Positions 1 through 64,000 of a stretch of 64,000 nucleotides of DNA are shown here, piece by piece. The notes under the pieces were generated by a model. It saw only the letters and a list, made by a program, of their open reading frames with translations, ran no database searches and had not been told where the DNA came from. How positions within the stretch are numbered: the stretch's first letter is position 1; each line of letters begins with the position of its first letter. Both the position numbers and the translations under genes were made by a program. The DNA lies in NCBI RefSeq assembly GCF_021502675.1, contig NZ_JAKFHA010000011.1:1-64000 (forward strand), read 5' to 3'. The stretch comes from Yinghuangia soli. GTDB taxonomy: Bacteria > Actinomycetota > Actinomycetes > Streptomycetales > Streptomycetaceae.

Positions 1-77
<77 letters not shown>

Positions 78-1733
78 ATCGGGGGAACCATCGTCGAGTA
101 CGGCGTCCTCGCTCACCCGCAAGGGCCCTTCGAGGGCGTGCGGTTCGCGCCCGGGTCCCTGGACGTCCCGGCCGCCGAGCAGCTCGGCCGGGTCAAGATG
201 CTGCGCGACCACGACCGCCTTAGCCCGATCGGTGTACTGGCCTCGTACGAGGACGGGCCGGAACGGGCCACGGCGACCTTCCGGTTCGGCCGGTCGGCCG
301 CCGCCGCCGAGGCGGCGGACCTCGCCGAGGACGGCGTACTCGACGGTCTCTCCGTCGGCGTCGATCCGATCGAGTGGACCGAGCACGACGACGGGTCGAT
401 CACCGTCACCCGGGCCCGGCTGTTCGAAGTGTCCCTGGTCGCCATGCCCGCGCTCGACAACGCGCGCGCGACCGCCATCACGGCCGCCGGGACGGCCGAC
501 TCCCCAGACAGGAACCGCACCATGCCCCAGCAGGACACCCCGGCCGTCCCGGGCCAGCTCGACATCGAGGCGGCCGTCCGGCGCGCTCTGGCCGAGCAGC
601 AGGCCGCGCCCGAGCCGACTCCCCAGGCCGCCCCGTCCGAGGCCGCTCCGCTGCCGCCTGGGCCCTCGGACGGGGCCACCATCACCGCCAGCTCGACCGC
701 GCCGCGCGCGCTCGGCCTGTCGGCCGCACCGCGCCCGGAGCAGTACGCGGGCATGCGGGGCCGGAACGGCGAGTGGATCACCGCCGGAGACTACGTCGTT
801 GCCCTCGCGGCCGGTCTGCGAGAAGGCGACTGGGCGAAGTTCAGCGCGATCAAGGCCGCCGTGGTCGACCAGCTCTCTTCGGACACGCCGGGCCTGCTTC
901 CCCAGCAGATCGTCGGGGACATGCTCGGCCGCGCGTCCGGCCGTCGGCCGGTCTTCGACTCGTTCAGCGCACGGGCCATGCCGATGATCGGCGAGAAGTT
1001 CTCTCGACCGAAGATCAGCCAGCACGTCAAGGTGGACGAGCAGGCCACCCAGAAGACCGAAGTGGCCAGCCAGAAGTACAAGGTGGTCCTTGAGGACGTC
1101 GCCAAGAAGACCCTTGGCGGCGTGCTGGACATCGCCCAGCAGGCGATCGACTGGACCAGCCCCGCGCTCCTGAACGAGCTGATGGCCGACTTCACCCGCA
1201 TCTACATCTCCCGTACGGAGACGCTGGCTTGTACGTCCCTGGTCGCCGGAGCGACCGGTACGGCAGTCACGTGGGACGGCAAGGCGGCGACCCTGAACGC
1301 GGCCCTCGCCAAGGCGGCCGGGTCGGTCTACGGCGCCCTCGGAGACGATGTCGACGCGTTCCCGAACACGGTCTGGATGTCCGTGGACATGTGGATCACG
1401 CTCGGCGGTCTGTCCGATGAGACCGGCCGCCCGCTGCTCCCGTTCATCGGCGCGCAGAACGCAACCGGCATGATCGACCTGTCCGACCCGAGCAACGGCC
1501 CGACGAACTCCCCGTTCCGGTGGGTGGTCGGCAAGCAGCTCCCGGCCGGAACGATGATCGTCGGGGACCGCGCGTACACCGAGTCCTACGAGAACGGCCG
1601 CCGGTTCCTTCAGGTGGTCCGGCCCGACGTCCTGGGCCTGGACCTGGCGTACATGGGCTACGTCGCCTGCTACTTCCCGTACCCGAAGACCGGCGTCCCG
1701 ATCAAGGTCACGCCGCCGTCCGAGGGCAAGTGA
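78..1733 (+). CDS. HK97-type prohead protease fused to major capsid protein (5' partial)
   Basis: This is a phage head gene joining a maturation protease (residues about 1-140, counting from the codon at 78) to a major capsid protein (about 225-551). The protease part has the family's FAPGSL stretch, a catalytic-type His in LRDHDR (about H45) and Ser in DGLSVGVDP (about S92). A Pro/Ala-rich linker follows, in which an internal ATG at 522 could start a separate capsid product. The capsid part resembles HK97-fold actinophage capsids. A GTG at 138 is available, but the in-frame codons from 78 encode conserved protease sequence (GTIVEYG), so the true start lies upstream, lost in the poly-G tract. 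Terminase and portal genes would be further upstream. Confidence 0.85.
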   Translation: MGGTIVEYGVLAHPQGPFEGVRFAPGSLDVPAAEQLGRVKMLRDHDRLSPIGVLASYEDGPERATATFRFGRSAAAAEAADLAEDGVLDGLSVGVDPIEWTEHDDGSITVTRARLFEVSLVAMPALDNARATAITAAGTADSPDRNRTMPQQDTPAVPGQLDIEAAVRRALAEQQAAPEPTPQAAPSEAAPLPPGPSDGATITASSTAPRALGLSAAPRPEQYAGMRGRNGEWITAGDYVVALAAGLREGDWAKFSAIKAAVVDQLSSDTPGLLPQQIVGDMLGRASGRRPVFDSFSARAMPMIGEKFSRPKISQHVKVDEQATQKTEVASQKYKVVLEDVAKKTLGGVLDIAQQAIDWTSPALLNELMADFTRIYISRTETLACTSLVAGATGTAVTWDGKAATLNAALAKAAGSVYGALGDDVDAFPNTVWMSVDMWITLGGLSDETGRPLLPFIGAQNATGMIDLSDPSNGPTNSPFRWVVGKQLPAGTMIVGDRAYTESYENGRRFLQVVRPDVLGLDLAYMGYVACYFPYPKTGVPIKVTPPSEGK

Positions 1734-1736
1734 CCC

Positions 1737-2084
1737 ATGCCGCGAGAGATCACGGCGGCCGAGGTCGGGCAGATCATGGGTCTTGACCCCCTGCCCGACC
1801 CCGGTACGACCGATCGCTACTGGCTGGATCGGGCGGTCGAGGCGGTCAACGTCTCCGGCCCCGGAACCACGCCGCGCGTACGCGAGTTGGCGCCGGAAGC
1901 GGACTGGCCGGCCGATGTGCGGACGGCGTTCATGATGCAGGCCCAAAGGCTGTTCGCGCGCCGCTCCTCGCCGACCGGCGTCACCGGCTACACGGACGCC
2001 GGGCCGTCGTACGTGGCCCGTTGGGACCCGGACGTGGAACGCCTGCTTCAGATCGGCTCGTGGGCCCCGGGGAGGATCGGATGA
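1737..2084 (+). CDS. Phage head-tail connector / head completion protein
   Basis: A 115-residue protein directly behind the capsid gene (3-nt gap), in the position where HK97-like phages encode the gp6-type adaptor that docks on the portal. The N-terminal helix pattern (REITAAEVGQIMGL) and the following helical region with conserved Trp residues fit small head completion proteins of actinophages. Its TGA overlaps the ATG of the next gene (ATGA), so translation is probably coupled. The assignment rests on size, position and general sequence character rather than a diagnostic motif. Confidence 0.6.
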   Translation: MPREITAAEVGQIMGLDPLPDPGTTDRYWLDRAVEAVNVSGPGTTPRVRELAPEADWPADVRTAFMMQAQRLFARRSSPTGVTGYTDAGPSYVARWDPDVERLLQIGSWAPGRIG

Positions 2085-2452
2085 GCCGGACCATGGTGCA
2101 GATCATGACGGACATGCGGGAGTTCCTGGCCCCGGCCACGGACCGCCCCGTCGTGGTCGATCCGCGCAACCTCGTTCCGCCGTGCGTCCTGGTGCCCCCG
2201 CCGAACATGCAGCCATCCGGGGGAACGATGTGCGCGCCGCGCACTGCCGTTCACCGGCTGCTCGTGCTCGGCCTGCCGGGGGCCTGGGCCGAGTTCGGGC
2301 CGCTGTCCGAACTCCTCGACGACATCCTGGGCCGCCTCGAAGACGGCCCCGGGTGGGTGTCGGCCGACCTGATCGCCTACGAACCGTTCGTGGACCCTGC
2401 TTCGGGCGAACCGAGCATGGCCTACGAGATCCGCGTAGAGGAGTACGCCTGA
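2081..2452 (+). CDS. Phage head-closure/minor tail protein
   Basis: 123 residues from an ATG overlapping the previous stop. It lies between the connector and the tail tube gene, where siphophages encode head closure and neck proteins. No catalytic motif or membrane segment is seen. It ends TGATG with the next gene, continuing the chain of 1-4 nt overlaps typical of a phage late operon. The function is inferred from position only. A longer upstream start at 2021 would overlap the connector gene and is not favoured. Confidence 0.5.
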   Translation: MSRTMVQIMTDMREFLAPATDRPVVVDPRNLVPPCVLVPPPNMQPSGGTMCAPRTAVHRLLVLGLPGAWAEFGPLSELLDDILGRLEDGPGWVSADLIAYEPFVDPASGEPSMAYEIRVEEYA

Positions 2453-2916
2453 TGACCGTCACCGAATCCAAGCTCAAGGAAGGCGCGTTGGTCTTCGGGC
2501 CCGCTGACACGCCGCTCCTGACCGTCTCGTGTCAGGCCACCGAAGTGTCCCTGGAACCCTCGTTCTCCGACGCCGGAGAGGCTGTCGAGGTGTTGTGCGG
2601 GGATGACCTCGCGCCCAGCTCGAAGACGTCCTGGGTCCTGAAGTTCACCGGCATCCAAGACTGGGAGAACAAAGAGGGGTTCATCAACTTCGCCTTCGAC
2701 CACGACGGCGAGGTGGTGCCCTTCAAGTTCACGCCCAAGAAGGGCGGCGTGGCCTTCACGCAGGACGTGACCGTCAAGGCCCTGACGATCGGCGGTGCGG
2801 TGAACACCCGCCTCACGTCGTCCGCCGAGTGGCCGTGCGCGGGCAAGCCGCAGCGTGTCGAGCCGCCGCCGACCGGCAGCGCCCCGGCGCCGAGCAGCGG
2901 CCCCGCGAAGGGCTGA
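2452..2916 (+). CDS. Phage major tail (tube) protein
   Basis: 154 residues starting at the ATG that shares its A with the preceding TGA. The sequence is beta-rich with a phage-tail-tube look (SKLKEGALVFG near the start, WVLKFTGIQDW and GEVVPFKF in the middle) and ends in a Pro/Ser/Ala tail of about 30 residues. Tail tube genes normally sit just before the tail chaperone and tape measure genes, as here. The protein would polymerise to form the tail tube around the tape measure protein. Confidence 0.7.
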   Translation: MTVTESKLKEGALVFGPADTPLLTVSCQATEVSLEPSFSDAGEAVEVLCGDDLAPSSKTSWVLKFTGIQDWENKEGFINFAFDHDGEVVPFKFTPKKGGVAFTQDVTVKALTIGGAVNTRLTSSAEWPCAGKPQRVEPPPTGSAPAPSSGPAKG

Positions 2917-2919
2917 GCC

Positions 2920-3342
2920 GTGGCCGGGACGACGCTCTACACCGTCGACGGCATGCGCGAGGTACGCCGCGCGCTACGCCGCGCGGGCGGCCGTGAGCTG
3001 CTGTCCGAGCTGCGCGACGAACACAAGTGGCTCGCCGAGTTCGTCAAGAACAACGCGGCCCATCTGGTACCGCGCCGCACCGGACGCCTTGCGGCGACCA
3101 TGCGCGCGTCCGGCACCAACACCATGGCCACGGTGCGCGCGGGCGGTGCCCGCGCGCGCTACGCCGGGCCGGTGCACTGGGGTTGGCCCGGCCGACCGAA
3201 CCGCGCCAAGGGCTGGCGCGGCGGCCCGATCCGGGCCAATCCCTGGATCGCCCTTGCGGCCCAGCGCACCGAACCCGAGTGGGCCGAGCACTACAACCAG
3301 GCGCTTACGCGCCTGATGGAACGCATCTCGAACGGAGACTGA
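2920..3342 (+). CDS. HK97 gp10-like tail completion/joining protein
   Basis: 140 residues from GTG. The N-terminal half (REVRRALRRAG, then LVPRRTGRLAATMRAS) matches the gp10-like family, whose members carry a basic region ending in a conserved TGRL-type motif. A YAGPVHWGWP stretch follows, also typical. These proteins terminate the tail or join it to the head. It sits 3 nt after the tail tube gene and 2 nt before the next start. The order (tube before gp10) differs from HK97 itself but is seen in actinophages. Confidence 0.7.
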   Translation: MAGTTLYTVDGMREVRRALRRAGGRELLSELRDEHKWLAEFVKNNAAHLVPRRTGRLAATMRASGTNTMATVRAGGARARYAGPVHWGWPGRPNRAKGWRGGPIRANPWIALAAQRTEPEWAEHYNQALTRLMERISNGD

Positions 3343-3344
3343 AG

Positions 3345-3677
3345 GTGGCAGCGAAGACGGCGAAGAAGCGCACGACGGCGCCCCGGCCGGCAAAAGTCCA
3401 GACCCGGGAAAAGCCGGTGTACGTGGCGGACTTCGGGGACCTCACCGGCCCGGAGACGGACCGGGTGTTCGCCCTGGTCGGCATCAAGGCCGACCAGATG
3501 GGCGAGAACTTCATGTCCGTGATGGCGGCCACGGCCGTCGTGATCGAGCAGCGCAAGCGCCCGGCGCTGCCTGACTCGACGTGGAAGACCCTCAAGATGC
3601 GGGACATCGAAGTGCGCGACGTGCCGGACCTCGACAACGACGCGGACCCTACGTCCGAGCCGTCCGAGAGCGGGTGA
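3345..3677 (+). CDS. Tail assembly chaperone (G-like)
   Basis: 110 residues from GTG at 3345. A Lys-rich N-terminus (AAKTAKKRT) is followed by a compact helical part and an acidic end (DLDNDADPTSEPSESG). Position immediately before the tape measure gene is the classic place for the tail chaperone. Most siphophages make a second chaperone form by -1 frameshifting near the end. Here the downstream frame is open in the -1 register, but I see no obvious heptanucleotide slip site, and a GTGA overlap offers ordinary re-initiation instead. Confidence 0.6.
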   Translation: MAAKTAKKRTTAPRPAKVQTREKPVYVADFGDLTGPETDRVFALVGIKADQMGENFMSVMAATAVVIEQRKRPALPDSTWKTLKMRDIEVRDVPDLDNDADPTSEPSESG

Positions 3678-3793
3678 TCCTCGCGCGGGCCTGGGGCTGC
3701 ACTCCGGCCGAGGTCCGCCACTGCACGAACAGCGAAGTCGCCCACATGTGGCGGCTGCTCGAAGAACTCCGCGACCGGGACGCGGGCCCTTAG
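3674..3793 (+). CDS. Small tail chaperone partner (T-like), start or frameshift
   Basis: A 39-residue reading frame beginning at the GTG of a GTGA overlap with the chaperone stop. It is rich in helix-forming residues (VAHMWRLLEELRDRD). It lies in the -1 frame relative to the chaperone gene, exactly where the frameshifted T extension is found in other siphophages. It may be translated by coupling or as a G-T fusion; the sequence alone does not decide. Confidence is modest because of its size. Confidence 0.5.
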   Translation: MILARAWGCTPAEVRHCTNSEVAHMWRLLEELRDRDAGP

Positions 3794-3811
3794 GGGTTGA
3801 CGTACGCGGGT

Positions 3812-3843
3812 CTCCTGTACGTCTCCCGGATCACGTACAGGAG
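3812..3843 (+). promoter_or_regulatory. RBS-sequestering hairpin before the tape measure gene
   Basis: CTCCTGTACGT (3812-3822) and ACGTACAGGAG (3833-3843) form a perfect 11-bp stem with a 10-nt loop. The 3' arm contains the AGGAGG ribosome binding site of the tape measure gene (ATG at 3852), so the folded RNA would hide the RBS. There is no T-run after it, so it does not look like a terminator. A TTGACG at 3797-3802 could be part of a promoter but lacks a good -10 partner. Confidence 0.6.
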
Positions 3844-3851
3844 GTCCCGTC

Positions 3852-5552
3852 ATGGGACGGCCCGCAACGCTGGCGATCCGCGTCACCGCCGACGCTCGCC
3901 AGGCTGAGCAGGAAGCACAGCGCGCCCAGGGCGTGTTCGGGCGCCTCTCGGACTCGCTGAAGGGGACCGGGGGCGCGCTGCTCGCCGGGGCCGGTCTTGC
4001 CTCGTTCACGGGCTTTCTCGGCAGCGCGGTCAGCAAGGCGGACCAGCTCAACCAGGCCATGGGCGGCATTGATGCCGTCTTCAAGGAGTCCGCCGGGACG
4101 GTCAAGCAGTGGGGCCGCGACGCGGCCCAGTCCGTCGGCCTGAGCGCGACCGCGTACGACCAGACCGCCGCCAAGCTCGGCGCGTCGCTGAAGAACCAGG
4201 GTGTCGCACAGCAGGAGTTGGCCGGGACCACCGACGGCCTGATCAAGCGCGCGGCCGACCTTGCGTCGGTCTTCGGGGGCACCACGCAAGAGGCCGTAGA
4301 GGCCCTAGGAGCCGCGTTCAGGGGTGAGGCCGACCCGGCGGAGCGGTACGGCCTGAACCTGTCTCAGACGGCCGTCAACGCGTACAAGAGCGCCAACGCA
4401 CAGCGGAACCTGACCGACGTCCAAGCGCGGATGGAACTGCTGTTCAAGCAGTCCGCCGACTCGGCCGGGAACTTCGCCAAGGAGTCGAGCACCCTCGAAG
4501 GGCAACAGCAACGGCTGAACGCCCAGTGGGAGAACATGCAAGCTGCCCTTGGGCAGAAGCTGTTGCCCGTGGTGATCGCGGTCGCCACGTGGTTCAACTC
4601 CACGCTTCTGCCGGGGCTCAAGGACACGGCCCAGTGGCTACAGGCCAACGTGGTGCCCGCGTTCGTGCTGCTCGGCGGCATCCTGACCGGGACCATCATC
4701 CCGGCCATCATCAGCACCGCCCAGTGGTTCCGCTCGAACCTGGACATCATCGTCCCGGTGTCGGTCGCCATCGGCGTGATGGCGCTCGCGCTCGGCGGCC
4801 CGTACCTCGCGGCCGTCATCGCGGCCAACGTCCAAGGGCTCATCTGGGTGGCCCGGTTGGGCGCCCAGGCCGCCGCGCAAGGCGTGGTCACGCTCGCCAC
4901 GGGCGCGTGGACGGCGGCCCAATGGCTCCTGAACGTCGCGCTCAACGCGAACCCCATCGGGCTGGTCATCGCGGCCATTGCCGCGCTCGCGGCCGGGATC
5001 TACATCGCGTACCAGAGGAGCGAGACGTTCCGGGCCATCTGCGACAAGGTCTGGTCGGTCATGAAGGCGTGGGGCTCGTTCGTCGGGTCGGTCTTCATCG
5101 GCTACTTCAACCTGTGGAAGGACGCCATCGGCTTCGTGGTCGACAACCTGGGCAAGGTCGTTGACTGGCTCGGCCGGATCAACGTCCCGAACCCCCTGGG
5201 CCTGATCCGCGACGCGTTCGACGCGATCAAGAACAGCATCGGTTGGGCGACGGACAAGGCGAACGACTTCCTCAAGGTGCTGGGCAAGATCCCGGGCGTG
5301 AAGGCCGTGGGCAACTTCATCGGCTCGCTCGTGGGCCGGAGTTCGGCGTCCGCCACCCTGTCCGCGGAAAAGGCCGGCACAAGGGCCGGAGTCTACGAAC
5401 AGCCCTTCGCCACAAGGGATCTGTCCCTCATTCAGCCCATGACGCTGTTCGTCAACATCGACGGCGCCCAGCTTCAGGGGCGCATCTCCCGCACCGTCCG
5501 GGGCGCCATGCTCGCCGACGGCGCCCGCTACGCCGCGAGGGGTTGGGCCTGA
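3852..5552 (+). CDS. Phage tail tape measure protein
   Basis: 566 residues from ATG at 3852 with AGGAGG upstream. It has the usual tape measure layout: a long Ala/Gln-rich helical N-terminal half (ADARQAEQEAQRAQG), several hydrophobic segments at about 265-375 and 400-420, and a compact C-terminal part. At roughly 1.5 angstrom per helical residue, this predicts a short tail of about 85 nm (family rule of thumb). Its stop overlaps the next ATG. Translation may be limited by the hairpin at 3812-3843. Confidence 0.85.
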   Translation: MGRPATLAIRVTADARQAEQEAQRAQGVFGRLSDSLKGTGGALLAGAGLASFTGFLGSAVSKADQLNQAMGGIDAVFKESAGTVKQWGRDAAQSVGLSATAYDQTAAKLGASLKNQGVAQQELAGTTDGLIKRAADLASVFGGTTQEAVEALGAAFRGEADPAERYGLNLSQTAVNAYKSANAQRNLTDVQARMELLFKQSADSAGNFAKESSTLEGQQQRLNAQWENMQAALGQKLLPVVIAVATWFNSTLLPGLKDTAQWLQANVVPAFVLLGGILTGTIIPAIISTAQWFRSNLDIIVPVSVAIGVMALALGGPYLAAVIAANVQGLIWVARLGAQAAAQGVVTLATGAWTAAQWLLNVALNANPIGLVIAAIAALAAGIYIAYQRSETFRAICDKVWSVMKAWGSFVGSVFIGYFNLWKDAIGFVVDNLGKVVDWLGRINVPNPLGLIRDAFDAIKNSIGWATDKANDFLKVLGKIPGVKAVGNFIGSLVGRSSASATLSAEKAGTRAGVYEQPFATRDLSLIQPMTLFVNIDGAQLQGRISRTVRGAMLADGARYAARGWA

Positions 5553-7051
5553 TGGCACTGTCCGCTGAACTGACGTCCGGCGCCTACGCACCCGTTCGGG
5601 TGAGCGTCGAAGGAATCGACGCGGCCGACGGGCCGGTCAAGCTGTTCCTGTGGCGGTCGAGCGAGGTCGACGCCCTGATTGAGCCGCGCGCCGGGTGGCG
5701 CGTGGTGTCCGTGCTGGACCTCGACCAGGGCACCACGACGGCCGAACTCGTCGACGACGGCCGGAACGTCACGCCGGGTATGTACCTGGCCCCGCCCATC
5801 GGCGTGCCCCTGACCTATCAGGCCCAGGTCCAGAAGGACGGGGCGCCGGTCGCCACGGCCGACGTGGTCGGTACGCCCGTCGTGCTCCGGGTGTGGCCCG
5901 ACCCGCGTCTGTCGCTCACCGCCGAGCAGAACGCGGCCGACCGCTCGAAGTTCACGTTCACGATCAAGGGCGGCAAGACCGACTCGGCCACCCTCGACCC
6001 GGGCGACGGCGGGAACCTGATCACCGTCCCCCTGACCGGCGGAGAGGGCCGCGCAACCTACGGGTACACCGACCCCGGGCACCACACCTACCGGGCGTGC
6101 GTCACCGTCCCCGCGCCGGTCCGCTGGACCACCTGGGAGCGCCTGGGCGCCGACATCCCGAACTGGGCCGTCGTGCCCGACTCGTTCGGCCGGTGGGACG
6201 TCGCCACCCTTGACGCCGAGACGGCATGCACCGAGGTCAGCCCCGACGTGGGCAAGGCGACCATCTGGGCCGAGCCCCACCTGAACCCGTGGCCGTACGC
6301 ACAGATCACGGCGTGGATCGGCGACCCCGACGACGTGCAGCGATGGACGATCGAGCGGATCGTCCCGGACTCGCCCCCGGACCTGAACACGGTCATCTTC
6401 GTCACGGAATCCAATCCGGCCGGCCTGTCGCTCGAAGACAACGAAATCCCTTTGGGAGTACCGGTCGTCTACCGGCTGCACGTGCTCTACAAGAACGGGA
6501 CGACGTACGAGATTGATGCCCAGGTCGTCACCCTCGACGGCACGCGCGGATGCTTCCTGACGTCGACAGGCACTGGCCAGACGATGCCGGTTCAGGTCCA
6601 GTCATGGAGTGAGCGAGCCCGCGCCGCGCGGCAAGCCCTGCTTGAGATCCAAGCGCGGGAAGACCCGGTGGTCCTGTCCGACGTCCACACCACACCCTCA
6701 TCAACGCTCGTGTTCCTGACCAGGACACGCGGCGAACTGGTGAACCTCCGGGCCGTGTTGACCGAGACACGGCTGTGCGTCCTTCGCACGCAGCCGAGTT
6801 CGTCCCTGGAAACGGTGTACTTCGCCGTCGGCAACATCACCGAAGGTCGGCTGTACCCCGGCCGGGGCGACCGGTGGGAACGGCTCGTGCAGGTTGAGGC
6901 CCAGGAGGTCGCGCCCGTCCCGGCCACGGCCCGGCTCTTGCATGTGTCCTGGGAAGACGTCGGGGCGCGGTGGGCGACGTGGGCCGACGTCGGGGCCGCC
7001 GTCCCGACGTGGCAGGACCTCGCGGGCTGGAACCCGGAGCGTGCGGCGTGA
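5552..7051 (+). CDS. Minor tail protein, distal tail type
   Basis: 499 residues, with a start that overlaps the tape measure stop. The protein is beta-rich with several Trp-containing repeats; near the C-terminus VSWEDVGARWATW and ADVGAAVPTWQDLAGW form an obvious near-repeat. Position directly after the tape measure gene is where the distal tail protein or first baseplate component is encoded. No enzymatic motif is visible. It ends in a GTGA overlap with the next gene. Confidence 0.6.
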   Translation: MALSAELTSGAYAPVRVSVEGIDAADGPVKLFLWRSSEVDALIEPRAGWRVVSVLDLDQGTTTAELVDDGRNVTPGMYLAPPIGVPLTYQAQVQKDGAPVATADVVGTPVVLRVWPDPRLSLTAEQNAADRSKFTFTIKGGKTDSATLDPGDGGNLITVPLTGGEGRATYGYTDPGHHTYRACVTVPAPVRWTTWERLGADIPNWAVVPDSFGRWDVATLDAETACTEVSPDVGKATIWAEPHLNPWPYAQITAWIGDPDDVQRWTIERIVPDSPPDLNTVIFVTESNPAGLSLEDNEIPLGVPVVYRLHVLYKNGTTYEIDAQVVTLDGTRGCFLTSTGTGQTMPVQVQSWSERARAARQALLEIQAREDPVVLSDVHTTPSSTLVFLTRTRGELVNLRAVLTETRLCVLRTQPSSSLETVYFAVGNITEGRLYPGRGDRWERLVQVEAQEVAPVPATARLLHVSWEDVGARWATWADVGAAVPTWQDLAGWNPERAA

Positions 7052-8166
7052 GGGCCCGTAGCCCGGCCTGGGACTACGTCATCCCGTCGTGCCACGGCAT
7101 CGCGGCTGAGGTCACGTCGTGGCGCTCCGGCGTGCAGCTCGGCGCGGTGCCGCTGCTCGGCGGAGAGATCACCTACGACGACACGGCCCTACTCCGCCGC
7201 CGCCTGACCCTGTCTGTCCCGAACCGGATGCCGGACGGCCGCAGCTTCGACCCGGGAGACGACGCGGCGGCCCCTCTCGCCGTCTACGGCTCCCGTCTGC
7301 GGGTCATGGCCGGGATCGTCCATCCCAACGGCTCTACGGAGCTTCTACGGCATGGCTGGTATCTGGTCACTGAGTGGGAGCGCGACGAAGCGGCGCGCAC
7401 GGTCGAGGTAACCGCCGTGGACCTCGCCCAGCTCCTGGACGACGCGCGCCACCTGGGCACCGAATCGCCCCCGGCCGGGAGCACCTACGCGGCCGAGTTC
7501 ACGCGCCTTGTGGACGGGCTGTTGCCGGTCCGGATCGCGCCCGGACTTCCCGACCGGCGCATTCCGCCGGGCACCGTATGGGACCGGGAAAGGCCCAAGA
7601 ACCTGACGGAACTGTGCCGAGCCTGGGGAGCGCGCTGGTTTATCGACGACGACGGATACGCCACGGCCGCCCCGGCGTATTCCGACGTCACCCCGGCCAC
7701 GCCGACGGACGTCCGGTTCGTTTCCGGCCGCCGGGGGACCGTGGTCAACCGGCGCCGGGCCGCATCCCGGGATCGGCTCTATAACGCGGTGGTCGCCACG
7801 GGAAAGGCGCCCCCGGAATCGAGCAGCTACGCCCCGTCGGCGGTCGCCACGATCGATTCCGGCCCGATTGCTTGGGACGGCCCGTACGGCCGCAAACCGC
7901 GCTTCTACCAATCCGACCTACTGGTGACCAATGACCAGTGCCAGGAGGCGGCCCGGAACATCCTCGCGCGGTCGAGCTCGGTATCCCGTTCCGAGCCGAT
8001 CACGGCCGTTCCCGATCCGGCTCTGGAATTGGGCGACGTCGCCCAGGTGCTCACCGGCGGCCAGTCCTTCACCGGCCGCGTTTCCTCGATCAAGCTCCCG
8101 TTGATCGCGGATGGCCCGATGGAAGTCACCGTGACCAATCAGCCCGCCCAGGAAGAGGAGTCCTGA
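7048..8166 (+). CDS. Minor tail protein, tail-tip hub-like
   Basis: 372 residues from a GTG in a GTGA overlap. The middle part (VEVTAVDLAQLLDDAR, then LTELCRAWGARWFIDDDGY) is characteristic of actinophage minor tail proteins that form the hub at the tail tip (DUF5047-like, named from memory). It follows the distal tail gene, as expected. Host-recognition proteins attach to this hub, consistent with the fibre gene two reading frames downstream. Confidence 0.6.
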   Translation: MRARSPAWDYVIPSCHGIAAEVTSWRSGVQLGAVPLLGGEITYDDTALLRRRLTLSVPNRMPDGRSFDPGDDAAAPLAVYGSRLRVMAGIVHPNGSTELLRHGWYLVTEWERDEAARTVEVTAVDLAQLLDDARHLGTESPPAGSTYAAEFTRLVDGLLPVRIAPGLPDRRIPPGTVWDRERPKNLTELCRAWGARWFIDDDGYATAAPAYSDVTPATPTDVRFVSGRRGTVVNRRRAASRDRLYNAVVATGKAPPESSSYAPSAVATIDSGPIAWDGPYGRKPRFYQSDLLVTNDQCQEAARNILARSSSVSRSEPITAVPDPALELGDVAQVLTGGQSFTGRVSSIKLPLIADGPMEVTVTNQPAQEEES

Positions 8167-8406
8167 ATGCCGACCGTGGGTCAGCTCCTATCGCTCGAAC
8201 CCGTCCAAGGCACCGCCGTCCGCATCTTCCTAGGTGACGCCAAGAACCCGGCCGCGACCGCCACGGACGTATTCGTCCGGGGGCCGTCCGGCGGGACCAC
8301 AATCCGCGCCCTGGTGCCGGACGGAATGACCCTCGCCGACGGGGACCGCGTGCTTCTCCTGGTCGCCGAGGAAGTCAATGCCGTGATCGCTCGCCTTCAA
8401 AACTGA
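8167..8406 (+). CDS. Small phage tail-region protein
   Basis: 79 residues starting one codon-step after the hub stop, with GGAGTCC before the ATG. It looks like a small all-beta protein (TAVRIFLGD, TTIRALVPDGMTLADGDRVLLLV). Similar small proteins sit between hub and fibre genes in Streptomyces phages. The function is unknown; a structural role at the tail tip is inferred from position. Confidence 0.5.
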   Translation: MPTVGQLLSLEPVQGTAVRIFLGDAKNPAATATDVFVRGPSGGTTIRALVPDGMTLADGDRVLLLVAEEVNAVIARLQN

Positions 8407-8488
8407 CCGCCCGGCCGGCCGACGTAATCGCCCGATTACGCGAGCTGTGCCGGCCTCCGTCTCCGACGGAATACCTCGAGGATTTTCC

Positions 8489-9073
8489 ATGACGAAGTAC
8501 ACGCCCAACTTTCGCCTTCCATATCCCGAGCCGGGCGACCAGCCGCGCGGCGACACGCAGATTCAGGCGCTCGCCACAGCGGCAGAAAAGGCGCTCGGGT
8601 CGGCGTACCTCTCGGCGTCGTTCAGCGGGTCTTTCCAGCTCCTTACGGACGCCTGGGGACTGCTCCCGCTGAACATCGTCCTCACGAATCTGCCGGACGG
8701 CTCGTACTTCACGTACGACGAAGCGGCCAGAAAGTGGACGGTCAAGAAGAACGGCTATTACCGCATCGATGCGCGACTGGCCCTGAACGGCAATCAGACC
8801 GACCTGACTTTCGGCATCGCCACGAATGCCGAGGGATCGCCGGACGGGAAGTTCTCGGCGTACTCCACTCTGTGGACCCGCGACGCTTCCACGACCGAGT
8901 ACGCGTGGCTGAAAGCAGGGGACACCCTGTCCTTCTGGGCCAAGTCCAGCCCGGCCGCCGTGGCGACCTTCGCACGCCTCGCGGTCGACTACTGCTCACC
9001 GCCGGTCGGGGGCGCCCCGACGCACTACTACACCGGCACGGACTACCCCCAGGAGCCGACGAACGCGGCTTGA
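8489..9073 (+). CDS. Tail fibre / receptor-binding-like protein
   Basis: 194 residues. The ATG at 8489 is preferred over an in-frame start at 8447 because the typical fibre N-terminus MTKYTPNFRLPYPEPGDQP begins here. A coiled region follows (TQIQALATAAEKALG), then a beta-rich C-terminal domain likely to trimerise, ending in an aromatic cluster (APTHYYTGTDYPQ). This is the last recognisable phage gene. No lysin, holin, integrase or repressor follows. Confidence 0.6.
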   Translation: MTKYTPNFRLPYPEPGDQPRGDTQIQALATAAEKALGSAYLSASFSGSFQLLTDAWGLLPLNIVLTNLPDGSYFTYDEAARKWTVKKNGYYRIDARLALNGNQTDLTFGIATNAEGSPDGKFSAYSTLWTRDASTTEYAWLKAGDTLSFWAKSSPAAVATFARLAVDYCSPPVGGAPTHYYTGTDYPQEPTNAA

Positions 9074-9343
9074 ATGTAGCCAAGTTGGGGCTTGCTGGTT
9101 GACCTCAACAGCGGTAACCGAGAGTATCCCACCCGGTCACTCGTACGAACCAAAAGCCAGTGTCCTAGACTGATCGCGCTTTCCCCGCTACAGCCCAAGC
9201 AGGACAACGCCGATAACACGGACAGTCCTGCCACATCGGACGATATCTGTTCAGAAGACGCTCGCCTGTGAGAACAGCGCGCGCGAGCAACCGACGAACG
9301 CGAACCACCCCAGAAGCACTGTCGCCGACGCTCGGGGAGACCG
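9074..9343 (+). promoter_or_regulatory. Phage-host boundary and cdgB upstream region
   Basis: This 270-nt gap separates the last phage gene from the first bacterial gene and is visibly less G+C-rich than its neighbours. TTGACC (9099-9104) and GAGTAT (9122-9127), 17 bp apart, could be a vegetative promoter for the cyclase gene. A phage attachment site would be expected near here, but with one end of the prophage outside the window no direct repeat can be tested. No tRNA end is seen. Confidence 0.4.
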
Positions 9344-10891
9344 ATGACCGCCGAGACGGAAACCCACGTCCGGTTGGCGACCCTGCGCCTCCTCTACCGG
9401 GTCGTCGCGGACCTCAACGCCACCCGCGATCTGCGCGACACGCTGCAGGCCGTCGCGGACGGCGTCGTCTCCGGGCTCGGGTTCGGTGCCGCGGCGGTCA
9501 ACCTGGTGCGCGACGACGGCGACCTGGAGGTGGCCGCGGTCGCGGGCAGCGAGGAGCTGGCTGCCGCGATGGCCGGCCAGATCGGCCCCCGTCCCGACTG
9601 GGAGCGCCTCTTGGCGGTCGCCGAGCAGTGGGGCCCGCTGCGCTTTCTGAGCCACCGTCAGGGCTGCGCGCTGCACGGCCGGGTGCCCACCTGGGTGCCC
9701 GACATCCCGGTCAGCGACCACCCGGATGCCTGGCATCCGTACGACGCCCTGCTCGCCCCGCTCACCACGCCCGAAGGCGAACTGGTCGGCATCCTCTCCG
9801 TCGACCTCCCGGTCGACGGCCGCAGACCCGGGCCGTGGCGCTGTGAAGTGCTCGGCATGTTCGCGGCCCAGGCCGCCATCGCCGTCGACAACGCCCGGCT
9901 GCGCAGCGAGATGGTCCGCGCGGTGGCGCGCCTGGAGGACGAGCAGCACGCCCTGCGGGCCAGCGAGGAGAGTTTCCGGCACGCCTTCGAGTACGCCCCC
10001 AGCGGCATGGTGATGACCGGCGTGCGCGGCCACGACCGCGGCCGCCTGCTGCGCGCCAACGACGCGCTGTGCCGCATGCTCGGCTACCCCGGCCAGGTGC
10101 TGCGCCGCCTCGGCCTGGCCGCGGTGGTGCACCCGGACGACCGCGACCTGCTGGCCGGGCACCTGGGCGGCAGCACGCCCGTCGAGGGCTGCACCGAACT
10201 GCGGCTGGCACGCAGCGACGGCACCTACCGCTGGGTCTCGCTGCGCACTTCACACGTGGGGGACGGGGACGGCAACCCCCGGTTTCTGCTCACCCACATC
10301 GAGGACGTCGAGGACCGCAGGCTGCGCGAGCAGGCGCTCGTGCACCAGGCCAGCCACGACCCGCTGACCGGCCTGCCCAACGGCCGCGAGCTGCGCGCCC
10401 GGCTGGATGCGACGTTCACCCGGAGCCCGCGCCTGGCCGAATTCCCGCCCGGCGTCCCGCACGTCGGCACCGGCCTCATCACGGGCGACGGCAAGGGCCT
10501 TGCGCTGCTCTTCTGCGACCTGGACGGCTTCAAGCGCATCAACGACGACTACGGCCACCACATCGGCGACGTGGTGCTGGTCGAGGTGGCCCGCCGGCTC
10601 ACCGCCGCGGTCCGCGAAGGCGACACCGTCGCGCGCCTGGGCGGCGACGAATTCGTCGTCCTCGCGGACGGCATCGGACGTGACGAAGCCCACGATCTCG
10701 CGGTGCGGCTGCGCCGCGCGCTGTCCGTGCCGATCCGCGCCGAGGGTGAAACCGTGCCGCTGGACGGCGCCAGCTTCGGCATCGCCTGGGCCGATTCCGC
10801 GGAAAAGCCCGAAGACCTGCTGCGCATCGCCGACGAGCGCATGTACCGGCAGAAGCGCGGGCGCGAGCGCGCGCAGCGCCGGGCCGGCTGA
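9344..10891 (+). CDS. cdgB: GAF-PAS-GGDEF diguanylate cyclase, CdgB-like
   Basis: 515 residues from ATG with GGGGAG upstream. It makes cyclic di-GMP from two GTP. An N-terminal GAF domain (about 10-190), a PAS domain (about 205-325; SEESFRHAFEYAPSGMV) and a C-terminal GGDEF domain (about 335-510) are visible. The active site is an intact GGDEF at 433-437, and a product-inhibition I-site RxxD (R424-D427) lies exactly five residues before it. In Streptomyces, CdgB with this architecture influences development and is a BldD target. I found no convincing BldD box upstream. The symbol also rests on remembered synteny. Confidence 0.85.
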   Translation: MTAETETHVRLATLRLLYRVVADLNATRDLRDTLQAVADGVVSGLGFGAAAVNLVRDDGDLEVAAVAGSEELAAAMAGQIGPRPDWERLLAVAEQWGPLRFLSHRQGCALHGRVPTWVPDIPVSDHPDAWHPYDALLAPLTTPEGELVGILSVDLPVDGRRPGPWRCEVLGMFAAQAAIAVDNARLRSEMVRAVARLEDEQHALRASEESFRHAFEYAPSGMVMTGVRGHDRGRLLRANDALCRMLGYPGQVLRRLGLAAVVHPDDRDLLAGHLGGSTPVEGCTELRLARSDGTYRWVSLRTSHVGDGDGNPRFLLTHIEDVEDRRLREQALVHQASHDPLTGLPNGRELRARLDATFTRSPRLAEFPPGVPHVGTGLITGDGKGLALLFCDLDGFKRINDDYGHHIGDVVLVEVARRLTAAVREGDTVARLGGDEFVVLADGIGRDEAHDLAVRLRRALSVPIRAEGETVPLDGASFGIAWADSAEKPEDLLRIADERMYRQKRGRERAQRRAG

Positions 10892-11013
10892 AAGCCGCGA
10901 ACACCTGCTTGGTTGCACCCGTTCGGCGGATCCGCCCGGCCCCGGTTTGTGGTCCAGGCGATGGACTGTGGCCATCCCGCGGCCCGTCGCCCGTTAGTGT
11001 GATGCACCAGCCT

Positions 11014-11045
11014 GTCGACTCGAATCGTTGATTCTGCCGGTCGAC
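11014..11045. promoter_or_regulatory. Nested inverted repeats upstream of 11087
   Basis: GTCGAC (11014-11019 and 11040-11045) encloses GAATC (11022-11026) and GATTC (11030-11034), giving a nested dyad centred at 11028. A TAGTGT hexamer at 10995-11000 would fit a -10 box. Together they suggest an operator just downstream of a promoter, but no matching -35 or known regulator motif is seen. Confidence 0.3.
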
Positions 11046-11086
11046 GGCCCCGGCCGACGCACTGACTCACAGGAAGGGCGGACCCG

Positions 11087-12040
11087 ATGACGGTGGGTAC
11101 CGAGGGAGAGCCGGACGACCCGTTCGGCTACCTGTACCGCCCCGGCCCGGGTGATGCGCAAGGGGGCGGCACCGCCGCACCCGCAGGGTTCGGCTCGTCA
11201 CCTGTCCAGGTCGGCCAGACGCGGTACGGCCAGCCCCCGCCGTACACCCAGCAGCACCCGCAGCCCCCGCACGCGCAGCCCTACGCTGCCCCGTCCGACG
11301 ACCAGGCCACCCAGGCCATACCGGGAGCGATCCCGGCCGCTGCCCCTGCGGGCCAGGTCCCGACGCCGCGCCGCGAAGGCGGCGGGCACGGCGGCCACGG
11401 CGGTTCCCGGGGCTCCTCGCGCGGCTCGCGCGGTCCGCTGATCGGCGCGGTCGTCGCGATCGTCGTGGTGATCGCGATCATCGGTGCGGTCCTCGCGATG
11501 GACAAGGACGACGAGCCCGCCGCCAAGGGCGGCTCCGGCACCACGCCGCCGGTCAGCACCACCGGGCAGTCCTCGGCGCCGGCCACCTCCGGGGCGCCGA
11601 GCACGCCCTCGAACGGCCGGATCGGCGAGACCGAGGCCGAGAACGCGGCCCTCATCGGCGCCACCGTCGGCACCGACGGCAAGGGCTTCACCGGCACCGG
11701 CTTCGTGACCAATCTCGGTCCGAACGCGTCGATCAGCTGGAACGTCGAGGTCCCGGACGGCGGGCAGTATCACCTGCGGGTGATGTACGCCAACGGCGAG
11801 GCGAAGGGCGAGGGCCAGCAGCGGGCCTTCAAGCCGCTCACGGTCGGCGTCAACGGCAAGGCGTCGTCGTCCCCGCTCCGGCTGTACGGGCTCGGGAACC
11901 CCGACACGTTCGGTTTCACGTGGGGCATAGTGACGCTGAAGCAGGGCGCCAACTCGCTGTCGCTGACCTGCACCGAAGCGGCCGGCTGCCCGGTCAAGGT
12001 GGACAGCGTCTCGGTGATGAAGGAAAAGCCGACGTCCTGA
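11087..12040 (+). CDS. Membrane-anchored protein with C-terminal carbohydrate-binding-like domain
   Basis: 317 residues from ATG with AGGAAGGG upstream. The cytoplasmic N-terminus (1-115) is Pro/Gln/Gly-rich and disordered, followed by one membrane segment (about 118-138, ending before KDDE). A Ser/Thr/Pro linker leads to an extracellular beta-sandwich (about 180-317; AENAALIGATVG, ISWNVEVPDGGQYHLRVMYANG) resembling CBM35/CBM6-type sugar-binding modules. It may hold or sense cell-wall or environmental glycans. It is probably transcribed separately from cdgB, with 195 nt between them. Confidence 0.65.
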   Translation: MTVGTEGEPDDPFGYLYRPGPGDAQGGGTAAPAGFGSSPVQVGQTRYGQPPPYTQQHPQPPHAQPYAAPSDDQATQAIPGAIPAAAPAGQVPTPRREGGGHGGHGGSRGSSRGSRGPLIGAVVAIVVVIAIIGAVLAMDKDDEPAAKGGSGTTPPVSTTGQSSAPATSGAPSTPSNGRIGETEAENAALIGATVGTDGKGFTGTGFVTNLGPNASISWNVEVPDGGQYHLRVMYANGEAKGEGQQRAFKPLTVGVNGKASSSPLRLYGLGNPDTFGFTWGIVTLKQGANSLSLTCTEAAGCPVKVDSVSVMKEKPTS

Positions 12041-12085
12041 TCCCCGTGCCTTGATCCGGTTTTGCGATCGCGGTGTCCCCGAGCC

Positions 12086-12892
12086 TCACCGGCCGGGGGA
12101 CACCGCGATCGGCGTTCCGGGGCCGACGCCCAAGACCTCCGCGGCATTTCCGCCGTTGACGGCGACGGCCAGCAGGTCGGCCGAGTCGACCAGCACGACC
12201 GGTTGCCCGGCGTCCGCATCCGCGAACGTGCGGCCGAAAATCCCGGTGCAGCGCCGGTCGTCGACCGCGATCTCCAGCAAGTCGCCCGGCCGGAAGCCCA
12301 GTTCCTCGACGTGCCCGGGGCCGAGCGAGGTCTGCACGTTGCCGAAGCGGTCCACGGTGAGCACTTCGCCGTACCCGGTGCCCTCGCTGACGTACGCGAC
12401 GGGGTCGGGCAGGCGCACCAGCCCGGCGAGCGGGAGCGGGTCGCCGGTCTGCTCGGGCGGCGTCCCGGCGGCCAGATGCGCCGCCACCGGGGCGAAGATG
12501 TCGCGCCCGTGGAACGTCGCCGACACCCGGTCGGCCATCAGCCGCGCCTCGGTGAGCCGGTAGGCGGCCGTCGCGCCGCCGAGGGCGTCCGCGGCCCACA
12601 TCAGCAGGCCGTTGTCCGGCCCGACCAGCATGTGCCCGCCCGCGCACACCAGGACCGGCAGCCGCGCGGTGCCCACCCCCGGGTCCACGACCGCGACGTG
12701 CACGCCGGGCGGCAGGTACGGCAGGGTCTGGGCGAGCAGCGCCGCACCGCGCCGCACGTCGCCCGGCGGGACTTCGTGCGTGATGTCGAGGACCCGCGCA
12801 GCAGGCGCGATGCGGGCGATGGCGCCGTGGCAGGCGGCCACGAAGCCGTCCGCGGTGCCGTAGTCGGTCAGGAACGAGATGCGCGGGTCCAT
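12086..12892 (-). CDS. SAM hydroxide adenosyltransferase (SAM hydrolase, DUF62 family)
   Basis: 268 residues. The family hydrolyses S-adenosylmethionine to adenosine and methionine. The Asp-Arg-His triad that separates the hydrolases from halogenating fluorinase/chlorinase enzymes is present: D70 and R77 in DPGVGTAR and H128 in FHGRDIFAP. The N-terminal FLTDYGTADGFV and the VGPDNGLL loop also match. A halogenase function is therefore unlikely. It stands as the distal gene of a minus-strand group behind the kinase gene. No ribosome binding site is obvious before the ATG, so it may be leaderless. Confidence 0.85.
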   Translation of the reverse strand: MDPRISFLTDYGTADGFVAACHGAIARIAPAARVLDITHEVPPGDVRRGAALLAQTLPYLPPGVHVAVVDPGVGTARLPVLVCAGGHMLVGPDNGLLMWAADALGGATAAYRLTEARLMADRVSATFHGRDIFAPVAAHLAAGTPPEQTGDPLPLAGLVRLPDPVAYVSEGTGYGEVLTVDRFGNVQTSLGPGHVEELGFRPGDLLEIAVDDRRCTGIFGRTFADADAGQPVVLVDSADLLAVAVNGGNAAEVLGVGPGTPIAVSPGR

Positions 12893-12961
12893 GGCGGCAA
12901 CGCTACGTGCGCCGCGGCCCGTTCCCGCGCATTCCGGCCCGCGGTCGGGGCTGCACCCGGG

Positions 12962-15718
12962 CTACGGCCGCAGTTGGTACACCGTGGCGCCGCCGCCCAC
13001 CGCAGTGGTCGACGGTCCCGTGGTGCTCGGTGTCGGCGCGGAATCGGGCGATGCCGTCGCGGACGAGGAGTCCGCGGTCGCCGCGACGAGGTGGAAGCGG
13101 TCGTCCGAGGCCAGCTGGCCGGACAGGTCGACGCCGCTGAACTGGTCGTACTTCCAGCGCATCCGGCCGTCCTTGGCGCCGATTCCGAACGCTGCGGCCG
13201 GGTGGCCGCCGTCCGCGCTCATCCCGACGCACACGACTCCGCCGGCCACCTGGGGAGCGGTCAGAGCGCCCGCGGCCGGCGAGTTCCACTCCCACACGAA
13301 CCGGCCCGTGGCGATGTCGACCGCGTAGACCTTGCCGCCGGTCTGCGGCGGCGGTGCGGTCGCGGTCGGCGTCGGGGAGGGTGTCGCGGTCTCCGTGACG
13401 CGCCCGGCCTGCCGGTCGGAAGGCCACGCCGAGACGTACATGGTCGGCCCGTCCACGATCGCCGACGAGATCATCAGGCCGGGCGGCTTGAACTGCCAGC
13501 GCACGCCGCCGGTGGACGCATCGACGGCTTGGATCCAGGCGTCGACTTTGTCGCGGTCCGCCTGGTCGCTGCCATTGGTGAGGACGAAGACGCTGCTCGT
13601 GGCCGCGTCGGCCTTGAGCCGTGGCCCGCTCCCGGCAGGGAGGTTGTCGCGGCGCCACAGCGGCTTGCCGTCCGCCAGGGACAGCGCGGTGACGACCCGG
13701 TATTCGGCGTACGACGTCGAGGCGGAATCGGTGACGCTGCGCACATACGCGCGGTCCGCGGAGGCAGTCGCGGCGGTCATCCACTGGCCTTTGGGCACTG
13801 GCCACGTCCACAGGCGGGAGCCGTCCGCCAGCCGGAGCCCGTAGACGGCCCCGCTCTCGCTGGAGCTGTCCGGGCTGCACGCCACCACCACGGTGCCGCC
13901 TTCGATCCAGGGCGCCTTCGCGTCCGGGGCGTTCTGCGGCAGCGGGAACGTCCAGGCCTGCTCCCCGGAAACAGCCTGGTACGCCACGACTTTGCCCTTG
14001 GCGATGTCGCTCGACGAGTCGGTGGGCGGCGCGACGGTGACCACCAGCAGGTCGTCCGCGGTCTGCGCCAGCTGCACATCGAGGGAGTCGAACTGCGCCT
14101 CCCACAGCGGTGTGCCGTCATCGAGCCGGAAGGCATAGACAGTGCTGTGGTACTTGCTCGGCGCGGAGCTCTCGGTCGGGGCCCAGGAGTGCGCGAACAC
14201 TACGCCGTGCTTCTCGCTGACGACCGGACGGCCTACATACGGGCCTGCGGTGTTGCGCTGCCAGGCGCGTTCGCCGGAGCCGGTGTGCACGGCGGTGACC
14301 TTTGCGGCGACCCGCGCATCCTTGGTCGCGCCGCCCTGGCCGGCGAGCACCAGGTATTTGCCGGCCGCGGCGGCGTAGACGCCGGTCACCGAACCGATGG
14401 GCAGCTCCCAGGCTTTGCGCCCGCCGGGCTCGGAACTACGGGTCAGCGCCCAGCCGGTGACCGCGCCGACCGCGCTCACGCCGGCCACCGCGCCGCCGAT
14501 GAGGACCGTGCGGCGGGACGGGCCGCGGCGGGCGGCCGGGAGCGGAGCGGGCCCGAAAGGTGCACCCGAAGTGGCGCCGGACGGCGGCCCGATCTGCGTC
14601 AGGCCCACGGTGGGCGGCGCCGCGGGCGGGGCCGGGACGGTCAGCGGCCCGGGAGCGGACCCCGGAAGGTGAGCGGTCAGAGGCGCGGTGCCGGGCATCG
14701 TCGGGGCCGCGCCGGGGAGGACGTCGGTGACTCCGTCCGCGCCGTTGTGCGGCCGCGTGGCGGGCGGCGTGCCGCCCGCGCCGGGTATGCGCAGGCCGCC
14801 GGACGAGTCGGCCGGGTCGGCGTTCTGGCGTTGGATCAGCTCGGCCAGCAGCGGCGCGGGCAGCCAGGCGCCGCCCGCGGCCGCCTCCGCGACATCCGCG
14901 TCGCCGACCGTGCGCTGCAGGATCGCGTCCAGCGTCGGCCGGTCGTCCGGGTTCTTGGCGAGGCAGTCCGCGATCAGCCCGCGCAGCCCGTCCGGGACGT
15001 TCTCCAGATTGGGCTCGCCGTGGATGATCTGGAAGAGCATCTGCATGGCGTTCTGCGGTGCGGCACCGAACGGCGAGCCCCCGCTCGCCGCGTACACCAG
15101 GACGCCGCCGAGCGCGAAGATGTCGCTGCGCTGGTCGAGTTGCCCGCCCGCGGCCTGCTCGGGGGACATGTACCCGGGCGAACCGACCGCGCCGCCGGGC
15201 GTGGTGAGGGTGTGGGTGGCGAAGTCGAGGGCGCGCGAGATGCCGAAGTCGATCACCCGGGGCCGGTCGCGGCCCAGGATCACGTTGGACGGCTTGAGGT
15301 CGCGGTGCACCAGGCCCGCGCGGTGGATCGCCATGAGCGCCTCGACCAGCTGCGCGGCCAGCACCCGCACCGCGCGCTCGGGCAGCGGCCCGTGCCCGGC
15401 GACCGCCTCGGACAGCGGTATGCCGCTCAGGTATTCGGTGGCGAGCCAGGGCGGGTCGGAGTCCGGGTCGGCCTCGGCGATCGGTGCGGTCCAGGCGCTG
15501 TCCACCCGCCGCGCGGCGGCCACTTCGCGGCGGAACCGGTCGCGGAAGCCCGGGTCGTGCGCGTACTCGGGGCGCACGGTCTTGACCGCGGCGCGCAGGC
15601 CGGCCGGCGAGACGCCGAGGAAGACCTCGCCCATGCCGCCTTCGCCGAGGCGTCCGCGCAGCCGGTACGGCCCGAGCTGGGTCGGATCTCCGGGACGAAG
15701 CGCCTCCATGACCACCAT
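12962..15718 (-). CDS. Ser/Thr protein kinase with C-terminal PQQ-type beta-propeller (AfsK-like)
   Basis: 918 residues. The kinase domain (about 17-270) has the glycine loop GEGGMGEV, K46, HRDLKPSN (D140) and DFG (157-159), so it should be active. A Pro-rich linker runs to a membrane segment (about 404-425) preceded by RRGPSRR. An extracellular repeat domain (about 435-918) with PQQ-like blades (GSGERAWQRN, DGKPLWRRD) follows. This is the architecture of AfsK, a Streptomyces kinase acting in secondary-metabolism regulation. Orthology is not shown; several paralogues of this type are common. A sensory role for the propeller is inferred. Confidence 0.8.
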   Translation of the reverse strand: MVVMEALRPGDPTQLGPYRLRGRLGEGGMGEVFLGVSPAGLRAAVKTVRPEYAHDPGFRDRFRREVAAARRVDSAWTAPIAEADPDSDPPWLATEYLSGIPLSEAVAGHGPLPERAVRVLAAQLVEALMAIHRAGLVHRDLKPSNVILGRDRPRVIDFGISRALDFATHTLTTPGGAVGSPGYMSPEQAAGGQLDQRSDIFALGGVLVYAASGGSPFGAAPQNAMQMLFQIIHGEPNLENVPDGLRGLIADCLAKNPDDRPTLDAILQRTVGDADVAEAAAGGAWLPAPLLAELIQRQNADPADSSGGLRIPGAGGTPPATRPHNGADGVTDVLPGAAPTMPGTAPLTAHLPGSAPGPLTVPAPPAAPPTVGLTQIGPPSGATSGAPFGPAPLPAARRGPSRRTVLIGGAVAGVSAVGAVTGWALTRSSEPGGRKAWELPIGSVTGVYAAAAGKYLVLAGQGGATKDARVAAKVTAVHTGSGERAWQRNTAGPYVGRPVVSEKHGVVFAHSWAPTESSAPSKYHSTVYAFRLDDGTPLWEAQFDSLDVQLAQTADDLLVVTVAPPTDSSSDIAKGKVVAYQAVSGEQAWTFPLPQNAPDAKAPWIEGGTVVVACSPDSSSESGAVYGLRLADGSRLWTWPVPKGQWMTAATASADRAYVRSVTDSASTSYAEYRVVTALSLADGKPLWRRDNLPAGSGPRLKADAATSSVFVLTNGSDQADRDKVDAWIQAVDASTGGVRWQFKPPGLMISSAIVDGPTMYVSAWPSDRQAGRVTETATPSPTPTATAPPPQTGGKVYAVDIATGRFVWEWNSPAAGALTAPQVAGGVVCVGMSADGGHPAAAFGIGAKDGRMRWKYDQFSGVDLSGQLASDDRFHLVAATADSSSATASPDSAPTPSTTGPSTTAVGGGATVYQLRP

Positions 15719-15909
15719 TCCCCGTGTCTCCCGCGTGGCAGGCAGTCTCCGCCGAGACGCGGGCGGCGGCGGAGAACGACCGCCAGACTAGTCGCCGCCC
15801 GCCGCGAAGGGGGCGGACCGGTGCCGGGCGCCGGGACTTGCGGGGCTTCCCTCGCAGGTCGAGGCGGTCGGCGAGGGGCCGGGAGGCCGTTGTCGCCGAC
15901 CGCCGCGGG

Positions 15910-18315
15910 TCATTCGCCTTCGTGCATTCCGGTGGGGTCCACCGAGGCGACGGTGGGCCCGGACTGCGCATGCCGGCGGGCCGGTTCGCGGCCTGGCGGC
16001 TGGTGCAGGCGCTCCAGCGGGACCGGCCGCGGAATGGGCCGGCTGACCGGCTTGTCCGCGGTGACGACCAGTTCTTCTTCGTCGTGCACGAGTTTGATCG
16101 CTTCGCCCTCGCGCAGCGTGTACGTCGCCTCGGCGCGGGTGATCGCGACATGCAGCACCAGGTTGCCGCGCAGCCGCATCGCGAAGGCCACCCGGGACAG
16201 GCCGGACGGCAGGCGCGGCCGGAAGACCAAGTGCTCGTCGTGGTCCCGCAGCCCGCCGAAACCCGCGACCAGGGAGATGCAGGCGCCCGCGAGCGAGGCC
16301 ATGTGCAGGCCGTCGCGGGTGTTGCCGCCCAGGTCGTGCAGGTCCATCAGGGCGGCTTCGGCGAGGTAGTCGTACGCCAGGTCCAGATGCCCCACCTCGG
16401 CCGCGATGACCGCCTGCGTGCACGCGGACAGCGACGAGTCGCGGACCGTGAGCCGCTCGTAGTAGGCGAAGTTGCGCGACTTCTGCTCGGCGGTGAAGGC
16501 GTCCCCGCGGACCTGCATGGCCAGCACCAGGTCGGCCTGCTTGACCACTTGCTTGCGGTACAGGTCGTAGTAGGGGAAGTGCAGCAGCAGCGGGTACTTC
16601 TCCGCCGGGGTGTTCTCGAAGTCCCACATCTCGTGGTTGGTGAAGCCGTCGGCCTGCGGGTGCACGCCCAGCTTCTCGTCGTACGGGATGTACATGGCCG
16701 CGGCGGCGTCGCGCCACTGCGCCATCTCCTCGGTGTTCACGCCCAGCGCCGCCGCCTCGTGCAGGTGCCGGGTGGCGGCGTCGGCGGCCGCGCGCAGGTT
16801 CGCCTGGGCCATGAGGTTGGTGTAGACGTTGTTGTCCGCGATCGAGCTGTACTCGTCGGGGCCGGTGACCCCGTCGATGCGGAACCTGCCTTCGGCGTCG
16901 TGGTGGCCGAGCGAGCGCCACATGCGCGCGGTCTCGACCAGGATCTCCATGCCGAAGTCGCGTTCGAAGCCCGCATCGCCGGTGGCCCGCACATAGCGCT
17001 CGACGGCCCGGGCGATGTCCGCGCCGATGTGGAACGCGGCGGTGCCGGCCGGCCAGTAGCCCGAGCATTCCTCGCCGCGGATGGTCCGCCACGGGAACAC
17101 CGCCCCGGCCAGACCGAGTTGCGCGGCGCGCTCGCGGGCCATCGGCAGCGTGGTGTAGCGCCAGCGCAGGGCCTGGGCGACCGCGTCCGGCAGGCAGTAC
17201 GTCAGCACGGGCAGCACGAACGTCTCGGTGTCCCAGAAGCAGTGCCCGTCGTACCCGGGGCCGGTCAGGCCCTTGGCGGGAATGGCCCGCTCCTCGGTCC
17301 GCGCGCCGGCCTGGAGCACGTGGAACAGCGCGAAGCGGACCGCCTGCTGCAGCTCGACGTCGCCGTCCACCTCGATGTCGGAGCGCGCCCAGAACTCCTG
17401 GAGGTACTGGCGCTGCTCCTCCACCAGCCCGTCCCAGCCGGTGAACCGGGCGGCGGTCAGCGCGGCGGCGACCTGGTCGCGCACCGCGGGCAGCGAGCGG
17501 GCCGCGGACCAGCCGTACGCGATGAACTTGACCAGCCGCAGCTTCTGGCCCTTCTTCAGGACCGTGGTGACGCTGTAGCGGGCGTGGTCGGGCTCGGTCT
17601 CGGTCTCGCCCTGGAACGGGCTGTCGCACTCGACGATGTGGTCCATGGTCGCGGCCACCCGCAGGTTGCTGAACCGCGTCTGGTGCACGAGCACGGCCTT
17701 GGCGCCGTTGTGCGCGTGGTGCTCGGCGACCAGCGGGGCCTCCAGCACCGCCGAGGCGCGCGGGTCGCCGTTCGCGGACGGCAGCTGCTCGTTGGCCACC
17801 AGCTCGGACTGCAGGACGATACGGGCCGGGCCGTCCACCGGCTCGACCTCGTACGAGACCGCCGCGACCGCGCGCTGGGTCAGCGAGACCAGCCGCGTGG
17901 ACGTCACGCGCACGGTGCGGCCGGCCGGCGAGGTCCACAGCGCGCTGCGCTTGAGCAGGCCGTCGCGGAAGTCGAGGCGGCGCTGGTGCTCGTGCAGGTC
18001 GCCGTAGCGCAGGTCGAACGGCTCGTCGTCGACAAGCAGCCGGATGATCTTGCCGTTGGTCACGTTGATGACGCTCTGCCCGGACTCCGGCTGGCCGTAC
18101 GCGGCCTCCGCGTAGGGCAGCGGGCGCAGCTCGAACACGCCGTTGAGGTACGTGCCGGGCAGGCCGTGCGGCTCGCCCTCGTCGAGGTTGGCCCGCATGC
18201 CCACATGCCCGTTGGACAGCGCGAAGACCGACTCGGCGCGGGCCAGCACGTCCAGGTCGAGGGACTGCTCGCACAGGCCCCAGGGCTCGATGGTGAAGGC
18301 GTCGTGCGCGGTCAC
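15910..18315 (-). CDS. GH65 family disaccharide phosphorylase (trehalose/kojibiose/maltose type)
   Basis: 801 residues from a GTG with AAGGAGG upstream that overlaps the stop of the HAD gene (GTGA). GH65 phosphorylases split alpha-glucosides with phosphate, inverting the configuration to beta-glucose 1-phosphate. A beta-sandwich N-terminal domain, an (alpha/alpha)6 barrel (about 320-690) and a C-terminal beta cap can be traced. The general acid is E488 in VTGPDEYSS, matching E487 of the L. brevis maltose phosphorylase. Conserved FWDTETFVLP and KQADLVL also appear. Which disaccharide it uses cannot be told from sequence. Coupling to a beta-phosphoglucomutase-like gene supports the phosphorylase call over a hydrolase. 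Confidence 0.85.
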   Translation of the reverse strand: MTAHDAFTIEPWGLCEQSLDLDVLARAESVFALSNGHVGMRANLDEGEPHGLPGTYLNGVFELRPLPYAEAAYGQPESGQSVINVTNGKIIRLLVDDEPFDLRYGDLHEHQRRLDFRDGLLKRSALWTSPAGRTVRVTSTRLVSLTQRAVAAVSYEVEPVDGPARIVLQSELVANEQLPSANGDPRASAVLEAPLVAEHHAHNGAKAVLVHQTRFSNLRVAATMDHIVECDSPFQGETETEPDHARYSVTTVLKKGQKLRLVKFIAYGWSAARSLPAVRDQVAAALTAARFTGWDGLVEEQRQYLQEFWARSDIEVDGDVELQQAVRFALFHVLQAGARTEERAIPAKGLTGPGYDGHCFWDTETFVLPVLTYCLPDAVAQALRWRYTTLPMARERAAQLGLAGAVFPWRTIRGEECSGYWPAGTAAFHIGADIARAVERYVRATGDAGFERDFGMEILVETARMWRSLGHHDAEGRFRIDGVTGPDEYSSIADNNVYTNLMAQANLRAAADAATRHLHEAAALGVNTEEMAQWRDAAAAMYIPYDEKLGVHPQADGFTNHEMWDFENTPAEKYPLLLHFPYYDLYRKQVVKQADLVLAMQVRGDAFTAEQKSRNFAYYERLTVRDSSLSACTQAVIAAEVGHLDLAYDYLAEAALMDLHDLGGNTRDGLHMASLAGACISLVAGFGGLRDHDEHLVFRPRLPSGLSRVAFAMRLRGNLVLHVAITRAEATYTLREGEAIKLVHDEEELVVTADKPVSRPIPRPVPLERLHQPPGREPARRHAQSGPTVASVDPTGMHEGE

Positions 18316-19094
18316 GCGGTACCTCCTTCCGTGCGCTCGCCGTCCGCGGCGTGCGTTCCGTTCATGAGGTCGGCGAGGTCGGTGACCACGAGGTCGGCGC
18401 CGTGCTCGCGCAGCGCGTCCGCTTGGCCCACCCGGTCGACGCCGATGACGGTGCCGAAGCCGCCCGCGTGCCCGGAGGCGACCCCGGCCAGGGCGTCCTC
18501 GAAGACCGCGGCGTGCTCCGGCGGGAAGCCGAGCTTGCGGGCAGCGGCCAGGAAGGTGTCCGGGGCGGGCTTGCCAGGCAGGTGCTCCTCGGCGGCCACC
18601 AGGCCGTCCACGATGACCTCGAAGAGGCCGTCGTACCCGGCCGCGTGCAGCACGTCGCGGCAGTTGGCGCTGGACGAGACCACCGCGCGCGGCACGCCCC
18701 GGGCGCTCAGCTCGCGGACGTACGCCAGCGATCCCGGGTAGGCCTCGACGCCCTGCTCGCGGATCATCCGCAGCACGGTGTCGTTCTTGAGATTGCTGAG
18801 GCCCTGCACGGTCCGGGTGCCCGGCGGGTCGTCCGGCTCGCCCTCGGGCAGCGTGATGCCGCGCGAGGCGAGGAACCCGCGGGTGCCGTCCAGGCGGGGT
18901 CTGCCGTCCACGTAGCGGTCGTAGTCCGGGCCGGCGTCGAACGGCACGAACGGCGTACCGCCGCGCTCCGCCTCGGCGCGCAGGAAGCCGTCGAACATCG
19001 CCTTCCAGGCCGCCGCGTGGACCTTGGCGGTCTGGGTCAGCACGCCGTCGAGGTCGAACAGGAAGGCGCGGATCGCATCCGGGAGTCCCAACAT
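18312..19094 (-). CDS. pgmB: HAD-family beta-phosphoglucomutase
   Basis: 260 residues using the ATG at 19094; an in-frame ATG at 19133 would add 13 residues not needed by the fold. The HAD motifs are in order: FDLDGVL with D14 and D16, VVSSSANC (motif II), GKPAPDTF (motif III Lys) and FEDALAG (motif IV). The second Asp and the cap domain fit beta-phosphoglucomutases, which convert beta-glucose 1-phosphate to glucose 6-phosphate. Its stop overlaps the GH65 start, so the two enzymes form a translationally coupled disaccharide-salvage pair. Confidence 0.8.
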   Translation of the reverse strand: MLGLPDAIRAFLFDLDGVLTQTAKVHAAAWKAMFDGFLRAEAERGGTPFVPFDAGPDYDRYVDGRPRLDGTRGFLASRGITLPEGEPDDPPGTRTVQGLSNLKNDTVLRMIREQGVEAYPGSLAYVRELSARGVPRAVVSSSANCRDVLHAAGYDGLFEVIVDGLVAAEEHLPGKPAPDTFLAAARKLGFPPEHAAVFEDALAGVASGHAGGFGTVIGVDRVGQADALREHGADLVVTDLADLMNGTHAADGERTEGGTA

Positions 19095-19205
19095 GGCCGC
19101 ACTGATACCCGGGCTGCGGGGGATCATCCGCATTCGCGATCATCTCGGCGCCTGCCGGATACCCGCTACGTTGGACCCCTGCCTCGGGGAAGGGGATGGT
19201 CGGCA

Positions 19206-19412
19206 ATGGCGGACGTGGAGGTCACGCTGTCGCTTCCGGGCGAACTCGTGGCCGCGGTCGGCGAGGCGGCGGGCGGTGATCTGAGTGCGTATGTGGTCAA
19301 GGCCCTGCGCTCGGCGCTGCTCATGGACGCCATGCGGGAAGTGGCCGACGCCGGCCATCCGCCGCCCCCGCCGGACGACGTGCTGCATGCGGCCGAGACG
19401 GACCTGCGATGA
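19206..19412 (+). CDS. MazE-like / ribbon-helix-helix antitoxin
   Basis: 68 residues from ATG with GGGGAAGGGG upstream. The N-terminal strand and two helices (VEVTLSLPGELVAAVGEAAG, then LSAYVVKALRSALLMDA) look like a ribbon-helix-helix DNA-binding antitoxin. The Pro-rich C-terminal tail (HPPPPPDDVLHAAETDLR) would be the toxin-binding part. The stop overlaps the toxin ATG (ATGA), the usual antitoxin-first arrangement, which suggests autoregulation of the pair. Confidence 0.65.
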   Translation: MADVEVTLSLPGELVAAVGEAAGGDLSAYVVKALRSALLMDAMREVADAGHPPPPPDDVLHAAETDLR

Positions 19413-19714
19413 GGCGCGGACAGGTGTGGCGCATCCCGACCGTGGGCCGCGAGCGGACCGTGCTCGTGGTCGGCGCGGACGAGGTGACCGCGCTGTACGG
19501 GCAGGCGCTGTGCGTGGTGGTGCACGAACCGGGCGCGTTCCCGGAGTCGCTGGTGACGGTGCCGCTGACGGAGCCTGTGCAGGGCGTCGTCGGCGTACCG
19601 GACGTGGCGGGCTTCCGGCAGGCGAGGTTCGACCACGGCAAGCTGCTGGGGCGCGTGGACACGGACACGATGGAGCGGGTGGAGATCGCCCTGCGGGCCA
19701 TCTTGGAGCTGTGA
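19409..19714 (+). CDS. MazF/PemK-like toxin (endoribonuclease)
   Basis: 101 residues. It begins MRRGQVWRIPT, the characteristic start of PemK/MazF toxins, continues with beta-strands (ERTVLVVGADEV, QALCVVVHEPG, LVTVPLTEPV), and ends with a helix (TMERVEIALRAILEL). MazF toxins cut single-stranded RNA at short motifs. It is translationally coupled to the antitoxin. Whether the module acts in stress response or is a remnant of transfer is not visible; base composition matches the surroundings. Confidence 0.7.
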   Translation: MRRGQVWRIPTVGRERTVLVVGADEVTALYGQALCVVVHEPGAFPESLVTVPLTEPVQGVVGVPDVAGFRQARFDHGKLLGRVDTDTMERVEIALRAILEL

Positions 19715-19757
19715 CCGCCGCCCTGGCGATGTGATTGTCGGACCGGATGTCAGGTCC

Positions 19758-19769
19758 CCCTGTACAGGG
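19758..19769. promoter_or_regulatory. Perfect 12-bp palindrome CCCTGTACAGGG
   Basis: The site lies in the 119-nt gap between the convergent toxin gene and aldolase gene. It could be a protein-binding palindrome or part of a weak terminator; no T-run follows. No match to a named regulator was recognised. Confidence 0.25.
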
Positions 19770-19833
19770 ATCATGACGTCGGTGCGTGCGGTGCTGCCGG
19801 GCGTTGTCCACAGGCTGTGCGTCCCGGTGCCGC

Positions 19834-20691
19834 TCAGTGCTTCCCCGCCACCACCGTCAGCAGGTGCCGGACCGTCTCGCTCATCGCGTCGCGGGCTTTC
19901 ACGAGTCCCGGGCGCGGGTCGACCTGGCCGGGGTGCGCCGCGTAGTGCTCGCGCAGGGCGCCGCTGAAGGCGATGTTGAGCGCGGTCCCGATGTTGATCT
20001 TCGTCATGCCGTGCCCGGTCGCGGCCCGCAGTTCCTCGTCCGGCACCCCCGACGAGCCGTGCAGCACGAGCGGCACCGGCACGGCGTCCCGCAACTGCGC
20101 GATCAGCTCGTGGTCGAGGGCGGCCGTCCGTGTCGTCATCGCGTGGCTGCTGCCCACCGCGACCGCGAGCGCGTCCACGCCGGTCGCTGCCGCGTAGACC
20201 GCAGCCTCGTCCGGACGGGTGCGCGCGCCGGGCGCATGCGCGTCGAGCGCCGGTTCGCCTGCCTTCCCGCCGACCTGGCCGAGCTCCGCCTCCAGCCACA
20301 GCCCGCGGGCGTGCGCCCATTCGGCCGCTGCCCGGGTGGCCGCGATGTTCTCGGCGTACGGCAGCCTCGACGCGTCGAACATCACCGAACTCACCGCGGT
20401 CCCCTCGACCGCACGCAGCAGTTCCGTCGAGACCACGTGGTCCAGATGCAGCCCCACGGGCACCGCCGCGGCCTCGGCCACCGCCGCGCACGCCGCGGCG
20501 AGCGGCCCCAGGCGGCCGCCGTGGAACCGCACCGCGTTCTCGCTCACCGCCAGGATCACCGGCAGCCCCGCGGCCTCCGCACCGGCGGCTATCGCCTCGG
20601 CGTGCTCCAGAGTGATGACGTTGAAGGCGCCCGCGCCGCGGGACGCGTCCCGGGCCGACGCGACGATGTCACCCGTGCCGATGAGGGGCAT
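19834..20691 (-). CDS. Class II ketose-bisphosphate aldolase (GatY/KbaY-like)
   Basis: 285 residues. Class II zinc aldolases split fructose or tagatose 1,6-bisphosphate into glyceraldehyde 3-phosphate and dihydroxyacetone phosphate. Catalytic and metal residues are visible: D84 and H85 in LHLDHV, E134/E136 in LEAELG, H183 in GSSHAM and H211 in LHGSSG, with TKINIGTAL binding phosphate. It is the last gene of the minus-strand amino-sugar operon and overlaps the PfkB kinase by 23 nt, with AAAGGA before its ATG. The choice between fructose and tagatose substrate is open. Confidence 0.8.
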   Translation of the reverse strand: MPLIGTGDIVASARDASRGAGAFNVITLEHAEAIAAGAEAAGLPVILAVSENAVRFHGGRLGPLAAACAAVAEAAAVPVGLHLDHVVSTELLRAVEGTAVSSVMFDASRLPYAENIAATRAAAEWAHARGLWLEAELGQVGGKAGEPALDAHAPGARTRPDEAAVYAAATGVDALAVAVGSSHAMTTRTAALDHELIAQLRDAVPVPLVLHGSSGVPDEELRAATGHGMTKINIGTALNIAFSGALREHYAAHPGQVDPRPGLVKARDAMSETVRHLLTVVAGKH

Positions 20692-21781
20692 GGCGGTCCT
20701 TTGCGGTCGACGGGGTCGGCGGGGTCGGTGCGATGGGCGAGGCAGGTACGGGCGCAGCGTCCGGCGTCCCCGAGCCCTTGCGGGCGTCGGCCGCGAGGGC
20801 CGGCAGCGGCACGCTCCGCGCCGGAGCCCCTTCGCCGCCCGCGGCGCAAGGCGGTTCGACGCCGCCCACGATGACGTGGGCGCGGGCCGTCACATAGGTG
20901 GTGCGGTCGACACTGCCCGCCTCCGGGGCGGCCACCGCGGACGCCGACCACGCGACCGCCTCGGCCAGCCGGTCCGGCCAGGCCCGGCCGGAATCCGGCC
21001 CGGCGAGCAGCGCCGCGACGCCCGCATCGCCCGCACCGGTCGGGTTCCCGCGGATCGCGTACGGCAGCCGGGCCCGCCACCAGCCGGCCCGGGTCGCGGC
21101 CAGCAGCCCCTGCGCCCCCAGCGAGGCGACCACCGCGTCGCCGCCCGCGGCCTGCAGCCGGGCCGCGAGCGCGGCCACGGCCTGCGCGGGGTCGGCTTCG
21201 CCGGTGGCCTCGCGCAGTTCGTCGGCGTTCGGCTTGACCAGGTCGGGACCCGCCGCGAGACCTTCGCGGAACGCTGCCCCCGACGCGTCCAGCAGCACCG
21301 GCCGGCCCGCCTCGCGCGCCCGCCGGACCAACTCGGCGTACGCGGTGACCGGAAAACCCGGCGGCAGGCTGCCGCACAGCGCGACCGCGCGGGCCCCGGG
21401 CAGCAGCGCGTCGTACGCGTCGAGCAGGTGCGCCCAGTCGGCGCCGGTCAGTTCGGGCCCCGCCTCGTTGAAGACCGTGGTCTCGCCGGATGCCTTGTCC
21501 ACGACGGTGACCGTGCGCCGCGTCTCGCCGCACACCGCGAACGTCGCGTCCCGCAGCCCGGCGGCGGCCAGGTCCTCGCGGACCGTGTCGCCGGTACGGC
21601 CGCCCAGCGGGCCGAGGACCGCGGCGGGCTGCCCCAGCGCGGCGAGCACGCGGGCGACGTTCACGCCCTTGCCGCCCGCCCGCGCCGCCACCCGGCCGAC
21701 CCGGTTGCTGCCGTCCCAGACGACTTCGGCCAGGTGGTAGGTGACGTCGAGGGCGGGGTTGGGAGTGACCGCGAGGATCAT
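20669..21781 (-). CDS. PfkB-family hexose-phosphate kinase (tagatose 6-P kinase / phosphofructokinase type)
   Basis: 370 residues. It resembles the LacC/FruK/PfkB branch: MILAVTPNPALDVTY start, RAGGKGVNVARVLAALG sugar-binding motif, LCGSLPPG, and the catalytic PTGAGD motif near residue 250. It phosphorylates tagatose 6-phosphate, fructose 1-phosphate or fructose 6-phosphate, feeding the aldolase next door. The last 60 or so residues are a Pro/Ala/Thr-rich extension absent from typical family members (about 310 residues), and this tail overlaps the aldolase start, suggesting loss of an earlier stop codon. Confidence 0.8.
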   Translation of the reverse strand: MILAVTPNPALDVTYHLAEVVWDGSNRVGRVAARAGGKGVNVARVLAALGQPAAVLGPLGGRTGDTVREDLAAAGLRDATFAVCGETRRTVTVVDKASGETTVFNEAGPELTGADWAHLLDAYDALLPGARAVALCGSLPPGFPVTAYAELVRRAREAGRPVLLDASGAAFREGLAAGPDLVKPNADELREATGEADPAQAVAALAARLQAAGGDAVVASLGAQGLLAATRAGWWRARLPYAIRGNPTGAGDAGVAALLAGPDSGRAWPDRLAEAVAWSASAVAAPEAGSVDRTTYVTARAHVIVGGVEPPCAAGGEGAPARSVPLPALAADARKGSGTPDAAPVPASPIAPTPPTPSTAKDRHAPHRHG

Positions 21782-21847
21782 GGCGACGCCAGGGGCGAAC
21801 CGGGGACGGCCCCGGATATGCCGGTCGCAGCGCTGCCGTTCACCGGA

Positions 21848-23122
21848 TCACCGCGTCCCCGGTGCCGTGCCGGACGCCGTGCCCGGCGCCGCGCCCGGTG
21901 TCGTTCGTGGCGCGGAGCCCACCCACTGCCCGCGCCACAGCACGTGCGCGACCCGCAGATCGGCGTCCAGCACCACCAGGTCGGCCTGCTTGCCCGGTTC
22001 GATCGAGCCGACCCGGTCCGCGACGCCGAGCGCCCGCGCCGGGGTCGAGGTCAGCGCCCGTACCGCGTCGGTGACCGGCAGGTGGTTCTCGCGCACCGCG
22101 GTGCGCAGCGCCCGGTCCAGGGTCAGCGTGCTGCCCGCGATCGAATCGCCGTCGACCAACCGGGCGATGCCGCCCTCCACGCGCGCGGTCATCGGGCCGA
22201 GCGGATAGGTGCCGTCCGGCATCCCGGCTGCGCTCATCGCATCCGTGATGAACGCGACGCGCGCCGAACCGGCTGCCTGGAAGGCCAGGTTCACGATGCC
22301 GGGGTGCAGGTGCACGCCGTCGTTGATGAGCTCCACCACGACGTCGCTGTCCTGCAGGAGCGCGGTCACCGGGCCGGGTTCGCGGTGGTGCACGCTGCGC
22401 ATCGCGTTGAACAGGTGGGTGGCCACGCTCGCGCCCGCGGCCAGCGCCGCCTGCGTCTCGCGGTGCGTGCCGTCGGTGTGGCCGACCGCGGCGAGCACGC
22501 CCGCATCGACCAGCTGCCGCACCATCTCGACGCCGCCCGGGAGTTCGGGCGCCAGCGTGAGCATCCGCACGGTCCCGCGCCCGGCCTTGAGGAGCGCGGC
22601 CAGCTCGTCGCGGTCCGGGTCGCGCAGCATGTCGGGGTCGTGTGCGCCGCACCGGGCACGGCTCAGGTACGGGCCTTCCAGGTGCAGTCCGGCCAACTCG
22701 CCGTCCTGCACCAGCCCGGACAGCGCCGAGACGGCGCGCAGCAGTTCATCGTGCGGCGCGGTGACCAGCGAGGCCATCGTGGTGGTGGTGCCGTGCGTGC
22801 GGTGGAACGCCGCGGCGCGCAGCGCCTGCTCCGGGTCCCCGGACATGTACGAGGCGCCGCCGCCGCCGTGCACGTGCATGTCGACGAACCCGGGCACCAG
22901 CCACTGCCCGCCCAGGTCCAGCACGGTCTCCCCGGCCGCCGCATCCGCGGAGCCTGCCGATCCCGCCGAGCCTGCTGATCCTGCCGAGCCCGTCGCGGTC
23001 CCGGCCACGCCGACGGACGTGATGAGGCCGTCCGCGAAGGCGACTTCGCCGTCCCCGAGCACCGCGTGCGGCAGTACCACGCGGGCACCGGTGAGCCGGG
23101 TACGCCGGCCCGGGCCGGTCAC
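21848..23122 (-). CDS. nagA: N-acetylhexosamine-6-phosphate deacetylase
   Basis: 424 residues from a GTG that overlaps the ROK kinase stop (GTGA). The enzyme removes acetate from N-acetylglucosamine 6-phosphate, or from the galactosamine equivalent. The amidohydrolase signature is complete: DMHVHGG, LHLEGPYL (metal-binding Glu), VGHTDG, HLFNAM and the catalytic Asp in ITDAMSA. Two oddities are a (GSA)n tract around residues 48-60 and a Thr/Pro/Gly-rich C-terminal tail, both low-complexity insertions. It sits 66 nt upstream of the PfkB gene in the same operon. Confidence 0.9.
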   Translation of the reverse strand: MTGPGRRTRLTGARVVLPHAVLGDGEVAFADGLITSVGVAGTATGSAGSAGSAGSAGSADAAAGETVLDLGGQWLVPGFVDMHVHGGGGASYMSGDPEQALRAAAFHRTHGTTTTMASLVTAPHDELLRAVSALSGLVQDGELAGLHLEGPYLSRARCGAHDPDMLRDPDRDELAALLKAGRGTVRMLTLAPELPGGVEMVRQLVDAGVLAAVGHTDGTHRETQAALAAGASVATHLFNAMRSVHHREPGPVTALLQDSDVVVELINDGVHLHPGIVNLAFQAAGSARVAFITDAMSAAGMPDGTYPLGPMTARVEGGIARLVDGDSIAGSTLTLDRALRTAVRENHLPVTDAVRALTSTPARALGVADRVGSIEPGKQADLVVLDADLRVAHVLWRGQWVGSAPRTTPGAAPGTASGTAPGTR

Positions 23123-24120
23123 CGGGCGGCTTCCAGCGCATCCCAGGCCAGCAGCGCGGCACCGTGGCAGCCCGCGTCGTCGCCGAGCGCGGCGGACTCG
23201 ATGCGGGGCACGAACTGCACCGTGGCGCGCTCCGCGAGCTGCTCGCGCAGCGGGCCGATCAGCGTCTCGCCGGCCCGCGACAGGCCGCCGCCGATGACGA
23301 TCAGCTGGGTGTCGAACAACGCGAGGGCGATGAGCAGGCCGTCGGCGAGCACCTCGATCGCGTCGTGCCACACGGCCGCGGCGACCGGATCGCCGGCTCC
23401 GACCCGGGCCACGACCTCGGCGGCCGTGGCGTGCGCACCCGGCACCGCCTCGGCGTACCGGCGGGCCACCGCGGGCCCGGACATCTCGGCCTCCAGGCAG
23501 CCGCGCGCCCCGCAGCCGCAAGGTGCGCCGCCGGGGCGGACCACGATGTGCCCGATCTCGCCGGCCCGGCCCTGCGCCCCGGCGTACGGCTTGCCGTCCA
23601 TCACAAACGCGCCCGCGACACCGGTGCCCAGCGGCAGGAAAAGGAAGTTCGCACAGTCCTTGGCCGCGCCCATGCGGCCCTCGGCCAGGCCTCCGGCGCG
23701 CACGTCGTGGTCGAACGCGACGGGCAGCCCGATGCGTTCCGACACCAGGCGGCGCAGCGGCAGGTCGCGCCAGCGCAGGTTGGCCGACCACACCGCGACT
23801 CCGCCCTCGGCGTCCACGATGCCCGGCACCACGACCCCGGCCGCGCGCGGCGTGAGGCCCAGCTCGACGGCGGTGCGCCGCAGGTCGTCGGCGAAACCGA
23901 CGATGCGCTCGGTGACCGCTTCCGGGCCGCCTTCGCGGCCGGTGGCCCGGCGCTCGGTGTGCAGGAACGTCCCGCCCGGGGCGACCAGTCCGCCCTTGAT
24001 GATGGTGCCGCCCACGTCGAGCGCGATGACGCAGCCGCCCGCGCTGTCGTCCGCGCCGCCGGGCCCGGGCCGCGGTGCCGCCGCGCCGCCGCCGTCGTGG
24101 TGCTCGCCTTGCCGGTTCAC
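23119..24120 (-). CDS. ROK-family sugar kinase (N-acetylhexosamine kinase or glucokinase)
   Basis: 333 residues with a 30-residue Gly/Pro-rich N-terminal lead. The ATP-binding ALDVGGTIIKGGLV, the catalytic Asp in AFDHDVRAGG, the GEIGHIVV motif and the ROK zinc signature CGCGARGCLE are all present. Placed between the SIS gene (4 nt) and nagA (4-nt overlap), it most likely phosphorylates the incoming N-acetylhexosamine at C6, which is needed because the importer here is an ABC system that delivers free sugar. Confidence 0.85.
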   Translation of the reverse strand: MNRQGEHHDGGGAAAPRPGPGGADDSAGGCVIALDVGGTIIKGGLVAPGGTFLHTERRATGREGGPEAVTERIVGFADDLRRTAVELGLTPRAAGVVVPGIVDAEGGVAVWSANLRWRDLPLRRLVSERIGLPVAFDHDVRAGGLAEGRMGAAKDCANFLFLPLGTGVAGAFVMDGKPYAGAQGRAGEIGHIVVRPGGAPCGCGARGCLEAEMSGPAVARRYAEAVPGAHATAAEVVARVGAGDPVAAAVWHDAIEVLADGLLIALALFDTQLIVIGGGLSRAGETLIGPLREQLAERATVQFVPRIESAALGDDAGCHGAALLAWDALEAAR

Positions 24121-24124
24121 GTTG

Positions 24125-25057
24125 TCACTCCTGGGTCAGGACGACCGAGCGCGTCAGATGGCGCGGCTGGTCGGGGTCGAGGCCTCGGGCGTACGCGAGC
24201 GCCGCGGCGAGCCGCTGCGCGCGGACGAGTTCCGCCATCGGGTCGGCGGGGCTCGCCACCAGGAGGCCGCCGGTCCGGGCCAGGTCGCCGGCGAGGCCTT
24301 CGGGGACGGCGCCGAAGACCCAGGTGACCCGGCCGGGGGCGGCGATGCTGATGGGCCCGTGCCGATACTCCATCGCCGGGTAGCTCTCCGTCCACGCGTT
24401 CGCGGCCTCGCGCATCTTGAGCGCGGCCTCGGCCGCCAGGCCGACCGTCCATCCGGTGCCGAGGAAGGTGAACTGCTCGGCGGCGAGCAGGGCTTCGGGC
24501 AGCGGTGCGGCGACCGCGGCGGCGGCGTCGCGGATCGCGCCGGTCAGGTCCTCGCCCAGATGCGCGCGCAGCAGCGCGAGCGCGGTGGTCGCGAAGCGGG
24601 TCTGCACGACGGAGACCTCGTCGGCGTGGTCGAGCATCACCGCGGTGTCCGCGGCATCGACGACCGGAGTGCCGGGGGAACCGGTCAGCACCGTGGTCGG
24701 GACGCTGCCGCGCAGCCGGGCGAGCAGGTCGATGACCTCGGTGGTGGTGCCGGAGCGGGTGAGGGCGACCACGCGGTCGTACGCGCGCGCGGACGGGAAC
24801 TCGGAGGCCGCGAAGGCGTCGGTCCAGCCCTGGCCGGCCTGCTCGCGCAGCACGGCGTAGGCCTGCGCGACGAACCACGACGTGCCGCAGCCGACCACCG
24901 CGACGCGTTCGCCCGGTGCCGGCAGCCCGGCCACCGGGCGGTCCTTGTCGCCCGCGTCGGCGGCGGCACGGGCCCACAGCTCCGGCTGGGAGGCGATCTC
25001 GGCGAGCGTGTGCCCCGCGCCCACCGGGGGGCGGTCCGGGCCGTGCATCGGCGTCAT
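24125..25057 (-). CDS. SIS-domain aldose-ketose isomerase/deaminase (AgaS/GlmS-C-like)
   Basis: 310 residues. The ATG at 25057 is chosen because GGAAGG sits 8 nt upstream; an ATG at 25072 would add five residues. Two SIS domains are seen, with sugar-phosphate-binding VVGCGTSWFVAQAY and ALTRSGTTTEVIDL in the first and FLGTGWTVGLAAEAALK in the second, followed by EYRHGPIS. Relatives either deaminate and isomerise galactosamine or glucosamine 6-phosphate (AgaS, NagB-II) or form the isomerase half of GlmS. As no glutaminase domain is attached, a catabolic deaminase is favoured. It is the first gene of the minus-strand operon. Confidence 0.8.
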   Translation of the reverse strand: MTPMHGPDRPPVGAGHTLAEIASQPELWARAAADAGDKDRPVAGLPAPGERVAVVGCGTSWFVAQAYAVLREQAGQGWTDAFAASEFPSARAYDRVVALTRSGTTTEVIDLLARLRGSVPTTVLTGSPGTPVVDAADTAVMLDHADEVSVVQTRFATTALALLRAHLGEDLTGAIRDAAAAVAAPLPEALLAAEQFTFLGTGWTVGLAAEAALKMREAANAWTESYPAMEYRHGPISIAAPGRVTWVFGAVPEGLAGDLARTGGLLVASPADPMAELVRAQRLAAALAYARGLDPDQPRHLTRSVVLTQE

Positions 25058-25093
25058 GGCGGTGCCTTCCATAGCGGCCGGATGGGGCTGACT

Positions 25094-25114
25094 TGCTCGA
25101 ATGTGCTCATTGAA
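25094..25114. promoter_or_regulatory. Candidate DeoR operator upstream of the catabolic operon
   Basis: TGCTCGAATG followed immediately by TGCTCATTGA makes two direct repeats one helical turn apart, in an unusually A+T-rich stretch 37 nt upstream of the SIS start. A matching pattern, TGCTCGTCAC then TGCTTGAAAG, occurs at 26189-26208 upstream of the importer. Both also have TTGAAAG nearby (25121-25127 and 26202-26208). Ten-bp direct repeats are typical of DeoR-family operators. Confidence 0.45.
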
Positions 25115-25283
25115 TAGCAGTTGAAAGCATAAAATTGCAAGAACGCCATACAGTGGTCTGCACGCAGCGTGCCGGACCGCGGGCCCGCTGTGAAGATCCG
25201 ACCGGCGGCCCGGCAGGATGAGGGCCCGACGACTGGGAGGTCCACGTGGGCGAGTGCGGTGCCGAGCGGAGCGAGGGACCCGC

Positions 25284-26069
25284 ATGAGCAGGTATGAGCG
25301 CTGGGGTGCGCTCCTGGAGCTGCTCGCCCGGGAGGGCCGCCTGGAGGTCGAGGAGGCCGCCGAGGCGCTCGACGTGTCGGCCGCCACGATCCGGCGCGAC
25401 CTGGACCAGCTCGCGCAGCAGCAGATGCTGACCCGCACGCGCGGCGGCGCAGTGGCCCACTCGGTGTCGTACGACCTGCCGCTGCGCTACAAGACCGCGC
25501 GCCGGGCCTCCGAGAAGCAGCGCATCGCGGTGGCCGCGGCCGCGCTCGTGCAGCCCGGCCAGACCGTGGGCCTCAACGGCGGCACCACCATGACCGAGGT
25601 GGCCCGTGCGCTGGTGACGCGCGCGGATCTGCACGCCGACGGCGACGCCACCTCGCTGACCGTGGTCACCAATGCGCTCAACATCGCGGGCGAGTTGGCG
25701 GTGCGCCGGCACGTCAAGATCGTGGTGACCGGCGGTGTGGCCCGCCCGCAGTCGTACGAGCTGATCGGCCCGCTGGCCACCGGCATCCTGCGCGAAGTGG
25801 CCCTGGACGTGGCGATGCTGGGCGTGGACGCGGTCGATGTCGAGCACGGCGCCAGCGCGCATCACGAGGGCGAGGCCAGCATCAACCAGCTGATGGCCGC
25901 CGGTGCCGACCGGGTCATCGTGGCCGCCGACTCGTCCAAGCTGGGCCGCCGCGCGTTCGCCCGCATCTGCCCGGTGGACGCGATCGACACCCTCGTCACC
26001 GACGCCGCCGCGCCCGATGCGGTGGTCGCCCGTTTCACCGAGGCAGGCGTGCGGGTCGTCCGCGTCTGA
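25284..26069 (+). CDS. DeoR-family transcriptional regulator
   Basis: 261 residues from ATG with GAGGGA upstream. The N-terminal winged helix-turn-helix (about 3-56; YERWGALLELLAREGRLEVE, then SAATIRRDLDQL) is the DeoR signature, and the C-terminal DeoRC effector domain has NGGTTMTEVARAL, VVTNALNIA, VTGGVARPQSYELIGP and VAADSSKLGRRAF. Family members sense phosphorylated sugars. It is divergent from the catabolic operon and precedes the importer genes by 245 nt, so it probably controls both. Confidence 0.9.
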   Translation: MSRYERWGALLELLAREGRLEVEEAAEALDVSAATIRRDLDQLAQQQMLTRTRGGAVAHSVSYDLPLRYKTARRASEKQRIAVAAAALVQPGQTVGLNGGTTMTEVARALVTRADLHADGDATSLTVVTNALNIAGELAVRRHVKIVVTGGVARPQSYELIGPLATGILREVALDVAMLGVDAVDVEHGASAHHEGEASINQLMAAGADRVIVAADSSKLGRRAFARICPVDAIDTLVTDAAAPDAVVARFTEAGVRVVRV

Positions 26070-26129
26070 CACGTGCCACCGGGCACCCCTCCGGGCGGTT
26101 TGCCGACCCCCGTGCCACCCCATGTGCCA

Positions 26130-26145
26130 ATTGGTGTAGACCTTT
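26130..26145. promoter_or_regulatory. DasR-responsive-element-like site
   Basis: ATTGGTGTAGACCTTT matches the DasR dre consensus (ACTGGTCTAGACCACT, from memory) at 12 of 16 positions, and its core matches TGGTCTAGACCA at 10 of 12. It lies about 170 nt upstream of the sugar-binding lipoprotein gene. DasR is the GntR-type regulator that represses aminosugar uptake in Streptomyces and responds to glucosamine 6-phosphate. Confidence 0.5.
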
Positions 26146-26188
26146 TGGGCGCTGGGGTGTTGACTGCTTCCCTGGAGCGGCCCCAAGA

Positions 26189-26208
26189 TGCTCGTCACTG
26201 CTTGAAAG
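26189..26208. promoter_or_regulatory. Candidate DeoR operator upstream of the ABC importer
   Basis: TGCTCGTCAC and TGCTTGAAAG are tandem 10-bp repeats sharing TGCTC-N5-TGCT with the site at 25094-25114. The position, about 110 nt before the binding-protein start, suits repression. This is an inferred operator with no experimental motif behind it. Confidence 0.4.
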
Positions 26209-26314
26209 TTTGCACAGCTCGCGTTTTGCGCGCAGAAATGCGCATGGCACAGCACGAGGCTCCGCATGGGCCGGAGTCGGAAGCGAACACCTCGGGCGAA
26301 AAGGTGGTTTCGGC

Positions 26315-27580
26315 GTGAAACGGCACCTGACGGCAGCAGTGGCGATCGGCCTCGCGACAGCGATGACCCTGACCGCGTGCGGCGGCGACGACGACAGCGG
26401 CGGGGACAACAAGTCCATCAAGCTCGTCGTCGCGGACTACGGCAGCGGCGACGGCAGCACCAAGAAGTACTGGGACGGCGTGATCGCGAACTTCAACGCC
26501 GTCAATCCCGGCATCAAGGTCGACCTCCAGGTCATCAACTGGGACGACATCGACTCCCAGGTCGCGACCATGGTCCAGAACGACCAGCTCCCGGACATCC
26601 TGCAGACCGGCGGCTATGCCGACAAGGTCGCCGACGACCTGCTCTACCCGGTCGAGGAGGTCATGTCGGACGCCACGCGCGCCGACTTCATCGAGTCGTT
26701 CCTGCCCGCCGCGACCGTCAAGGGCAAGCAGTACGGCATCCCGTTCACCTCCAGCACCCGCCAACTCATCTACAACAAGGACCTGTTCGCCAAGGCCGGA
26801 CTGACCGCGCCGCCCAAGACCTGGGACGAGCTCAAGTCGCACGCCGAGAAGCTCAAGGCGGCCGGCGTCGCGACCCCCTTCGGCCTGCCGCTCGGCAAGG
26901 AGGAGGCGCAGGGCGAGTTCATGAACTGGATGCTCGGCAACGGCGGCGGCTACAAGACCGGTGACAAGTACACGGTCAACAGCGCGGCCAACATCGAGGC
27001 GCTCACCTGGGTGAACGACAACCTGGTCAAGACCAACCTGACCGAGCCGAACCCGGGCACCAAGAACCGCAAGGACGTCTACACCGAGTTCTACGGCGGC
27101 AGCGTCGGCATGGTGAACAGCAACCCGACGATGCTCACCCAGATCAAGGCGAAGTACCCGAACCTCAACTTCGGGACCGCCCCGATCCCCGGCAAGACCG
27201 GGCCGCTGGCCGAGACCCTCGGCGTCTGCGACTGGATGATGGCGTTCAAGAAGAACGGCAACAAGGACGCCATCAAGGCGTTCCTGGACGTCGCCTTCAA
27301 CACCGAGAACTCCCTGAAGTTCCAGCAGGAGAACTCGTTCGCGCCGGTCACCAAGTCGGTCATGGCCAAGATGGTCGCCGACCCGGCGAACGCCCAGCTC
27401 AAGCCGTACATCGACCTGCTCCCCAAGGCGAAGTTCTACCCGCTGAACGACACCGCGTGGGACGTGCTCTCGCCCAAGATCAAGGAGCAGCTGGGCCTGG
27501 CGGTCTCCGGCAAGACGCCCAAGGAAGTCCTCGACCAGCTCCAGAAGGAAGCCGAGACGGCGGTCCAGCAGCAGAAGTGA
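26315..27580 (+). CDS. ABC sugar importer, substrate-binding lipoprotein
   Basis: 421 residues from the GTG at 26315 (AAGGTGG upstream); longer in-frame starts precede the signal peptide and are not needed. A lipoprotein signal ends in the lipobox LTAC, followed by GGDDDSGGDN. The mature protein is a family 1 extracellular binding protein with the usual sequence features (KKYWDGVIANFNAVNPGIKV, PFTSSTRQLIYNKDLF, MAFKKNGNKDA). It captures an oligo- or monosaccharide outside the cell for the two permeases downstream. Both DeoR-type repeats and a DasR-like site lie upstream. Confidence 0.85.
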   Translation: MKRHLTAAVAIGLATAMTLTACGGDDDSGGDNKSIKLVVADYGSGDGSTKKYWDGVIANFNAVNPGIKVDLQVINWDDIDSQVATMVQNDQLPDILQTGGYADKVADDLLYPVEEVMSDATRADFIESFLPAATVKGKQYGIPFTSSTRQLIYNKDLFAKAGLTAPPKTWDELKSHAEKLKAAGVATPFGLPLGKEEAQGEFMNWMLGNGGGYKTGDKYTVNSAANIEALTWVNDNLVKTNLTEPNPGTKNRKDVYTEFYGGSVGMVNSNPTMLTQIKAKYPNLNFGTAPIPGKTGPLAETLGVCDWMMAFKKNGNKDAIKAFLDVAFNTENSLKFQQENSFAPVTKSVMAKMVADPANAQLKPYIDLLPKAKFYPLNDTAWDVLSPKIKEQLGLAVSGKTPKEVLDQLQKEAETAVQQQK

Positions 27581-27637
27581 CGCGGTGGGCGGGACGGCCG
27601 GACGCCGTCCCGCCCGGCTTCCCGGGAGGACCCGAAC

Positions 27638-28522
27638 GTGCGCAAAACCTCCGGCCGGCGCCGCTCGCTCGGACCGCTGCCGTGGATAGGCCCCGCCGTC
27701 CTGCTGATCGCACTCATCGTGCTGTGGCCGGTCGTCGAGATGGTGCGCAGTTCGTTCCTGCGCATTCGGCGCAGCGGCGTGGTCCGCGGCTACAACGGCA
27801 CCGACAACTACGAACGGCTCTTCGACGAACCCGATTTCGGCCAAGTCCTGTGGAACACCGCGGTGTGGGTGGTCAGCGTCGTCGGCATCACCATCGTGCT
27901 GTCGCTGGCCCTCGCCCAGCTGTTCAACCAGCACTTCCCCGGCCGCCGGGTGACCCGCTGGGCGCTCATCATCCCGTGGGCCGCCTCGGTCTTCATGACC
28001 GCGATCGTCTTCCGCTGGATGCTGCACCACGGCTACGGCGCCATCAACACCCTGCTCGTCGACCTGCACATCCTCGACGAGGGCAGGGACTGGCTCGGCG
28101 AGCCGTCCACCGCGTTCCCCTGGATGATCGCGGTCGGCGTCTTCGTATCGCTCCCGTTCACCACCTACACGCTGCTCGCCGGGCTGCAGACCATCCCGGG
28201 CGAGGTGTACGAGGCGGCCCGCATGGACGGCGCCTCCCCGTGGCGCACCTACCTGAGCATCACGCTGCCGCTGCTGCGCCCCGCGGTCCTGGTCGCGGTG
28301 GTCATCAACCTCATCAACGTCTTCAACTCGTTCCCGATCATCTGGGCCATGACCGGCGGCGGGCCGGGCTACGAGACCGACACCACCACGACCTACATGT
28401 ACAAGCTCAAGGTCGCCGACATCGGCGAGAGCGCCGCACTGTCCGTGGTGAATTTCGGCCTGGTCATCGTGCTGGTCGTCGTCTACCTCCGGGTGAGCCG
28501 CTGGAACAGGGAGGCGGACTGA
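27638..28522 (+). CDS. ABC sugar importer permease 1 (MalF/UgpA type)
   Basis: 294 residues from GTG with GGGAGGACC upstream, 57 nt after the binding protein. Six membrane segments can be traced (first about 15-33), and the cytoplasmic EAA loop reads EAARMDGASPWRTYLSITLP, the ATPase-docking motif. It forms the membrane channel with permease 2. No ATPase gene is present in the window; Streptomyces sugar importers of this type are usually energised by the shared ATPase MsiK encoded elsewhere. Confidence 0.9.
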   Translation: MRKTSGRRRSLGPLPWIGPAVLLIALIVLWPVVEMVRSSFLRIRRSGVVRGYNGTDNYERLFDEPDFGQVLWNTAVWVVSVVGITIVLSLALAQLFNQHFPGRRVTRWALIIPWAASVFMTAIVFRWMLHHGYGAINTLLVDLHILDEGRDWLGEPSTAFPWMIAVGVFVSLPFTTYTLLAGLQTIPGEVYEAARMDGASPWRTYLSITLPLLRPAVLVAVVINLINVFNSFPIIWAMTGGGPGYETDTTTTYMYKLKVADIGESAALSVVNFGLVIVLVVVYLRVSRWNREAD

Positions 28523-28523
28523 C

Positions 28524-29336
28524 ATGACGCTCAAGAAGGTGCTGATCACCTGCACCGCATGGCTGGTCGCCCTGATCTTCGTGCTGCCGTACGCGCAGAT
28601 GTTCCTCGGCGCGCTGCGGCCCAGCGACGAACTCACCGACGCCGGCTACCTGCCGTCCCGCTTCGAGTGGTCCAACTTCATCAACGTGTGGAAGGACTCC
28701 GCGCTCGGCGACAACCTCCAGGTCTCGCTGATGGTCGCCGGACTGTCCACGCTCCTGGTCGTGGTGGTCGCGCTGCCCGCTGCGTACTACACCGCCCGGC
28801 GCCGCTACCGCGGCCGCGGCGCGTTCCTGCTGCTGGTGCTGGCCACCCAGATGTTCCAGCCCACCGCGCTCCTGGTCGGCCTGTACCGGGAGTTCCACAC
28901 CTTCGGCATGCTCAACGAGATCTGGGCGCTGGTCCTGGTCAACGCGGCGTTCAACCTGGCGTTCGCGGTGTGGATCCTGACCGCCTACTTCAGCTCGATC
29001 CCGGTCGAGCTGGAGGAGGCCGCGATGATCGACGGGGCGTCGCGGCTCGGCGCCCTGCGCCGCGTGACACTGCCCCTCGCGATGCCCGGCATCGTGACCG
29101 CGGTGATCTTCGCGTTCATCACCGCCTGGAACGAGTTCGTGGTCGCGCTCGCCCTCATCACCACCCCCGAGAAGCAGCCGCTGACGGTCGGCATCGACAG
29201 CTTCCTCGGCGAGTACGAAGTGCAGTGGCAGTACCTGTTCGCCGGCTCGCTGGTGGCCATCGTGCCGGTGGTGATCCTGTTCGCCTTCATCGAGAAGCAC
29301 GTGGTGTCCGGCCTCACCGCCGGCTCGGTGAAGTAG
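28524..29336 (+). CDS. ABC sugar importer permease 2 (MalG/UgpE type)
   Basis: 270 residues. The ATG follows the permease 1 stop by one base, with GGGAGG upstream. Six membrane segments and the EAA loop (EEAAMIDGASRLGALRRVTL) are clear. It ends 35 nt before a strong hairpin terminator, closing the importer operon. The C-terminus (LFAFIEKHVVSGLTAGSVK) matches the conserved end of the MalG branch. Confidence 0.9.
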   Translation: MTLKKVLITCTAWLVALIFVLPYAQMFLGALRPSDELTDAGYLPSRFEWSNFINVWKDSALGDNLQVSLMVAGLSTLLVVVVALPAAYYTARRRYRGRGAFLLLVLATQMFQPTALLVGLYREFHTFGMLNEIWALVLVNAAFNLAFAVWILTAYFSSIPVELEEAAMIDGASRLGALRRVTLPLAMPGIVTAVIFAFITAWNEFVVALALITTPEKQPLTVGIDSFLGEYEVQWQYLFAGSLVAIVPVVILFAFIEKHVVSGLTAGSVK

Positions 29337-29370
29337 CCCGCGCCCCGGCCGCCCCGGGGCCCGCAGACGA

Positions 29371-29412
29371 GGAAGGCCGGCCCGGGTGCCCCCGCACCCG
29401 GCCCGGCCTTCC
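29371..29412. terminator. Strong hairpin terminator between convergent genes
   Basis: Bases 29371-29389 and 29394-29412 form a 19-bp stem with one mismatch and a short loop. The A-rich and T-rich ends (GGAAGG/CCTTCC) let it work for the importer operon on the plus strand and the cupin gene on the minus strand. Confidence 0.8.
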
Positions 29413-29448
29413 TTGCGTTCTCGTTGCGTTCTCGCTCGGCCCGGCTGC

Positions 29449-29790
29449 TCAGAGCTGGATGACGTACGCCTTGCGCAGCGTCTCGTGCACGGTCCAGACG
29501 GTCTTCGCGCCCTCTTCGAGCACGCACGCGTCGCCCGGGCCGACCTCGATGGTCGCGCCGCCCTCGATCTCGATCGTCGCGCGGCCGCTGACCACCACGA
29601 ACATCTCGTTCGCCTCGGTGTCGGTCACCACGCCCGGGGTGATCTGCCACAGCCCGCGGAGGATCTTGCCGTCCTCGGACTCCCACAGCAGCTTGCCGGT
29701 GACCTCGGGCGAACCGGAGACGATCTGGGACGGGTCGAGCGGGTCCGCTTCGAGCTCGGCGTCGGGAATGTGCACGGCGAAAGACGACAT
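29449..29790 (-). CDS. Small cupin-domain protein
   Basis: 113 residues from the ATG at 29790; an alternative ATG at 29802 adds four. A single beta-barrel cupin of the EutQ-like (Cupin_3) type is indicated by LWQITPGVVTDTEANEMFVVVSGRATIEIEGG-type spacing, with E and H positions partly changed from the classic His-rich motif. It may bind a small ligand or metal. The function is unknown. Neither start has a clear ribosome binding site, so the transcript may be leaderless. Confidence 0.65.
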   Translation of the reverse strand: MSSFAVHIPDAELEADPLDPSQIVSGSPEVTGKLLWESEDGKILRGLWQITPGVVTDTEANEMFVVVSGRATIEIEGGATIEVGPGDACVLEEGAKTVWTVHETLRKAYVIQL

Positions 29791-29995
29791 GGCCGGGAGC
29801 ATAGTGCCCCGTTTGCTCCCGACCTGCGCCCGGGGCGGGGCACCCTACCCCGCCGGTCGGGGCAGCCGGGTGAATCGCACGGATTTCCGGCCGGACGGGC
29901 AGTGGCGGTGCAGGGTGGCGTCGGTGCGGGCGGGCAGAATGACGGCACGGGCCGGGTGGTCCGGGCACGGCGCAAGGCGACGGAGGGGCGGGACG

Positions 29996-30427
29996 ATGAG
30001 GGACCGGGACACGCACAGGTACGGGGCGGCGGCACGCATACCCGGCCTCGACCCGATCGCGGTCGTCCCTTCGCCGGGCGCCGAACCGGCGCCGGGCGGG
30101 ACCCCCGAGGCACTGTTCCCCGGCTTCGGACCCGACGATTCCGTGACCGCCCCGGACGCCCCCGACGAGGGGACCGGCTCCGGGCTGACCGAGCGCGATC
30201 TGGACATCCTGGACTTCGAGCGCCAGTGGTGGAAGCACGCGGGCGCCAAGGAGCGCGCGGTGCGCGACCGCTTCGGGTGCTCGCCGACCCGCTACTACCA
30301 GGCGCTCAACGCGCTGCTCGACCGTCCCGAAGCCCTCGAGCACGACCCGATGCTGGTGCAGCGCCTGCGCCGTCTGCGCGCCGCCCGGCAGCAGGCCCGC
30401 TCGGCGGTCCGCCGCCCGGGAGCCTGA
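29996..30427 (+). CDS. DUF3263 family DNA-binding-like protein
   Basis: 143 residues from ATG with GGAGGGG upstream. A variable acidic N-terminus precedes the conserved DUF3263 core (about 65-135: LTERDLDILDFERQWWKHAG, then KERAVRDRFGCSPTRYYQ), a short helix-turn-helix-like unit known only in actinobacteria. It is paired with a LytR C-terminal-domain gene downstream, as in many streptomycetes. A regulatory role is inferred from the helical motif; targets are unknown. Confidence 0.7.
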   Translation: MRDRDTHRYGAAARIPGLDPIAVVPSPGAEPAPGGTPEALFPGFGPDDSVTAPDAPDEGTGSGLTERDLDILDFERQWWKHAGAKERAVRDRFGCSPTRYYQALNALLDRPEALEHDPMLVQRLRRLRAARQQARSAVRRPGA

Positions 30428-30500
30428 CGCCCTCCGGGCCGGAGGGGCCGCCCCGGGGCCGCGTCCCCGCCCCTTCCGCACCCCGCCGGAGAGTACGCCG

Positions 30501-31169
30501 ATGCCGCTCCACCGCCGCCCGCGCCGGCCGGCCGATCTGACCGACACCGCCGACACCTTCCCCGGCTTCGGCCGGGACGGGGGCGTGTGGCTGCGGCCCG
30601 ACCACGTGGCCGAGCCCGACGCCGAACCGCCGCTGGGTCCGCTCGAACGCCTCGGCCCGGGAGGCTCCTCCGCGGTCGCCGTACTCGCGGTCGCCGCCCT
30701 GGTCGGCGGCCTGCTGGCCGGCTTCGGCCACCCCGCGGGGCGGGCCGAGGCCCGCGACGAGCCGGTCCCCGGCGTCGCGCAGGCCGCCGCGGCCGCCCCC
30801 GCCCCGGTGCCCGCCGACGCCGCTGCCCCGGCGCCGGTCGCCCAACCGGCCGCGGGCGACGTCGTCGTCCTGGACCAGGGCCGCACCCCGGCCGCCGCGA
30901 AGGCCCTCGCGGGCCGGCTGCAGTCCGGCGGCTGGCGCGTCACCGGCACCGGCGCCTTCCACGGCCGCGTCCCCGCGACCACCGTGTACCACCCCAAGGG
31001 TCAAGAGGCCGCCGCCAAGAAGCTCGCCGCGGCCTTCCCCGAAGTCCGGCGCGTACGCCCCACCTTCCCGGGCATCTCGCAGTCCCGCCTGGTGGTCATC
31101 GTCGTCGACGACCCCGCCAAGCCGCCTTTGGTCAGCAAGGTCCTGGGCACCGACCCGCCGAAGCGCTGA
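30501..31169 (+). CDS. Membrane-anchored LytR C-terminal domain protein
   Basis: 222 residues from ATG with GGAGAG upstream. A cytoplasmic N-terminus leads to one membrane segment (about 57-75), a Pro/Ala-rich stalk, and a C-terminal LytR_C domain (about 118-205) with ATTVYHPKGQEAAAKKLAAA, the family's hallmark segment. The domain is found attached to, or encoded beside, cell-wall LytR-CpsA-Psr ligases. There is no catalytic LCP domain here, so a scaffold or regulatory role in the envelope is likely. Confidence 0.7.
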   Translation: MPLHRRPRRPADLTDTADTFPGFGRDGGVWLRPDHVAEPDAEPPLGPLERLGPGGSSAVAVLAVAALVGGLLAGFGHPAGRAEARDEPVPGVAQAAAAAPAPVPADAAAPAPVAQPAAGDVVVLDQGRTPAAAKALAGRLQSGGWRVTGTGAFHGRVPATTVYHPKGQEAAAKKLAAAFPEVRRVRPTFPGISQSRLVVIVVDDPAKPPLVSKVLGTDPPKR

Positions 31170-31537
31170 CGAACCGACCCGCTCACCCGCGCCCTCGCAC
31201 CCGGCCCCGGCCCACCGCCTTCCCGATCTGTTCACCGCGTTGGCCCCGGCCCACGGCCCCGCGTTGGCCCCGGCCCACGGCCCCCGCCCGCCCCCGCCTT
31301 CCCCCCCCGCCCGCCCGCCCGCCGCCCACGTCTCGGCCCGGCCCTCGGCTTCGGCGTCCGTCACGGCCCCGCTCCTGGCCGCTCGGTCGCGGTTCCGCCG
31401 CTGTCCTGGCGGATGCGGGTGTGCGGTCGGGGTGCGCCCGGCCGTGTCCGGACTCGTCGGACCTGCTGTCAGTGCGCGGAGCGCGTTGCGGTGTGGGGAG
31501 GTGCCTTCGGCTGCGTCCGGGTGCTTAGGTGGAGCGC
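31170..31537. other. Low-complexity C-rich gap before otsB
   Basis: This 368-nt gap is dominated by C-rich runs and holds a 24-bp tandem duplication at 31237-31284. No gene, RNA or convincing promoter was recognised. Confidence 0.5.
31237..31284. repeat. 24-bp direct tandem repeat, two copies
   Basis: Units 31237-31260 and 31261-31284 are identical, beginning GCGTTGGCCCCGG. A recent slippage duplication in non-coding C-rich DNA is the simplest reading. Confidence 0.8.
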
Positions 31538-32371
31538 ATGGACCTGCCGCAGCCGACCACGCCCGCCGGGAAAGCCGGACTCGCCGCACTGCTGGACCAC
31601 CCGGAACACGCGGTGGTCGCGCTCGACTTCGACGGGACGCTCGCGCCGATCGTGGCCGACCCCACCGAGGCGAGAGCCGACCCCGGCGCGGTCGCGGCGC
31701 TGGCCCGGCTGGCGCCGCGGGTCGACGCCGTGGTGATCGTGACCGGCCGCCCGGCCGCCGCGGCGGTGGAGTACGGCGGGTTCGCCGGGGTGCCCGGCCT
31801 GGGGCACCTGGTCGTCCTCGGCCACTACGGCCTGGAGCGCTGGGATGCCGCGACCGGCAAGATCCACGCGCCCGACGTGCCGCCCGGCGTCGCGGCGGTA
31901 CGCGCCGAACTGCCCGGCACCCTCGCCGCACTCGGCCTCACGGAGACCGCCTGGATCGAGGACAAGGGCAGCGCGGTCGCGGTGCACACGCGCCGCGCCC
32001 CCGACCCGCAGGCCGCGTTCGAGGCCCTGCGCACGCCGCTCGCCGACCTGGCCGCCGCACACCACCTGGCGTACGAACCGGGCCGCTACGTCATCGAGTT
32101 GCGCCCGCCCGGCATGGACAAGGGCCAAGCGCTGCGCGGCTTCGTGGCGGAGCGCGGGGCCGGAGCCGTCCTGTTCGGCGGCGACGACCTCGGCGACCTG
32201 GCCGCATTCGACGCCGTGGAACACCTCCGGGGCGAAGGCGTGGCCGGCGTGACGCTGTGCAGCGCGTCCGCCGAGGTCCGCGAACTCGCCGAGCGCGCCG
32301 ACGTGGTCGTCCCGGGCCCGCCCGGCGTCGCACAATTCCTGACCGCGCTCGCGGACGCCCTGGACCGCTGA
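31538..32371 (+). CDS. otsB: Trehalose-6-phosphate phosphatase
   Basis: 277 residues. The ATG at 31538 is chosen because AGGTGGAG precedes it closely; a GTG at 31529 lies inside that site. It hydrolyses trehalose 6-phosphate to trehalose. HAD motifs are D30-x-D32 in LDFDGTLAP, VTGRP (motif II), the Lys in MDKGQAL (motif III) and FGGDDLGDLAAF (motif IV). The IEDKGSAVAVHTR stretch is typical of OtsB. It converges on otsA, with 49 nt between the two stops. Confidence 0.9.
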   Translation: MDLPQPTTPAGKAGLAALLDHPEHAVVALDFDGTLAPIVADPTEARADPGAVAALARLAPRVDAVVIVTGRPAAAAVEYGGFAGVPGLGHLVVLGHYGLERWDAATGKIHAPDVPPGVAAVRAELPGTLAALGLTETAWIEDKGSAVAVHTRRAPDPQAAFEALRTPLADLAAAHHLAYEPGRYVIELRPPGMDKGQALRGFVAERGAGAVLFGGDDLGDLAAFDAVEHLRGEGVAGVTLCSASAEVRELAERADVVVPGPPGVAQFLTALADALDR

Positions 32372-32420
32372 CGCACCGGACCGGCGCCGGTCCGGATCCG
32401 CTTCCGCGTCGGCGTCGGAT

Positions 32421-33866
32421 TCAGAGTGCGTCGAGCTGGTCCAGGAACCACTGCTGCGGGCTCAGCGCGGTCGCCGCCGCGGCCAGCCGCTTGGTGCGCT
32501 CCAGGCGTTCGCCCTCGTCCATGGACAGCGCCTCGTGCAGCGCCTCGGTGGTCGCGGTGACGTCGAACGGGTTGACCACGATCGCGTCCGGTCCCAACTC
32601 CTCGTACGCGCCCGCCTCACGCGACAGCACCAGCGCGCAGCCGCGTTCGGAGACCACCGGGATCTCCTTCGCGACGAGGTTCATGCCGTCCCGGATCGGG
32701 TTCACCAGCGCCACGTCCGCCAGCCGGTAGGCCGCCAGCGACCGCGGGAAGTCGTCGTTGACGTGCAGGATCAGCGGCTGCCAGGTGCCGTCCCCGAACT
32801 CGTCGTCGATCTCCTTGGCGATGCGCTGCACCGCGGCGGTGTACTCGCGGTATTCGGGCAGGTCGTGCCGCGAGGGGTAGGCGAACGCGATGTGCACGAC
32901 GTTGCCGTGCCATTCCGGTCGGCCGCGCAGCAGATCGCGGTATGCGAGCAGCCCGCGCACGATGTTCTTGGACAGTTCGGTGCGGTCCACGCGCACGATC
33001 ACCTTGCGGTCCCCGACCGCTTCGCGCAGCGCCGCGAGCCGGGCCTCGACGTCCGGGCGGGACGCACGCTCGCGCAGGAAGTCGGCGTCCGCGCCCAGAC
33101 CGTGCACGCCGATCTCGGTGGTGCGGCCGCCGTGCCGCACGGTCATCGCGGTCCGGTCGACCTCGGCGCCGAGCACCTGCTCGCAGCAGTCCAGGAACGC
33201 GGCCGCCCAGCGCCGGGTCAGGAACCCGGCGTGGTCCGCGCCGAGGATGCCCTCCAGCACCATGCGCGCGATGTCGTCGGGCAGCAGCCGGAAGTACTCG
33301 GCGGGCGCCCACGGGGTGTGCGAGAAGTGGCCGATCCGCAGGTCGGGGCGCAGCCGGCGGAGCATGAGCGGGGTGAGCGTGAGGTGGTAGTCCTGCACCA
33401 CGACCTGGGCGCCCGGCGCGGCCTCGTCGGCGAGCGCGGCCGCGAAGGCCGCGTCGTACGCCTCGTAGGACGCCCATTCCTTGCGGAACCGGCCGTCGAA
33501 GACCGGCTTGGTCGCGGTGTCGTAGAGCATGTGGTGGACGAACCACAGCGTGGAGTTCGCTATGGCGTTGTACGCCCGGGCGAACGTGCCGGGGTCGATG
33601 TCGAGCATGCGCACCGCGAGGTCGCCGGTGTCGTGCCCGGCCAGGTCGATGCGGCCGGAGGGCGCTTCGCGGGCGGCGGTGCGGTCGGCCTCGGACAGCG
33701 CGGCGCAGACCCAGACCGCGCCGGTGCCCTGGCCTGCCGCGGAGAGTCCGGAGACGAGTCCGCCGCCGCCGCGGTGGACCGAGAGCGAGCCGTCGTCCTC
33801 GGTCCGGAAGGACACCGGACCCCGGTTGGACGCGACGAGGACGCTGGCCGGCACGTGGGACGTCAT
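32421..33866 (-). CDS. otsA: Trehalose-6-phosphate synthase
   Basis: 481 residues from ATG at 33866. The GT20 enzyme transfers glucose from UDP- or GDP-glucose to glucose 6-phosphate; the donor cannot be told from sequence. It shows SNRGPVSF and the RGGGGLVSGL loop at the N-terminus, VQDYHLTLTP, and R295/K300 in VDRTELSKN, equivalent to R262/K267 of the E. coli enzyme. NPIRDGMNLVAKE closes the nucleotide-sugar site. Together with otsB it gives the OtsAB trehalose pathway for osmotic and desiccation stress. Confidence 0.9.
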   Translation of the reverse strand: MTSHVPASVLVASNRGPVSFRTEDDGSLSVHRGGGGLVSGLSAAGQGTGAVWVCAALSEADRTAAREAPSGRIDLAGHDTGDLAVRMLDIDPGTFARAYNAIANSTLWFVHHMLYDTATKPVFDGRFRKEWASYEAYDAAFAAALADEAAPGAQVVVQDYHLTLTPLMLRRLRPDLRIGHFSHTPWAPAEYFRLLPDDIARMVLEGILGADHAGFLTRRWAAAFLDCCEQVLGAEVDRTAMTVRHGGRTTEIGVHGLGADADFLRERASRPDVEARLAALREAVGDRKVIVRVDRTELSKNIVRGLLAYRDLLRGRPEWHGNVVHIAFAYPSRHDLPEYREYTAAVQRIAKEIDDEFGDGTWQPLILHVNDDFPRSLAAYRLADVALVNPIRDGMNLVAKEIPVVSERGCALVLSREAGAYEELGPDAIVVNPFDVTATTEALHEALSMDEGERLERTKRLAAAATALSPQQWFLDQLDAL

Positions 33867-33960
33867 GGTTCCAACCGTAGCCATCCGGCCGGTATGACAA
33901 ACCCCGGCGCGGTGGGCGGACCGGCCGGGGGACGGGTGCGCGGCGGGCGCGCGGAGCGGC

Positions 33961-34950
33961 TCAGCCGGCCAGGGCCGTGCGCTGCCGGTACTCCGGGATG
34001 GTGATCATCGGCGGGCGCTCGTGCGCCGCGACGTCGTGGCTGCGCACCTGGAAGCCGTCCTCGCCGCGCTCGAACTGCGCGAAGACGGTGTTGAGGGTGC
34101 CGGTGCCCTTGCGCACCCGGCCGTCGCGGTGCAGGCGCTCCAGGACGGCCTGCCAGATCTCGCCGGCCATCCGGCCCAGCCGGGCCTCGTCCTGGTGGCT
34201 GTGCCGGCGTACCCCGACGTCCACCTGGGCCATCGCGTCCAGGCCGACCAGCTGCAGTGCGTCGACCAGCATCGCGGTCTCGATGCCGTAGCCGCACGGG
34301 AAGGGCAGCCGCTCCAGCAGGTGCCGGCGGACCGCGTACTCGCCGCCGAGCGGCTGCACGAAACCGGCGAGTTCCGGCCAGTACATATTGAGCAGCGGCC
34401 GGGCCACCAGCTCGGTCACGCGCCCGCCGCCGGCCGGCACGACGATGTCGCCGATCTCCAGCGGCCGGTCGTACATCGCCTTGACCAGCTGCACGGACGG
34501 GTCGGTGAGCAGCGGGCCGACGGTGCCCGAGACGAAGTCGGCGGAGAAGTCGCGCAGGTCCGCGTCGATGAAGCAGACGATGTCGCCGGAGGTGGCCAGA
34601 AGCGACCGCCACAGCACCTCGCCCTTGCCGGGCAGGGCGGGCAGCCGGGGCAGGATGTCGTCCCGGTGCACGACCCGGGCGCCCGCCTCGGCGGCCACTT
34701 CGGCGGTGCGGTCGGCGGACCCGGAGTCGATCACCACGAGCTCGTCGACCAGCGGATACCGCTCCATGAGCTCGGTCCGCACGGTCCGCACGATGGCCCC
34801 GACGGTGGCCTCCTCGTCGAGCGCGGGCAGGACCACGCTGACCCGGCCGGCGCGCCCGAGGCGCCGCTTGGCCTCCACGAGCCGCGGCACCGGCCAGTCG
34901 GCGGCGGTCGAAGACCGGCGGTCCAGCCAGTGGCTCACTTCGGGCAGCAC
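33961..34950 (-). CDS. gpgS: Glucosyl-3-phosphoglycerate synthase
   Basis: 329 residues from GTG with AGGGGAA upstream. This GT81 enzyme makes glucosyl-3-phosphoglycerate, the first step toward glucosylglycerate and, in mycobacteria, methylglucose lipopolysaccharide. A Rossmann GT-A start (VSVVLPALDEEATVG, VVIDSGSADRT) and the metal-binding DAD (129-131) in FIDADLRDF are clear, as are the acceptor-site GYGIETAML and RRHSHQDEARLGRMA segments. It lies 94 nt upstream of otsA on the same strand, so compatible-solute genes are clustered. Confidence 0.85.
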   Translation of the reverse strand: MLPEVSHWLDRRSSTAADWPVPRLVEAKRRLGRAGRVSVVLPALDEEATVGAIVRTVRTELMERYPLVDELVVIDSGSADRTAEVAAEAGARVVHRDDILPRLPALPGKGEVLWRSLLATSGDIVCFIDADLRDFSADFVSGTVGPLLTDPSVQLVKAMYDRPLEIGDIVVPAGGGRVTELVARPLLNMYWPELAGFVQPLGGEYAVRRHLLERLPFPCGYGIETAMLVDALQLVGLDAMAQVDVGVRRHSHQDEARLGRMAGEIWQAVLERLHRDGRVRKGTGTLNTVFAQFERGEDGFQVRSHDVAAHERPPMITIPEYRQRTALAG

Positions 34951-35140
34951 TGTCGCGTTCCCCTGTCGTTGCTAGTCGTGTGCCCATCGTCTCGCGTGTC
35001 GGACGCGGATGATCGACCGGCTACCCGTTCGGTTACAGTCTTGGTCACGAGATACGACGATCGCACGTCGGCTCGGACAAATGCGGAGCGGCCGCAGGGA
35101 ATCCCCCAGGGGTGACCATCGGCACATCGCACCGCCATAG

Positions 35141-35270
35141 AGCTCATCCAGAGGGGCAGAGGGAACGGCCCGTTGAAGCCCCGGCAACCATCCGATCGGT
35201 ACACCCATGTGCGTCGCACGCGGGGCCGCCGCCGGACTGGTGCCAAATCCGGCCTGCGGGGACCTCCCGC
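35141..35270 (+). ncRNA. SAM riboswitch (S-box / SAM-IV superfamily)
   Basis: The conserved core is complete: CTCATCCAGAGGGGCAGAGG from 35143, GGGAACGGCCCGTTGAAGCC at 35161-35180, then CGGCAACC, and after a 48-nt hairpin region GGTGCCAAATCC (35239-35250). It lies 5' of the threonine-synthase-like gene on the same strand. GCGGG/CCCGC (35256-35260/35266-35270) can form the expression platform just before the AGGAGAGAGG ribosome binding site, suggesting translational control. SAM-I and SAM-IV share this core; actinobacteria often carry SAM-IV. Confidence 0.85.
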
Positions 35271-35297
35271 GGGGAAGATGAGGAGAGAGGCCTCGCC

Positions 35298-36566
35298 ATG
35301 GCTACACCCACGATTTCCCAGACTCTGGTCCCCGGTGCCTTCGGCCCCGCCGTCGCGCTTTCCTGTCGCGAGTGCGGAGAGCGGTACGAGCTCGGCCCCA
35401 AGTTCGCCTGCGAATTCTGCTTCGGCCCCCTCGAGGTGGCGTACGAGTTCGGCACGGTGACCCGCGAGCAGATCGCGGCCGGCCCCAACAACATCTGGCG
35501 TTACGCGCCGCTCCTGCCGGTCCCCGCGGACGTGGCGAGCAAGCCCAACCTCAACCCCGGCTTCACCAAGCTGGTCGAGACCCGCAACCTGGGCCGCGAG
35601 CTGGGCATCAAGAACCTCTACGTCAAGGACGACTCGGGCAACCCGACGCACTCCTTCAAGGACCGCGTGGTGGCCATCGCGGTCGAGGCGGCCCGGAACT
35701 TCGGCTTCACCACGCTGTCCTGCTCCTCGACCGGCAACCTGGCCGGCGCGGTGGGTGCCGCGGCGGCCCGCGCGGGCCTGCGCTCGTGCGTGTTCATCCC
35801 CTCCGACCTGGAGGCCGGCAAGGTCGTCACGGCGGCGGCGTACGGCGGCGAGCTCGTTGCCATCGAGGGCAACTACGACGAGGTCAACCGCTTCTGCTCG
35901 GAGCTCATCGGGGACCCGGCGGGCGAGGGCTGGGGCTTCGTCAACGTCAACCTGCGGCCGTACTACGGCGAGGGCTCCAAGACGCTGGCGTACGAGATCG
36001 CCGAGCAGCTCGGCTGGCGGCTGCCCGAGCAGATCGTGATCCCGATCGCGTCCGGCTCGCAGCTCACCAAGATCGACAAGGGCTTCCGCGAGCTGATCAA
36101 GCTGGGCCTGGTCGAGGACACCCCGTACCGGGTGTTCGGTGCGCAGGCCGAGGGCTGCTCGCCGGTCTCGGCGGCCTGGAAGGCCGGCCACGACGTGATC
36201 CGCCCGGTCAAGCCGGACACCATCGCCAAGTCGCTCGCCATCGGCAACCCGGCCGACGGCCCGTACGTGCTGGACGTGTGCAAGCGCACCGGCGGCGCGG
36301 TCGAGGACGTCGACGACGTGCGCGTGGTCGAGGCCATCAAGCTGCTCGCCCGCACCGAGGGCATCTTCGGGGAGACCGCGGGCGGGGTGACGGTCGGCTG
36401 CCTGAAGAAGCTGGTGGAGACCGGGCAGCTCGACCCGGCGGCGAGCACCGTCGTCCTCAACACCGGGGACGGCCTGAAGACCCTGGACGCGATCGAGGCC
36501 ACCACGGGCGCGACCGCGACCATCCGTCCCTCCCTTGAGTCCTTCCGAGAGGCTGGCCTGGCATGA
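35298..36566 (+). CDS. metM: Threonine-synthase-like PLP enzyme, probable homocysteine synthase (MetM type)
   Basis: 422 residues from ATG with AGGAGAGAGG upstream. It has an N-terminal zinc ribbon (C23, C26, C38, C41) and a fold-type II PLP domain with the Schiff-base Lys K121 in NPTHSFKDRVV and the CSSTGNLAGA phosphate loop. By homology it would be called threonine synthase, acting on O-phosphohomoserine. A SAM riboswitch upstream and a coupled MoaD-like sulfur carrier downstream point instead to a beta-gamma replacement by sulfide from a thiocarboxylate, giving homocysteine for methionine synthesis. I recall such Streptomyces enzymes described as MetM; threonine synthase remains the alternative. 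Confidence 0.7.
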   Translation: MATPTISQTLVPGAFGPAVALSCRECGERYELGPKFACEFCFGPLEVAYEFGTVTREQIAAGPNNIWRYAPLLPVPADVASKPNLNPGFTKLVETRNLGRELGIKNLYVKDDSGNPTHSFKDRVVAIAVEAARNFGFTTLSCSSTGNLAGAVGAAAARAGLRSCVFIPSDLEAGKVVTAAAYGGELVAIEGNYDEVNRFCSELIGDPAGEGWGFVNVNLRPYYGEGSKTLAYEIAEQLGWRLPEQIVIPIASGSQLTKIDKGFRELIKLGLVEDTPYRVFGAQAEGCSPVSAAWKAGHDVIRPVKPDTIAKSLAIGNPADGPYVLDVCKRTGGAVEDVDDVRVVEAIKLLARTEGIFGETAGGVTVGCLKKLVETGQLDPAASTVVLNTGDGLKTLDAIEATTGATATIRPSLESFREAGLA

Positions 36567-36841
36567 CCGTTTCCGTCCGAATCCCGACGATCCTGCGCAC
36601 CTACACCGGCGGGGCGGCCGAGGTGTCGGCCGACGGCGCCACGCTGGCCGAGGTGATCGAGTCGCTGGAGAAGTCCTACCCGGGAATCGCCGCCCGCGTG
36701 CTGGACGACACCGGCAAGCTGCGCCGATTCGTGAACGTCTATGTGAACGACGACGACGTGCGTTTCGCGGAGGGCCTTGCGACGGCCACTCCGGACGGCG
36801 GCAACGTCTCGGTCATCCCGGCGGTCGCGGGCGGCTGCTGA
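36563..36841 (+). CDS. metO: MoaD/ThiS-like sulfur carrier protein (MetO type)
   Basis: 92 residues, with a start overlapping the previous stop (ATGA). It has the ubiquitin-like beta-grasp pattern (VSVRIPTILRTYTGG, LAEVIESLEKSYPG, RFVNVYVNDDDVRF, VSVIPAVAGGC). Carriers of this family end in Gly-Gly, which is adenylated and thiocarboxylated by a MoeB-like enzyme. Here one Cys follows the GG, so a peptidase must trim it first, as JAMM-type proteases do for other tailed carriers. It presumably donates sulfur to the enzyme encoded just upstream. Confidence 0.75.
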   Translation: MTVSVRIPTILRTYTGGAAEVSADGATLAEVIESLEKSYPGIAARVLDDTGKLRRFVNVYVNDDDVRFAEGLATATPDGGNVSVIPAVAGGC

Positions 36842-36854
36842 GGTATTGAGCGAC

Positions 36855-36894
36855 AAGTCCGCCGCATGGTCAAGACCATGCGGCGGACTTTTTT
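36855..36894 (+). terminator. Canonical rho-independent terminator
   Basis: A perfect 17-bp stem (36855-36871 with 36874-36890) is followed by six T (36889-36894). Such a textbook hairpin plus T-run is uncommon in high-G+C actinomycetes. It closes the riboswitch-metM-metO operon. Confidence 0.95.
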
Positions 36895-37384
36895 CATGAT
36901 CCATTCTGTGGCGTACGGGGACCCTGTGGATTCGGAAGCGCGTGTTCCGCTGCGGGTAACGGCGGTCTATGCGGCGGCCTATGCGGCACGCTGCCGGCCT
37001 TTCCCTGGAAGCATGGTCGCTACAACAGCATTTTCCGGAGATTTCGCGGCAACCGCCCGACAATCCCGTGGCCGGGATCACATCCGCTTTGTCCGACTTG
37101 CCGGATTTAGCATAGAGTGAAATACGGCTTTTCCTGGTGTTCGCCGGAAAGAAGAGCTTTGTTCCCGCCGGATTTCTCGTCCGTTTGACCTGTTGCGTCG
37201 GGCATGCATCCGGATACATTCAGCCGCGGTCGGACGGTTCCACGTACTGGATCTGGTGCGCGGCAACAACTCGCGAACCTGCTTGCCCTGTGCTGACTTC
37301 ACTCAGTCGGTCAAGAAGTAGCGATACGACCCGGAGCTGCGGCGCGCAGTTTCCGTGAAAGGGCCAGTAACAGGGGAGTTAGGA
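36895..37384 (+). promoter_or_regulatory. Long A+T-richer leader region of the cold shock gene
   Basis: This 490-nt gap holds no convincing gene; short frames inside lack codon bias. TTGTCC (37089-37094) and TAGAGT (37113-37118), 18 bp apart, match a Streptomyces vegetative promoter (TAGRRT). If used, the cold shock mRNA would have a leader of about 260 nt, long enough for temperature-responsive folding as in cspA of other bacteria. Confidence 0.45.
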
Positions 37385-37588
37385 ATGGCTCAGGGCACCG
37401 TCAAGTGGTTCAACGCGGAGAAGGGGTACGGCTTCATCGCGGTCGACGGTGGTGCGGACGTCTTCGTCCACTACAGCGCGATCCAGATGGACGGGTACCG
37501 GACGCTTGAGGAAGGACAGCGGGTCGAGTTCGAGATCTCGCAGGGGCAGAAGGGCCCGCAGGCGGACATGGTCCGAGTGACCGGCTGA
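37385..37588 (+). CDS. Cold shock protein (CspA family)
   Basis: 67 residues from ATG with GGGGAG upstream; an in-frame start 30 nt earlier is not needed. This is a single cold shock domain with RNP1 (KGYGFI) and RNP2 (VFVHY), beginning [17 protein letters not shown]. It is an RNA chaperone that melts secondary structure in cold or stationary phase. Streptomyces carry several paralogues (scoF genes). It lies between the metM operon and groEL2, matching remembered Streptomyces synteny. Confidence 0.95.
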
Positions 37589-37598
37589 GCCTGTTCAC

Positions 37599-37628
37599 GC
37601 TCTTCCAGTACTGGCTCTTCCAGTACTG
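37599..37628. repeat. 15-bp tandem repeat, two copies
   Basis: GCTCTTCCAGTACTG occurs at 37599-37613 and again at 37614-37628, just after the cold shock stop codon. The function is unknown; it probably arose by slippage. Confidence 0.8.
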
Positions 37629-37648
37629 CTCTTCTTCAGACGTACGCC

Positions 37649-37686
37649 GAGGCCCGGCCTTCCCCCGCAAGGGGAGGCCGGGCCTC
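37649..37686 (+). terminator. Hairpin terminator after the cold shock gene
   Basis: GAGGCCCGGCC (37649-37659) pairs with GGCCGGGCCTC (37676-37686), extended inward by CCCC/GGGG with a one-base bulge. No T-run follows, as is usual in streptomycetes. Confidence 0.7.
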
Positions 37687-37766
37687 GGTGTGTCCGGGGG
37701 TCGGGCCTCGGTGCCCCGGCGTACGGTCGCGGTGATTCCGCGGGGCCGTCTCCCTGGTACCGCGCG

Positions 37767-37816
37767 ACGCGCGCGCGTGTGTGCGGGCGCGTACCGCGGG
37801 TCGCGCGTGCGTGTGT
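37767..37816. other. Alternating purine-pyrimidine (Z-DNA-prone) tract
   Basis: Nineteen bases at 37767-37785 and fifteen at 37802-37816 alternate strictly between purine and pyrimidine, mostly CG and TG steps. This could adopt Z-form under negative supercoiling. It lies about 100 bp upstream of the groEL2 control region. No coding function is seen. Confidence 0.4.
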
Positions 37817-37886
37817 CCGCGCGCCCGCGCATGTGCCCGCGCCGGCGGTCCGCGAGCGTTTCCGGGGGGCGGGAACCGGGGGTCCG

Positions 37887-39696
<1,810 letters not shown>

Positions 39697-39750
39697 TCCG
39701 GACTCCCTCCGGATCGGCGTCCCGGCGCTGACACCAGCAGTACGGCTGAA

Positions 39751-39791
39751 CCGCAGGGCGGCACCCTCCGCAAGGGGGGTGCCGCCCTGCG
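39751..39791 (+). terminator. Hairpin terminator after groEL2
   Basis: CGCAGGGCGGCACCC (39752-39766) pairs perfectly with GGGTGCCGCCCTGCG (39777-39791). The loop is 10 nt. It lies 55 nt after the groEL2 stop. Confidence 0.85.
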
Positions 39792-39970
39792 GCGTTTCCT
39801 CCAGAACGGGGAGAGGGTCGGCGACACCCACTCCTCGACAGAACGGAACCGGAGGGGAGGCCGCGGGCGGTCGGCTGCGGTGGGGATCGGGAGCGTACCT
39901 TGGCGTTTTCCCCTCGTCAGGTGCGGGCGGAAAACGGGTGGCCCGGGTCTCGGGGGCGCTCCTACTGTTG

Positions 39971-40088
39971 GGGACGTGCCTGCGGGAACTACGAGTTCCT
40001 TCAGTGTCTTGGTAGGCAATCGCTCTTCAAAAGCGGCTCTTGGGTTCGAATCCCGCATCGGGACCCGTGACTTGCCCGCAGGCACCCA
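39971..40088 (+). ncRNA. tRNA-like RNA enclosed by an end helix, candidate bacterial Y RNA (YrlA type)
   Basis: The ends pair in an 11-bp helix: GTGCCTGCGGG (39976-39986) with CCCGCAGGCAC (40075-40085). Inside is a tRNA-like fold: a short acceptor-like stem GTTCC/GGGAC (39995-39999/40060-40064); a D-arm TGTC/GGCA with loop TTGGTA (40005-40018); an anticodon-like arm with 5-bp stem and 7-nt loop CTTCAAA, triplet UCA at 40027-40029; and a T-arm with the canonical loop TTCGAAT (40045-40051). The acceptor-like stem is only 5 bp and there is no long variable arm, so a functional tRNA or tRNA-Sec is unlikely. Bacterial Y RNAs pair their ends to bind Ro and carry a tRNA-mimic module, and are often next to the Ro gene, as here (40222). 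Confidence 0.5.
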
Positions 40089-40221
40089 CAAACTGCGCCC
40101 GGGGAACTGTGCGTCCGTTCAGCAGCATGTCGGCCCTCAGGGCAGGCGCGCACCTCACTTCGGATGAGGCAACACCTACGGACCCGCGACCTTCCCCGGG
40201 CGCTCCTTTCGGGAGCCCTCC

Positions 40222-41892
40222 ATGACCATCGACGCCGCCACGGGCACGCTCACGCGCGCCGCGGACCTGACCGCGGCCGCCACCGTCGCCCGCTTCCTCG
40301 ACACCGCCGCCGCGGCCACCGGCCGCGCCACCTTCTACAACTCCGCCGACGAGCAGCGCACCGCCGAACTGGCCGCGCACGCCGGGCTGGCCGCCCTCGA
40401 CCGGGCCCTCTACACCGGTCTCGTCGGCTCGCCCTACATGCTCGACCGCGCCCGGCAGACCGGTGCCCTGCACCTGCTGTCCACGCCGGGCGGCGCACCG
40501 GGCGAGGGGGAGGCGATCCGGCGCATCGTCGGGCAGTTGAGCGTGCCGCGCATGCTCAACCTGTACGGAATGCTCGCCGAGCAGCGGGTCAACAACGCGC
40601 GGGCGCGCAAGCTCGTGCTGCGCACGCTCCTGGGTGCCCCCGCGTTCGGCAAGTGGGCGGTGCGCTACCGGCGCAAGCTCGCGGCCGCACTCCGGCACGC
40701 ATGGGGCGCGCGGACCGCGGGCATCGTACGCGCCGTACTGGTACGCGAGTTGGCGGGCGAGGAGCTGGACGCGAAGGAACTCCGCATCCTGGCCTCCGAG
40801 ATCGACCGGCACGCGCCGGGCCGCGACCGCGCGGTGCTGCACGAGAGCGTGGCGTTCGTGCTCGGCGCCGCAGGACCGTTCCGGCAGCCGCTGCTGCGTG
40901 CGTACGCCGAGGCCCGGACCGACTTGGACGCGGGCCGGACGCTGCCGTACGAGACCCTCGAAGGCCTGCGCGGCCGCTTCCACTCGGCCGAACCGCACGC
41001 CCGCGTCCTGGAACTGACGAAGAGTCGGCTCACCGCGGGGCAGCGGCTCGGCATGCAGGCGCAGGCCGAGAAGGCCGGCGTCGAGGTCGAGGTCGACTTC
41101 GCGCGGTACGACGCGGTCCGGCTGTACGTGTACGCGTACGAGCGGGGGATGAGCGACGACGTCGCCCAGGCCCTCGCCGCGCGGGCCCGCACGGCTGCCG
41201 CTGCGCTCGACCTTGCCGATCGGCGTATCGCGCTGGTGCTCGACGGCTCGGCCTCGATGGCGGGCGCCCGCGAGCAGGCGCTGCGGCCGGTCGCGGCGAC
41301 GCTCGCGCTGCGCGACGTGCTGCGGGAGGCCGCCGCCGAGACCGCCGAAGTGTGGTTCGGGGCACGGCCCGACGCGGACGGCCTGGTGCGTCCGGCCGGG
41401 GCGAGCGGTCCGGCCGAAGCGCTGATCGAGGCGCTGTCCGGGCTGCCGGACCTGGTCGTCGTGGTCTCGGACGGCTACGAGAACGCACCGGCCGGGCGCT
41501 TCGCCGAAGTGCTGGCCGCGGCACGTGACCTGGGCATCACTACTCCGGTCGTCCAGTTCAATCCGGTCGCGGCCGCCGAGGCGAGCGGCGTCCGGGCGCT
41601 GTCGCCGGACGTCCCGGTGGCCGGTGTGCAGCGGGTGGCAGGGCTGGAGTTCGCGTTCTGCCGCATGCTGCTGGACGCCGATCCGGCCGCGGCGCTGCGC
41701 GGGCTGGCGCGCCTGGCCGGGCTGCCGGCCGGGTCGGTACGGAACCTGCTGGGGCCGGACCGCGAGGACGTCGCGGCCGCCGAGAACGCCGAGAACGCTG
41801 AGAACCGCAAGTCCTGCGAGAACGCCGAGAACGCCGAGAACGCCGAGAACTCCAAGAACACCGCGAGCGCCGAGAAGGAGGTGGCGACATGA
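40222..41892 (+). CDS. TROVE/VWA-domain protein, Ro60 (Rsr)-like
   Basis: 556 residues from ATG. A helical N-terminal region (about 15-330) with GRATFYNSADEQRTAELAAH and FGKWAVRYRRKLAAALRHAW resembles the HEAT-like TROVE ring of Ro60/Rsr. A von Willebrand A domain (about 335-520) follows with an intact metal-site motif DGSAS (341-345) and SDGYENAP. This is the two-domain plan of Ro proteins, which bind Y RNAs and misfolded RNAs and act in RNA quality control and stress. A tRNA-like RNA lies just upstream. The last 35 residues are an unusual Ala-Glu-Asn repeat tail. The stop overlaps the next start. The call is by pattern; divergence from known Rsr is considerable. Confidence 0.65.
   Translation: MTIDAATGTLTRAADLTAAATVARFLDTAAAATGRATFYNSADEQRTAELAAHAGLAALDRALYTGLVGSPYMLDRARQTGALHLLSTPGGAPGEGEAIRRIVGQLSVPRMLNLYGMLAEQRVNNARARKLVLRTLLGAPAFGKWAVRYRRKLAAALRHAWGARTAGIVRAVLVRELAGEELDAKELRILASEIDRHAPGRDRAVLHESVAFVLGAAGPFRQPLLRAYAEARTDLDAGRTLPYETLEGLRGRFHSAEPHARVLELTKSRLTAGQRLGMQAQAEKAGVEVEVDFARYDAVRLYVYAYERGMSDDVAQALAARARTAAAALDLADRRIALVLDGSASMAGAREQALRPVAATLALRDVLREAAAETAEVWFGARPDADGLVRPAGASGPAEALIEALSGLPDLVVVVSDGYENAPAGRFAEVLAAARDLGITTPVVQFNPVAAAEASGVRALSPDVPVAGVQRVAGLEFAFCRMLLDADPAAALRGLARLAGLPAGSVRNLLGPDREDVAAAENAENAENRKSCENAENAENAENSKNTASAEKEVAT
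41782..41850 (+). repeat. 9-bp coding repeats (Ala-Glu-Asn) in the Ro-like gene
   Basis: GAGAACGCC-type nonamers recur seven times with one interruption, encoding AENAENAEN, RKSC, then ENAENAENAEN. The tract forms the C-terminal tail of the VWA protein and is unlike the rest of the gene in composition. It is in frame and length-variable in principle. Confidence 0.8.
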
Positions 41893-42914
41893 GGAACCCG
41901 CTGCGGAAGCTGAAGCGCAGTGCGGCCGAGCAGGCCACGGTCGGCGAGCTGCTGTCCGGCACGACCACCGGCCGCGTGCAGAGCGCCGGCCGGATGCAGG
42001 TCCTGCCGCTGCTTGCCGGCGACGCGCCGACCACCAACCTCGGCGACCCGGCCGCGCTCGGGATCTCCACCGGCGACTACGGGACCCTGAAGTTCCGCAA
42101 CGACGGTCCCGACCACGTCCTGGTGCCGAGCCACCTCGCTGTCATGGTGTCGCAGAAGGCGCAGGACCACGCGATGCCGCGCGCCACGTTGGTGGGCCCC
42201 GGCGCCGACCTGCCGTACAACGCCGCGATGTGCATCCAGCAGTCGCAAGGCGGGCTCATCTCGGATGGGCGGCACCGCCTCGCGGTGCTGCCGCCGTCGG
42301 TCCGCGAGGCCGCGTCCGCGATGCCCGCGAAGCCGGGGTACGACCGGCTGTGGCCGGCCGTCGCGCGGTTCAAGTCCTCGGCCGGCCTTCCCGGGTCCGC
42401 GGACCTGGTCCGGTTCATGAAGCACTTCGCCGACGAACTCGACCAGTTCGTGGCCGAGTTCGAGAACGTCGAGGACCAGATCGGGGCCGTCGTGCTGATG
42501 GATGGGGAGGTCCTCGGTGTCGAGCGCGCTCCTTCGCACGCGTACTGGAACACGATGTGGGAGCCGCTGATCCGGTTCTGCTACGGCGCGGAAGCGGTAC
42601 GCCGCGAAGCGGCGGGAGTCCCGGCAAGCCCGGTCACCCGGGCACCGCTCGCGACTCCCGCGGCGGGCGGAGACGGGGCCGACCCGTTCTCGGCCCTTGC
42701 GGCCGCGCTGCGCGCGGCGGACACGGCGGAGCAGGGCCTGGTCGAGACCGCCACGTCCGAAGCCGCCGCCCAGTCCGTGGTCGTCGGCGTCGACGAGTCG
42801 GCCGCCGACCTCGCGGTCGGCACCGTCATCGGGGAACGCCTGGTCGGGGCGTACGCCCTCGCCGGGGGCACCCCGGTGTACGCGTCGCTCACGGCGCGCA
42901 ACACCTTGGGCTGA
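41889..42914 (+). CDS. ARPP-like domain protein coupled to the Ro-like gene
   Basis: 341 residues, with ATG overlapping the previous stop (ATGA) and GGAGGTGG upstream. A beta-rich first half (GRMQVLPLLAGDAPTTNLGD, YGTLKFRNDGPDHVLVPSHL) and a helical/beta second part (FVAEFENVEDQIGAVVLMDG, WNTMWEPLIRFCYG) look like the ARPP-type domain, known in bacteria but without a firm biochemical function; the name is from memory. The C-terminal 90 residues are Ala-rich and variable. Tight coupling implies it works with the Ro-like protein, perhaps in the same RNA-related process. Confidence 0.55.
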   Translation: MRNPLRKLKRSAAEQATVGELLSGTTTGRVQSAGRMQVLPLLAGDAPTTNLGDPAALGISTGDYGTLKFRNDGPDHVLVPSHLAVMVSQKAQDHAMPRATLVGPGADLPYNAAMCIQQSQGGLISDGRHRLAVLPPSVREAASAMPAKPGYDRLWPAVARFKSSAGLPGSADLVRFMKHFADELDQFVAEFENVEDQIGAVVLMDGEVLGVERAPSHAYWNTMWEPLIRFCYGAEAVRREAAGVPASPVTRAPLATPAAGGDGADPFSALAAALRAADTAEQGLVETATSEAAAQSVVVGVDESAADLAVGTVIGERLVGAYALAGGTPVYASLTARNTLG

Positions 42915-42937
42915 CCGCCGCACGTGCCGGCGGGCGC

Positions 42938-42970
42938 CGGCAGGCGCGGTCGGGTCGGCCGCGCCTGCCG
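42938..42970. terminator. Bidirectional hairpin between convergent genes
   Basis: CGGCAGGCGCGG (42938-42949) pairs perfectly with CCGCGCCTGCCG (42959-42970), loop 9 nt. It lies between the stop of the plus-strand ARPP-like gene and the stop of the minus-strand lipoprotein gene. Confidence 0.75.
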
Positions 42971-42982
42971 GGCGTGTGCCGG

Positions 42983-43720
42983 TCAGCCGCCCTGGCCGGC
43001 GCTGCCCAGCGGGCCGACCTTCACCGGGGAGCCCGGGCCTTCCGTGACGGGCAGGGCGGCGACGCCCGGCCAGCCGAGGGTGACGGACTTCGTCTCGTCG
43101 GGCGGCGTCACCAGCAGGCCGGTGATGCTGACCCCGGAGCCGCCCGAGTCGTTGCGGGGGTAGTCGATGCCGAAGGACACCGACTCGCCGTTCTTGAGGA
43201 CGATCGCCACGGTTTCCTGGCCGGTGCGCTGCGCGGACAGCGAGCCCGCGGAGGTTTTCAGGTCGACGCCCGCGTAACCGGACATCGTGCAGTCGCGGCC
43301 GCTGCTGTTCTTGAGCATCACGGCGACGGTGCCGTTCGGGTCGCCGGAGATGGTGCTGTCCATCGCGGTGATCTTCAGGTCGTCGGTACGGCACTTCGCG
43401 GCCTTGCCGGTGCCGCCGCCGGATCCGGAGCTGCCGCTTGCGGATCCGGCTGTGCTTTGTCCTGCGCTGCCCTGGCCGCCGGTGCTCTTGCCGGTGGGGG
43501 CAGTGCCGCCGCCCGACGAAGCCCCCGTGCTGCCAACCGTGTTCGAGGCGGCCGCCGGCGGCGCGCCGGTTCCCGCGGCAGGCGCGGACGAAGAGCCCTG
43601 CGCAGCTCCCGACTTCGTCGCTTCCGCATCCTTGTCCGCGTCCTGGCAGGCGGTCGTCAGCATGGCGGCGCCGACGAAGACGGCGGAGACGAGAAAGGCG
43701 CGGCGACGGTTGGCCGACAT
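42983..43720 (-). CDS. DUF4232 lipoprotein
   Basis: 245 residues. The lipoprotein signal MSANRRRAFLVSAVFVGAAM ends in the lipobox LTTAC. A Gly/Ser/Thr-rich stalk (about 30-108) leads to a DUF4232 beta-sandwich (about 110-245; CRTDDLKITAMDS, GTVAVMLKNSSGRDCTMSGY, the two Cys probably bonded). The domain is widespread in actinobacterial surface proteins; the function is unknown. A second DUF4232 lipoprotein is at 47648. Confidence 0.75.
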   Translation of the reverse strand: MSANRRRAFLVSAVFVGAAMLTTACQDADKDAEATKSGAAQGSSSAPAAGTGAPPAAASNTVGSTGASSGGGTAPTGKSTGGQGSAGQSTAGSASGSSGSGGGTGKAAKCRTDDLKITAMDSTISGDPNGTVAVMLKNSSGRDCTMSGYAGVDLKTSAGSLSAQRTGQETVAIVLKNGESVSFGIDYPRNDSGGSGVSITGLLVTPPDETKSVTLGWPGVAALPVTEGPGSPVKVGPLGSAGQGG

Positions 43721-43904
43721 GAACTACCCCTTGCTGCCTGGTCATTCACGGTGGAGTGTGGTGCTGTTCCCCGTGCTTGCGTGATCACTATGGCCAGGCC
43801 GGGCAGCCGGAAGATACGGGCGTCGTCGTTCCACGACGGCCTTGTCGTCGTTTGGTGACATGGTCACGGAACTGCGGTTCTGCCTGGGACAGACCCCCGG
43901 CAGG

Positions 43905-44270
43905 TCAAGCGTCAGCGGTGAGTTCGCCCAAGGGGGCCACCTCTACCGCGTCCTTCTCGCAGACCCACGTCGGGTCCGCGCCCAGCTCCGGTTCGATGTA
44001 GAGCTGGTGCGCGTCCTCGGTGCCGTCGTGGTGCGGGCACCACGGCCACCGCACGCCGGCCTCTTCCAATGCTTCCTGTACGTCCTGGGCGACGAGGCCA
44101 GGGGCGTACGACGCGCCGTCCGGCCACTGAGCGACCCACCAGCGGCGCTCGGAGACCGCGTCCTCGACCATCGACACCACAGTGGCATCGGCGGCCCCGC
44201 ATACGGTCAGGTCGTGCAGCACCCGGGCGCGGGCTTCGTGCAGGGCGTTCTCGGTGGCGTCGTCTCCCAT
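43905..44270 (-). CDS. Hypothetical actinobacterial protein
   Basis: 121 residues. The N-terminal half is helical (ATENALHEARARVLHDL) and the C-terminal half is Trp/Cys/His-rich (VRWPWCPHHDGTEDAHQLYI, PTWVCEKD). The two Cys and adjacent His could bind a metal, but no known motif is matched. It is divergent from the DUF4031 gene 86 nt away. The coding call rests on codon bias and clean start/stop placement. Confidence 0.6.
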   Translation of the reverse strand: MGDDATENALHEARARVLHDLTVCGAADATVVSMVEDAVSERRWWVAQWPDGASYAPGLVAQDVQEALEEAGVRWPWCPHHDGTEDAHQLYIEPELGADPTWVCEKDAVEVAPLGELTADA

Positions 44271-44356
44271 CCCTCCATTGTCAGGGGTGACACGCGGACC
44301 GCCGCGCAGCCGGGACCGGACAGGCCCGGCCCCACTGGATCGGGCAAGATCGGAGG

Positions 44357-44623
44357 GTGACAGTTCTCATCGACCCGCCGATCTGGCCCGGCCACGGCCG
44401 GATGTGGTCCCACCTGGTCAGCGATGTGTCGTACGAGGAACTCCACACGTTCGCCGAGGCCCTGGGGATCCCGCCCCGGGCCTTCGACCGCGACCACTAC
44501 GACGTCCCCTCCGAGGTCTACGACCGCGCTGTCGCCCTCGGCGCCGAGCCCGTCAGCGGCAAGGAACTCGTGACCCGCCTGATCGCCGCCGGCCTCCGCC
44601 GCCGCAAGCCCCCGAGGACCTGA
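44357..44623 (+). CDS. DUF4031 family protein
   Basis: 88 residues from GTG. It matches the DUF4031 family closely (MTVLIDPPIWPGHGRMWSHL, then VSDVSYEELHTFAEALGI), a small actinobacterial and proteobacterial family with conserved Trp, His and Asp residues but no known activity. The C-terminus is basic (LRRRKPPRT). It is a stand-alone gene. Confidence 0.75.
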   Translation: MTVLIDPPIWPGHGRMWSHLVSDVSYEELHTFAEALGIPPRAFDRDHYDVPSEVYDRAVALGAEPVSGKELVTRLIAAGLRRRKPPRT

Positions 44624-44655
44624 CGCCGCGCGCGGACGCCCCCCGTCGGCCGGCC

Positions 44656-44696
44656 GGGGGGGGGCGGCCGCAGCGGGGGGGGCGGGGGGGGGGGGG
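44656..44696. other. Second poly-G tract, possible assembly weak point
   Basis: G runs of 9 (44656-44664), 8 (44675-44682) and 13 (44684-44696) abut the stop codon of the serine hydrolase gene. Either a real G-quadruplex-prone terminator region or a sequencing artefact like the one at 1-55 is possible. Confidence 0.5.
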
Positions 44697-45890
44697 TTAC
44701 GGCTTGAGCAGCTCGCACATGGCGTTCTTGCCGCCGGCGAGCAGGCGCTTCTTGCCGTCGCTTTCCTCCAGTGGCTTGCCGTGGTGCTCGTTGCCGAGGT
44801 AGATCACCTGCTTGGTGCCGTCGTCGCTGATGAACCAGCGGCTGTGGTAGCCGATGACGTCGCCGCCGTTGGACCAGATCCAGGTGCTGGGGCTGCCGGT
44901 GCAGTCGAGCTTCAGGCGGGTGATGCCGAGGCCGACCGTGTTCTCGGTGGGGTTCGTCTCGCCGGGCCTGGCGATCGGGACGGTGGTCTTGAACTTGTCC
45001 ATCTGCGCGGGCGGCAGGAGTTGGCCCTGGATGAGTGCGCGCTCAAAGGTGGCCTGGTCCTGCAGGGTGGAGATCATCGCCCCCGCCGGGCCGAAGATCT
45101 GGGTGTTGGAGCGGGTCGCTTCCAGGATCGGGAGCTGCCACCAGAAGATCGTCGGCTGCCACTTCCAGCCCTGGACGAAGTTGCCGTAGATGTCCGGCGA
45201 AGTCTCCGGGTAGCTGGTGTTGGTCAGATTCAGCGGGGTGATCAGTCGGTTGGTGATTTCCACCGACGGAGAGTTGCCCGTGACCGCCTTGATGATCATC
45301 CCGGCGAGTATGTAGTTCGTGTTGGCGTAGTCGTAGTACCTGTTGGGGTTCGTTGACGTCCTGGCCAAGGCCCGGTTCACGAGCTCCTGCGGTGTGTACT
45401 GCGTGCCGACGTTCTGCATCGTGTAGTACAAGGTGTTGAGCTCGCCCGGCATGTAGTCCGGCAACCCCGAGGTGTGGTTGAGCAGTTGCCGGATGGTGAT
45501 GTTGGCGCCGCTGTAGCCGTTCGCGTTCACCGCATTCGGCAGCCACTTGGCGACCGTGTCGTCGATCGACAATTTGCCTTCGGCCTCCAACTGGAGGACG
45601 GCGACCGAGGTGAACGTCTTGGTGTTGCTGGCGATCCGGTATTTCGCAGTGGGGTCTATCGGAGTCGAGGAGCCGTAGACGCTTGACCCGGCGGTGACAT
45701 AGGTCTTGGTGTCGCCGTCGACGATCAGACCCATGACGCCCGGATAGCCGTTCACCTGCACGCCGCCGGTGGCGGCCTCCTGGAACTTCTGGGCGGCGGT
45801 GGTCGAGGACGCATTCGACACATGTGCGGTGCCGGCCAGGACGGCCAAGCCGACCGCGGCGCCGATGACGGACGTTCGGAGTTTGCGCAT
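44697..45890 (-). CDS. Secreted serine beta-lactamase/DD-peptidase family hydrolase (class C-like)
   Basis: 397 residues from ATG at 45890. A signal peptide (about 1-28, cleavage near HVSNAS) precedes an S12-type serine hydrolase. The nucleophile motif is S88-N-T-K91 and the second motif Y188-A-N190; a third, HxG-like stretch is less clear (YLGNEHHGK). Relatives include R61 DD-carboxypeptidase and secreted esterases; true beta-lactamase activity is not implied. Its codon use (more A/T at third positions, for example in the NTNYILAGMIIKAVTGN region) differs from neighbours, hinting at acquisition. Confidence 0.8.
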   Translation of the reverse strand: MRKLRTSVIGAAVGLAVLAGTAHVSNASSTTAAQKFQEAATGGVQVNGYPGVMGLIVDGDTKTYVTAGSSVYGSSTPIDPTAKYRIASNTKTFTSVAVLQLEAEGKLSIDDTVAKWLPNAVNANGYSGANITIRQLLNHTSGLPDYMPGELNTLYYTMQNVGTQYTPQELVNRALARTSTNPNRYYDYANTNYILAGMIIKAVTGNSPSVEITNRLITPLNLTNTSYPETSPDIYGNFVQGWKWQPTIFWWQLPILEATRSNTQIFGPAGAMISTLQDQATFERALIQGQLLPPAQMDKFKTTVPIARPGETNPTENTVGLGITRLKLDCTGSPSTWIWSNGGDVIGYHSRWFISDDGTKQVIYLGNEHHGKPLEESDGKKRLLAGGKNAMCELLKP

Positions 45891-46187
45891 TCGGGCTGCT
45901 CCCTGAGTGCGGCCCGGACCGGGGACGCGGTCCGAGCACGAGTGCGGACGGTGCACGAGCGGGTGGCGCGACGGGAGTGCCCGCGCCGCATGGGTCGTGT
46001 CGGGTCCGACCGAAGGGCGGCTCGGCGCGGGCACTCCGGACGCGTGACGGTACGCACCGCGAGGCCGTCCCGGCTTGGAACAAAGTGACCTCGGCGCCGT
46101 GGACCGGGGCTGCGGGTGGTGATCGGTGTATGCCTTCCGACCTGGTGCAACCCGTGGTAACACCTATCGATTGCGCAGCCGCCCGGC

Positions 46188-47429
46188 TCAGCCCTCGTCC
46201 GCGAGCGGTTTGTCCCATGCATGTGCACCGGGCGGATATGTGTACGCCGGCCGCTCCTTGTTGCCGCTCGTGCGGAACGGCTGCCCGTTGTCGCTGATCC
46301 GCACCGTCCCGCGCCGGTCCCCGCTCGACCAGTCCAACTCCAGGTACCAGCGCACGTCATAGGCCTGCGTACGCGCACTCACGTAGAAGACCTCGGGATC
46401 GGATTCGCTGACCTTGTACGGGAAATTCCGCTGCCCGGCTTTCGGCACGGTCGTGGGACGCCCGGCGTCCAGGTTCACCTCGAACGACTTCGTGGCCACC
46501 TCGCCGCCGCAGCCCACTCCCATCGTGTAGTCGTTCCACGCCAGCGGCGGCCCCTGCGCGACGATGCGCACGTGCAGCGCTTCGAGGACGACGGTCTCCG
46601 GTCCGGTGCCCTGCACGGTCAGCGCCAGCAACTGGTCCCCGGCCGAGACCGCGCCCTGGGCGGTGATCCAGCCGCGGGCGTCGCGCTCGGTCGGAGGCGG
46701 GGACACTTGGGTGGGCTTGCGGTCCACCAAGTAGTGCTGGCTGCAGGGGGTTTCCCATTTGTACGGGTTGGTGGACACGGTCGGCTGCAGGCCGTCCACA
46801 GGTGATTCGGCCGCCTCCGGCTGCGGGGACGCGTCCGGAGCAGGCGTAACTGCGGGGCTGCCGCTCGCGGTGGCCGGTGCGGCGGACGTGGTGGTTGCCG
46901 CTGCGGGATGCGACCGGTCGGGCTTGCCGCCGTCGCCCGGCAAGAGGTTGGCGACGAGCACCGCGGCGATAGTCGCTGCCGCAGCTGCCCCGAGTCCCAA
47001 GAGCGTTCCGGGACGCCGAAGAAGGCGGCGTCCGGCAGCAGCCTCCGCTGCAGTCGATGTGGCTGTCGCCACCATCACGGGTTCCGGTTCGGCAGCCACG
47101 TCGGACTCCGGGTCTGCGGTCGGTTCCCCCGTGGACCCCGCGACCCTGGCGGCCTCCTGAGCGCTTGCGGCCCCCGCGGCCCCCTTGCGCGGCCGCAGCG
47201 CATCCGCGCGCACCCACCGCCGGTGGAGTTCGACCAGTTCCTCCGAAGTGGCGCCGCACAGCCGCGCGAAGCGCTCGACCGGGGCGTAGTCCGTCGGGAC
47301 GGCGTCGCCGTTGACGTACCGGTGCAGGGTGGATCCGCTCAGATGCAGGCGCTTCCCCAGCACCCCGTAGCTGAGCCCCGACCGCTCCTTGAGTTCCCGC
47401 AGCAGTGCCGCGAACTCCTCGCCCGCCAC
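46188..47429 (-). CDS. Membrane-anchored XRE-family regulator with extracellular domain
   Basis: 413 residues from GTG at 47429 with GGAGGAA upstream. An N-terminal Cro/C1-type helix-turn-helix (about 5-65; YGVLGKRLHLSGSTLHRYVN) is followed by a linker, one membrane segment (about 140-160) and an extracellular Thr/Pro-rich stalk with a beta-rich domain containing two Cys (TPCSQHYLVDRKPTQV, MGVGCGGEVATKSF). This layout suggests a one-component membrane sensor. The partner gene is probably the divergent DUF4232 lipoprotein, starting 218 nt away. Confidence 0.75.
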   Translation of the reverse strand: MAGEEFAALLRELKERSGLSYGVLGKRLHLSGSTLHRYVNGDAVPTDYAPVERFARLCGATSEELVELHRRWVRADALRPRKGAAGAASAQEAARVAGSTGEPTADPESDVAAEPEPVMVATATSTAAEAAAGRRLLRRPGTLLGLGAAAAATIAAVLVANLLPGDGGKPDRSHPAAATTTSAAPATASGSPAVTPAPDASPQPEAAESPVDGLQPTVSTNPYKWETPCSQHYLVDRKPTQVSPPPTERDARGWITAQGAVSAGDQLLALTVQGTGPETVVLEALHVRIVAQGPPLAWNDYTMGVGCGGEVATKSFEVNLDAGRPTTVPKAGQRNFPYKVSESDPEVFYVSARTQAYDVRWYLELDWSSGDRRGTVRISDNGQPFRTSGNKERPAYTYPPGAHAWDKPLADEG

Positions 47430-47647
47430 TGTTCCTCCCTCTCCCGCGTCCCCGACAGCATTCCAGGGCAAGGGCGTTCCCGCAGGTCAGGGTGCCGGGG
47501 ACGTTCCAGCGTCCCGAGTTGCCCGGCGGCCATGGCGGACGGGACGGAGCCTCGGCCAAGCTCAGGGCATCCCGCCACGCCGCGTCGACCCGGTCCGACG
47601 GCGTCCGCGGAAGCATCCGCCAACTGCCATCCCCAGGGGGACCTGCC

Positions 47648-48358
47648 ATGCCTGCACGCACCACACGAATCCGCCTCCTGGCCGCGGCAAGCGCCGCGGC
47701 CGCCGCCCTCGTCCTCACGGCGTGCGGCAGCGGTGCCGACGACGGCGCCGGCCGCGCCGGCAACTCCCCGGCGCCCGGCGCCACTGCGGCCCCTTCGGCT
47801 GGGACCACCTCACAGCCCGCGTCGACCGGGGCACCGGTGTCTCCGGCCACCGGAACTCCCTCCGGCGCGAGGCCGTCCACCGGCAAGGCGGCGACCCCGG
47901 GCGGGGCCGGCGGCAAGTCCACCGCCGCGCCCGCCCCGGACTCGGGTGCCGCCCCGATGTGCGACGGAACCAACGCCAAGGTGACCGCCACTGTGGTCGC
48001 CCGCCCGCTCAACCACATGCTGCTCACCATCACCAACACCGGTTCCAAGAGCTGCGACCTGACCGACGGCTACCCCGCCGCCCGCTTCGGCGAGGCGCAG
48101 GCCGTGCCGCCGGTCGACCGGAACTCCAAGCCCCAGGCGGTGCTGCGGCTGGCTCCCGGCGAGTCGGGCTACTCCGGCGTACGGCTGTCCTCGACCGAGG
48201 CGGGCGGCGGCGAGCACGGCTACAGGGCGACGACCCTGACCGTCCCGTTCACGAACGACACGGTCGCCAAGGTGGCCCTCCCCGCCGGGGGCGTGTACGT
48301 CGACACGGCCCTGCAGGTCACGTACTGGCAGAGCACCCTCGACGACGCCCTCAACTGA
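47648..48358 (+). CDS. DUF4232 lipoprotein
   Basis: 236 residues from ATG with AGGGGG upstream. Lipobox LTAC sits at about residues 23-26, followed by a Pro/Ala/Thr-rich stalk and a DUF4232 domain (about 103-236; MCDGTNAKVTATVVARPLNH, LLTITNTGSKSCDLTDGYPA). It is divergent from the membrane XRE regulator, which carries an extracellular domain; the two may interact at the surface. It is a paralogue of the protein encoded at 42983-43720. Confidence 0.75.
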   Translation: MPARTTRIRLLAAASAAAAALVLTACGSGADDGAGRAGNSPAPGATAAPSAGTTSQPASTGAPVSPATGTPSGARPSTGKAATPGGAGGKSTAAPAPDSGAAPMCDGTNAKVTATVVARPLNHMLLTITNTGSKSCDLTDGYPAARFGEAQAVPPVDRNSKPQAVLRLAPGESGYSGVRLSSTEAGGGEHGYRATTLTVPFTNDTVAKVALPAGGVYVDTALQVTYWQSTLDDALN

Positions 48359-48367
48359 GCCGCTGAC

Positions 48368-48416
48368 GCGAGGCCTTCGGACACGCTGAGGAAGCAGGCG
48401 TGCCCGAAGGCCTCGC
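48368..48416. terminator. Bidirectional hairpin terminator
   Basis: GCGAGGCCTTCGGACACGC (48368-48386) pairs with GCGTGCCCGAAGGCCTCGC (48398-48416), 19 bp with one mismatch. It lies 9 nt after the lipoprotein stop and is convergent with the deiminase gene. Confidence 0.8.
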
Positions 48417-48531
48417 GGGCAATCCGGCCGAACCGCAGCTCAGTCGCCCCAGGCGAAGGCGACGCACGACTTGCGCTCGGCGGCTGTCAGCAGCGCGATG
48501 GGTGCCAGTGCGGGCGATGCGCGGCAGGGTG

Positions 48532-49662
48532 TCAGACCGCGGGTTGCTGCATCGTCGAGCAGTGGATCCCTCCGCCGCCGCCCATCAGCCGGTCGACGTC
48601 CAGCTGGACCACGTGACGCCCGGGGAAGGCCGCCACGAGTGCGAACTTGGCGGCGGCGTCCTTGGCCGGGTCGCCGAACTGCGCTGTGATGACACCGCCG
48701 TTGACGACGTGGAAGTTCAGGTAGGAGTCGACCAGGTCGCGGTTGCGCGACCGGGTGTCGTCCGGCCCCTCCACCGTGATGACCTGCAGGCGCCGGCCCT
48801 TGGCGTCGGTCGCCGCGGACAGGATGGCGTGCTGCTCCCGGGCGTCGCGCGCCCATGCGTCGTTCCGGCCGGGCGGCGGCAGTTGCACCATGACGACGCC
48901 GGGCCGGATGAAGCGCGAGGTGACGTCGATGTGGTCGTCGGTGATGTCGCGCCCCTTGATGCCGGGCATCCAGATCATCTTGTCCGCGCCGTAGGCGTCG
49001 AGGACGGCCCGTTCGATTTCGCTCTTGGACATGCCGCGGTTGCGGTTCTTGTTGACCAGGCTGCTCTCGGTGGCCATCACGGTGCCGTCGCCGTCGGTCT
49101 CGACGGCGCCGCCCTCGCCGACGAATTCGGTCCAGCCGAAGCGCAGGCCGGTGAACTCGGCGACGTACTGGGCCACATAGGCGTCGTCGTGGTGCTTCTG
49201 CTTGTTGCCCCACCCGTTGAAGTTCAGCCCGATGGCGTCGAGCCGCCCGGCGCCGTCGGTGCGGAACACCGCACACGTGTCGCGCATCCACAGGTCGTCG
49301 GTGGGGATGTCGGTGCGGACCAGGATGCCGGGGCCGCACTGCGCGCGGGCGTCGTACGCGGCTTCCTCGTCGGCCGCGCACATCACCACGGGTTCGAACC
49401 GCGCGACGGTGCGGGCGATCAGGGCGATGTCCTGCTGGACGCCGCGCAGCTGCCGGCCCCAGATGGACCGGCTGGCCGGCCACGACATCCACGTCTGCGT
49501 GTGCGGGACGTCGTCGGCGGGAACCCGCATACGGCCGGTGCGGGACGCGCTGCCCAGTGCGGCGGCTGCGGCCGTAGCGGCGCCCGAGGCGGTGGTGGTC
49601 CCCGATGTTCCGAATCCCAGCGTGGCCAGGAGGCCGCGGCGAGCGGGAGGTGTGTCCGGCAT
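48532..49662 (-). CDS. Agmatine deiminase / peptidyl-arginine deiminase family protein with Tat-type signal
   Basis: 376 residues from ATG at 49662 with GGAG 9 nt upstream. The enzyme family hydrolyses guanidino groups, turning agmatine into N-carbamoylputrescine or arginine residues into citrulline. Family residues are visible: WMRDTCAVF, GEGGAVETDGDG, DDHIDVTSRF and the Cys nucleophile C368 in GGGGGIHCSTMQQP. The N-terminus (PARRGLLATLGFG, then an Ala/Thr-rich stretch) looks like a twin-arginine export signal, unusual for the normally cytoplasmic AguA. A secreted deiminase is therefore suggested. Confidence 0.8.
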   Translation of the reverse strand: MPDTPPARRGLLATLGFGTSGTTTASGAATAAAAALGSASRTGRMRVPADDVPHTQTWMSWPASRSIWGRQLRGVQQDIALIARTVARFEPVVMCAADEEAAYDARAQCGPGILVRTDIPTDDLWMRDTCAVFRTDGAGRLDAIGLNFNGWGNKQKHHDDAYVAQYVAEFTGLRFGWTEFVGEGGAVETDGDGTVMATESSLVNKNRNRGMSKSEIERAVLDAYGADKMIWMPGIKGRDITDDHIDVTSRFIRPGVVMVQLPPPGRNDAWARDAREQHAILSAATDAKGRRLQVITVEGPDDTRSRNRDLVDSYLNFHVVNGGVITAQFGDPAKDAAAKFALVAAFPGRHVVQLDVDRLMGGGGGIHCSTMQQPAV

Positions 49663-49693
49663 GGCTTGCTCCAAGCGGTCGGCCCCGAGCTTC

Positions 49694-49735
49694 GACTGTC
49701 ACACATACTGAAAATTCAGTCAACTTATGACAGTC
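49694..49735. promoter_or_regulatory. Nested palindromes upstream of the deiminase gene
   Basis: GACTGTCA (49694-49701) and TGACAGTC (49728-49735) are perfect 8-bp inverted repeats that enclose a second pair, ACTGAA/TTCAGT (49707-49712/49715-49720). The region is strikingly A+T-rich. It lies 32 nt upstream of the deiminase start and could be a TetR-type operator or a two-site control region. Confidence 0.5.
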
Positions 49736-49815
49736 CGTGGAGCTTCCGATACCGAGTGGACATGCCGCGGCCGCCGTACGCAGGGCGCACGGCGGCCGGA
49801 AGGGGAGCGACGGGG

Positions 49816-50454
49816 TCAGCTCTGCTGGCGCGGGATCCCGCCCTCGAGGCGTTCGAGCTCGGTGCGGAGGTTGTGGCGGGCCGCTTCCTCGTACCGCGCG
49901 TAGCCGAGCGGGGTGTGGAAGAGGCGCGGCAGTGCGAGGAGGTCGCGCAGCACCGCGGCGCGCGCACCGCGGAAGGCCTCCTCGGGCACGAACGAGTACT
50001 CCTCGCGGACCGCGGCGGCGTACGCGTCGTAGCGGTCCCGCTCGGTGGCCAGGATCGCGAGGTCGGCGTCGCACAGCACCGCGGCGTTGCGGTCGCCGTC
50101 GGACGGGGCGTGCTCGGCGGTCACCCGGACCAGGCGGGCGGTCTCGGCGACGAGTGCGGGTTCGACCCCGGCCTCGGCGAGGGCGCGTTCGGCCAGCCGG
50201 GCGCTGCGCTCTTCGTTGTCGGCGCGGGCCGGGTCGTACACCGCGTCGTGGAACCACGCGGCGAGGCGTACGGCATCGGGGTCGTCGGCGTCGTCCGCGA
50301 GTTCGTCGACGAGTTCGAGGACGGCGAGCAGATGCCCGGTGGCGTGGTAGCGCCGGTGCGGCTGCGCGTACCGGCCGATCAGATCCTCGCCCACGGCGGC
50401 GGCCGTCGCGTCGGAGTCACCGACGAGCCGGGCCCAGCGATCCTGCAACGTCAT
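49816..50454 (-). CDS. HD-domain phosphohydrolase-like protein
   Basis: 212 residues; ATG at 50454 preferred, with a GTG at 50481 possible. The HD signature is WFHDAVYD (metal His and Asp), with an upstream HATGHLLAVLELVDE His and a later LCDADLAIL Asp, giving the usual metal set. Relatives act on nucleotides or phosphate monoesters; some are annotated as predicted metal-dependent phosphohydrolases. The substrate is unknown. It is a single gene with its own 5' region. Confidence 0.75.
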   Translation of the reverse strand: MTLQDRWARLVGDSDATAAAVGEDLIGRYAQPHRRYHATGHLLAVLELVDELADDADDPDAVRLAAWFHDAVYDPARADNEERSARLAERALAEAGVEPALVAETARLVRVTAEHAPSDGDRNAAVLCDADLAILATERDRYDAYAAAVREEYSFVPEEAFRGARAAVLRDLLALPRLFHTPLGYARYEEAARHNLRTELERLEGGIPRQQS

Positions 50455-50652
50455 GGTGGCGGTCTCCTGGATGCGTTCCACGCCCTCAGCATGCCAGCCG
50501 CCCTGCCAAAAGCCCGGACGACGTGCCGTCCAGGGGCGCTGCGCGTCACCCGGCTGCCGGGCGGGGAGAAACTGCCTGGCTGCCGTCGGGCCGGTCCACT
50601 ACGCTGCGCGGGCTGCGGCGCCGGGCCGGGGCGGGGGCATGGGGAGTGGATT

Positions 50653-51429
50653 GTGGGCATACGTTCGCCGCGGGCGCGCTTCGGAGCCAGAGCAGGAGCC
50701 GTGGTCGCGGCCCTGGCGATCGCGCTGGGCGTGGCCGGATGCGGTACGCAGGCCACGGGCGGTGGCTCCGGCGACTTCGCGGCCGCGGCGTTGAGTCAGG
50801 CCAAGCAGCAGGTGATGGACGCCAGTACGGTGCGCGTGGTTATGCGCATCTCCGACGGCACCGGTATGGGCGTGCCTGGTGAGGTGACCGGCGAGGGCGT
50901 CTTGGACATGGTGCAGCTGAGCGGGCGGCTGACGTATCACTACGCGTTCAACGGCACTTCCGTGGAGGCGCTGATCCGTCCGGAGGCCGTCTACTATCGC
51001 CTGCCCCAGCCGCAGGACGGCAAGACGTGGGTGACCGTCGAGGGGATCACCGGCGACGCGCTCTTCCAGGGAATGGACCGGGAGGCCTTGAGCGCGTCGT
51101 TGTCGGGTTTCTCGACCATGAGCGAGGACAAGAGCGCGGCAGGCGGCAACGGTGAGCGGCGGCTCGTGCAGACGATCACGCTCGACGAACTGCGGGACAG
51201 CACCGGAGTGGCGCAGGAGGGCACGCTGGCGGACAAGCTGCTGGGCGCGATGGACGTCACGTCCATGACGGCCGAGCTCTGGGTGACGACCGACCGCAAG
51301 ATCTCCCGGATGTCCATCAAGTACGGCGACAAGATGACCATCGAGATGTCCGACTTCGGCGTCGCGCTCGGCGATGTGACGCCGCCGCCTGCCGACCAGG
51401 TGCTGGTGAAGCAGGCGCCGAAGGCCTGA
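50653..51429 (+). CDS. LppX/LprAFG-like lipoprotein
   Basis: 258 residues from GTG with GGGGAG upstream. A lipoprotein signal ends LGVAGC, followed by a beta-rich body (VRVVMRISDGTG, VLDMVQLSGRLTYHYAFN, ITLDELRDS, KISRMSIKYGDKMTIEMS) resembling the LppX/LprAFG hydrophobic-cavity lipoproteins that carry lipids across the actinobacterial envelope. It may alternatively be a DUF-type regulator of surface stress; no partner genes are adjacent. Confidence 0.7.
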   Translation: MGIRSPRARFGARAGAVVAALAIALGVAGCGTQATGGGSGDFAAAALSQAKQQVMDASTVRVVMRISDGTGMGVPGEVTGEGVLDMVQLSGRLTYHYAFNGTSVEALIRPEAVYYRLPQPQDGKTWVTVEGITGDALFQGMDREALSASLSGFSTMSEDKSAAGGNGERRLVQTITLDELRDSTGVAQEGTLADKLLGAMDVTSMTAELWVTTDRKISRMSIKYGDKMTIEMSDFGVALGDVTPPPADQVLVKQAPKA

Positions 51430-51483
51430 CGCGGTGACCGTGTGCCGGGCGGCCTGTTCGGCTGCCCGGCACACACATTCGTT

Positions 51484-53706
51484 TCAGGCCTCTGGTGCGG
51501 CCAGTTCGTCCGGCAGCGGCCAGCTGTGGACGACCAGCAGCCCGGAGACCGCACGGGTCAGCACCACGTACAGGCGCCGCAGCCCCTGGGGTTCGGCCTC
51601 GACGATCTCGGCCGGTTCGGCGACCGCGATGTGGTCGAACTCCAGGCCCTTCGCCAGCGTCGCCGGGACCAGGTTGAGCCGGACCTCCTCCGGGACGTCG
51701 CTCTCGGTGCCCAGTTGCCGGTACGCGAGACCCGCGGCGCCGAGTGCCGCGGCCAGGGCCGGGATCCGGGCGTCCGCGGCGATGAGGCCGATCGAGCCTT
51801 CCTCGGCGAGCAGCCCGCGGACGCCGTCCGCAAGGGCGTCGTCCACAGCCTGTGGACCGACCTCGCGCAGCACCAGCGATCCCGGGGCCTCGCGTACCGA
51901 GCTCGCCGGGGCCAGCCCCGGAGCGATGAACGGCAGCAGGCGGCTGGCGAAGTCGAGGATCTCGCGCGGCACCCGGAAGCCTTGGGTGAGCTCCTCGAAG
52001 CGGGCGTCGGCGCGCCCGAGATGCCGCAGCGTCGCGGCCCAGTCCTCCGCGGCCCACGGCGTGGTGCCCTGGGCGATGTCGCCGAGGACCGTCGCCGAAC
52101 CGGTCGTACAGCGGCGGCCGACCGCGCGGCACTGCATCGCGGACAGGTCCTGCGCCTCGTCGACCACTACGTGGCCGAGGCTGCCGGTACGCGCGACCAG
52201 GTCGGCGGCTTCGTCCACAAGCACCGCGTCGGCCGCCGACCACTTGGCAGAGCCGACGCCGCGGGCCGGCTTCACCCAGCGGATCACGGCCTGCTCCTCT
52301 TCGCTGAGCACGCCGTCCGCGCAGGCCGCCAGGAACTCCGCGTCGGACAGCAGCCGCAGGACCAGCTTCGCGGGGTCGACGGCCGGCCAGACGCTATTGA
52401 CCAGGTCGCGCACCGGGCGGGACCGGGCCACCGCGTCCTGCACGCGGTCGTCGGGGGACTCGCCCGCGCGCTCCATCTGCACGAGCACCGCGTGCGCGAG
52501 GCGCTGGTGGAGCATGTCGCGGGCGGCGCCGTAACGCACGTCGCGCCCGCGCAGCCCGGCGACGACCTCCTCGACCTCGTACGCCGGGACCCGCCAGCGC
52601 CGCGAGCCGCGCACCACGAGCAGCGACTCCTCGGGGGTGCGGACGCCGGACCACACCGCGCGGCGCAGCACCTCGGCCATCCGCGCATCGCCCTTGAGCC
52701 GGCCCGCCTCGGGGGTGTCGACGGCCTTCACCGGCACGTGCGCGACGAGGTCCTCGACGGTGGTCTGCCCGACCTCGACCTCGCCGAGCGCGGGCAGCAC
52801 CTGCTGGATGTAGTCGAGGAACGAGCGGTTCGGGCCGACCACCAGGGTGCCGCTGCGCTGCAGCCGCTCGCGGTGCGCGTACAGCAGCCATGCGACGCGG
52901 TGCAGGCCCACGGCGGTCTTCCCGGTGCCGGGGGCACCTTGCACGCACACCGTCTGGCCGAGGTCGGCGCGCACGATCTCGTCCTGCTCGGGCTGGATGG
53001 TGGCCACGATGTCGCGCATCGGGCCGACGCGGGGCCGCTCGATCTCGGCGGCCAGGATCGCGCTCTTGCCCTCTTCCTCGCCCTGGTCGAGCAGGTGCTC
53101 GTCCTCGAACGCGGTGAGGCTGCCGCCGGTCCAGCCGAACCGCCGGCGCAGTTCGACGCCGAGCGGCTCCTTGCGGGTGGCCCGGTAGAACGACCGGGCC
53201 ACAGGCGCGCGCCAGTCGACGACCATGGGGTCACCCGCGTGGTCGTGCACGTGGCGGCGGCCGATCCAGAAGCGCTCCAGCGGCCGGGACGGGTCCGCGG
53301 CGACTTCGAGCGGGGCGGTCCCGGTGGACACCTCCGGGGCGTCCGCGAACCGGCCGTCGATGCGGCCGAAGAAGAGCGGGGCATCTGCCAGGTCGGCGAG
53401 CGACGCGATACGGCCCTCGATGAGGTGCCGGACCTGCTTGTTGGAGACCTCGTTGCCGCCGACATCGGTGAGGTCGAGCGCCTGGGTCTCCTCGCGCATG
53501 CGGCGCAGGCAGGCGCGGGACGCGGCGAGATGGTCGCGCTCGGCGGCGAGGGCGGCCCCGGGGTCGGCGGCCGGGTCGACGGCGGGACCGGTACGGGCAT
53601 CCGGGCGCGAGTCGGCCCGCGTATCGCGGGAGGGTTCGGGAGCGGGCTCGGTGGACGGGTCTGCGGTGTACGCGGACAAGATCGGCTCCGAATGCGGTGA
53701 CGGCAT
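51484..53706 (-). CDS. helD: HelD-like RNA polymerase-associated helicase/ATPase
   Basis: 740 residues from the ATG at 53706; an upstream ATG at 53895 is possible but poorly supported. This is a superfamily 1 ATPase with Walker A GAPGTGKT (K263), VVVDEAQDLS and a UvrD-like C-terminal domain (LAKGLEFDHIAVAEP, LRRLYVVLTRA). The coiled N-terminal region after residue 50 (LAAERDHLAASRACLRRMRE) is the HelD arm that enters RNA polymerase. HelD clears stalled polymerase. A related Streptomyces protein, HelR, gives rifamycin tolerance, but no rifamycin-associated element is seen here. The first 45 residues are low complexity. Confidence 0.85.
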   Translation of the reverse strand: MPSPHSEPILSAYTADPSTEPAPEPSRDTRADSRPDARTGPAVDPAADPGAALAAERDHLAASRACLRRMREETQALDLTDVGGNEVSNKQVRHLIEGRIASLADLADAPLFFGRIDGRFADAPEVSTGTAPLEVAADPSRPLERFWIGRRHVHDHAGDPMVVDWRAPVARSFYRATRKEPLGVELRRRFGWTGGSLTAFEDEHLLDQGEEEGKSAILAAEIERPRVGPMRDIVATIQPEQDEIVRADLGQTVCVQGAPGTGKTAVGLHRVAWLLYAHRERLQRSGTLVVGPNRSFLDYIQQVLPALGEVEVGQTTVEDLVAHVPVKAVDTPEAGRLKGDARMAEVLRRAVWSGVRTPEESLLVVRGSRRWRVPAYEVEEVVAGLRGRDVRYGAARDMLHQRLAHAVLVQMERAGESPDDRVQDAVARSRPVRDLVNSVWPAVDPAKLVLRLLSDAEFLAACADGVLSEEEQAVIRWVKPARGVGSAKWSAADAVLVDEAADLVARTGSLGHVVVDEAQDLSAMQCRAVGRRCTTGSATVLGDIAQGTTPWAAEDWAATLRHLGRADARFEELTQGFRVPREILDFASRLLPFIAPGLAPASSVREAPGSLVLREVGPQAVDDALADGVRGLLAEEGSIGLIAADARIPALAAALGAAGLAYRQLGTESDVPEEVRLNLVPATLAKGLEFDHIAVAEPAEIVEAEPQGLRRLYVVLTRAVSGLLVVHSWPLPDELAAPEA

Positions 53707-53923
53707 CGTGGACGCCGTCCGGCGCGGCCGGACGGCGTGGCCGGCGCCCAACCCCGGGTCACGGGGCAGTGCGGTGTCGCGGCAGCGGAATGGGCCAGCA
53801 TAAACCGGGGCCAAGGTCCGGACGAACCCTGATATCCGGGCCGCGCGGTCATACCCGCGGGGTAGGCACGGACGCGACCAGGCGCCGACGCGCACCTTAT
53901 GTCCGATTTCTTACCGTGGAGAC

Positions 53924-54157
53924 ATGACCACCGCACTCCACACCCCGACCCGGCAGGCCCCGAGCCGCCACGCCGACCACGGCGTGCGGACGGAGACCCG
54001 CATCACCATCGAGCCCCGCCCCGAATCCCGACCCGCCCCGGCCCCGAGCACCTTGTCCCGCATCGGCCGCGCCGCCGCGACGACCGTCCGCGGCATCGGC
54101 ATATTCGGCAGCACCGCCGCCAAGGTCGTCATCCTCGGCAAGCACGGCATCGACTGA
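53924..54157 (+). CDS. Small basic hypothetical protein
   Basis: 77 residues from ATG with GTGGAG upstream, divergent from helD. It is Arg/Pro/Thr-rich at the N-terminus (RQAPSRHADHGVRTETRITI) with an amphipathic C-terminal helix (SRIGRAAATTVRGIGIFGST). I do not recognise a family; similar short proteins occur in streptomycetes. A hairpin terminator lies about 100 nt downstream, supporting expression as a single gene. Confidence 0.55.
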   Translation: MTTALHTPTRQAPSRHADHGVRTETRITIEPRPESRPAPAPSTLSRIGRAAATTVRGIGIFGSTAAKVVILGKHGID

Positions 54158-54260
54158 CCGCAGGCACCGGCGCGACGGCCGTGACCGGAAGACCGCGAAC
54201 GACGGACCCGCGAACCCACCGATACAAGGACCCATGGCGAACCAGCGTGACGACGCAAGC

Positions 54261-54299
54261 CGAAAGGGCCGGCCCCGGAAACCGGGACCGGCCCTTTCG
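54261..54299. terminator. Bidirectional hairpin terminator
   Basis: CGAAAGGGCCGGCCCCGG (54261-54278) pairs with CCGGGACCGGCCCTTTCG (54282-54299), 18 bp with one mismatch and a 3-nt loop. The flanking A and T runs suit both the small plus-strand gene and the minus-strand helicase gene. The rest of the 54158-54466 gap shows nothing recognisable. Confidence 0.8.
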
Positions 54300-54466
54300 C
54301 ATGGGGTACGTCGGGCTCCGCGACCCGGGGCCGGGAAGCCGGTGCCGATCGGAGTCCGCACAAGCACCCGCGGAGCGGTGTACGGAGGAGCGGTGTCCGG
54401 AGCCCTGGGCGGGCAGCCCCCGAGCGCCGGTCCGACCTCCGGGTCAGCGCCCCGCGCGGCGGTGCG

Positions 54467-56119
54467 TCAGGCCTTGCCGAGGTCGTCCGCGTCGACGATG
54501 CGGTACGCGTAGCCCTGTTCGGCCAGGAAGCGCTGCCGGTGGGCAGCGAATTCCTGGTCGATCGTGTCGCGGGCGACGACCGAGTAGAACCGGGCGGCCC
54601 GGCCGTCGGCCTTCGGGCGCAGCACGCGGCCGAGGCGCTGGGCCTCCTCCTGGCGCGACCCGAACGAACCGGACACCTGGATGGCCACCGCGGCCTCGGG
54701 CAGGTCGATCGAGAAGTTCGCGACCTTGCTGACCACCAGGACCGAGATCTCGCCCTGCCGGAACGCCTCGAAGAGCCGCTCCCGCTCGGTGTTGCGGGTC
54801 TCGCCCTTGATGACCGGGGCGTCCAACGTCTCGCCCAGCTCGTCGAGCTGGTCGATGTACTGGCCGATCACCAGGGTCTGCTCGCCCGCGTGCATCTCGA
54901 CCAGTTCGCGCGTCACGCGCGTCTTGGTCGCGGTGGTCGCGCAGAACCGGTAGCGCTCCTCCGGCTCGGCGGTCGCATACGCCAGCCGCTCCGCGTCGGT
55001 CAGCGTGACGCGGACCTCGACGCAGTCGGCCGGGGCGATGTAGCCCTGGTTCTCGATCTCCTTCCACGGCGCGTCGTACCGCTTGGGGCCGATGAGCGAG
55101 AAGACGTCGCCCTCGCGGCCGTCCTCGCGCACCAGCGTCGCGGTCAGGCCGAGGCGGCGGCGGGCCTGCAGGTCGGCGGTGAAGCGGAAGATCGGCGCGG
55201 GCAGCAGGTGCACCTCGTCGTACACGATCAGGCCCCAGTCCCGGGAGTCGAACAGCTCCAGGTGCGGGTAGACGCCCTTCCGCCGGGTCGTGACGACCTG
55301 GTAGGTGGCGATGGTGACCGGGCGGATCTCCTTGCGGGTGCCGCTGTACTCGCCGATCTCGTCCTCGGTCAGCGAGGTGCGCTTGATCAGCTCGGCCTTC
55401 CACTGCCGGGCCGAGACCGTGTTGGTGACCAGGATCAGCGTGGTGGCCTTCGCGGTCGCCATCGCGGCCGCGCCGACCAGCGTCTTGCCGGCGCCGCAGG
55501 GCAGCACGACGACGCCGGAGCCGCCGTGCCAGAAGCCCTCGACGGCCTCCTTCTGGTACGGCCGCAGCGTCCAGCCCTGCTCGGCCAGGTCGATCGGGTG
55601 CGCCTCGCCGTCCACGTACCCGGCCAGGTCCTCGGCGGGCCAGCCCAGCTTGAGCAGCACCTGCTTGATCTGGCCGCGCTCCGACGGGTGCACCGCGACC
55701 GAGTCGGCGTCCACCCGGGCGCCGACCAGCGGGGCCATCTTCTTGCTGCGCAGGACCTCTTCGAGCACCGCGCGGTCGGTGGTGGTGAGCACCAGGCCGT
55801 GCACAGGGTGCTTGGCGAGCGTGAGCCGGCCGTACCGGCCCATGGTCTCCGCGACGTCGACCAGCAGCGCATGCGGCACCGGGTAGCGCGAGTAGCGCAG
55901 CAGGACGTCGACGACCTGCTCGGCGTCGTGCCCGGCGGCGCGCGCGTTCCACAGGCCCAGCGGGGTGAGGCGGTACGTGTGGACGTGCTCCGGGGCGCGC
56001 TCCAGTTCGGCGAACGGCGCGATGGCCCGGCGGCAGTCCGCCGCGGCCTCGTGGTCGATCTCCAGGAGCAGGGTCTTGTCGGACTGCACGATCAGGGGGC
56101 CGGAGGTCGGCTCTGCCAC
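54467..56119 (-). CDS. XPB-family DNA repair helicase
   Basis: 550 residues from ATG. It is a superfamily 2 helicase with an N-terminal XPB damage-recognition-like domain (about 1-185), Walker A PCGAGKT (K212), DEVH box in VYDEVHLLP, the RED-type motif VREDGREGD and motif VI QRLGRVLRPK. Bacterial XPB unwinds DNA, possibly with a nuclease partner (Bax1-like) in excision repair. The helicase-associated/WYL protein encoded at 58227 is its usual neighbour in actinobacteria, here separated by an inserted ABC exporter. Confidence 0.92.
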   Translation of the reverse strand: MAEPTSGPLIVQSDKTLLLEIDHEAAADCRRAIAPFAELERAPEHVHTYRLTPLGLWNARAAGHDAEQVVDVLLRYSRYPVPHALLVDVAETMGRYGRLTLAKHPVHGLVLTTTDRAVLEEVLRSKKMAPLVGARVDADSVAVHPSERGQIKQVLLKLGWPAEDLAGYVDGEAHPIDLAEQGWTLRPYQKEAVEGFWHGGSGVVVLPCGAGKTLVGAAAMATAKATTLILVTNTVSARQWKAELIKRTSLTEDEIGEYSGTRKEIRPVTIATYQVVTTRRKGVYPHLELFDSRDWGLIVYDEVHLLPAPIFRFTADLQARRRLGLTATLVREDGREGDVFSLIGPKRYDAPWKEIENQGYIAPADCVEVRVTLTDAERLAYATAEPEERYRFCATTATKTRVTRELVEMHAGEQTLVIGQYIDQLDELGETLDAPVIKGETRNTERERLFEAFRQGEISVLVVSKVANFSIDLPEAAVAIQVSGSFGSRQEEAQRLGRVLRPKADGRAARFYSVVARDTIDQEFAAHRQRFLAEQGYAYRIVDADDLGKA

Positions 56120-56351
56120 GCGGGGCCTCTCTTACAGCGAATGGGGGACTCCCAGTGTGAACCACCCCGGACGGAGGAGTGTTCCACTCGCCCGGACCGG
56201 AAGGGTGCCAACCGCCCGAAATCCGTACCGGAGCGGCGATATTCCCCTGGGGAAGCAGCCCTACGGAACCGTACTGCGCAGGGATGAGCGCAAGAGCCCT
56301 CCTTGAGGAGGAACCACGGTTCGGTCCGGCGCTCCTACTCTGGATATTCAA

Positions 56352-57302
56352 ATGGCGCAATTTCCGCCGCTGCCGGGTGCACCCGGCGCTCCTGCGGCCC
56401 CCGAGACCGGTCCGGCGTTGCACACGCACGGGCTGACCCGCGACTACGGTCGCGGCACCGGCGTGTTCGACGTCGCCCTCGCCGTGCCCAGGGGCAGTGT
56501 CTACGGCCTCGTCGGGCCGAACGGCGCGGGCAAGACCACGCTGCTGTCGCTGATCAGCGGCATGCGGCGGGCGGACCGCGGCGAGGTGGAGTTCGGGGTG
56601 CCGCGCGACCGGGTCGCGGTGTGCACCGACGTGCCGGAGTTCGAGCCGTGGCTGAGCGCCGCCGAGGTGGTCGAGCTGGCCGGCCGGCTGGTGCACGCGG
56701 ACCTGCGTCCGGAGAACGTCAAGACCGCGCTGCACCGGGCCGGGCTCTCGGAGGCCGCGGACCGCAAGGCCGGGTCCTTCTCGCGCGGCATGACGCAGCG
56801 CCTGGGGCTGGCCGCGGCGCTGGTCGCCGAGCCCGCACTGATGATCCTCGACGAGCCGACCTCGGCCCTGGACCCGCGCGGCCGCGCCGAGGTCCTGGAC
56901 TTGGTGGCCGGCATGCGCGGCCGGACCACCGTGATCTTCTCCAGCCACATCCTGGCCGACGTGCAGCGCGTATGCGACCAGGTCGGCGTGCTGCGCGCCG
57001 GGCGCATGCTCTACCAGGGGCCGGTGGCCGAGCTCGTCGCCGAGCACATGCGGCCCACCTGGCTGATCCGGGTCCGGGACGACGGCGGCGCGCTGCTGCG
57101 CACGTTCGCCGCCGAGGACTGGGTGGCGCGCGTCTCGTCGATCCGCCCCGGCCTGGTGCGCGTGCAGGCGCGCACGGTCGAGGAGGGCGAGCGCAACATC
57201 CTGGGCGTCCTGGACCGCAGCGGCGCACGCGTCATCTCGGTCGGGCCGGAGGAGTCGGACCTGGAGAGCGCGTTCCTGTCGATCACCGGCGCGGCCCGAT
57301 GA
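56352..57302 (+). CDS. ABC-2 type exporter ATPase
   Basis: 316 residues from ATG at 56352. Walker A GPNGAGKTT (K61), a degenerate signature SFSRGMTQR (142-150) and Walker B LMILDEPTSALDP (D167, E168) are clear. The extended C-terminal part is typical of drug or lipid exporter ATPases of the DrrA/YhfX kind. No ribosome binding site precedes the ATG, while TACTCT lies about 10 nt upstream, so the mRNA may be leaderless. The stop overlaps the permease start. Confidence 0.85.
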   Translation: MAQFPPLPGAPGAPAAPETGPALHTHGLTRDYGRGTGVFDVALAVPRGSVYGLVGPNGAGKTTLLSLISGMRRADRGEVEFGVPRDRVAVCTDVPEFEPWLSAAEVVELAGRLVHADLRPENVKTALHRAGLSEAADRKAGSFSRGMTQRLGLAAALVAEPALMILDEPTSALDPRGRAEVLDLVAGMRGRTTVIFSSHILADVQRVCDQVGVLRAGRMLYQGPVAELVAEHMRPTWLIRVRDDGGALLRTFAAEDWVARVSSIRPGLVRVQARTVEEGERNILGVLDRSGARVISVGPEESDLESAFLSITGAAR

Positions 57303-58186
57303 CCGGGTTCGACACCACCGCGAAGAGCGCGGAGACGGCGAAGGGCGCGGCCGCGCGGCCCGAGCCGGGCATCATGCCGGGCCGGGAGCGGAGGGCCGCC
57401 CGGACCGCGGCCGCGCCGGCCGTCCGCGGCCGCCGCCCGCTGGGCCTGTGGCGGCTCGAAGTGCTGCGCGTCACCCGGACGCGGCGCTGGCTGCTGCTGC
57501 TCCTGGCGTTCCCGCTGCTCGGCATTCTCGGCCCGATCGTGGTCCGGCACCTGCACCGCATCCTGGACGTGCTCGGCGCGGACGGCGGCGCGCTGCCCGA
57601 GACCGTCGAGGCGCAGGACGCGATGATCGCGTACACCGGGGTGGGCGGGCAGATCGGTCTGCTCGTGGCGCTCGGCGTGATGGCCGCCGCGCTGGCGCTG
57701 GACCACCGGCCCGGGCTCGCCGCGTTCTACCGCACCCGCACCTGCCGGCCCCGGGACCTGGTGATCCCGCGCTGGACCGTGTGCGCGGCCGCGGTGTGCC
57801 TGGCCAATCTGCTGGCCACCGGGATCGTCTGGGCGGAGATCCGCTGGCTGTTCGGGCCGGTGCCGGCCGACCGCATGATCTACGGCATGCTCTTCGAGAC
57901 CGTCTACCTGCTGATGGCGCTGTCGCTGGTCGCGGGCGCGGCGGCGTTCCTGCGGCGGCCGGTCGCGCTCTTCGGGGCCGCGCTCATCGCGATGGTGCTC
58001 TCGCCGCTGCCGCGGCTGTGGAAGCCGCTGCGCGCGTGGGAGCCGTCCGAGCTCGGCGGCGCGGGCATCCAGCTGCTGGGCGAATCGACGCCGGGCGACT
58101 TCGTGCGCCCCGCGATCGTCGCGCTGCTGCTGACCGCGGTCATGCTGAGCCTCGCGGTGTGGCGGATCGGCCGCCGGGAGATGTGA
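57299..58186 (+). CDS. ABC-2 type exporter permease
   Basis: 295 residues from an ATG in an ATGA overlap with the ATPase gene. A 45-residue basic N-terminus precedes about six membrane segments (first about 63-82, then 118-136, 155-175, 195-215, 220-235, 270-288). Short cytoplasmic loops and no binding protein identify an exporter. The substrate is unknown. The pair sits inside the XPB neighbourhood without an obvious functional link. Confidence 0.8.
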   Translation: MTGFDTTAKSAETAKGAAARPEPGIMPGRERRAARTAAAPAVRGRRPLGLWRLEVLRVTRTRRWLLLLLAFPLLGILGPIVVRHLHRILDVLGADGGALPETVEAQDAMIAYTGVGGQIGLLVALGVMAAALALDHRPGLAAFYRTRTCRPRDLVIPRWTVCAAAVCLANLLATGIVWAEIRWLFGPVPADRMIYGMLFETVYLLMALSLVAGAAAFLRRPVALFGAALIAMVLSPLPRLWKPLRAWEPSELGGAGIQLLGESTPGDFVRPAIVALLLTAVMLSLAVWRIGRREM

Positions 58187-58226
58187 ACCCCCGGCCGCCG
58201 TCGGACCGGCAGGCGGTCAGGTCAGG

Positions 58227-60665
58227 TCAGGACGGCGCGGGGTCGGCGACGTCGACGGGGGCCACGCCGGTGATCCGGTGCAGCGGGTACGTGTGCAGCT
58301 CGCCCGCGGTGTGCTCCTGGGCGGTGACATACCCGCCCTCCAGCCCCAGCGGCACGATGATGCGCTGCGTGGCCCGGCCTTCGCGCGTGACGTAGCCGAT
58401 CCACACCGGGCGGCGCTCCGCGAAGGCGGCCTGCAGCGCGAGCAGCGTCTCGGCCGCGGAGGTGCGCGGAAGTTCGGCCGGGGCCTCGCCGTCCTCGGCG
58501 CCGCGCGGGCGGCTGACCGCGGCGCGGTCCCCGGCCCGGATCGCGGTGACCGCGGCGTCGATCAGGCTCGTGCTCGGCGCGGGCGGCTCGCCGGTCACCC
58601 GCGGCGGCAGCGACCTGGGCGGGGTGCGCAGCGCGTCCGGGCGCGTGATCACCACGTCGCCGGTGGCCGACTCGGCCATCGGCGCGTACCCGAGCGAGCG
58701 CAGCGCGGACAGCACCTGGTCGGGGGCGCCGTCGGCGGCCAGCACGGTCGGGGCCAGGCGGCGCAGCCGCAGCCCGTGCGCGCGGCGGTCGGCGAGCAGT
58801 TCACCGAGCACCGCCTCGTCGTCGCAGCGCAGGTACGCGGACGCCGCGCCCACGCGCAGCCGCCCGTGCCGCCGCGCGACGTCGTCCACGAGGTAGGTCA
58901 GCGGCTGCGGCACCGGAGTGCGCGAGTGGGTGGCGAAGAGCCGGTGCAGGTCCGCCGCGGTGCGCCCGGAGTCGAGTGCGCGCCGGATGGACGCCTCGCC
59001 GAACCGGTACACGGTCGCGCCGCCGGTCGACTCGATGTCGGCCGCCAGGTGCAGTTCCTGGGCGAGCGCGACGACCAGCGGGCCGGGGGCGACCGCGGTC
59101 AGGTCGGCCTGCAGGAGCACATGGTCGAGCGGGGTCGGCAGCAGCGGTTCGAGCAGGTCGGCGGCCGCGTTCAGCTCGCCGGTCAGCAGCGCGCGGCCGG
59201 CCTTGGCGAGCGCTCCGCGCCCGGTCACGCCGAGCAGTTCGGCCTCGACCAGGGTGCGGTCCACCAACTCGGAGCGCAGCCGCGCGGTGCGTACCGGGCG
59301 GTGCCAGGCCAGGTCGGCGAGCAGGTCGGCGGCCGGGGCCGCGGAGCCTTCGGCGAGTTCGCCGAGGCGCCCGAGCAGCGCGTGCCGCACCTCGGGGGCC
59401 GCGGTGCGGTCCACGCCGGGGCCGAGTGCGTTGACCGGCTTGTCCTTGTCGTCGCGGGTGCCGACCAGGCCGGGCACCCGGGTGGTCTCCAGCCACACGC
59501 CGGCCAGCGTGGCCCAGCGCTCGGCGACCGGGCGGGCCCGCCACACGTCGTACGCGGGGGTCGGCAGCCACCGCTCGTCGGCCTCGCCGTCGCCCGCGAC
59601 CAGGCCCGCGGCGTAGCAGAGTTCGAGCCACAGCGCGGCTTCGGCCTCGGTGACGTCCAGGGCCGCGGCGGCGCGCTTGAGGTCGCGTACGCCCAGGCCG
59701 CCGGCGCGCAGCACGGCCGGGCCGCCGGTGCTCCACAGCTCCAGCAGCTCCTCGACCCGGCGTACCGCGGTGAACGCGGCACCTGCCGCGGCGGCGTCCA
59801 CCGCCTGCGGGTCGCGCGGCGTCGCGGTGATCTCGGGAGGCGTGGGGGCGAGGTCGCGGTGCACCCGGCCGCCGCGCAGCGTCAGCGCGAGCTCGCGCGG
59901 CAGGACGACTGCCTGCGGCCCGGCGGGCACCAGCAGCGCCCGGGCCAGGAGCCATTCGACGGGGGAGTTCGCGTCCGCGGCCCGCACCGGGCGGTCCGCG
60001 CCGCGCACGCTGCCGGTCGGCGGCCCCCACACCAGTTTGTCGAGCACCTCGGCGGCGGCCGGCGGCGCCTCGCCGAGCAGCGCCGCGACGGCCTTGCGGT
60101 CCGCGAACAGCGCGCCGATCGCGCCGATCGCGCTCACCGCGTCGGGGGTGGGCGGCAGGCCGAGGTCGGCAAGCAGCTCCTGGAGGCGGGCCGGGCCGGT
60201 GGCCCCGAGCGCGGCGGGCAGCGCGGGGCCCAGGCCCGCGGGTGAGGCGCCGGCCAGGTCGCGCACGGTCCGCACCACGCGCAGCGATTCGAGCGGGCCC
60301 CACAGGAGCGCCCGGGTGCGGAGCACCTCGACCGCGCCGGGCAGCTGCGGGACGTCGCCGACCAGGTCGCGCAGCGCCGGGTAGCCGAAGCCGTCCGGCA
60401 GCACGACCGCGGCGTCCACGACCTGCAGCGTGAAGTGGTCCAGGCGCTCCAGCACGCGGGCCACCGAGGCCCGCGTGGTGGCCCGGGTGGCCAGTTGCGT
60501 CAGGTCGACCGGGACGGGGGTGGTGAGGTCGGGGCGGGCCCGCAGCAGCTGTGCCAGCTCGTCGTCGCCGCGGCCCCGCAGGTCCTCGGCGAGGGTGCGC
60601 GGCACCGCGCTCCCGGCCGGCGTGCCGACGGGACCGCCCTTGGTTCTCCGGGTCGACGTGGTCAT
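58227..60665 (-). CDS. Helicase-associated domain protein with C-terminal WYL-like domain
   Basis: 812 residues. There are no Walker motifs; instead repeated winged-helix-like and helical segments (ELAQLLRARPDLTTPVPVDL, LDHFTLQVVDAAVVLPDGFG) and a region like the helicase C-terminal 3 family (VLLQADLTAVAPGPL) appear. The last 75 residues (AFAERRPVWIGYVTREGRAT, then YPLHRITGV) read as a WYL-type ligand/nucleic-acid-sensing domain. Such proteins are regularly found beside actinobacterial XPB, so a role in the same DNA repair or damage response is likely though unproven. Confidence 0.75.
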   Translation of the reverse strand: MTTSTRRTKGGPVGTPAGSAVPRTLAEDLRGRGDDELAQLLRARPDLTTPVPVDLTQLATRATTRASVARVLERLDHFTLQVVDAAVVLPDGFGYPALRDLVGDVPQLPGAVEVLRTRALLWGPLESLRVVRTVRDLAGASPAGLGPALPAALGATGPARLQELLADLGLPPTPDAVSAIGAIGALFADRKAVAALLGEAPPAAAEVLDKLVWGPPTGSVRGADRPVRAADANSPVEWLLARALLVPAGPQAVVLPRELALTLRGGRVHRDLAPTPPEITATPRDPQAVDAAAAGAAFTAVRRVEELLELWSTGGPAVLRAGGLGVRDLKRAAAALDVTEAEAALWLELCYAAGLVAGDGEADERWLPTPAYDVWRARPVAERWATLAGVWLETTRVPGLVGTRDDKDKPVNALGPGVDRTAAPEVRHALLGRLGELAEGSAAPAADLLADLAWHRPVRTARLRSELVDRTLVEAELLGVTGRGALAKAGRALLTGELNAAADLLEPLLPTPLDHVLLQADLTAVAPGPLVVALAQELHLAADIESTGGATVYRFGEASIRRALDSGRTAADLHRLFATHSRTPVPQPLTYLVDDVARRHGRLRVGAASAYLRCDDEAVLGELLADRRAHGLRLRRLAPTVLAADGAPDQVLSALRSLGYAPMAESATGDVVITRPDALRTPPRSLPPRVTGEPPAPSTSLIDAAVTAIRAGDRAAVSRPRGAEDGEAPAELPRTSAAETLLALQAAFAERRPVWIGYVTREGRATQRIIVPLGLEGGYVTAQEHTAGELHTYPLHRITGVAPVDVADPAPS

Positions 60666-60839
60666 CCGGACAACGGTAGCCGCTCGGCCCTGCGCGGTTC
60701 GCGGCGAGCAGGGGTTCCTGGCGCGGCCGGGTTCGCCTGATCGGACGAACCCATCGTCTCCGGGCCCCTTCGCGTCCTAAGCTGGACAACTGGTCCGACA
60801 GGGTGAACCGGGGTACGTCGTAAGGTCGAAAGGCCGGGC

Positions 60840-61724
60840 ATGGATTTCGAGTGCGACCGTCTGGTCCTGCAGTACCTCGGCGAGGTCGGCGACGCCGCGC
60901 AGCGCAAGCTGCGGCCCGCCGATCGGGCGCGCCTGGTCGAGCGGCTGCGGGCCCAGATCACCAGTGAGCGCGAGCGCTCCAACGCGAACACCCCGGCGGC
61001 GGTGAAGGCCATCCTCACCCGCCTCGGTACCGCCGACGCGGTGGTCGCCAACGAGGCCTTCCGGGCGCCCGCGGACCATCAGCCGCGCAGTGCGTTGGCC
61101 GGTGCGGGGATGGACAGTTCGGGCGGGGCCGCGCTGCGCGGCTCGCGGACCGCGACCATCGCCGCGCAGATCGGCTTCCGGCCGGACGCCAGCCCGGTGC
61201 CCTCGCAGCGCGACGGGTCCGAGGAGCAGGCGCTGGACGCGCCGCCGGCGGTCCCGGTGGGGGACGGGCTCATCGGCTGGCCGGCGTACCCGATCGGGAT
61301 CGCGCCGGGGTCGCCGTCGGACTGGGAGGGCCCCGACGAGATCGTCGGCCCCGAACCCGTGCGCCGCATGCCCATGCGCGCGTCGCTGCGCGAACTGATC
61401 GCCATCGCCCTGCTGGTGGTGGGCGCGATGGTCGGCTCGGCGGTCGTCGTGGTCATAGGGCTGCTGGTGGTCTTCACCTCGGCGGTGTGGGGGCAGCGCG
61501 AGAAGCACATGTCCGCCTACGTCATCCCGCTGGTGACGGTCGGGGCGTTCGTCGCCGCGATGTGGCTGCGGGCCACCGACCGGGCCGGGGTGGACCTGAC
61601 CCGGTCGCAGGCGGTCGAGCGGTTCGAGGAGCTGATCCCGACCATGCCGCGCATTTTCGGTGCGGCGGCCGCGGTCTACCTGCTGTTCCGGCTGCTGCGC
61701 ACCCAGGCGCCGCCGGAGGAGTGA
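60840..61724 (+). CDS. Integral membrane protein with N-terminal HAAS-like helical domain
   Basis: 294 residues from ATG with GAAAGG upstream. The first 75 residues (LVLQYLGEVGDAAQRKL, RARLVERLRAQITSERERSN) look like the short helical domain found at the start of membrane signalling proteins. A disordered middle (about 85-175) leads to about four membrane segments (188-225, 236-255, 275-290). The function is unknown. Other membrane proteins with this N-terminus pair with PadR regulators, but none is adjacent here. Confidence 0.6.
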   Translation: MDFECDRLVLQYLGEVGDAAQRKLRPADRARLVERLRAQITSERERSNANTPAAVKAILTRLGTADAVVANEAFRAPADHQPRSALAGAGMDSSGGAALRGSRTATIAAQIGFRPDASPVPSQRDGSEEQALDAPPAVPVGDGLIGWPAYPIGIAPGSPSDWEGPDEIVGPEPVRRMPMRASLRELIAIALLVVGAMVGSAVVVVIGLLVVFTSAVWGQREKHMSAYVIPLVTVGAFVAAMWLRATDRAGVDLTRSQAVERFEELIPTMPRIFGAAAAVYLLFRLLRTQAPPEE

Positions 61725-61788
61725 CCAGGCCGCCCCGCGGTCGCCGCGGACGGCCTCACCACAAGCCGCATCGCCGCAGGCCGCCCCG

Positions 61789-62751
61789 TCACAGGTCGCC
61801 GAGACCGTCGATTTCGCGCAGGTCGTCGAGGACGAACTCGTGCGGGTCGGTGACCGCACCCTGCGAGCAGGACGTCAGCCGCGGGCATCCGGTGCTCGTC
61901 GTCCGCACGGTGACCTGCAGGAGCCGGCCGCCCGCATCGAGGTCGACCACCGCGCCGCCGTCGATGCCGTCGACGTGGGAGAGGGGCCGCACCGCATCGA
62001 TCGCGACGATCCCCGTGTGGCTGCGCGCGAACCACTCGGCCGCCTGGACCGCGGAGGGCACCCCCACGCGGCCGCGGTAGTGCGCGAGGTCGACCTCGCC
62101 GCGCAGGCAGGCCGCGCCGACCTCGGCGGCCACCGGCTCGGTCACCAGCCCGTGGTACGTGCCGTGCGGGAGCGCGACCAGGTTGGCCGCGTACCGGTCG
62201 CCGCCGACGTGCGTGGTCTCCCACACCGGGTCGCCGTACGCGGCGTGCAGCGCGCGCACGGTCGGCCGGCCGAACTGCGCGCAGCACGGCTCGCGCTTGC
62301 CGTGCGTGCACACCAGCAGCACCGGCTCGTGGTGCGCGGTGCCCCAGCCGGGCCGCACGCCGCGCGAGACGGCGTCCAGGTCCAGGTCGAACAGCTCGCG
62401 CAGGTCCGCGATTTCGCGCTGCTCGGCCCACGGCTCGCCGCCCCGGCTGCCGCCCGAGAACGCGACGTACACCTGGTGCGGCGGCACCGGGCGGCGGGCG
62501 CCGGGGCGGCGGATGAGCTGCGGGCGGATCCGGTACGCGGGCAGCCGGTCCAGGAAGTCCGCCACCTCGGCGGGCATTCCGGGCGGTGCGTCGTACGCCG
62601 GCCAGGGCCCGGGGTGCTCGACCAGCAGCCACGCATCGCACGTCTCCGGTGCGCTGCCGAGGACGGACTCGCCCAGGGCGCGGGCGACGACCGCGCAGCG
62701 GTCGGTGCGGCGGTCGCCGGGGGCGGCGGCGGTGTTCACCGGGGGCGTCAT
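61789..62751 (-). CDS. Sucrase/ferredoxin-like (thioredoxin-fold) protein, iron-regulated
   Basis: 320 residues from ATG with AGGAG upstream. The family has a thioredoxin-like ferredoxin fold; the cluster-binding Cys region is VCTHGKREPCCAQFGRP, with ETTHVGGDRYAANLV following. Some members bind a [2Fe-2S] cluster and are suspected siderophore-iron reductases. An iron box lies 145 nt upstream, so the gene should be turned on under iron limitation by loss of DmdR/IdeR repression. That regulation supports an iron-release role over sugar metabolism. Confidence 0.75.
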   Translation of the reverse strand: MTPPVNTAAAPGDRRTDRCAVVARALGESVLGSAPETCDAWLLVEHPGPWPAYDAPPGMPAEVADFLDRLPAYRIRPQLIRRPGARRPVPPHQVYVAFSGGSRGGEPWAEQREIADLRELFDLDLDAVSRGVRPGWGTAHHEPVLLVCTHGKREPCCAQFGRPTVRALHAAYGDPVWETTHVGGDRYAANLVALPHGTYHGLVTEPVAAEVGAACLRGEVDLAHYRGRVGVPSAVQAAEWFARSHTGIVAIDAVRPLSHVDGIDGGAVVDLDAGGRLLQVTVRTTSTGCPRLTSCSQGAVTDPHEFVLDDLREIDGLGDL

Positions 62752-62895
62752 CACGGGTCTCCTGGGCGGCGGGCAGGCACGAGTGCGGAGAAGCGGTGGC
62801 CGGGAAACGCGGCGGAGGGCGTGAAAAGCGCCGCGACCGGGAACCCGGTGCGGCGCAGCGCTGTCCGGTCGCGGAACCATGAAGCTGCCACTAGT

Positions 62896-62914
62896 TGAGG
62901 TTAGGCTAGCCTAA
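62896..62914. promoter_or_regulatory. Iron box (DmdR1/IdeR operator)
   Basis: TGAGGTTAGGCTAGCCTAA matches the actinobacterial iron box TTAGGTTAGGCTAACCTAA at 17 of 19 positions. It is centred about 155 nt upstream of the minus-strand sucrase/ferredoxin-like gene. No siderophore genes are nearby. Confidence 0.85.
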
Positions 62915-63059
62915 TTAACCTGGCAAAGTGATGCCCGCAAACGTGGTACTGCCAACCTCGGCCGGGGGCCGGGTTTCCGTGCGCGGCGGTCTCGGCGAGT
63001 CAGCTGTCGACCTGCTGTCGACCAGCCGGAGGACTGGGCTGCCGGGACTGCCGGAGGGA

Positions 63060-63341
63060 CTACTCCGGGACGCTGCGGCGCTGGCTGCGCGCGGTGGCCA
63101 CCAGGCCGCTCAGCGCCACCCCGAGGCCCAGCGGCATCAGCGCGCTGAGCAGGTAGACGGCCCGCGGCAGTGCGTCCGCACCGATCAGGAACGGGACCAG
63201 GGTGGCCAGTGTGGCGACCGTCCCGACCGCGAACACGATCGCGCCGATCCGGATCGCGGCATCGGCGCGGCCGGCCGTCCGGTCCGCGGCGGACGCGGCG
63301 GCGGACGACGGGGCGGGGCCGGAATCGATGGTGCTCACCAC
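63060..63341 (-). CDS. Small membrane protein with two segments
   Basis: 93 residues. After a Ser/Ala-rich N-terminus of about 28 residues, two hydrophobic segments (about 31-53 and 62-82) are separated by IGADALPRAVYL. The C-terminus is basic (ATARSQRRSVPE). No family was recognised. It is divergent from the cold shock gene and downstream of the iron box on the minus strand but too far to be obviously controlled by it. Confidence 0.55.
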   Translation of the reverse strand: MVSTIDSGPAPSSAAASAADRTAGRADAAIRIGAIVFAVGTVATLATLVPFLIGADALPRAVYLLSALMPLGLGVALSGLVATARSQRRSVPE

Positions 63342-63512
63342 CCCACCGTACTTGGTGCGCCTGGGCGTTTCTGCCCGGGTATCCCCATGTGCGGCGTCGG
63401 TTCCGACCGTTAGCCTGGACGGGTGAACGGGGGCGTCTCGCGTGCTCGGTCACGGAATTGCACTCACCCCGACCGTCCAGATGGCGACGTCCCGACACAA
63501 TCGAGGTCTCCC

Positions 63513-63896
63513 GTGCCTACCGGCAAGGTCAAGTGGTTCGACACCGGGAAGGGATTCGGCTTCCTCTCCCGTGACGACGGCGGCGACGTATTCGTCCACT
63601 CCTCAGTGCTGCCGGAGGGCGTCGACTCGCTCAAGCCCGGGATGCGGGTCGAGTTCGGCGTCGTCGACGGCCGCCGGGGCGAACAGGCGCTGTCCGTCCG
63701 GGTTCTGGACCCGCGCCCGTCCGTGGTCGCCGCGACCCGCAAGAAGCCCGACGAGATGACGGTGATAGTCGAGGACGTCATCAAGGTCCTCGACGAGGTC
63801 TCCAACACGCTGCGCCGCGGCCGCCACCCCGACAAGAAGCTCGCGCACAAGGTCGCCGAGCTGCTGCGTGCGGTGGCCGACCAGATAGAGAGCTGA
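63513..63896 (+). CDS. Cold shock domain protein with C-terminal helical extension
   Basis: 127 residues from GTG with GAGG upstream; an in-frame start at 63423 lacks support. An N-terminal cold shock domain (1-66) has RNP1 KGFGFL and RNP2 VFVHS. A conserved helical C-terminal extension (about 78-127; VIVEDVIKVLDEVSNTLRRG, LAHKVAELLRAVADQIES) doubles the usual CspA length. The extension is probably a protein-interaction or dimerisation module. The gene resembles the remembered SCO4325-type protein of S. coelicolor. Confidence 0.85.
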   Translation: MPTGKVKWFDTGKGFGFLSRDDGGDVFVHSSVLPEGVDSLKPGMRVEFGVVDGRRGEQALSVRVLDPRPSVVAATRKKPDEMTVIVEDVIKVLDEVSNTLRRGRHPDKKLAHKVAELLRAVADQIES

Positions 63897-63932
63897 CCGC
63901 GCCGGCTGCGCGCGTGAAGCGAACCATGCGAA

Positions 63933-63962
63933 GGGCGGGCTCCGGGATTCCCGGGCCCGCCC
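63933..63962 (+). terminator. Hairpin terminator after the cold shock gene
   Basis: GGGCGGGC (63933-63940) with GCCCGCCC (63955-63962), and CCGGGA (63942-63947) with TCCCGG (63949-63954), form an almost continuous stem. It lies 36 nt after the stop. No features are seen in the last 38 bases. Confidence 0.7.
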
Positions 63963-64000
63963 GTTGCGTCGTCTGCGGGTGCGGCTCCGTGCGGCTTCGT

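Follow-up and report, generated by a model that had tools for sequence, protein, structure and literature searches.

The 64,000-nt stretch of the Yinghuangia soli contig NZ_JAKFHA010000011.1 analyzed here (hereafter, the window) probably encodes a Ro-type ribonucleoprotein (RNP) of a branch distinct from Rsr/YrlA, which combines a predicted Ro-fold protein with two RNAs built on a common handle, one of them an unpermuted tRNA mimic, and which is associated with phages. We infer that both RNAs are transcribed and bound by the Ro-like protein, that the product of the adjoining gene is its partner, and that the system has a function of the kind proposed below and a phage origin. The recurrence of the gene pair together with handled RNAs in large phages suggests a branch of Ro/Y RNA biology that has been little described.

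All components are encoded on the forward strand. The groEL2-like gene (38071–39696; 541-aa ORF; Pfam Cpn60_TCP1, E = 3.7e-75) is a neighbor outside the Ro-like system. It is followed by the two RNAs, denoted RNA1 (39976–40085) and RNA2 (40095–40203), by gene1 (40222–41892), encoding the 556-aa Ro-fold protein, and by gene2 (41889–42914), encoding a 341-aa protein, the start of which overlaps the gene1 stop. This gene order and both reading frames are as given in the first-pass annotation of the window, which was made from the letters alone.

Two structured RNAs upstream of gene1

The element at positions 39971–40088 is real and beyond chance. Its minimum free energy (MFE) structure (−45.9 kcal/mol, z = −2.89, with 0 of 200 shuffled sequences equally stable) contains all the parts previously claimed for it, namely, an 11-bp helix between the two ends and D-like, anticodon-like, and T-like hairpins. 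RNA1, delineated within this element by the MFE fold, covariation, and a covariance model, consists of a handle and a tRNA-like core. The 11-bp outer stem H1 (39976–39986 with 40075–40085; MFE structure and covariation) leads to the 5′ internal loop, in which AACT (39987–39990) is invariant across five genomes, and to the inner stem H2 (39995–39999 with 40060–40064; MFE and covariation), a 5-bp acceptor-like stem. The MFE structure of the core comprises a D-arm-like hairpin with the loop TGGT (40005–40018), the GG of which is invariant in the five genomes, an anticodon-arm-like hairpin with the loop CTTCAAA (40020–40036), which varies in sequence among relatives, and a T-arm-like hairpin with the loop TTCGAAT (40041–40055), where GGGTTCRAATCCC is conserved in the five genomes. 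The arms are arranged in the order D, anticodon, T, with closure on the acceptor side.

Conservation and covariation had been set beforehand as the check on this structure. The genus is Yinghuangia, to which Y. seranimata (genome G001) also belongs, and not Streptomyces, where the comparison had been proposed. RNA1 was found in 5 of 394 family genomes, exactly the five that encode gene1. Among the five genomes, 6 of the 24 pairs are changed on both sides, and 0 of 500 shuffles reach the covariation score; every cell of the 11-bp helix is paired (100%), with two-sided changes at 4 of its 11 pairs. Inspection by eye identified a −10-like hexamer, TACTGT (39963–39968), located 7 nt 5′ of the RNA1 stem, with TAnnnT at this position in five of five genomes (by eye, without a statistic) and no conserved −35 upstream in the five genomes. 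RNA1 does not qualify as a functional tRNA: ARAGORN calls no tRNA genes in the window, RNA1 included, and the Rfam tRNA models report none there at gathering. The 5-bp acceptor-like stem is continued by the handle, so that RNA1 cannot work as a tRNA.

The first-pass annotation overlooked RNA2, as well as the recurrence of the system in phages. Identified by its MFE fold (z = −4.20) and by the RNA1 covariance model, which matches it with 39.4 bits (E = 1.4e-5), RNA2 carries the same handle as RNA1 (GGGGAACTG ... CCTTCCCC) around a core that is not tRNA-like; it shows weak covariation, at 2 of 22 pairs, and 6 of 500 shuffles reach the score. In the common handle, the outer and inner stems are separated by an asymmetric internal loop, the 5′ side of which starts (R)AC[T/G]. 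In GC-rich DNA, our handle finder returns as many sites on the reverse as on the forward strand, and a chance site at 53018 scores above RNA1; the assignment of the handle in the window therefore rests on conservation.

The gene1 product and its ARPP-1 partner

The AF2 model of the gene1 protein (pLDDT 81.9, pTM 0.78) displays a ring of helical repeats that a vWA domain closes, the arrangement by which we recognize Ro60/Rsr, and the protein would, on this model, make a Ro-like ring. The predicted fold matches that of Ro60 (2I91) with Z = 16.8 over 404 residues. Ro/TROVE structures fill the top 6 rows of the Foldseek list and the top 10 of the VIA list; comparisons with Ro structures give Z = 12.6–16.8 over ~400 residues at 11–15% identity, and the next unrelated structure (Z = 10.5) is matched by the vWA part only. 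Foldseek TM scores of 0.33–0.45 and high rmsd indicate that the domain placement differs or is uncertain. Residues D341, S343, and S345, which we take to be of the MIDAS type, are invariant in an alignment of nine relatives. Pfam TROVE (PF05731) does not match gene1 up to E = 10; the protein is beyond the reach of this family model, and the TROVE label therefore rests on the predicted fold. Protein-only searches of NCBIfam and of PDB sequences came back empty, as did a search of PHROGs, and the PADLOC models of known anti-phage defense systems (2023 library, E = 0.01) assigned no family to gene1, gene2, or two phage relatives.

The product of gene2, previously described as ARPP-like and coupled to gene1, indeed belongs to ARPP-1 (PF20208; 91.3 bits against a cut-off of 27, E = 9.2e-26). 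Its structural model is confident, yet has no PDB match (best Foldseek E = 0.22, best VIA Z = 3.7), and therefore we name neither fold nor chemistry; Q92, H94, C115, and E212 of the protein are conserved. The association with Ro-like genes is consistent: ARPP-1 adjoins the gene1 ortholog in 4/4 loci and a Ro-like gene in 6/6 tested more distant cellular loci, the adjacency recurs in 10/10 loci of a further set, and in the viral ARPP-1 loci a Ro-like gene lies within ~280 nt upstream in 25/25 (22 distinct). A paralogous branch carries a divergent ARPP homolog in 19/19 loci; Pfam, applied to one of them, identifies it as ARPP-2. Actinomadura-type relatives keep ARPP-1, except for four of the 29 loci tested (L088, L092, L093, and L101), all on short contigs, and their T-arm tRNA-like signal is limited to stray motifs; in locus L085, T-arms are present and the handle is absent. 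Relatives on Nostoc plasmids group with the paralogous branch in a tree of 44 of the 66 rows (22 Actinomadura-type rows omitted) that was built by a short search with SH-aLRT support only and carries a long-branch warning; XisH/XisI are encoded alongside in both plasmids opened. The 12 canonical TROVE loci are absent from the tree because the gene1 profile, at E = 1e-3, matched none of them.

Handled tRNAs in phage loci

In viral genomes, the Ro-like/ARPP-1 pairs sit amid tRNA-like sequences, part of which stand on the same type of handle; tblastn of "phages" with other queries returned the same single record. Paired flanks characterize 25 of the 65 distinct tRNA calls in the viral loci versus none of 13 host controls, and RAC is present in the 5′ internal loop of 15 of the 25 paired-flank phage tRNAs versus 4/40 (p = 2.6e-5). 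The handle finder passed through three versions, the last with score bonuses picked after inspection of earlier matches, and its figures were therefore compared only with those for reverse strands and shuffles under the same scoring: it detected 29 forward sites, 1 reverse site, and 0.67 sites in shuffled sequence. One locus is a duplicate (L140 of L116), leaving 22 distinct loci, of which 15 have a site, and 27 forward sites. The RNA1 model yields only insignificant matches at the phage sites (best E = 0.067). The cloverleaf arms covary at 12 of 14 pairs (24 handled RNAs, window included; in alignment A10, rows L142 and L138 were added by hand though they failed the handled-tRNA screen). A five-row phage alignment (A11) was misaligned on the 3′ side and was left unused.

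Most tRNAs in the arrays, 85 of 108, are unhandled; 22 are handled, ~2 of which are expected by chance, and one, at 0.02 < p < 0.05, was excluded from both groups. Judging from their sequences, the handled tRNAs look like mimics. Irregular anticodons occur in 9 of the 22 versus 8 of the 85 unhandled tRNAs (p = 0.0012), and none of the six handled tRNAs labeled Ser, Leu, or Tyr has a long variable arm, as opposed to 9/14 of their unhandled counterparts (p = 0.012). These two properties, along with the lack of a full acceptor stem and of an ARAGORN call in RNA1 and the lack of any tRNA in RNA2, make it rather unlikely that the handled tRNAs are precursors parked on the ring, from which processing would free working tRNAs once those of the host are cut, although the cloverleaves are whole, CCA is encoded near the 3′ end in 10/22 handled phage/cell tRNAs, and ordinary long-armed Leu and Ser tRNAs occur in the same phage arrays. 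A literature search, with most subscription journals outside it and hence weak evidence of absence, returned neither a description of handled tRNAs nor a paper linking TROVE with ARPP-1/DUF6569.

The phage loci also bear on whether RNA1 and RNA2 are mainly cis-acting leaders that allow the ring protein to regulate the mRNA encoding it. RNA2 ends 18 nt upstream of the gene1 start codon, and its last strand alone can pair with the ribosome-binding region (40190–40230, −12.4 kcal/mol), as such a leader might. However, handled elements are present in several copies in phage loci, some of them downstream of the Ro-like/ARPP-1 pair, and RNA1 has its own −10-like element; we consider a primarily leader role unlikely. 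Control in cis is compatible with the RNP reading favored here.

Relation to known Ro systems and proposed role

The first-pass annotation tentatively placed RNA1 among the YrlA-type Y RNAs. Its view of a Ro locus with a tRNA-like RNA holds, given the predicted Ro-fold gene, the paired ends, and the conservation and covariation of RNA1, whereas the assignment to the YrlA kind does not. YrlA has a basal stem formed by its own ends, tRNA-like D and T modules, and a Ro-type gene as a neighbor, as outlined in the cited part of PMC8394870, and RNA1 shares this general plan. Nevertheless, it differs in the natural order of its arms, the anticodon-like arm, the acceptor-side tether, and the internal-loop sequence, and the search with the Rfam YrlA model (RF02553), proposed earlier as a check, gave no match to RNA1 up to E = 10. 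A separate canonical rsr is encoded in the same genome (Pfam TROVE, E = 3.3e-15) with an adjoining YrlA-like RNA; by our reading, this RNA and those of relatives run T-arm, acceptor hairpin, D-arm. The RF02553 tally itself means little because 7 of 14 control genomes also matched: 48 of 61 relatives have matches at E = 1e-3, none exceeds the gathering score of 69 bits, and ARAGORN reads a sizeable share of the 20 retrieved loci as simple tRNA tandems. Likewise, gene1 shares the predicted fold of human Ro60, Deinococcus radiodurans Rsr (2NVO), and Ro60 of Thermus phage phiLo (9L5Y), but with the low identity and the lack of a Pfam TROVE match noted above, and, unlike these proteins, it is paired with ARPP-1 in all tested loci. 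It is accordingly improbable that the locus offers nothing new, with RNA1 a standard YrlA-type RNA and gene1 a standard Rsr. Even less credible, to the point of being negligible, is the view of RNA1 as the remnant of a selenocysteine tRNA that happens to lie within a stem: tRNA-Sec is the top tRNA-class Rfam match (24.2 bits against a gathering score of 47) and the anticodon-like triplet is UCA, but this loop is not conserved (by reading, GCA in genome G002 and CCG in G020), the stems covary, and the handle recurs in RNA2, which carries no tRNA.

Several known systems combine similar components. The Salmonella rsr-yrlBA-rtcBA RNA repair operon likewise joins a Ro-type gene to two Y-type RNAs, and in the cited part of PMC7790460 YrlA is discussed as a possible competitive inhibitor of anticodon nuclease; here, in contrast, the partner is ARPP-1, and no rtc genes were seen by eye among the window ORFs adjoining the gene1–gene2 pair. 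Of 29 archaeal tRNA clusters, 20 are reported to contain a TROVE-domain gene in the cited passage of PMC6333295, which mentions no handles, tRNA mimics, or ARPP-1. A small fraction of jumbo phages is reported to encode ROT/TROVE proteins, which have a tRNA-like partner in cells (PMC7824862), and a protein related to Ro60 is reported from a jumbo phage of Vibrio (PMC7765460); the passages cited describe neither ARPP nor RNA elements.

Under the proposed RNP reading, the gene1 ring would most likely hold RNA1 and RNA2 by their common handle. RNA1 would display a tRNA-shaped load in natural order, comprising an elbow, formed by the D-loop GG and the T-loop TTCRAAT, and the anticodon-like arm. Given that RNA1 is unable to work as a tRNA, its most likely target is a factor that acts on tRNA; RNA1 might deliver this target to the ring, much as YrlA does with PNPase and Rsr, or keep it occupied as a decoy. 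ARPP-1 would be the constant companion of the ring and might act enzymatically on the RNA held there. That large phages carry the same pair along with handled tRNA mimics suggests involvement in the phage–host conflict over tRNA. Counting against this reading are the weak covariation of RNA2, the lack of strand preference of the handle finder in GC-rich DNA, the insignificant matches of the RNA1 model at the phage sites, the majority of unhandled tRNAs in the arrays, and the features of the Actinomadura-type relatives and of locus L085 described above. Tentatively, and as a possibility that we hold with much less confidence than the existence of the branch, the phage-carried Ro RNP may present handled tRNA copies with drifting anticodons as bait, the ring and ARPP-1 attracting, sensing, or disabling enzymes that cut or modify tRNA and so protecting the phage or cellular tRNA pool; Yinghuangia and Embleya might then keep a slimmed version, with one tRNA bait and one non-tRNA RNA, beside groEL2.

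To our knowledge, a clear general function for Y RNAs and Ro proteins has long been missing. If real, the branch described here, with its unpermuted tRNA load, free anticodon-like arm, conserved partner without a PDB fold match, and concentration in large phages that carry tRNA arrays, would link Ro RNPs to the contest between phages and hosts over tRNA. It would also explain as mimics part of the odd tRNA genes in phage arrays, those with a wrong anticodon or of the wrong class.

Two RNAs upstream of a conserved gene pair

The locus lies in a 9.7-Mb genome and opens with groEL2 (38071-39696), followed by RNA1 (39976-40085, +) and RNA2 (40095-40203, +), then by gene1 (40222-41892; 556 aa) and gene2 (41889-42914; 341 aa), the start of which overlaps the gene1 stop. 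A strong GC-rich hairpin 3' of groEL2 (39741-39813), with sub-threshold matches to several Rfam hairpin families, is probably the groEL2 terminator, and a TAnnnT hexamer (39963-39968), read by eye, precedes RNA1 by a few bases in 5/5 genomes, without a conserved -35. The only Rfam match at gathering score in the window is a SAM riboswitch (RF00162, 35141-35284, +; 76.5 bits), shortly 5' of an ORF in the 35112-36566 frame, which we take to resemble threonine synthase.

RNA1 folds as the first-pass annotation described: its minimum free energy structure (-45.9 kcal/mol, z -2.89; none of 200 shuffles equally stable) comprises an 11-bp closing helix, an internal loop, inner helices of 4 and 5 bp, and D-like, anticodon-like and T-like hairpins. 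ARAGORN called no tRNA anywhere in the window, and the sub-threshold tRNA-class Rfam match of RNA1 is tRNA-Sec (24.2 bits; gathering score 47). Among 394 family genomes, an RNA1 covariance model matches RNA1 in five, each time beside gene1; the same five carry the gene1 orthologues (60-69% identity) and comprise three genomes of Yinghuangia's genus and two of Embleya scabrispora's genus. When these five were aligned from sequence alone, 98.3% of cells were paired and both-sided changes were found at 6 of 24 pairs, four of them in the 11-bp helix; the covariation score was reached by none of 500 shuffles, and pairing was lost when partners were slid as a control. The T-loop and the GG of the D-loop are identical in all five, and the anticodon-like arm varies in both sequence and length.

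Alignment of the upstream region showed the motif GGGAACTnCG...ACCCGnGACyT.CCC twice, in RNA1 and in RNA2. RNA2 has the same handle as RNA1 (outer stem, asymmetric internal loop and inner stem), a fold with z of -4.20 and a core that is not tRNA-like, and is matched by the RNA1 covariance model (39.4 bits, E 1.4e-5). Its stems are preserved in all five genomes with little variation, and covariation is therefore weak (2 of 22 pairs; score reached by 6 of 500 shuffles). If RNA2 were unfolded, its 3' strand could pair with the ribosome-binding region GGGAG (40198-40216); the alternative hairpin (40190-40230, -12.4 kcal/mol) is possibly a switch on gene1 translation.

A predicted Ro fold and the contrast with YrlA

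The gene1 protein has no match in Pfam TROVE, NCBIfam or PDB sequences. When a structure model built from nine sequences (pLDDT 81.9) was searched, Ro60/Rsr took the top six places in Foldseek (TM 0.33-0.45, best E 7.6e-6) and the top ten in VIA (Z 12.6-16.8, 390-409 residues aligned), the next VIA row (Z 10.5) being limited to the vWA part; on the model, therefore, gene1 is assigned a Ro fold, at 11-15% identity. The product of gene2 is ARPP-1 (Pfam PF20208). Its structure was modelled confidently (pLDDT 90.4), and no PDB entry matches it; residues Q92, H94, C115, Q120, E192 and E212 (first-row numbering) do not vary among 14 sequences.

A canonical rsr (Pfam TROVE, 3.3e-15) is present on contig C27 of the same genome, directly 3' of an RNA (Rfam 32.5 bits, below cut-off) with T-arm, acceptor-like hairpin and D-arm in series between paired ends; a second YrlA-like RNA is on contig C18. 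The same permuted order, which is our reading of sequence and fold, recurs in YrlA-like RNAs of other relatives (for YrlA in general, see the excerpt of PMC8394870). In contrast, RNA1 has its arms in natural order and is closed at the acceptor side, and is thus constructed differently. The initial filing of RNA1 as YrlA-type is not supported, since the arm order differs and YrlA is absent from its Rfam matches up to E 10.

Phage and cellular relatives, and their handled tRNAs

The one phage record matched by tblastn belongs to a metagenomic phage of 462 kb (35.5% over 82%). Among viral contigs, 8 loci came from a scan by alignment and 25 from one with ARPP-1 alone; in all 25 a Ro-like gene lies upstream of ARPP-1 at a gap of at most ~280 nt, and 22 remained after removal of copies. 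Calls of tRNA are found in 18 of these, 64 on the genes' strand and none opposite, and the other four have 1-3 T-arm motifs in the 2 kb upstream, again on the genes' strand and with none opposite. Because phage genes often all run in one direction, strand bias alone is modest evidence. On one viral contig (L139, 4383-5995) the Ro-like gene occupies two frames (440 and 81 aa), owing to a frameshift or an assembly error.

Among named genomes, distant gene1 orthologues were found in Minicystis (48%), a Kapaibacterium bin (44%), a contig binned as Pacearchaeota (32%) and Microscilla (28%), along with 29 shorter matches, mostly in Actinomadura. ARPP-1 follows gene1 in 6/6 loci first tested and in 25/29 Actinomadura-type loci, the remaining four being short contigs. 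Gene1 is surrounded by a large tRNA array in Minicystis (36 ARAGORN calls, one labelled tmRNA) and preceded by two T-arms in Kapaibacterium, one on the Pacearchaeota contig and a tRNA series in Microscilla; Actinomadura-type loci have only stray T-arm motifs. The handle finder placed handles in L083, the Minicystis rosea locus (2431-2557 and 2722-2860), and in locus L084 (2603-2712), and none in locus L085; those of Microscilla were read by eye and listed by a looser first finder only. Most tRNAs of the very large L083 array, which flanks the Ro-like/ARPP-1 pair (1-2900 and 5500-7485), are unhandled, and the element at 2722-2860 resembles, by eye, a handled RNA with permuted arms (anticodon, T, acceptor hairpin, D). 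In the Microscilla locus (L086, 330-2225), AAAAGAACTG...TATCTTTT repeats, one class having a T-arm and the other lacking it, alternate with ordinary tRNAs, also by eye. Alkaliphilus plasmid pB6464 (L117) carries a Ro-like gene and DUF6569 (ARPP-1) with a TerD-family gene upstream, and no tRNA call.

In a motif-free test (≥8 pairs between 45-nt flanks, p ≤0.05 versus shuffled flanks), flanks were paired for 25 of 65 distinct tRNA calls in viral loci, several of them neighbours pairing by chance, for 4 of 43 in cell loci and for none of 13 ordinary host tRNAs, a small and GC-rich control. RAC was present in the 5' internal loop of 15/25 paired-flank calls versus 4/40 others (p 2.6e-5). Under a loop-requiring criterion (p ≤0.02), 22 of 108 calls were handled (2.2 expected) and 85 unhandled. 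Bacterial Ser, Leu and Tyr tRNAs generally require a long variable arm; calls so labelled reached 82 nt in 0/6 handled versus 9/14 unhandled cases (p 0.012). Irregular anticodons were commoner in handled calls (9/22 versus 8/85, p 0.0012), and CCA was encoded in 10/22 handled and 36/85 unhandled. Across 24 handled RNAs, including that of the window, the D, anticodon and T arms have 14 predicted pairs, of which 12 show both-sided changes.

With a refined handle finder, 23 viral loci (22 distinct) gave 29 sites on the forward strand, 1 on the reverse strand and 0.67 in shuffled sequence. The forward/reverse contrast seen there is missing from GC-rich cell DNA: 3/4 in the window, where one chance site scores above RNA1, 2/2 in paralogue loci, 1/1 in canonical TROVE, 7/4 in YrlA and 9/10 in Actinomadura-type loci. 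At phage sites, the RNA1 covariance model gave five matches, individually insignificant (E 0.067 to 0.56) and all on the genes' strand.

Descent and possible role

A quick protein tree places the window's protein in a 22-row group (support 99) with phage, Minicystis, Kapaibacterium and Pacearchaeota proteins. All 39 ARPP-1 rows form one side of a single branch (support 100) versus the paralogue branch, the partners of which are ARPP-2-like in 19/19 loci (Pfam on one). In a phylum sample, 1 of 396 genomes, that of the window itself, matches at E 1e-40. The Yinghuangia/Embleya locus may plausibly derive from a phage. The window's genome also has a gene1 paralogue (G000:C1:353627-354403, L031; 37%) with an ARPP-2-like neighbour, for which no accompanying RNA was found, and paralogue-branch relatives with adjoining XisH/XisI are encoded on conjugative Nostoc plasmids (L126, L127).

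In the simplest reading, the predicted Ro ring of gene1 would grip the conserved two-stem handle and display the tRNA shape. According to the excerpt of PMC8394870, YrlA is modified by DusA and TruB, and an Rsr-YrlA-PNPase complex exists; competitive inhibition of an anticodon nuclease by YrlA is suggested as one possibility in that of PMC7790460. Bait or competition fits RNA1 better than translation, because the anticodon-like arm is retained yet free to vary. ARPP-1 accompanies the Ro-like gene so consistently that the pairing can hardly be incidental. Collectively, the locus is of the Ro/Y RNA kind but not YrlA, and its reach is wider than sequence alone could show.
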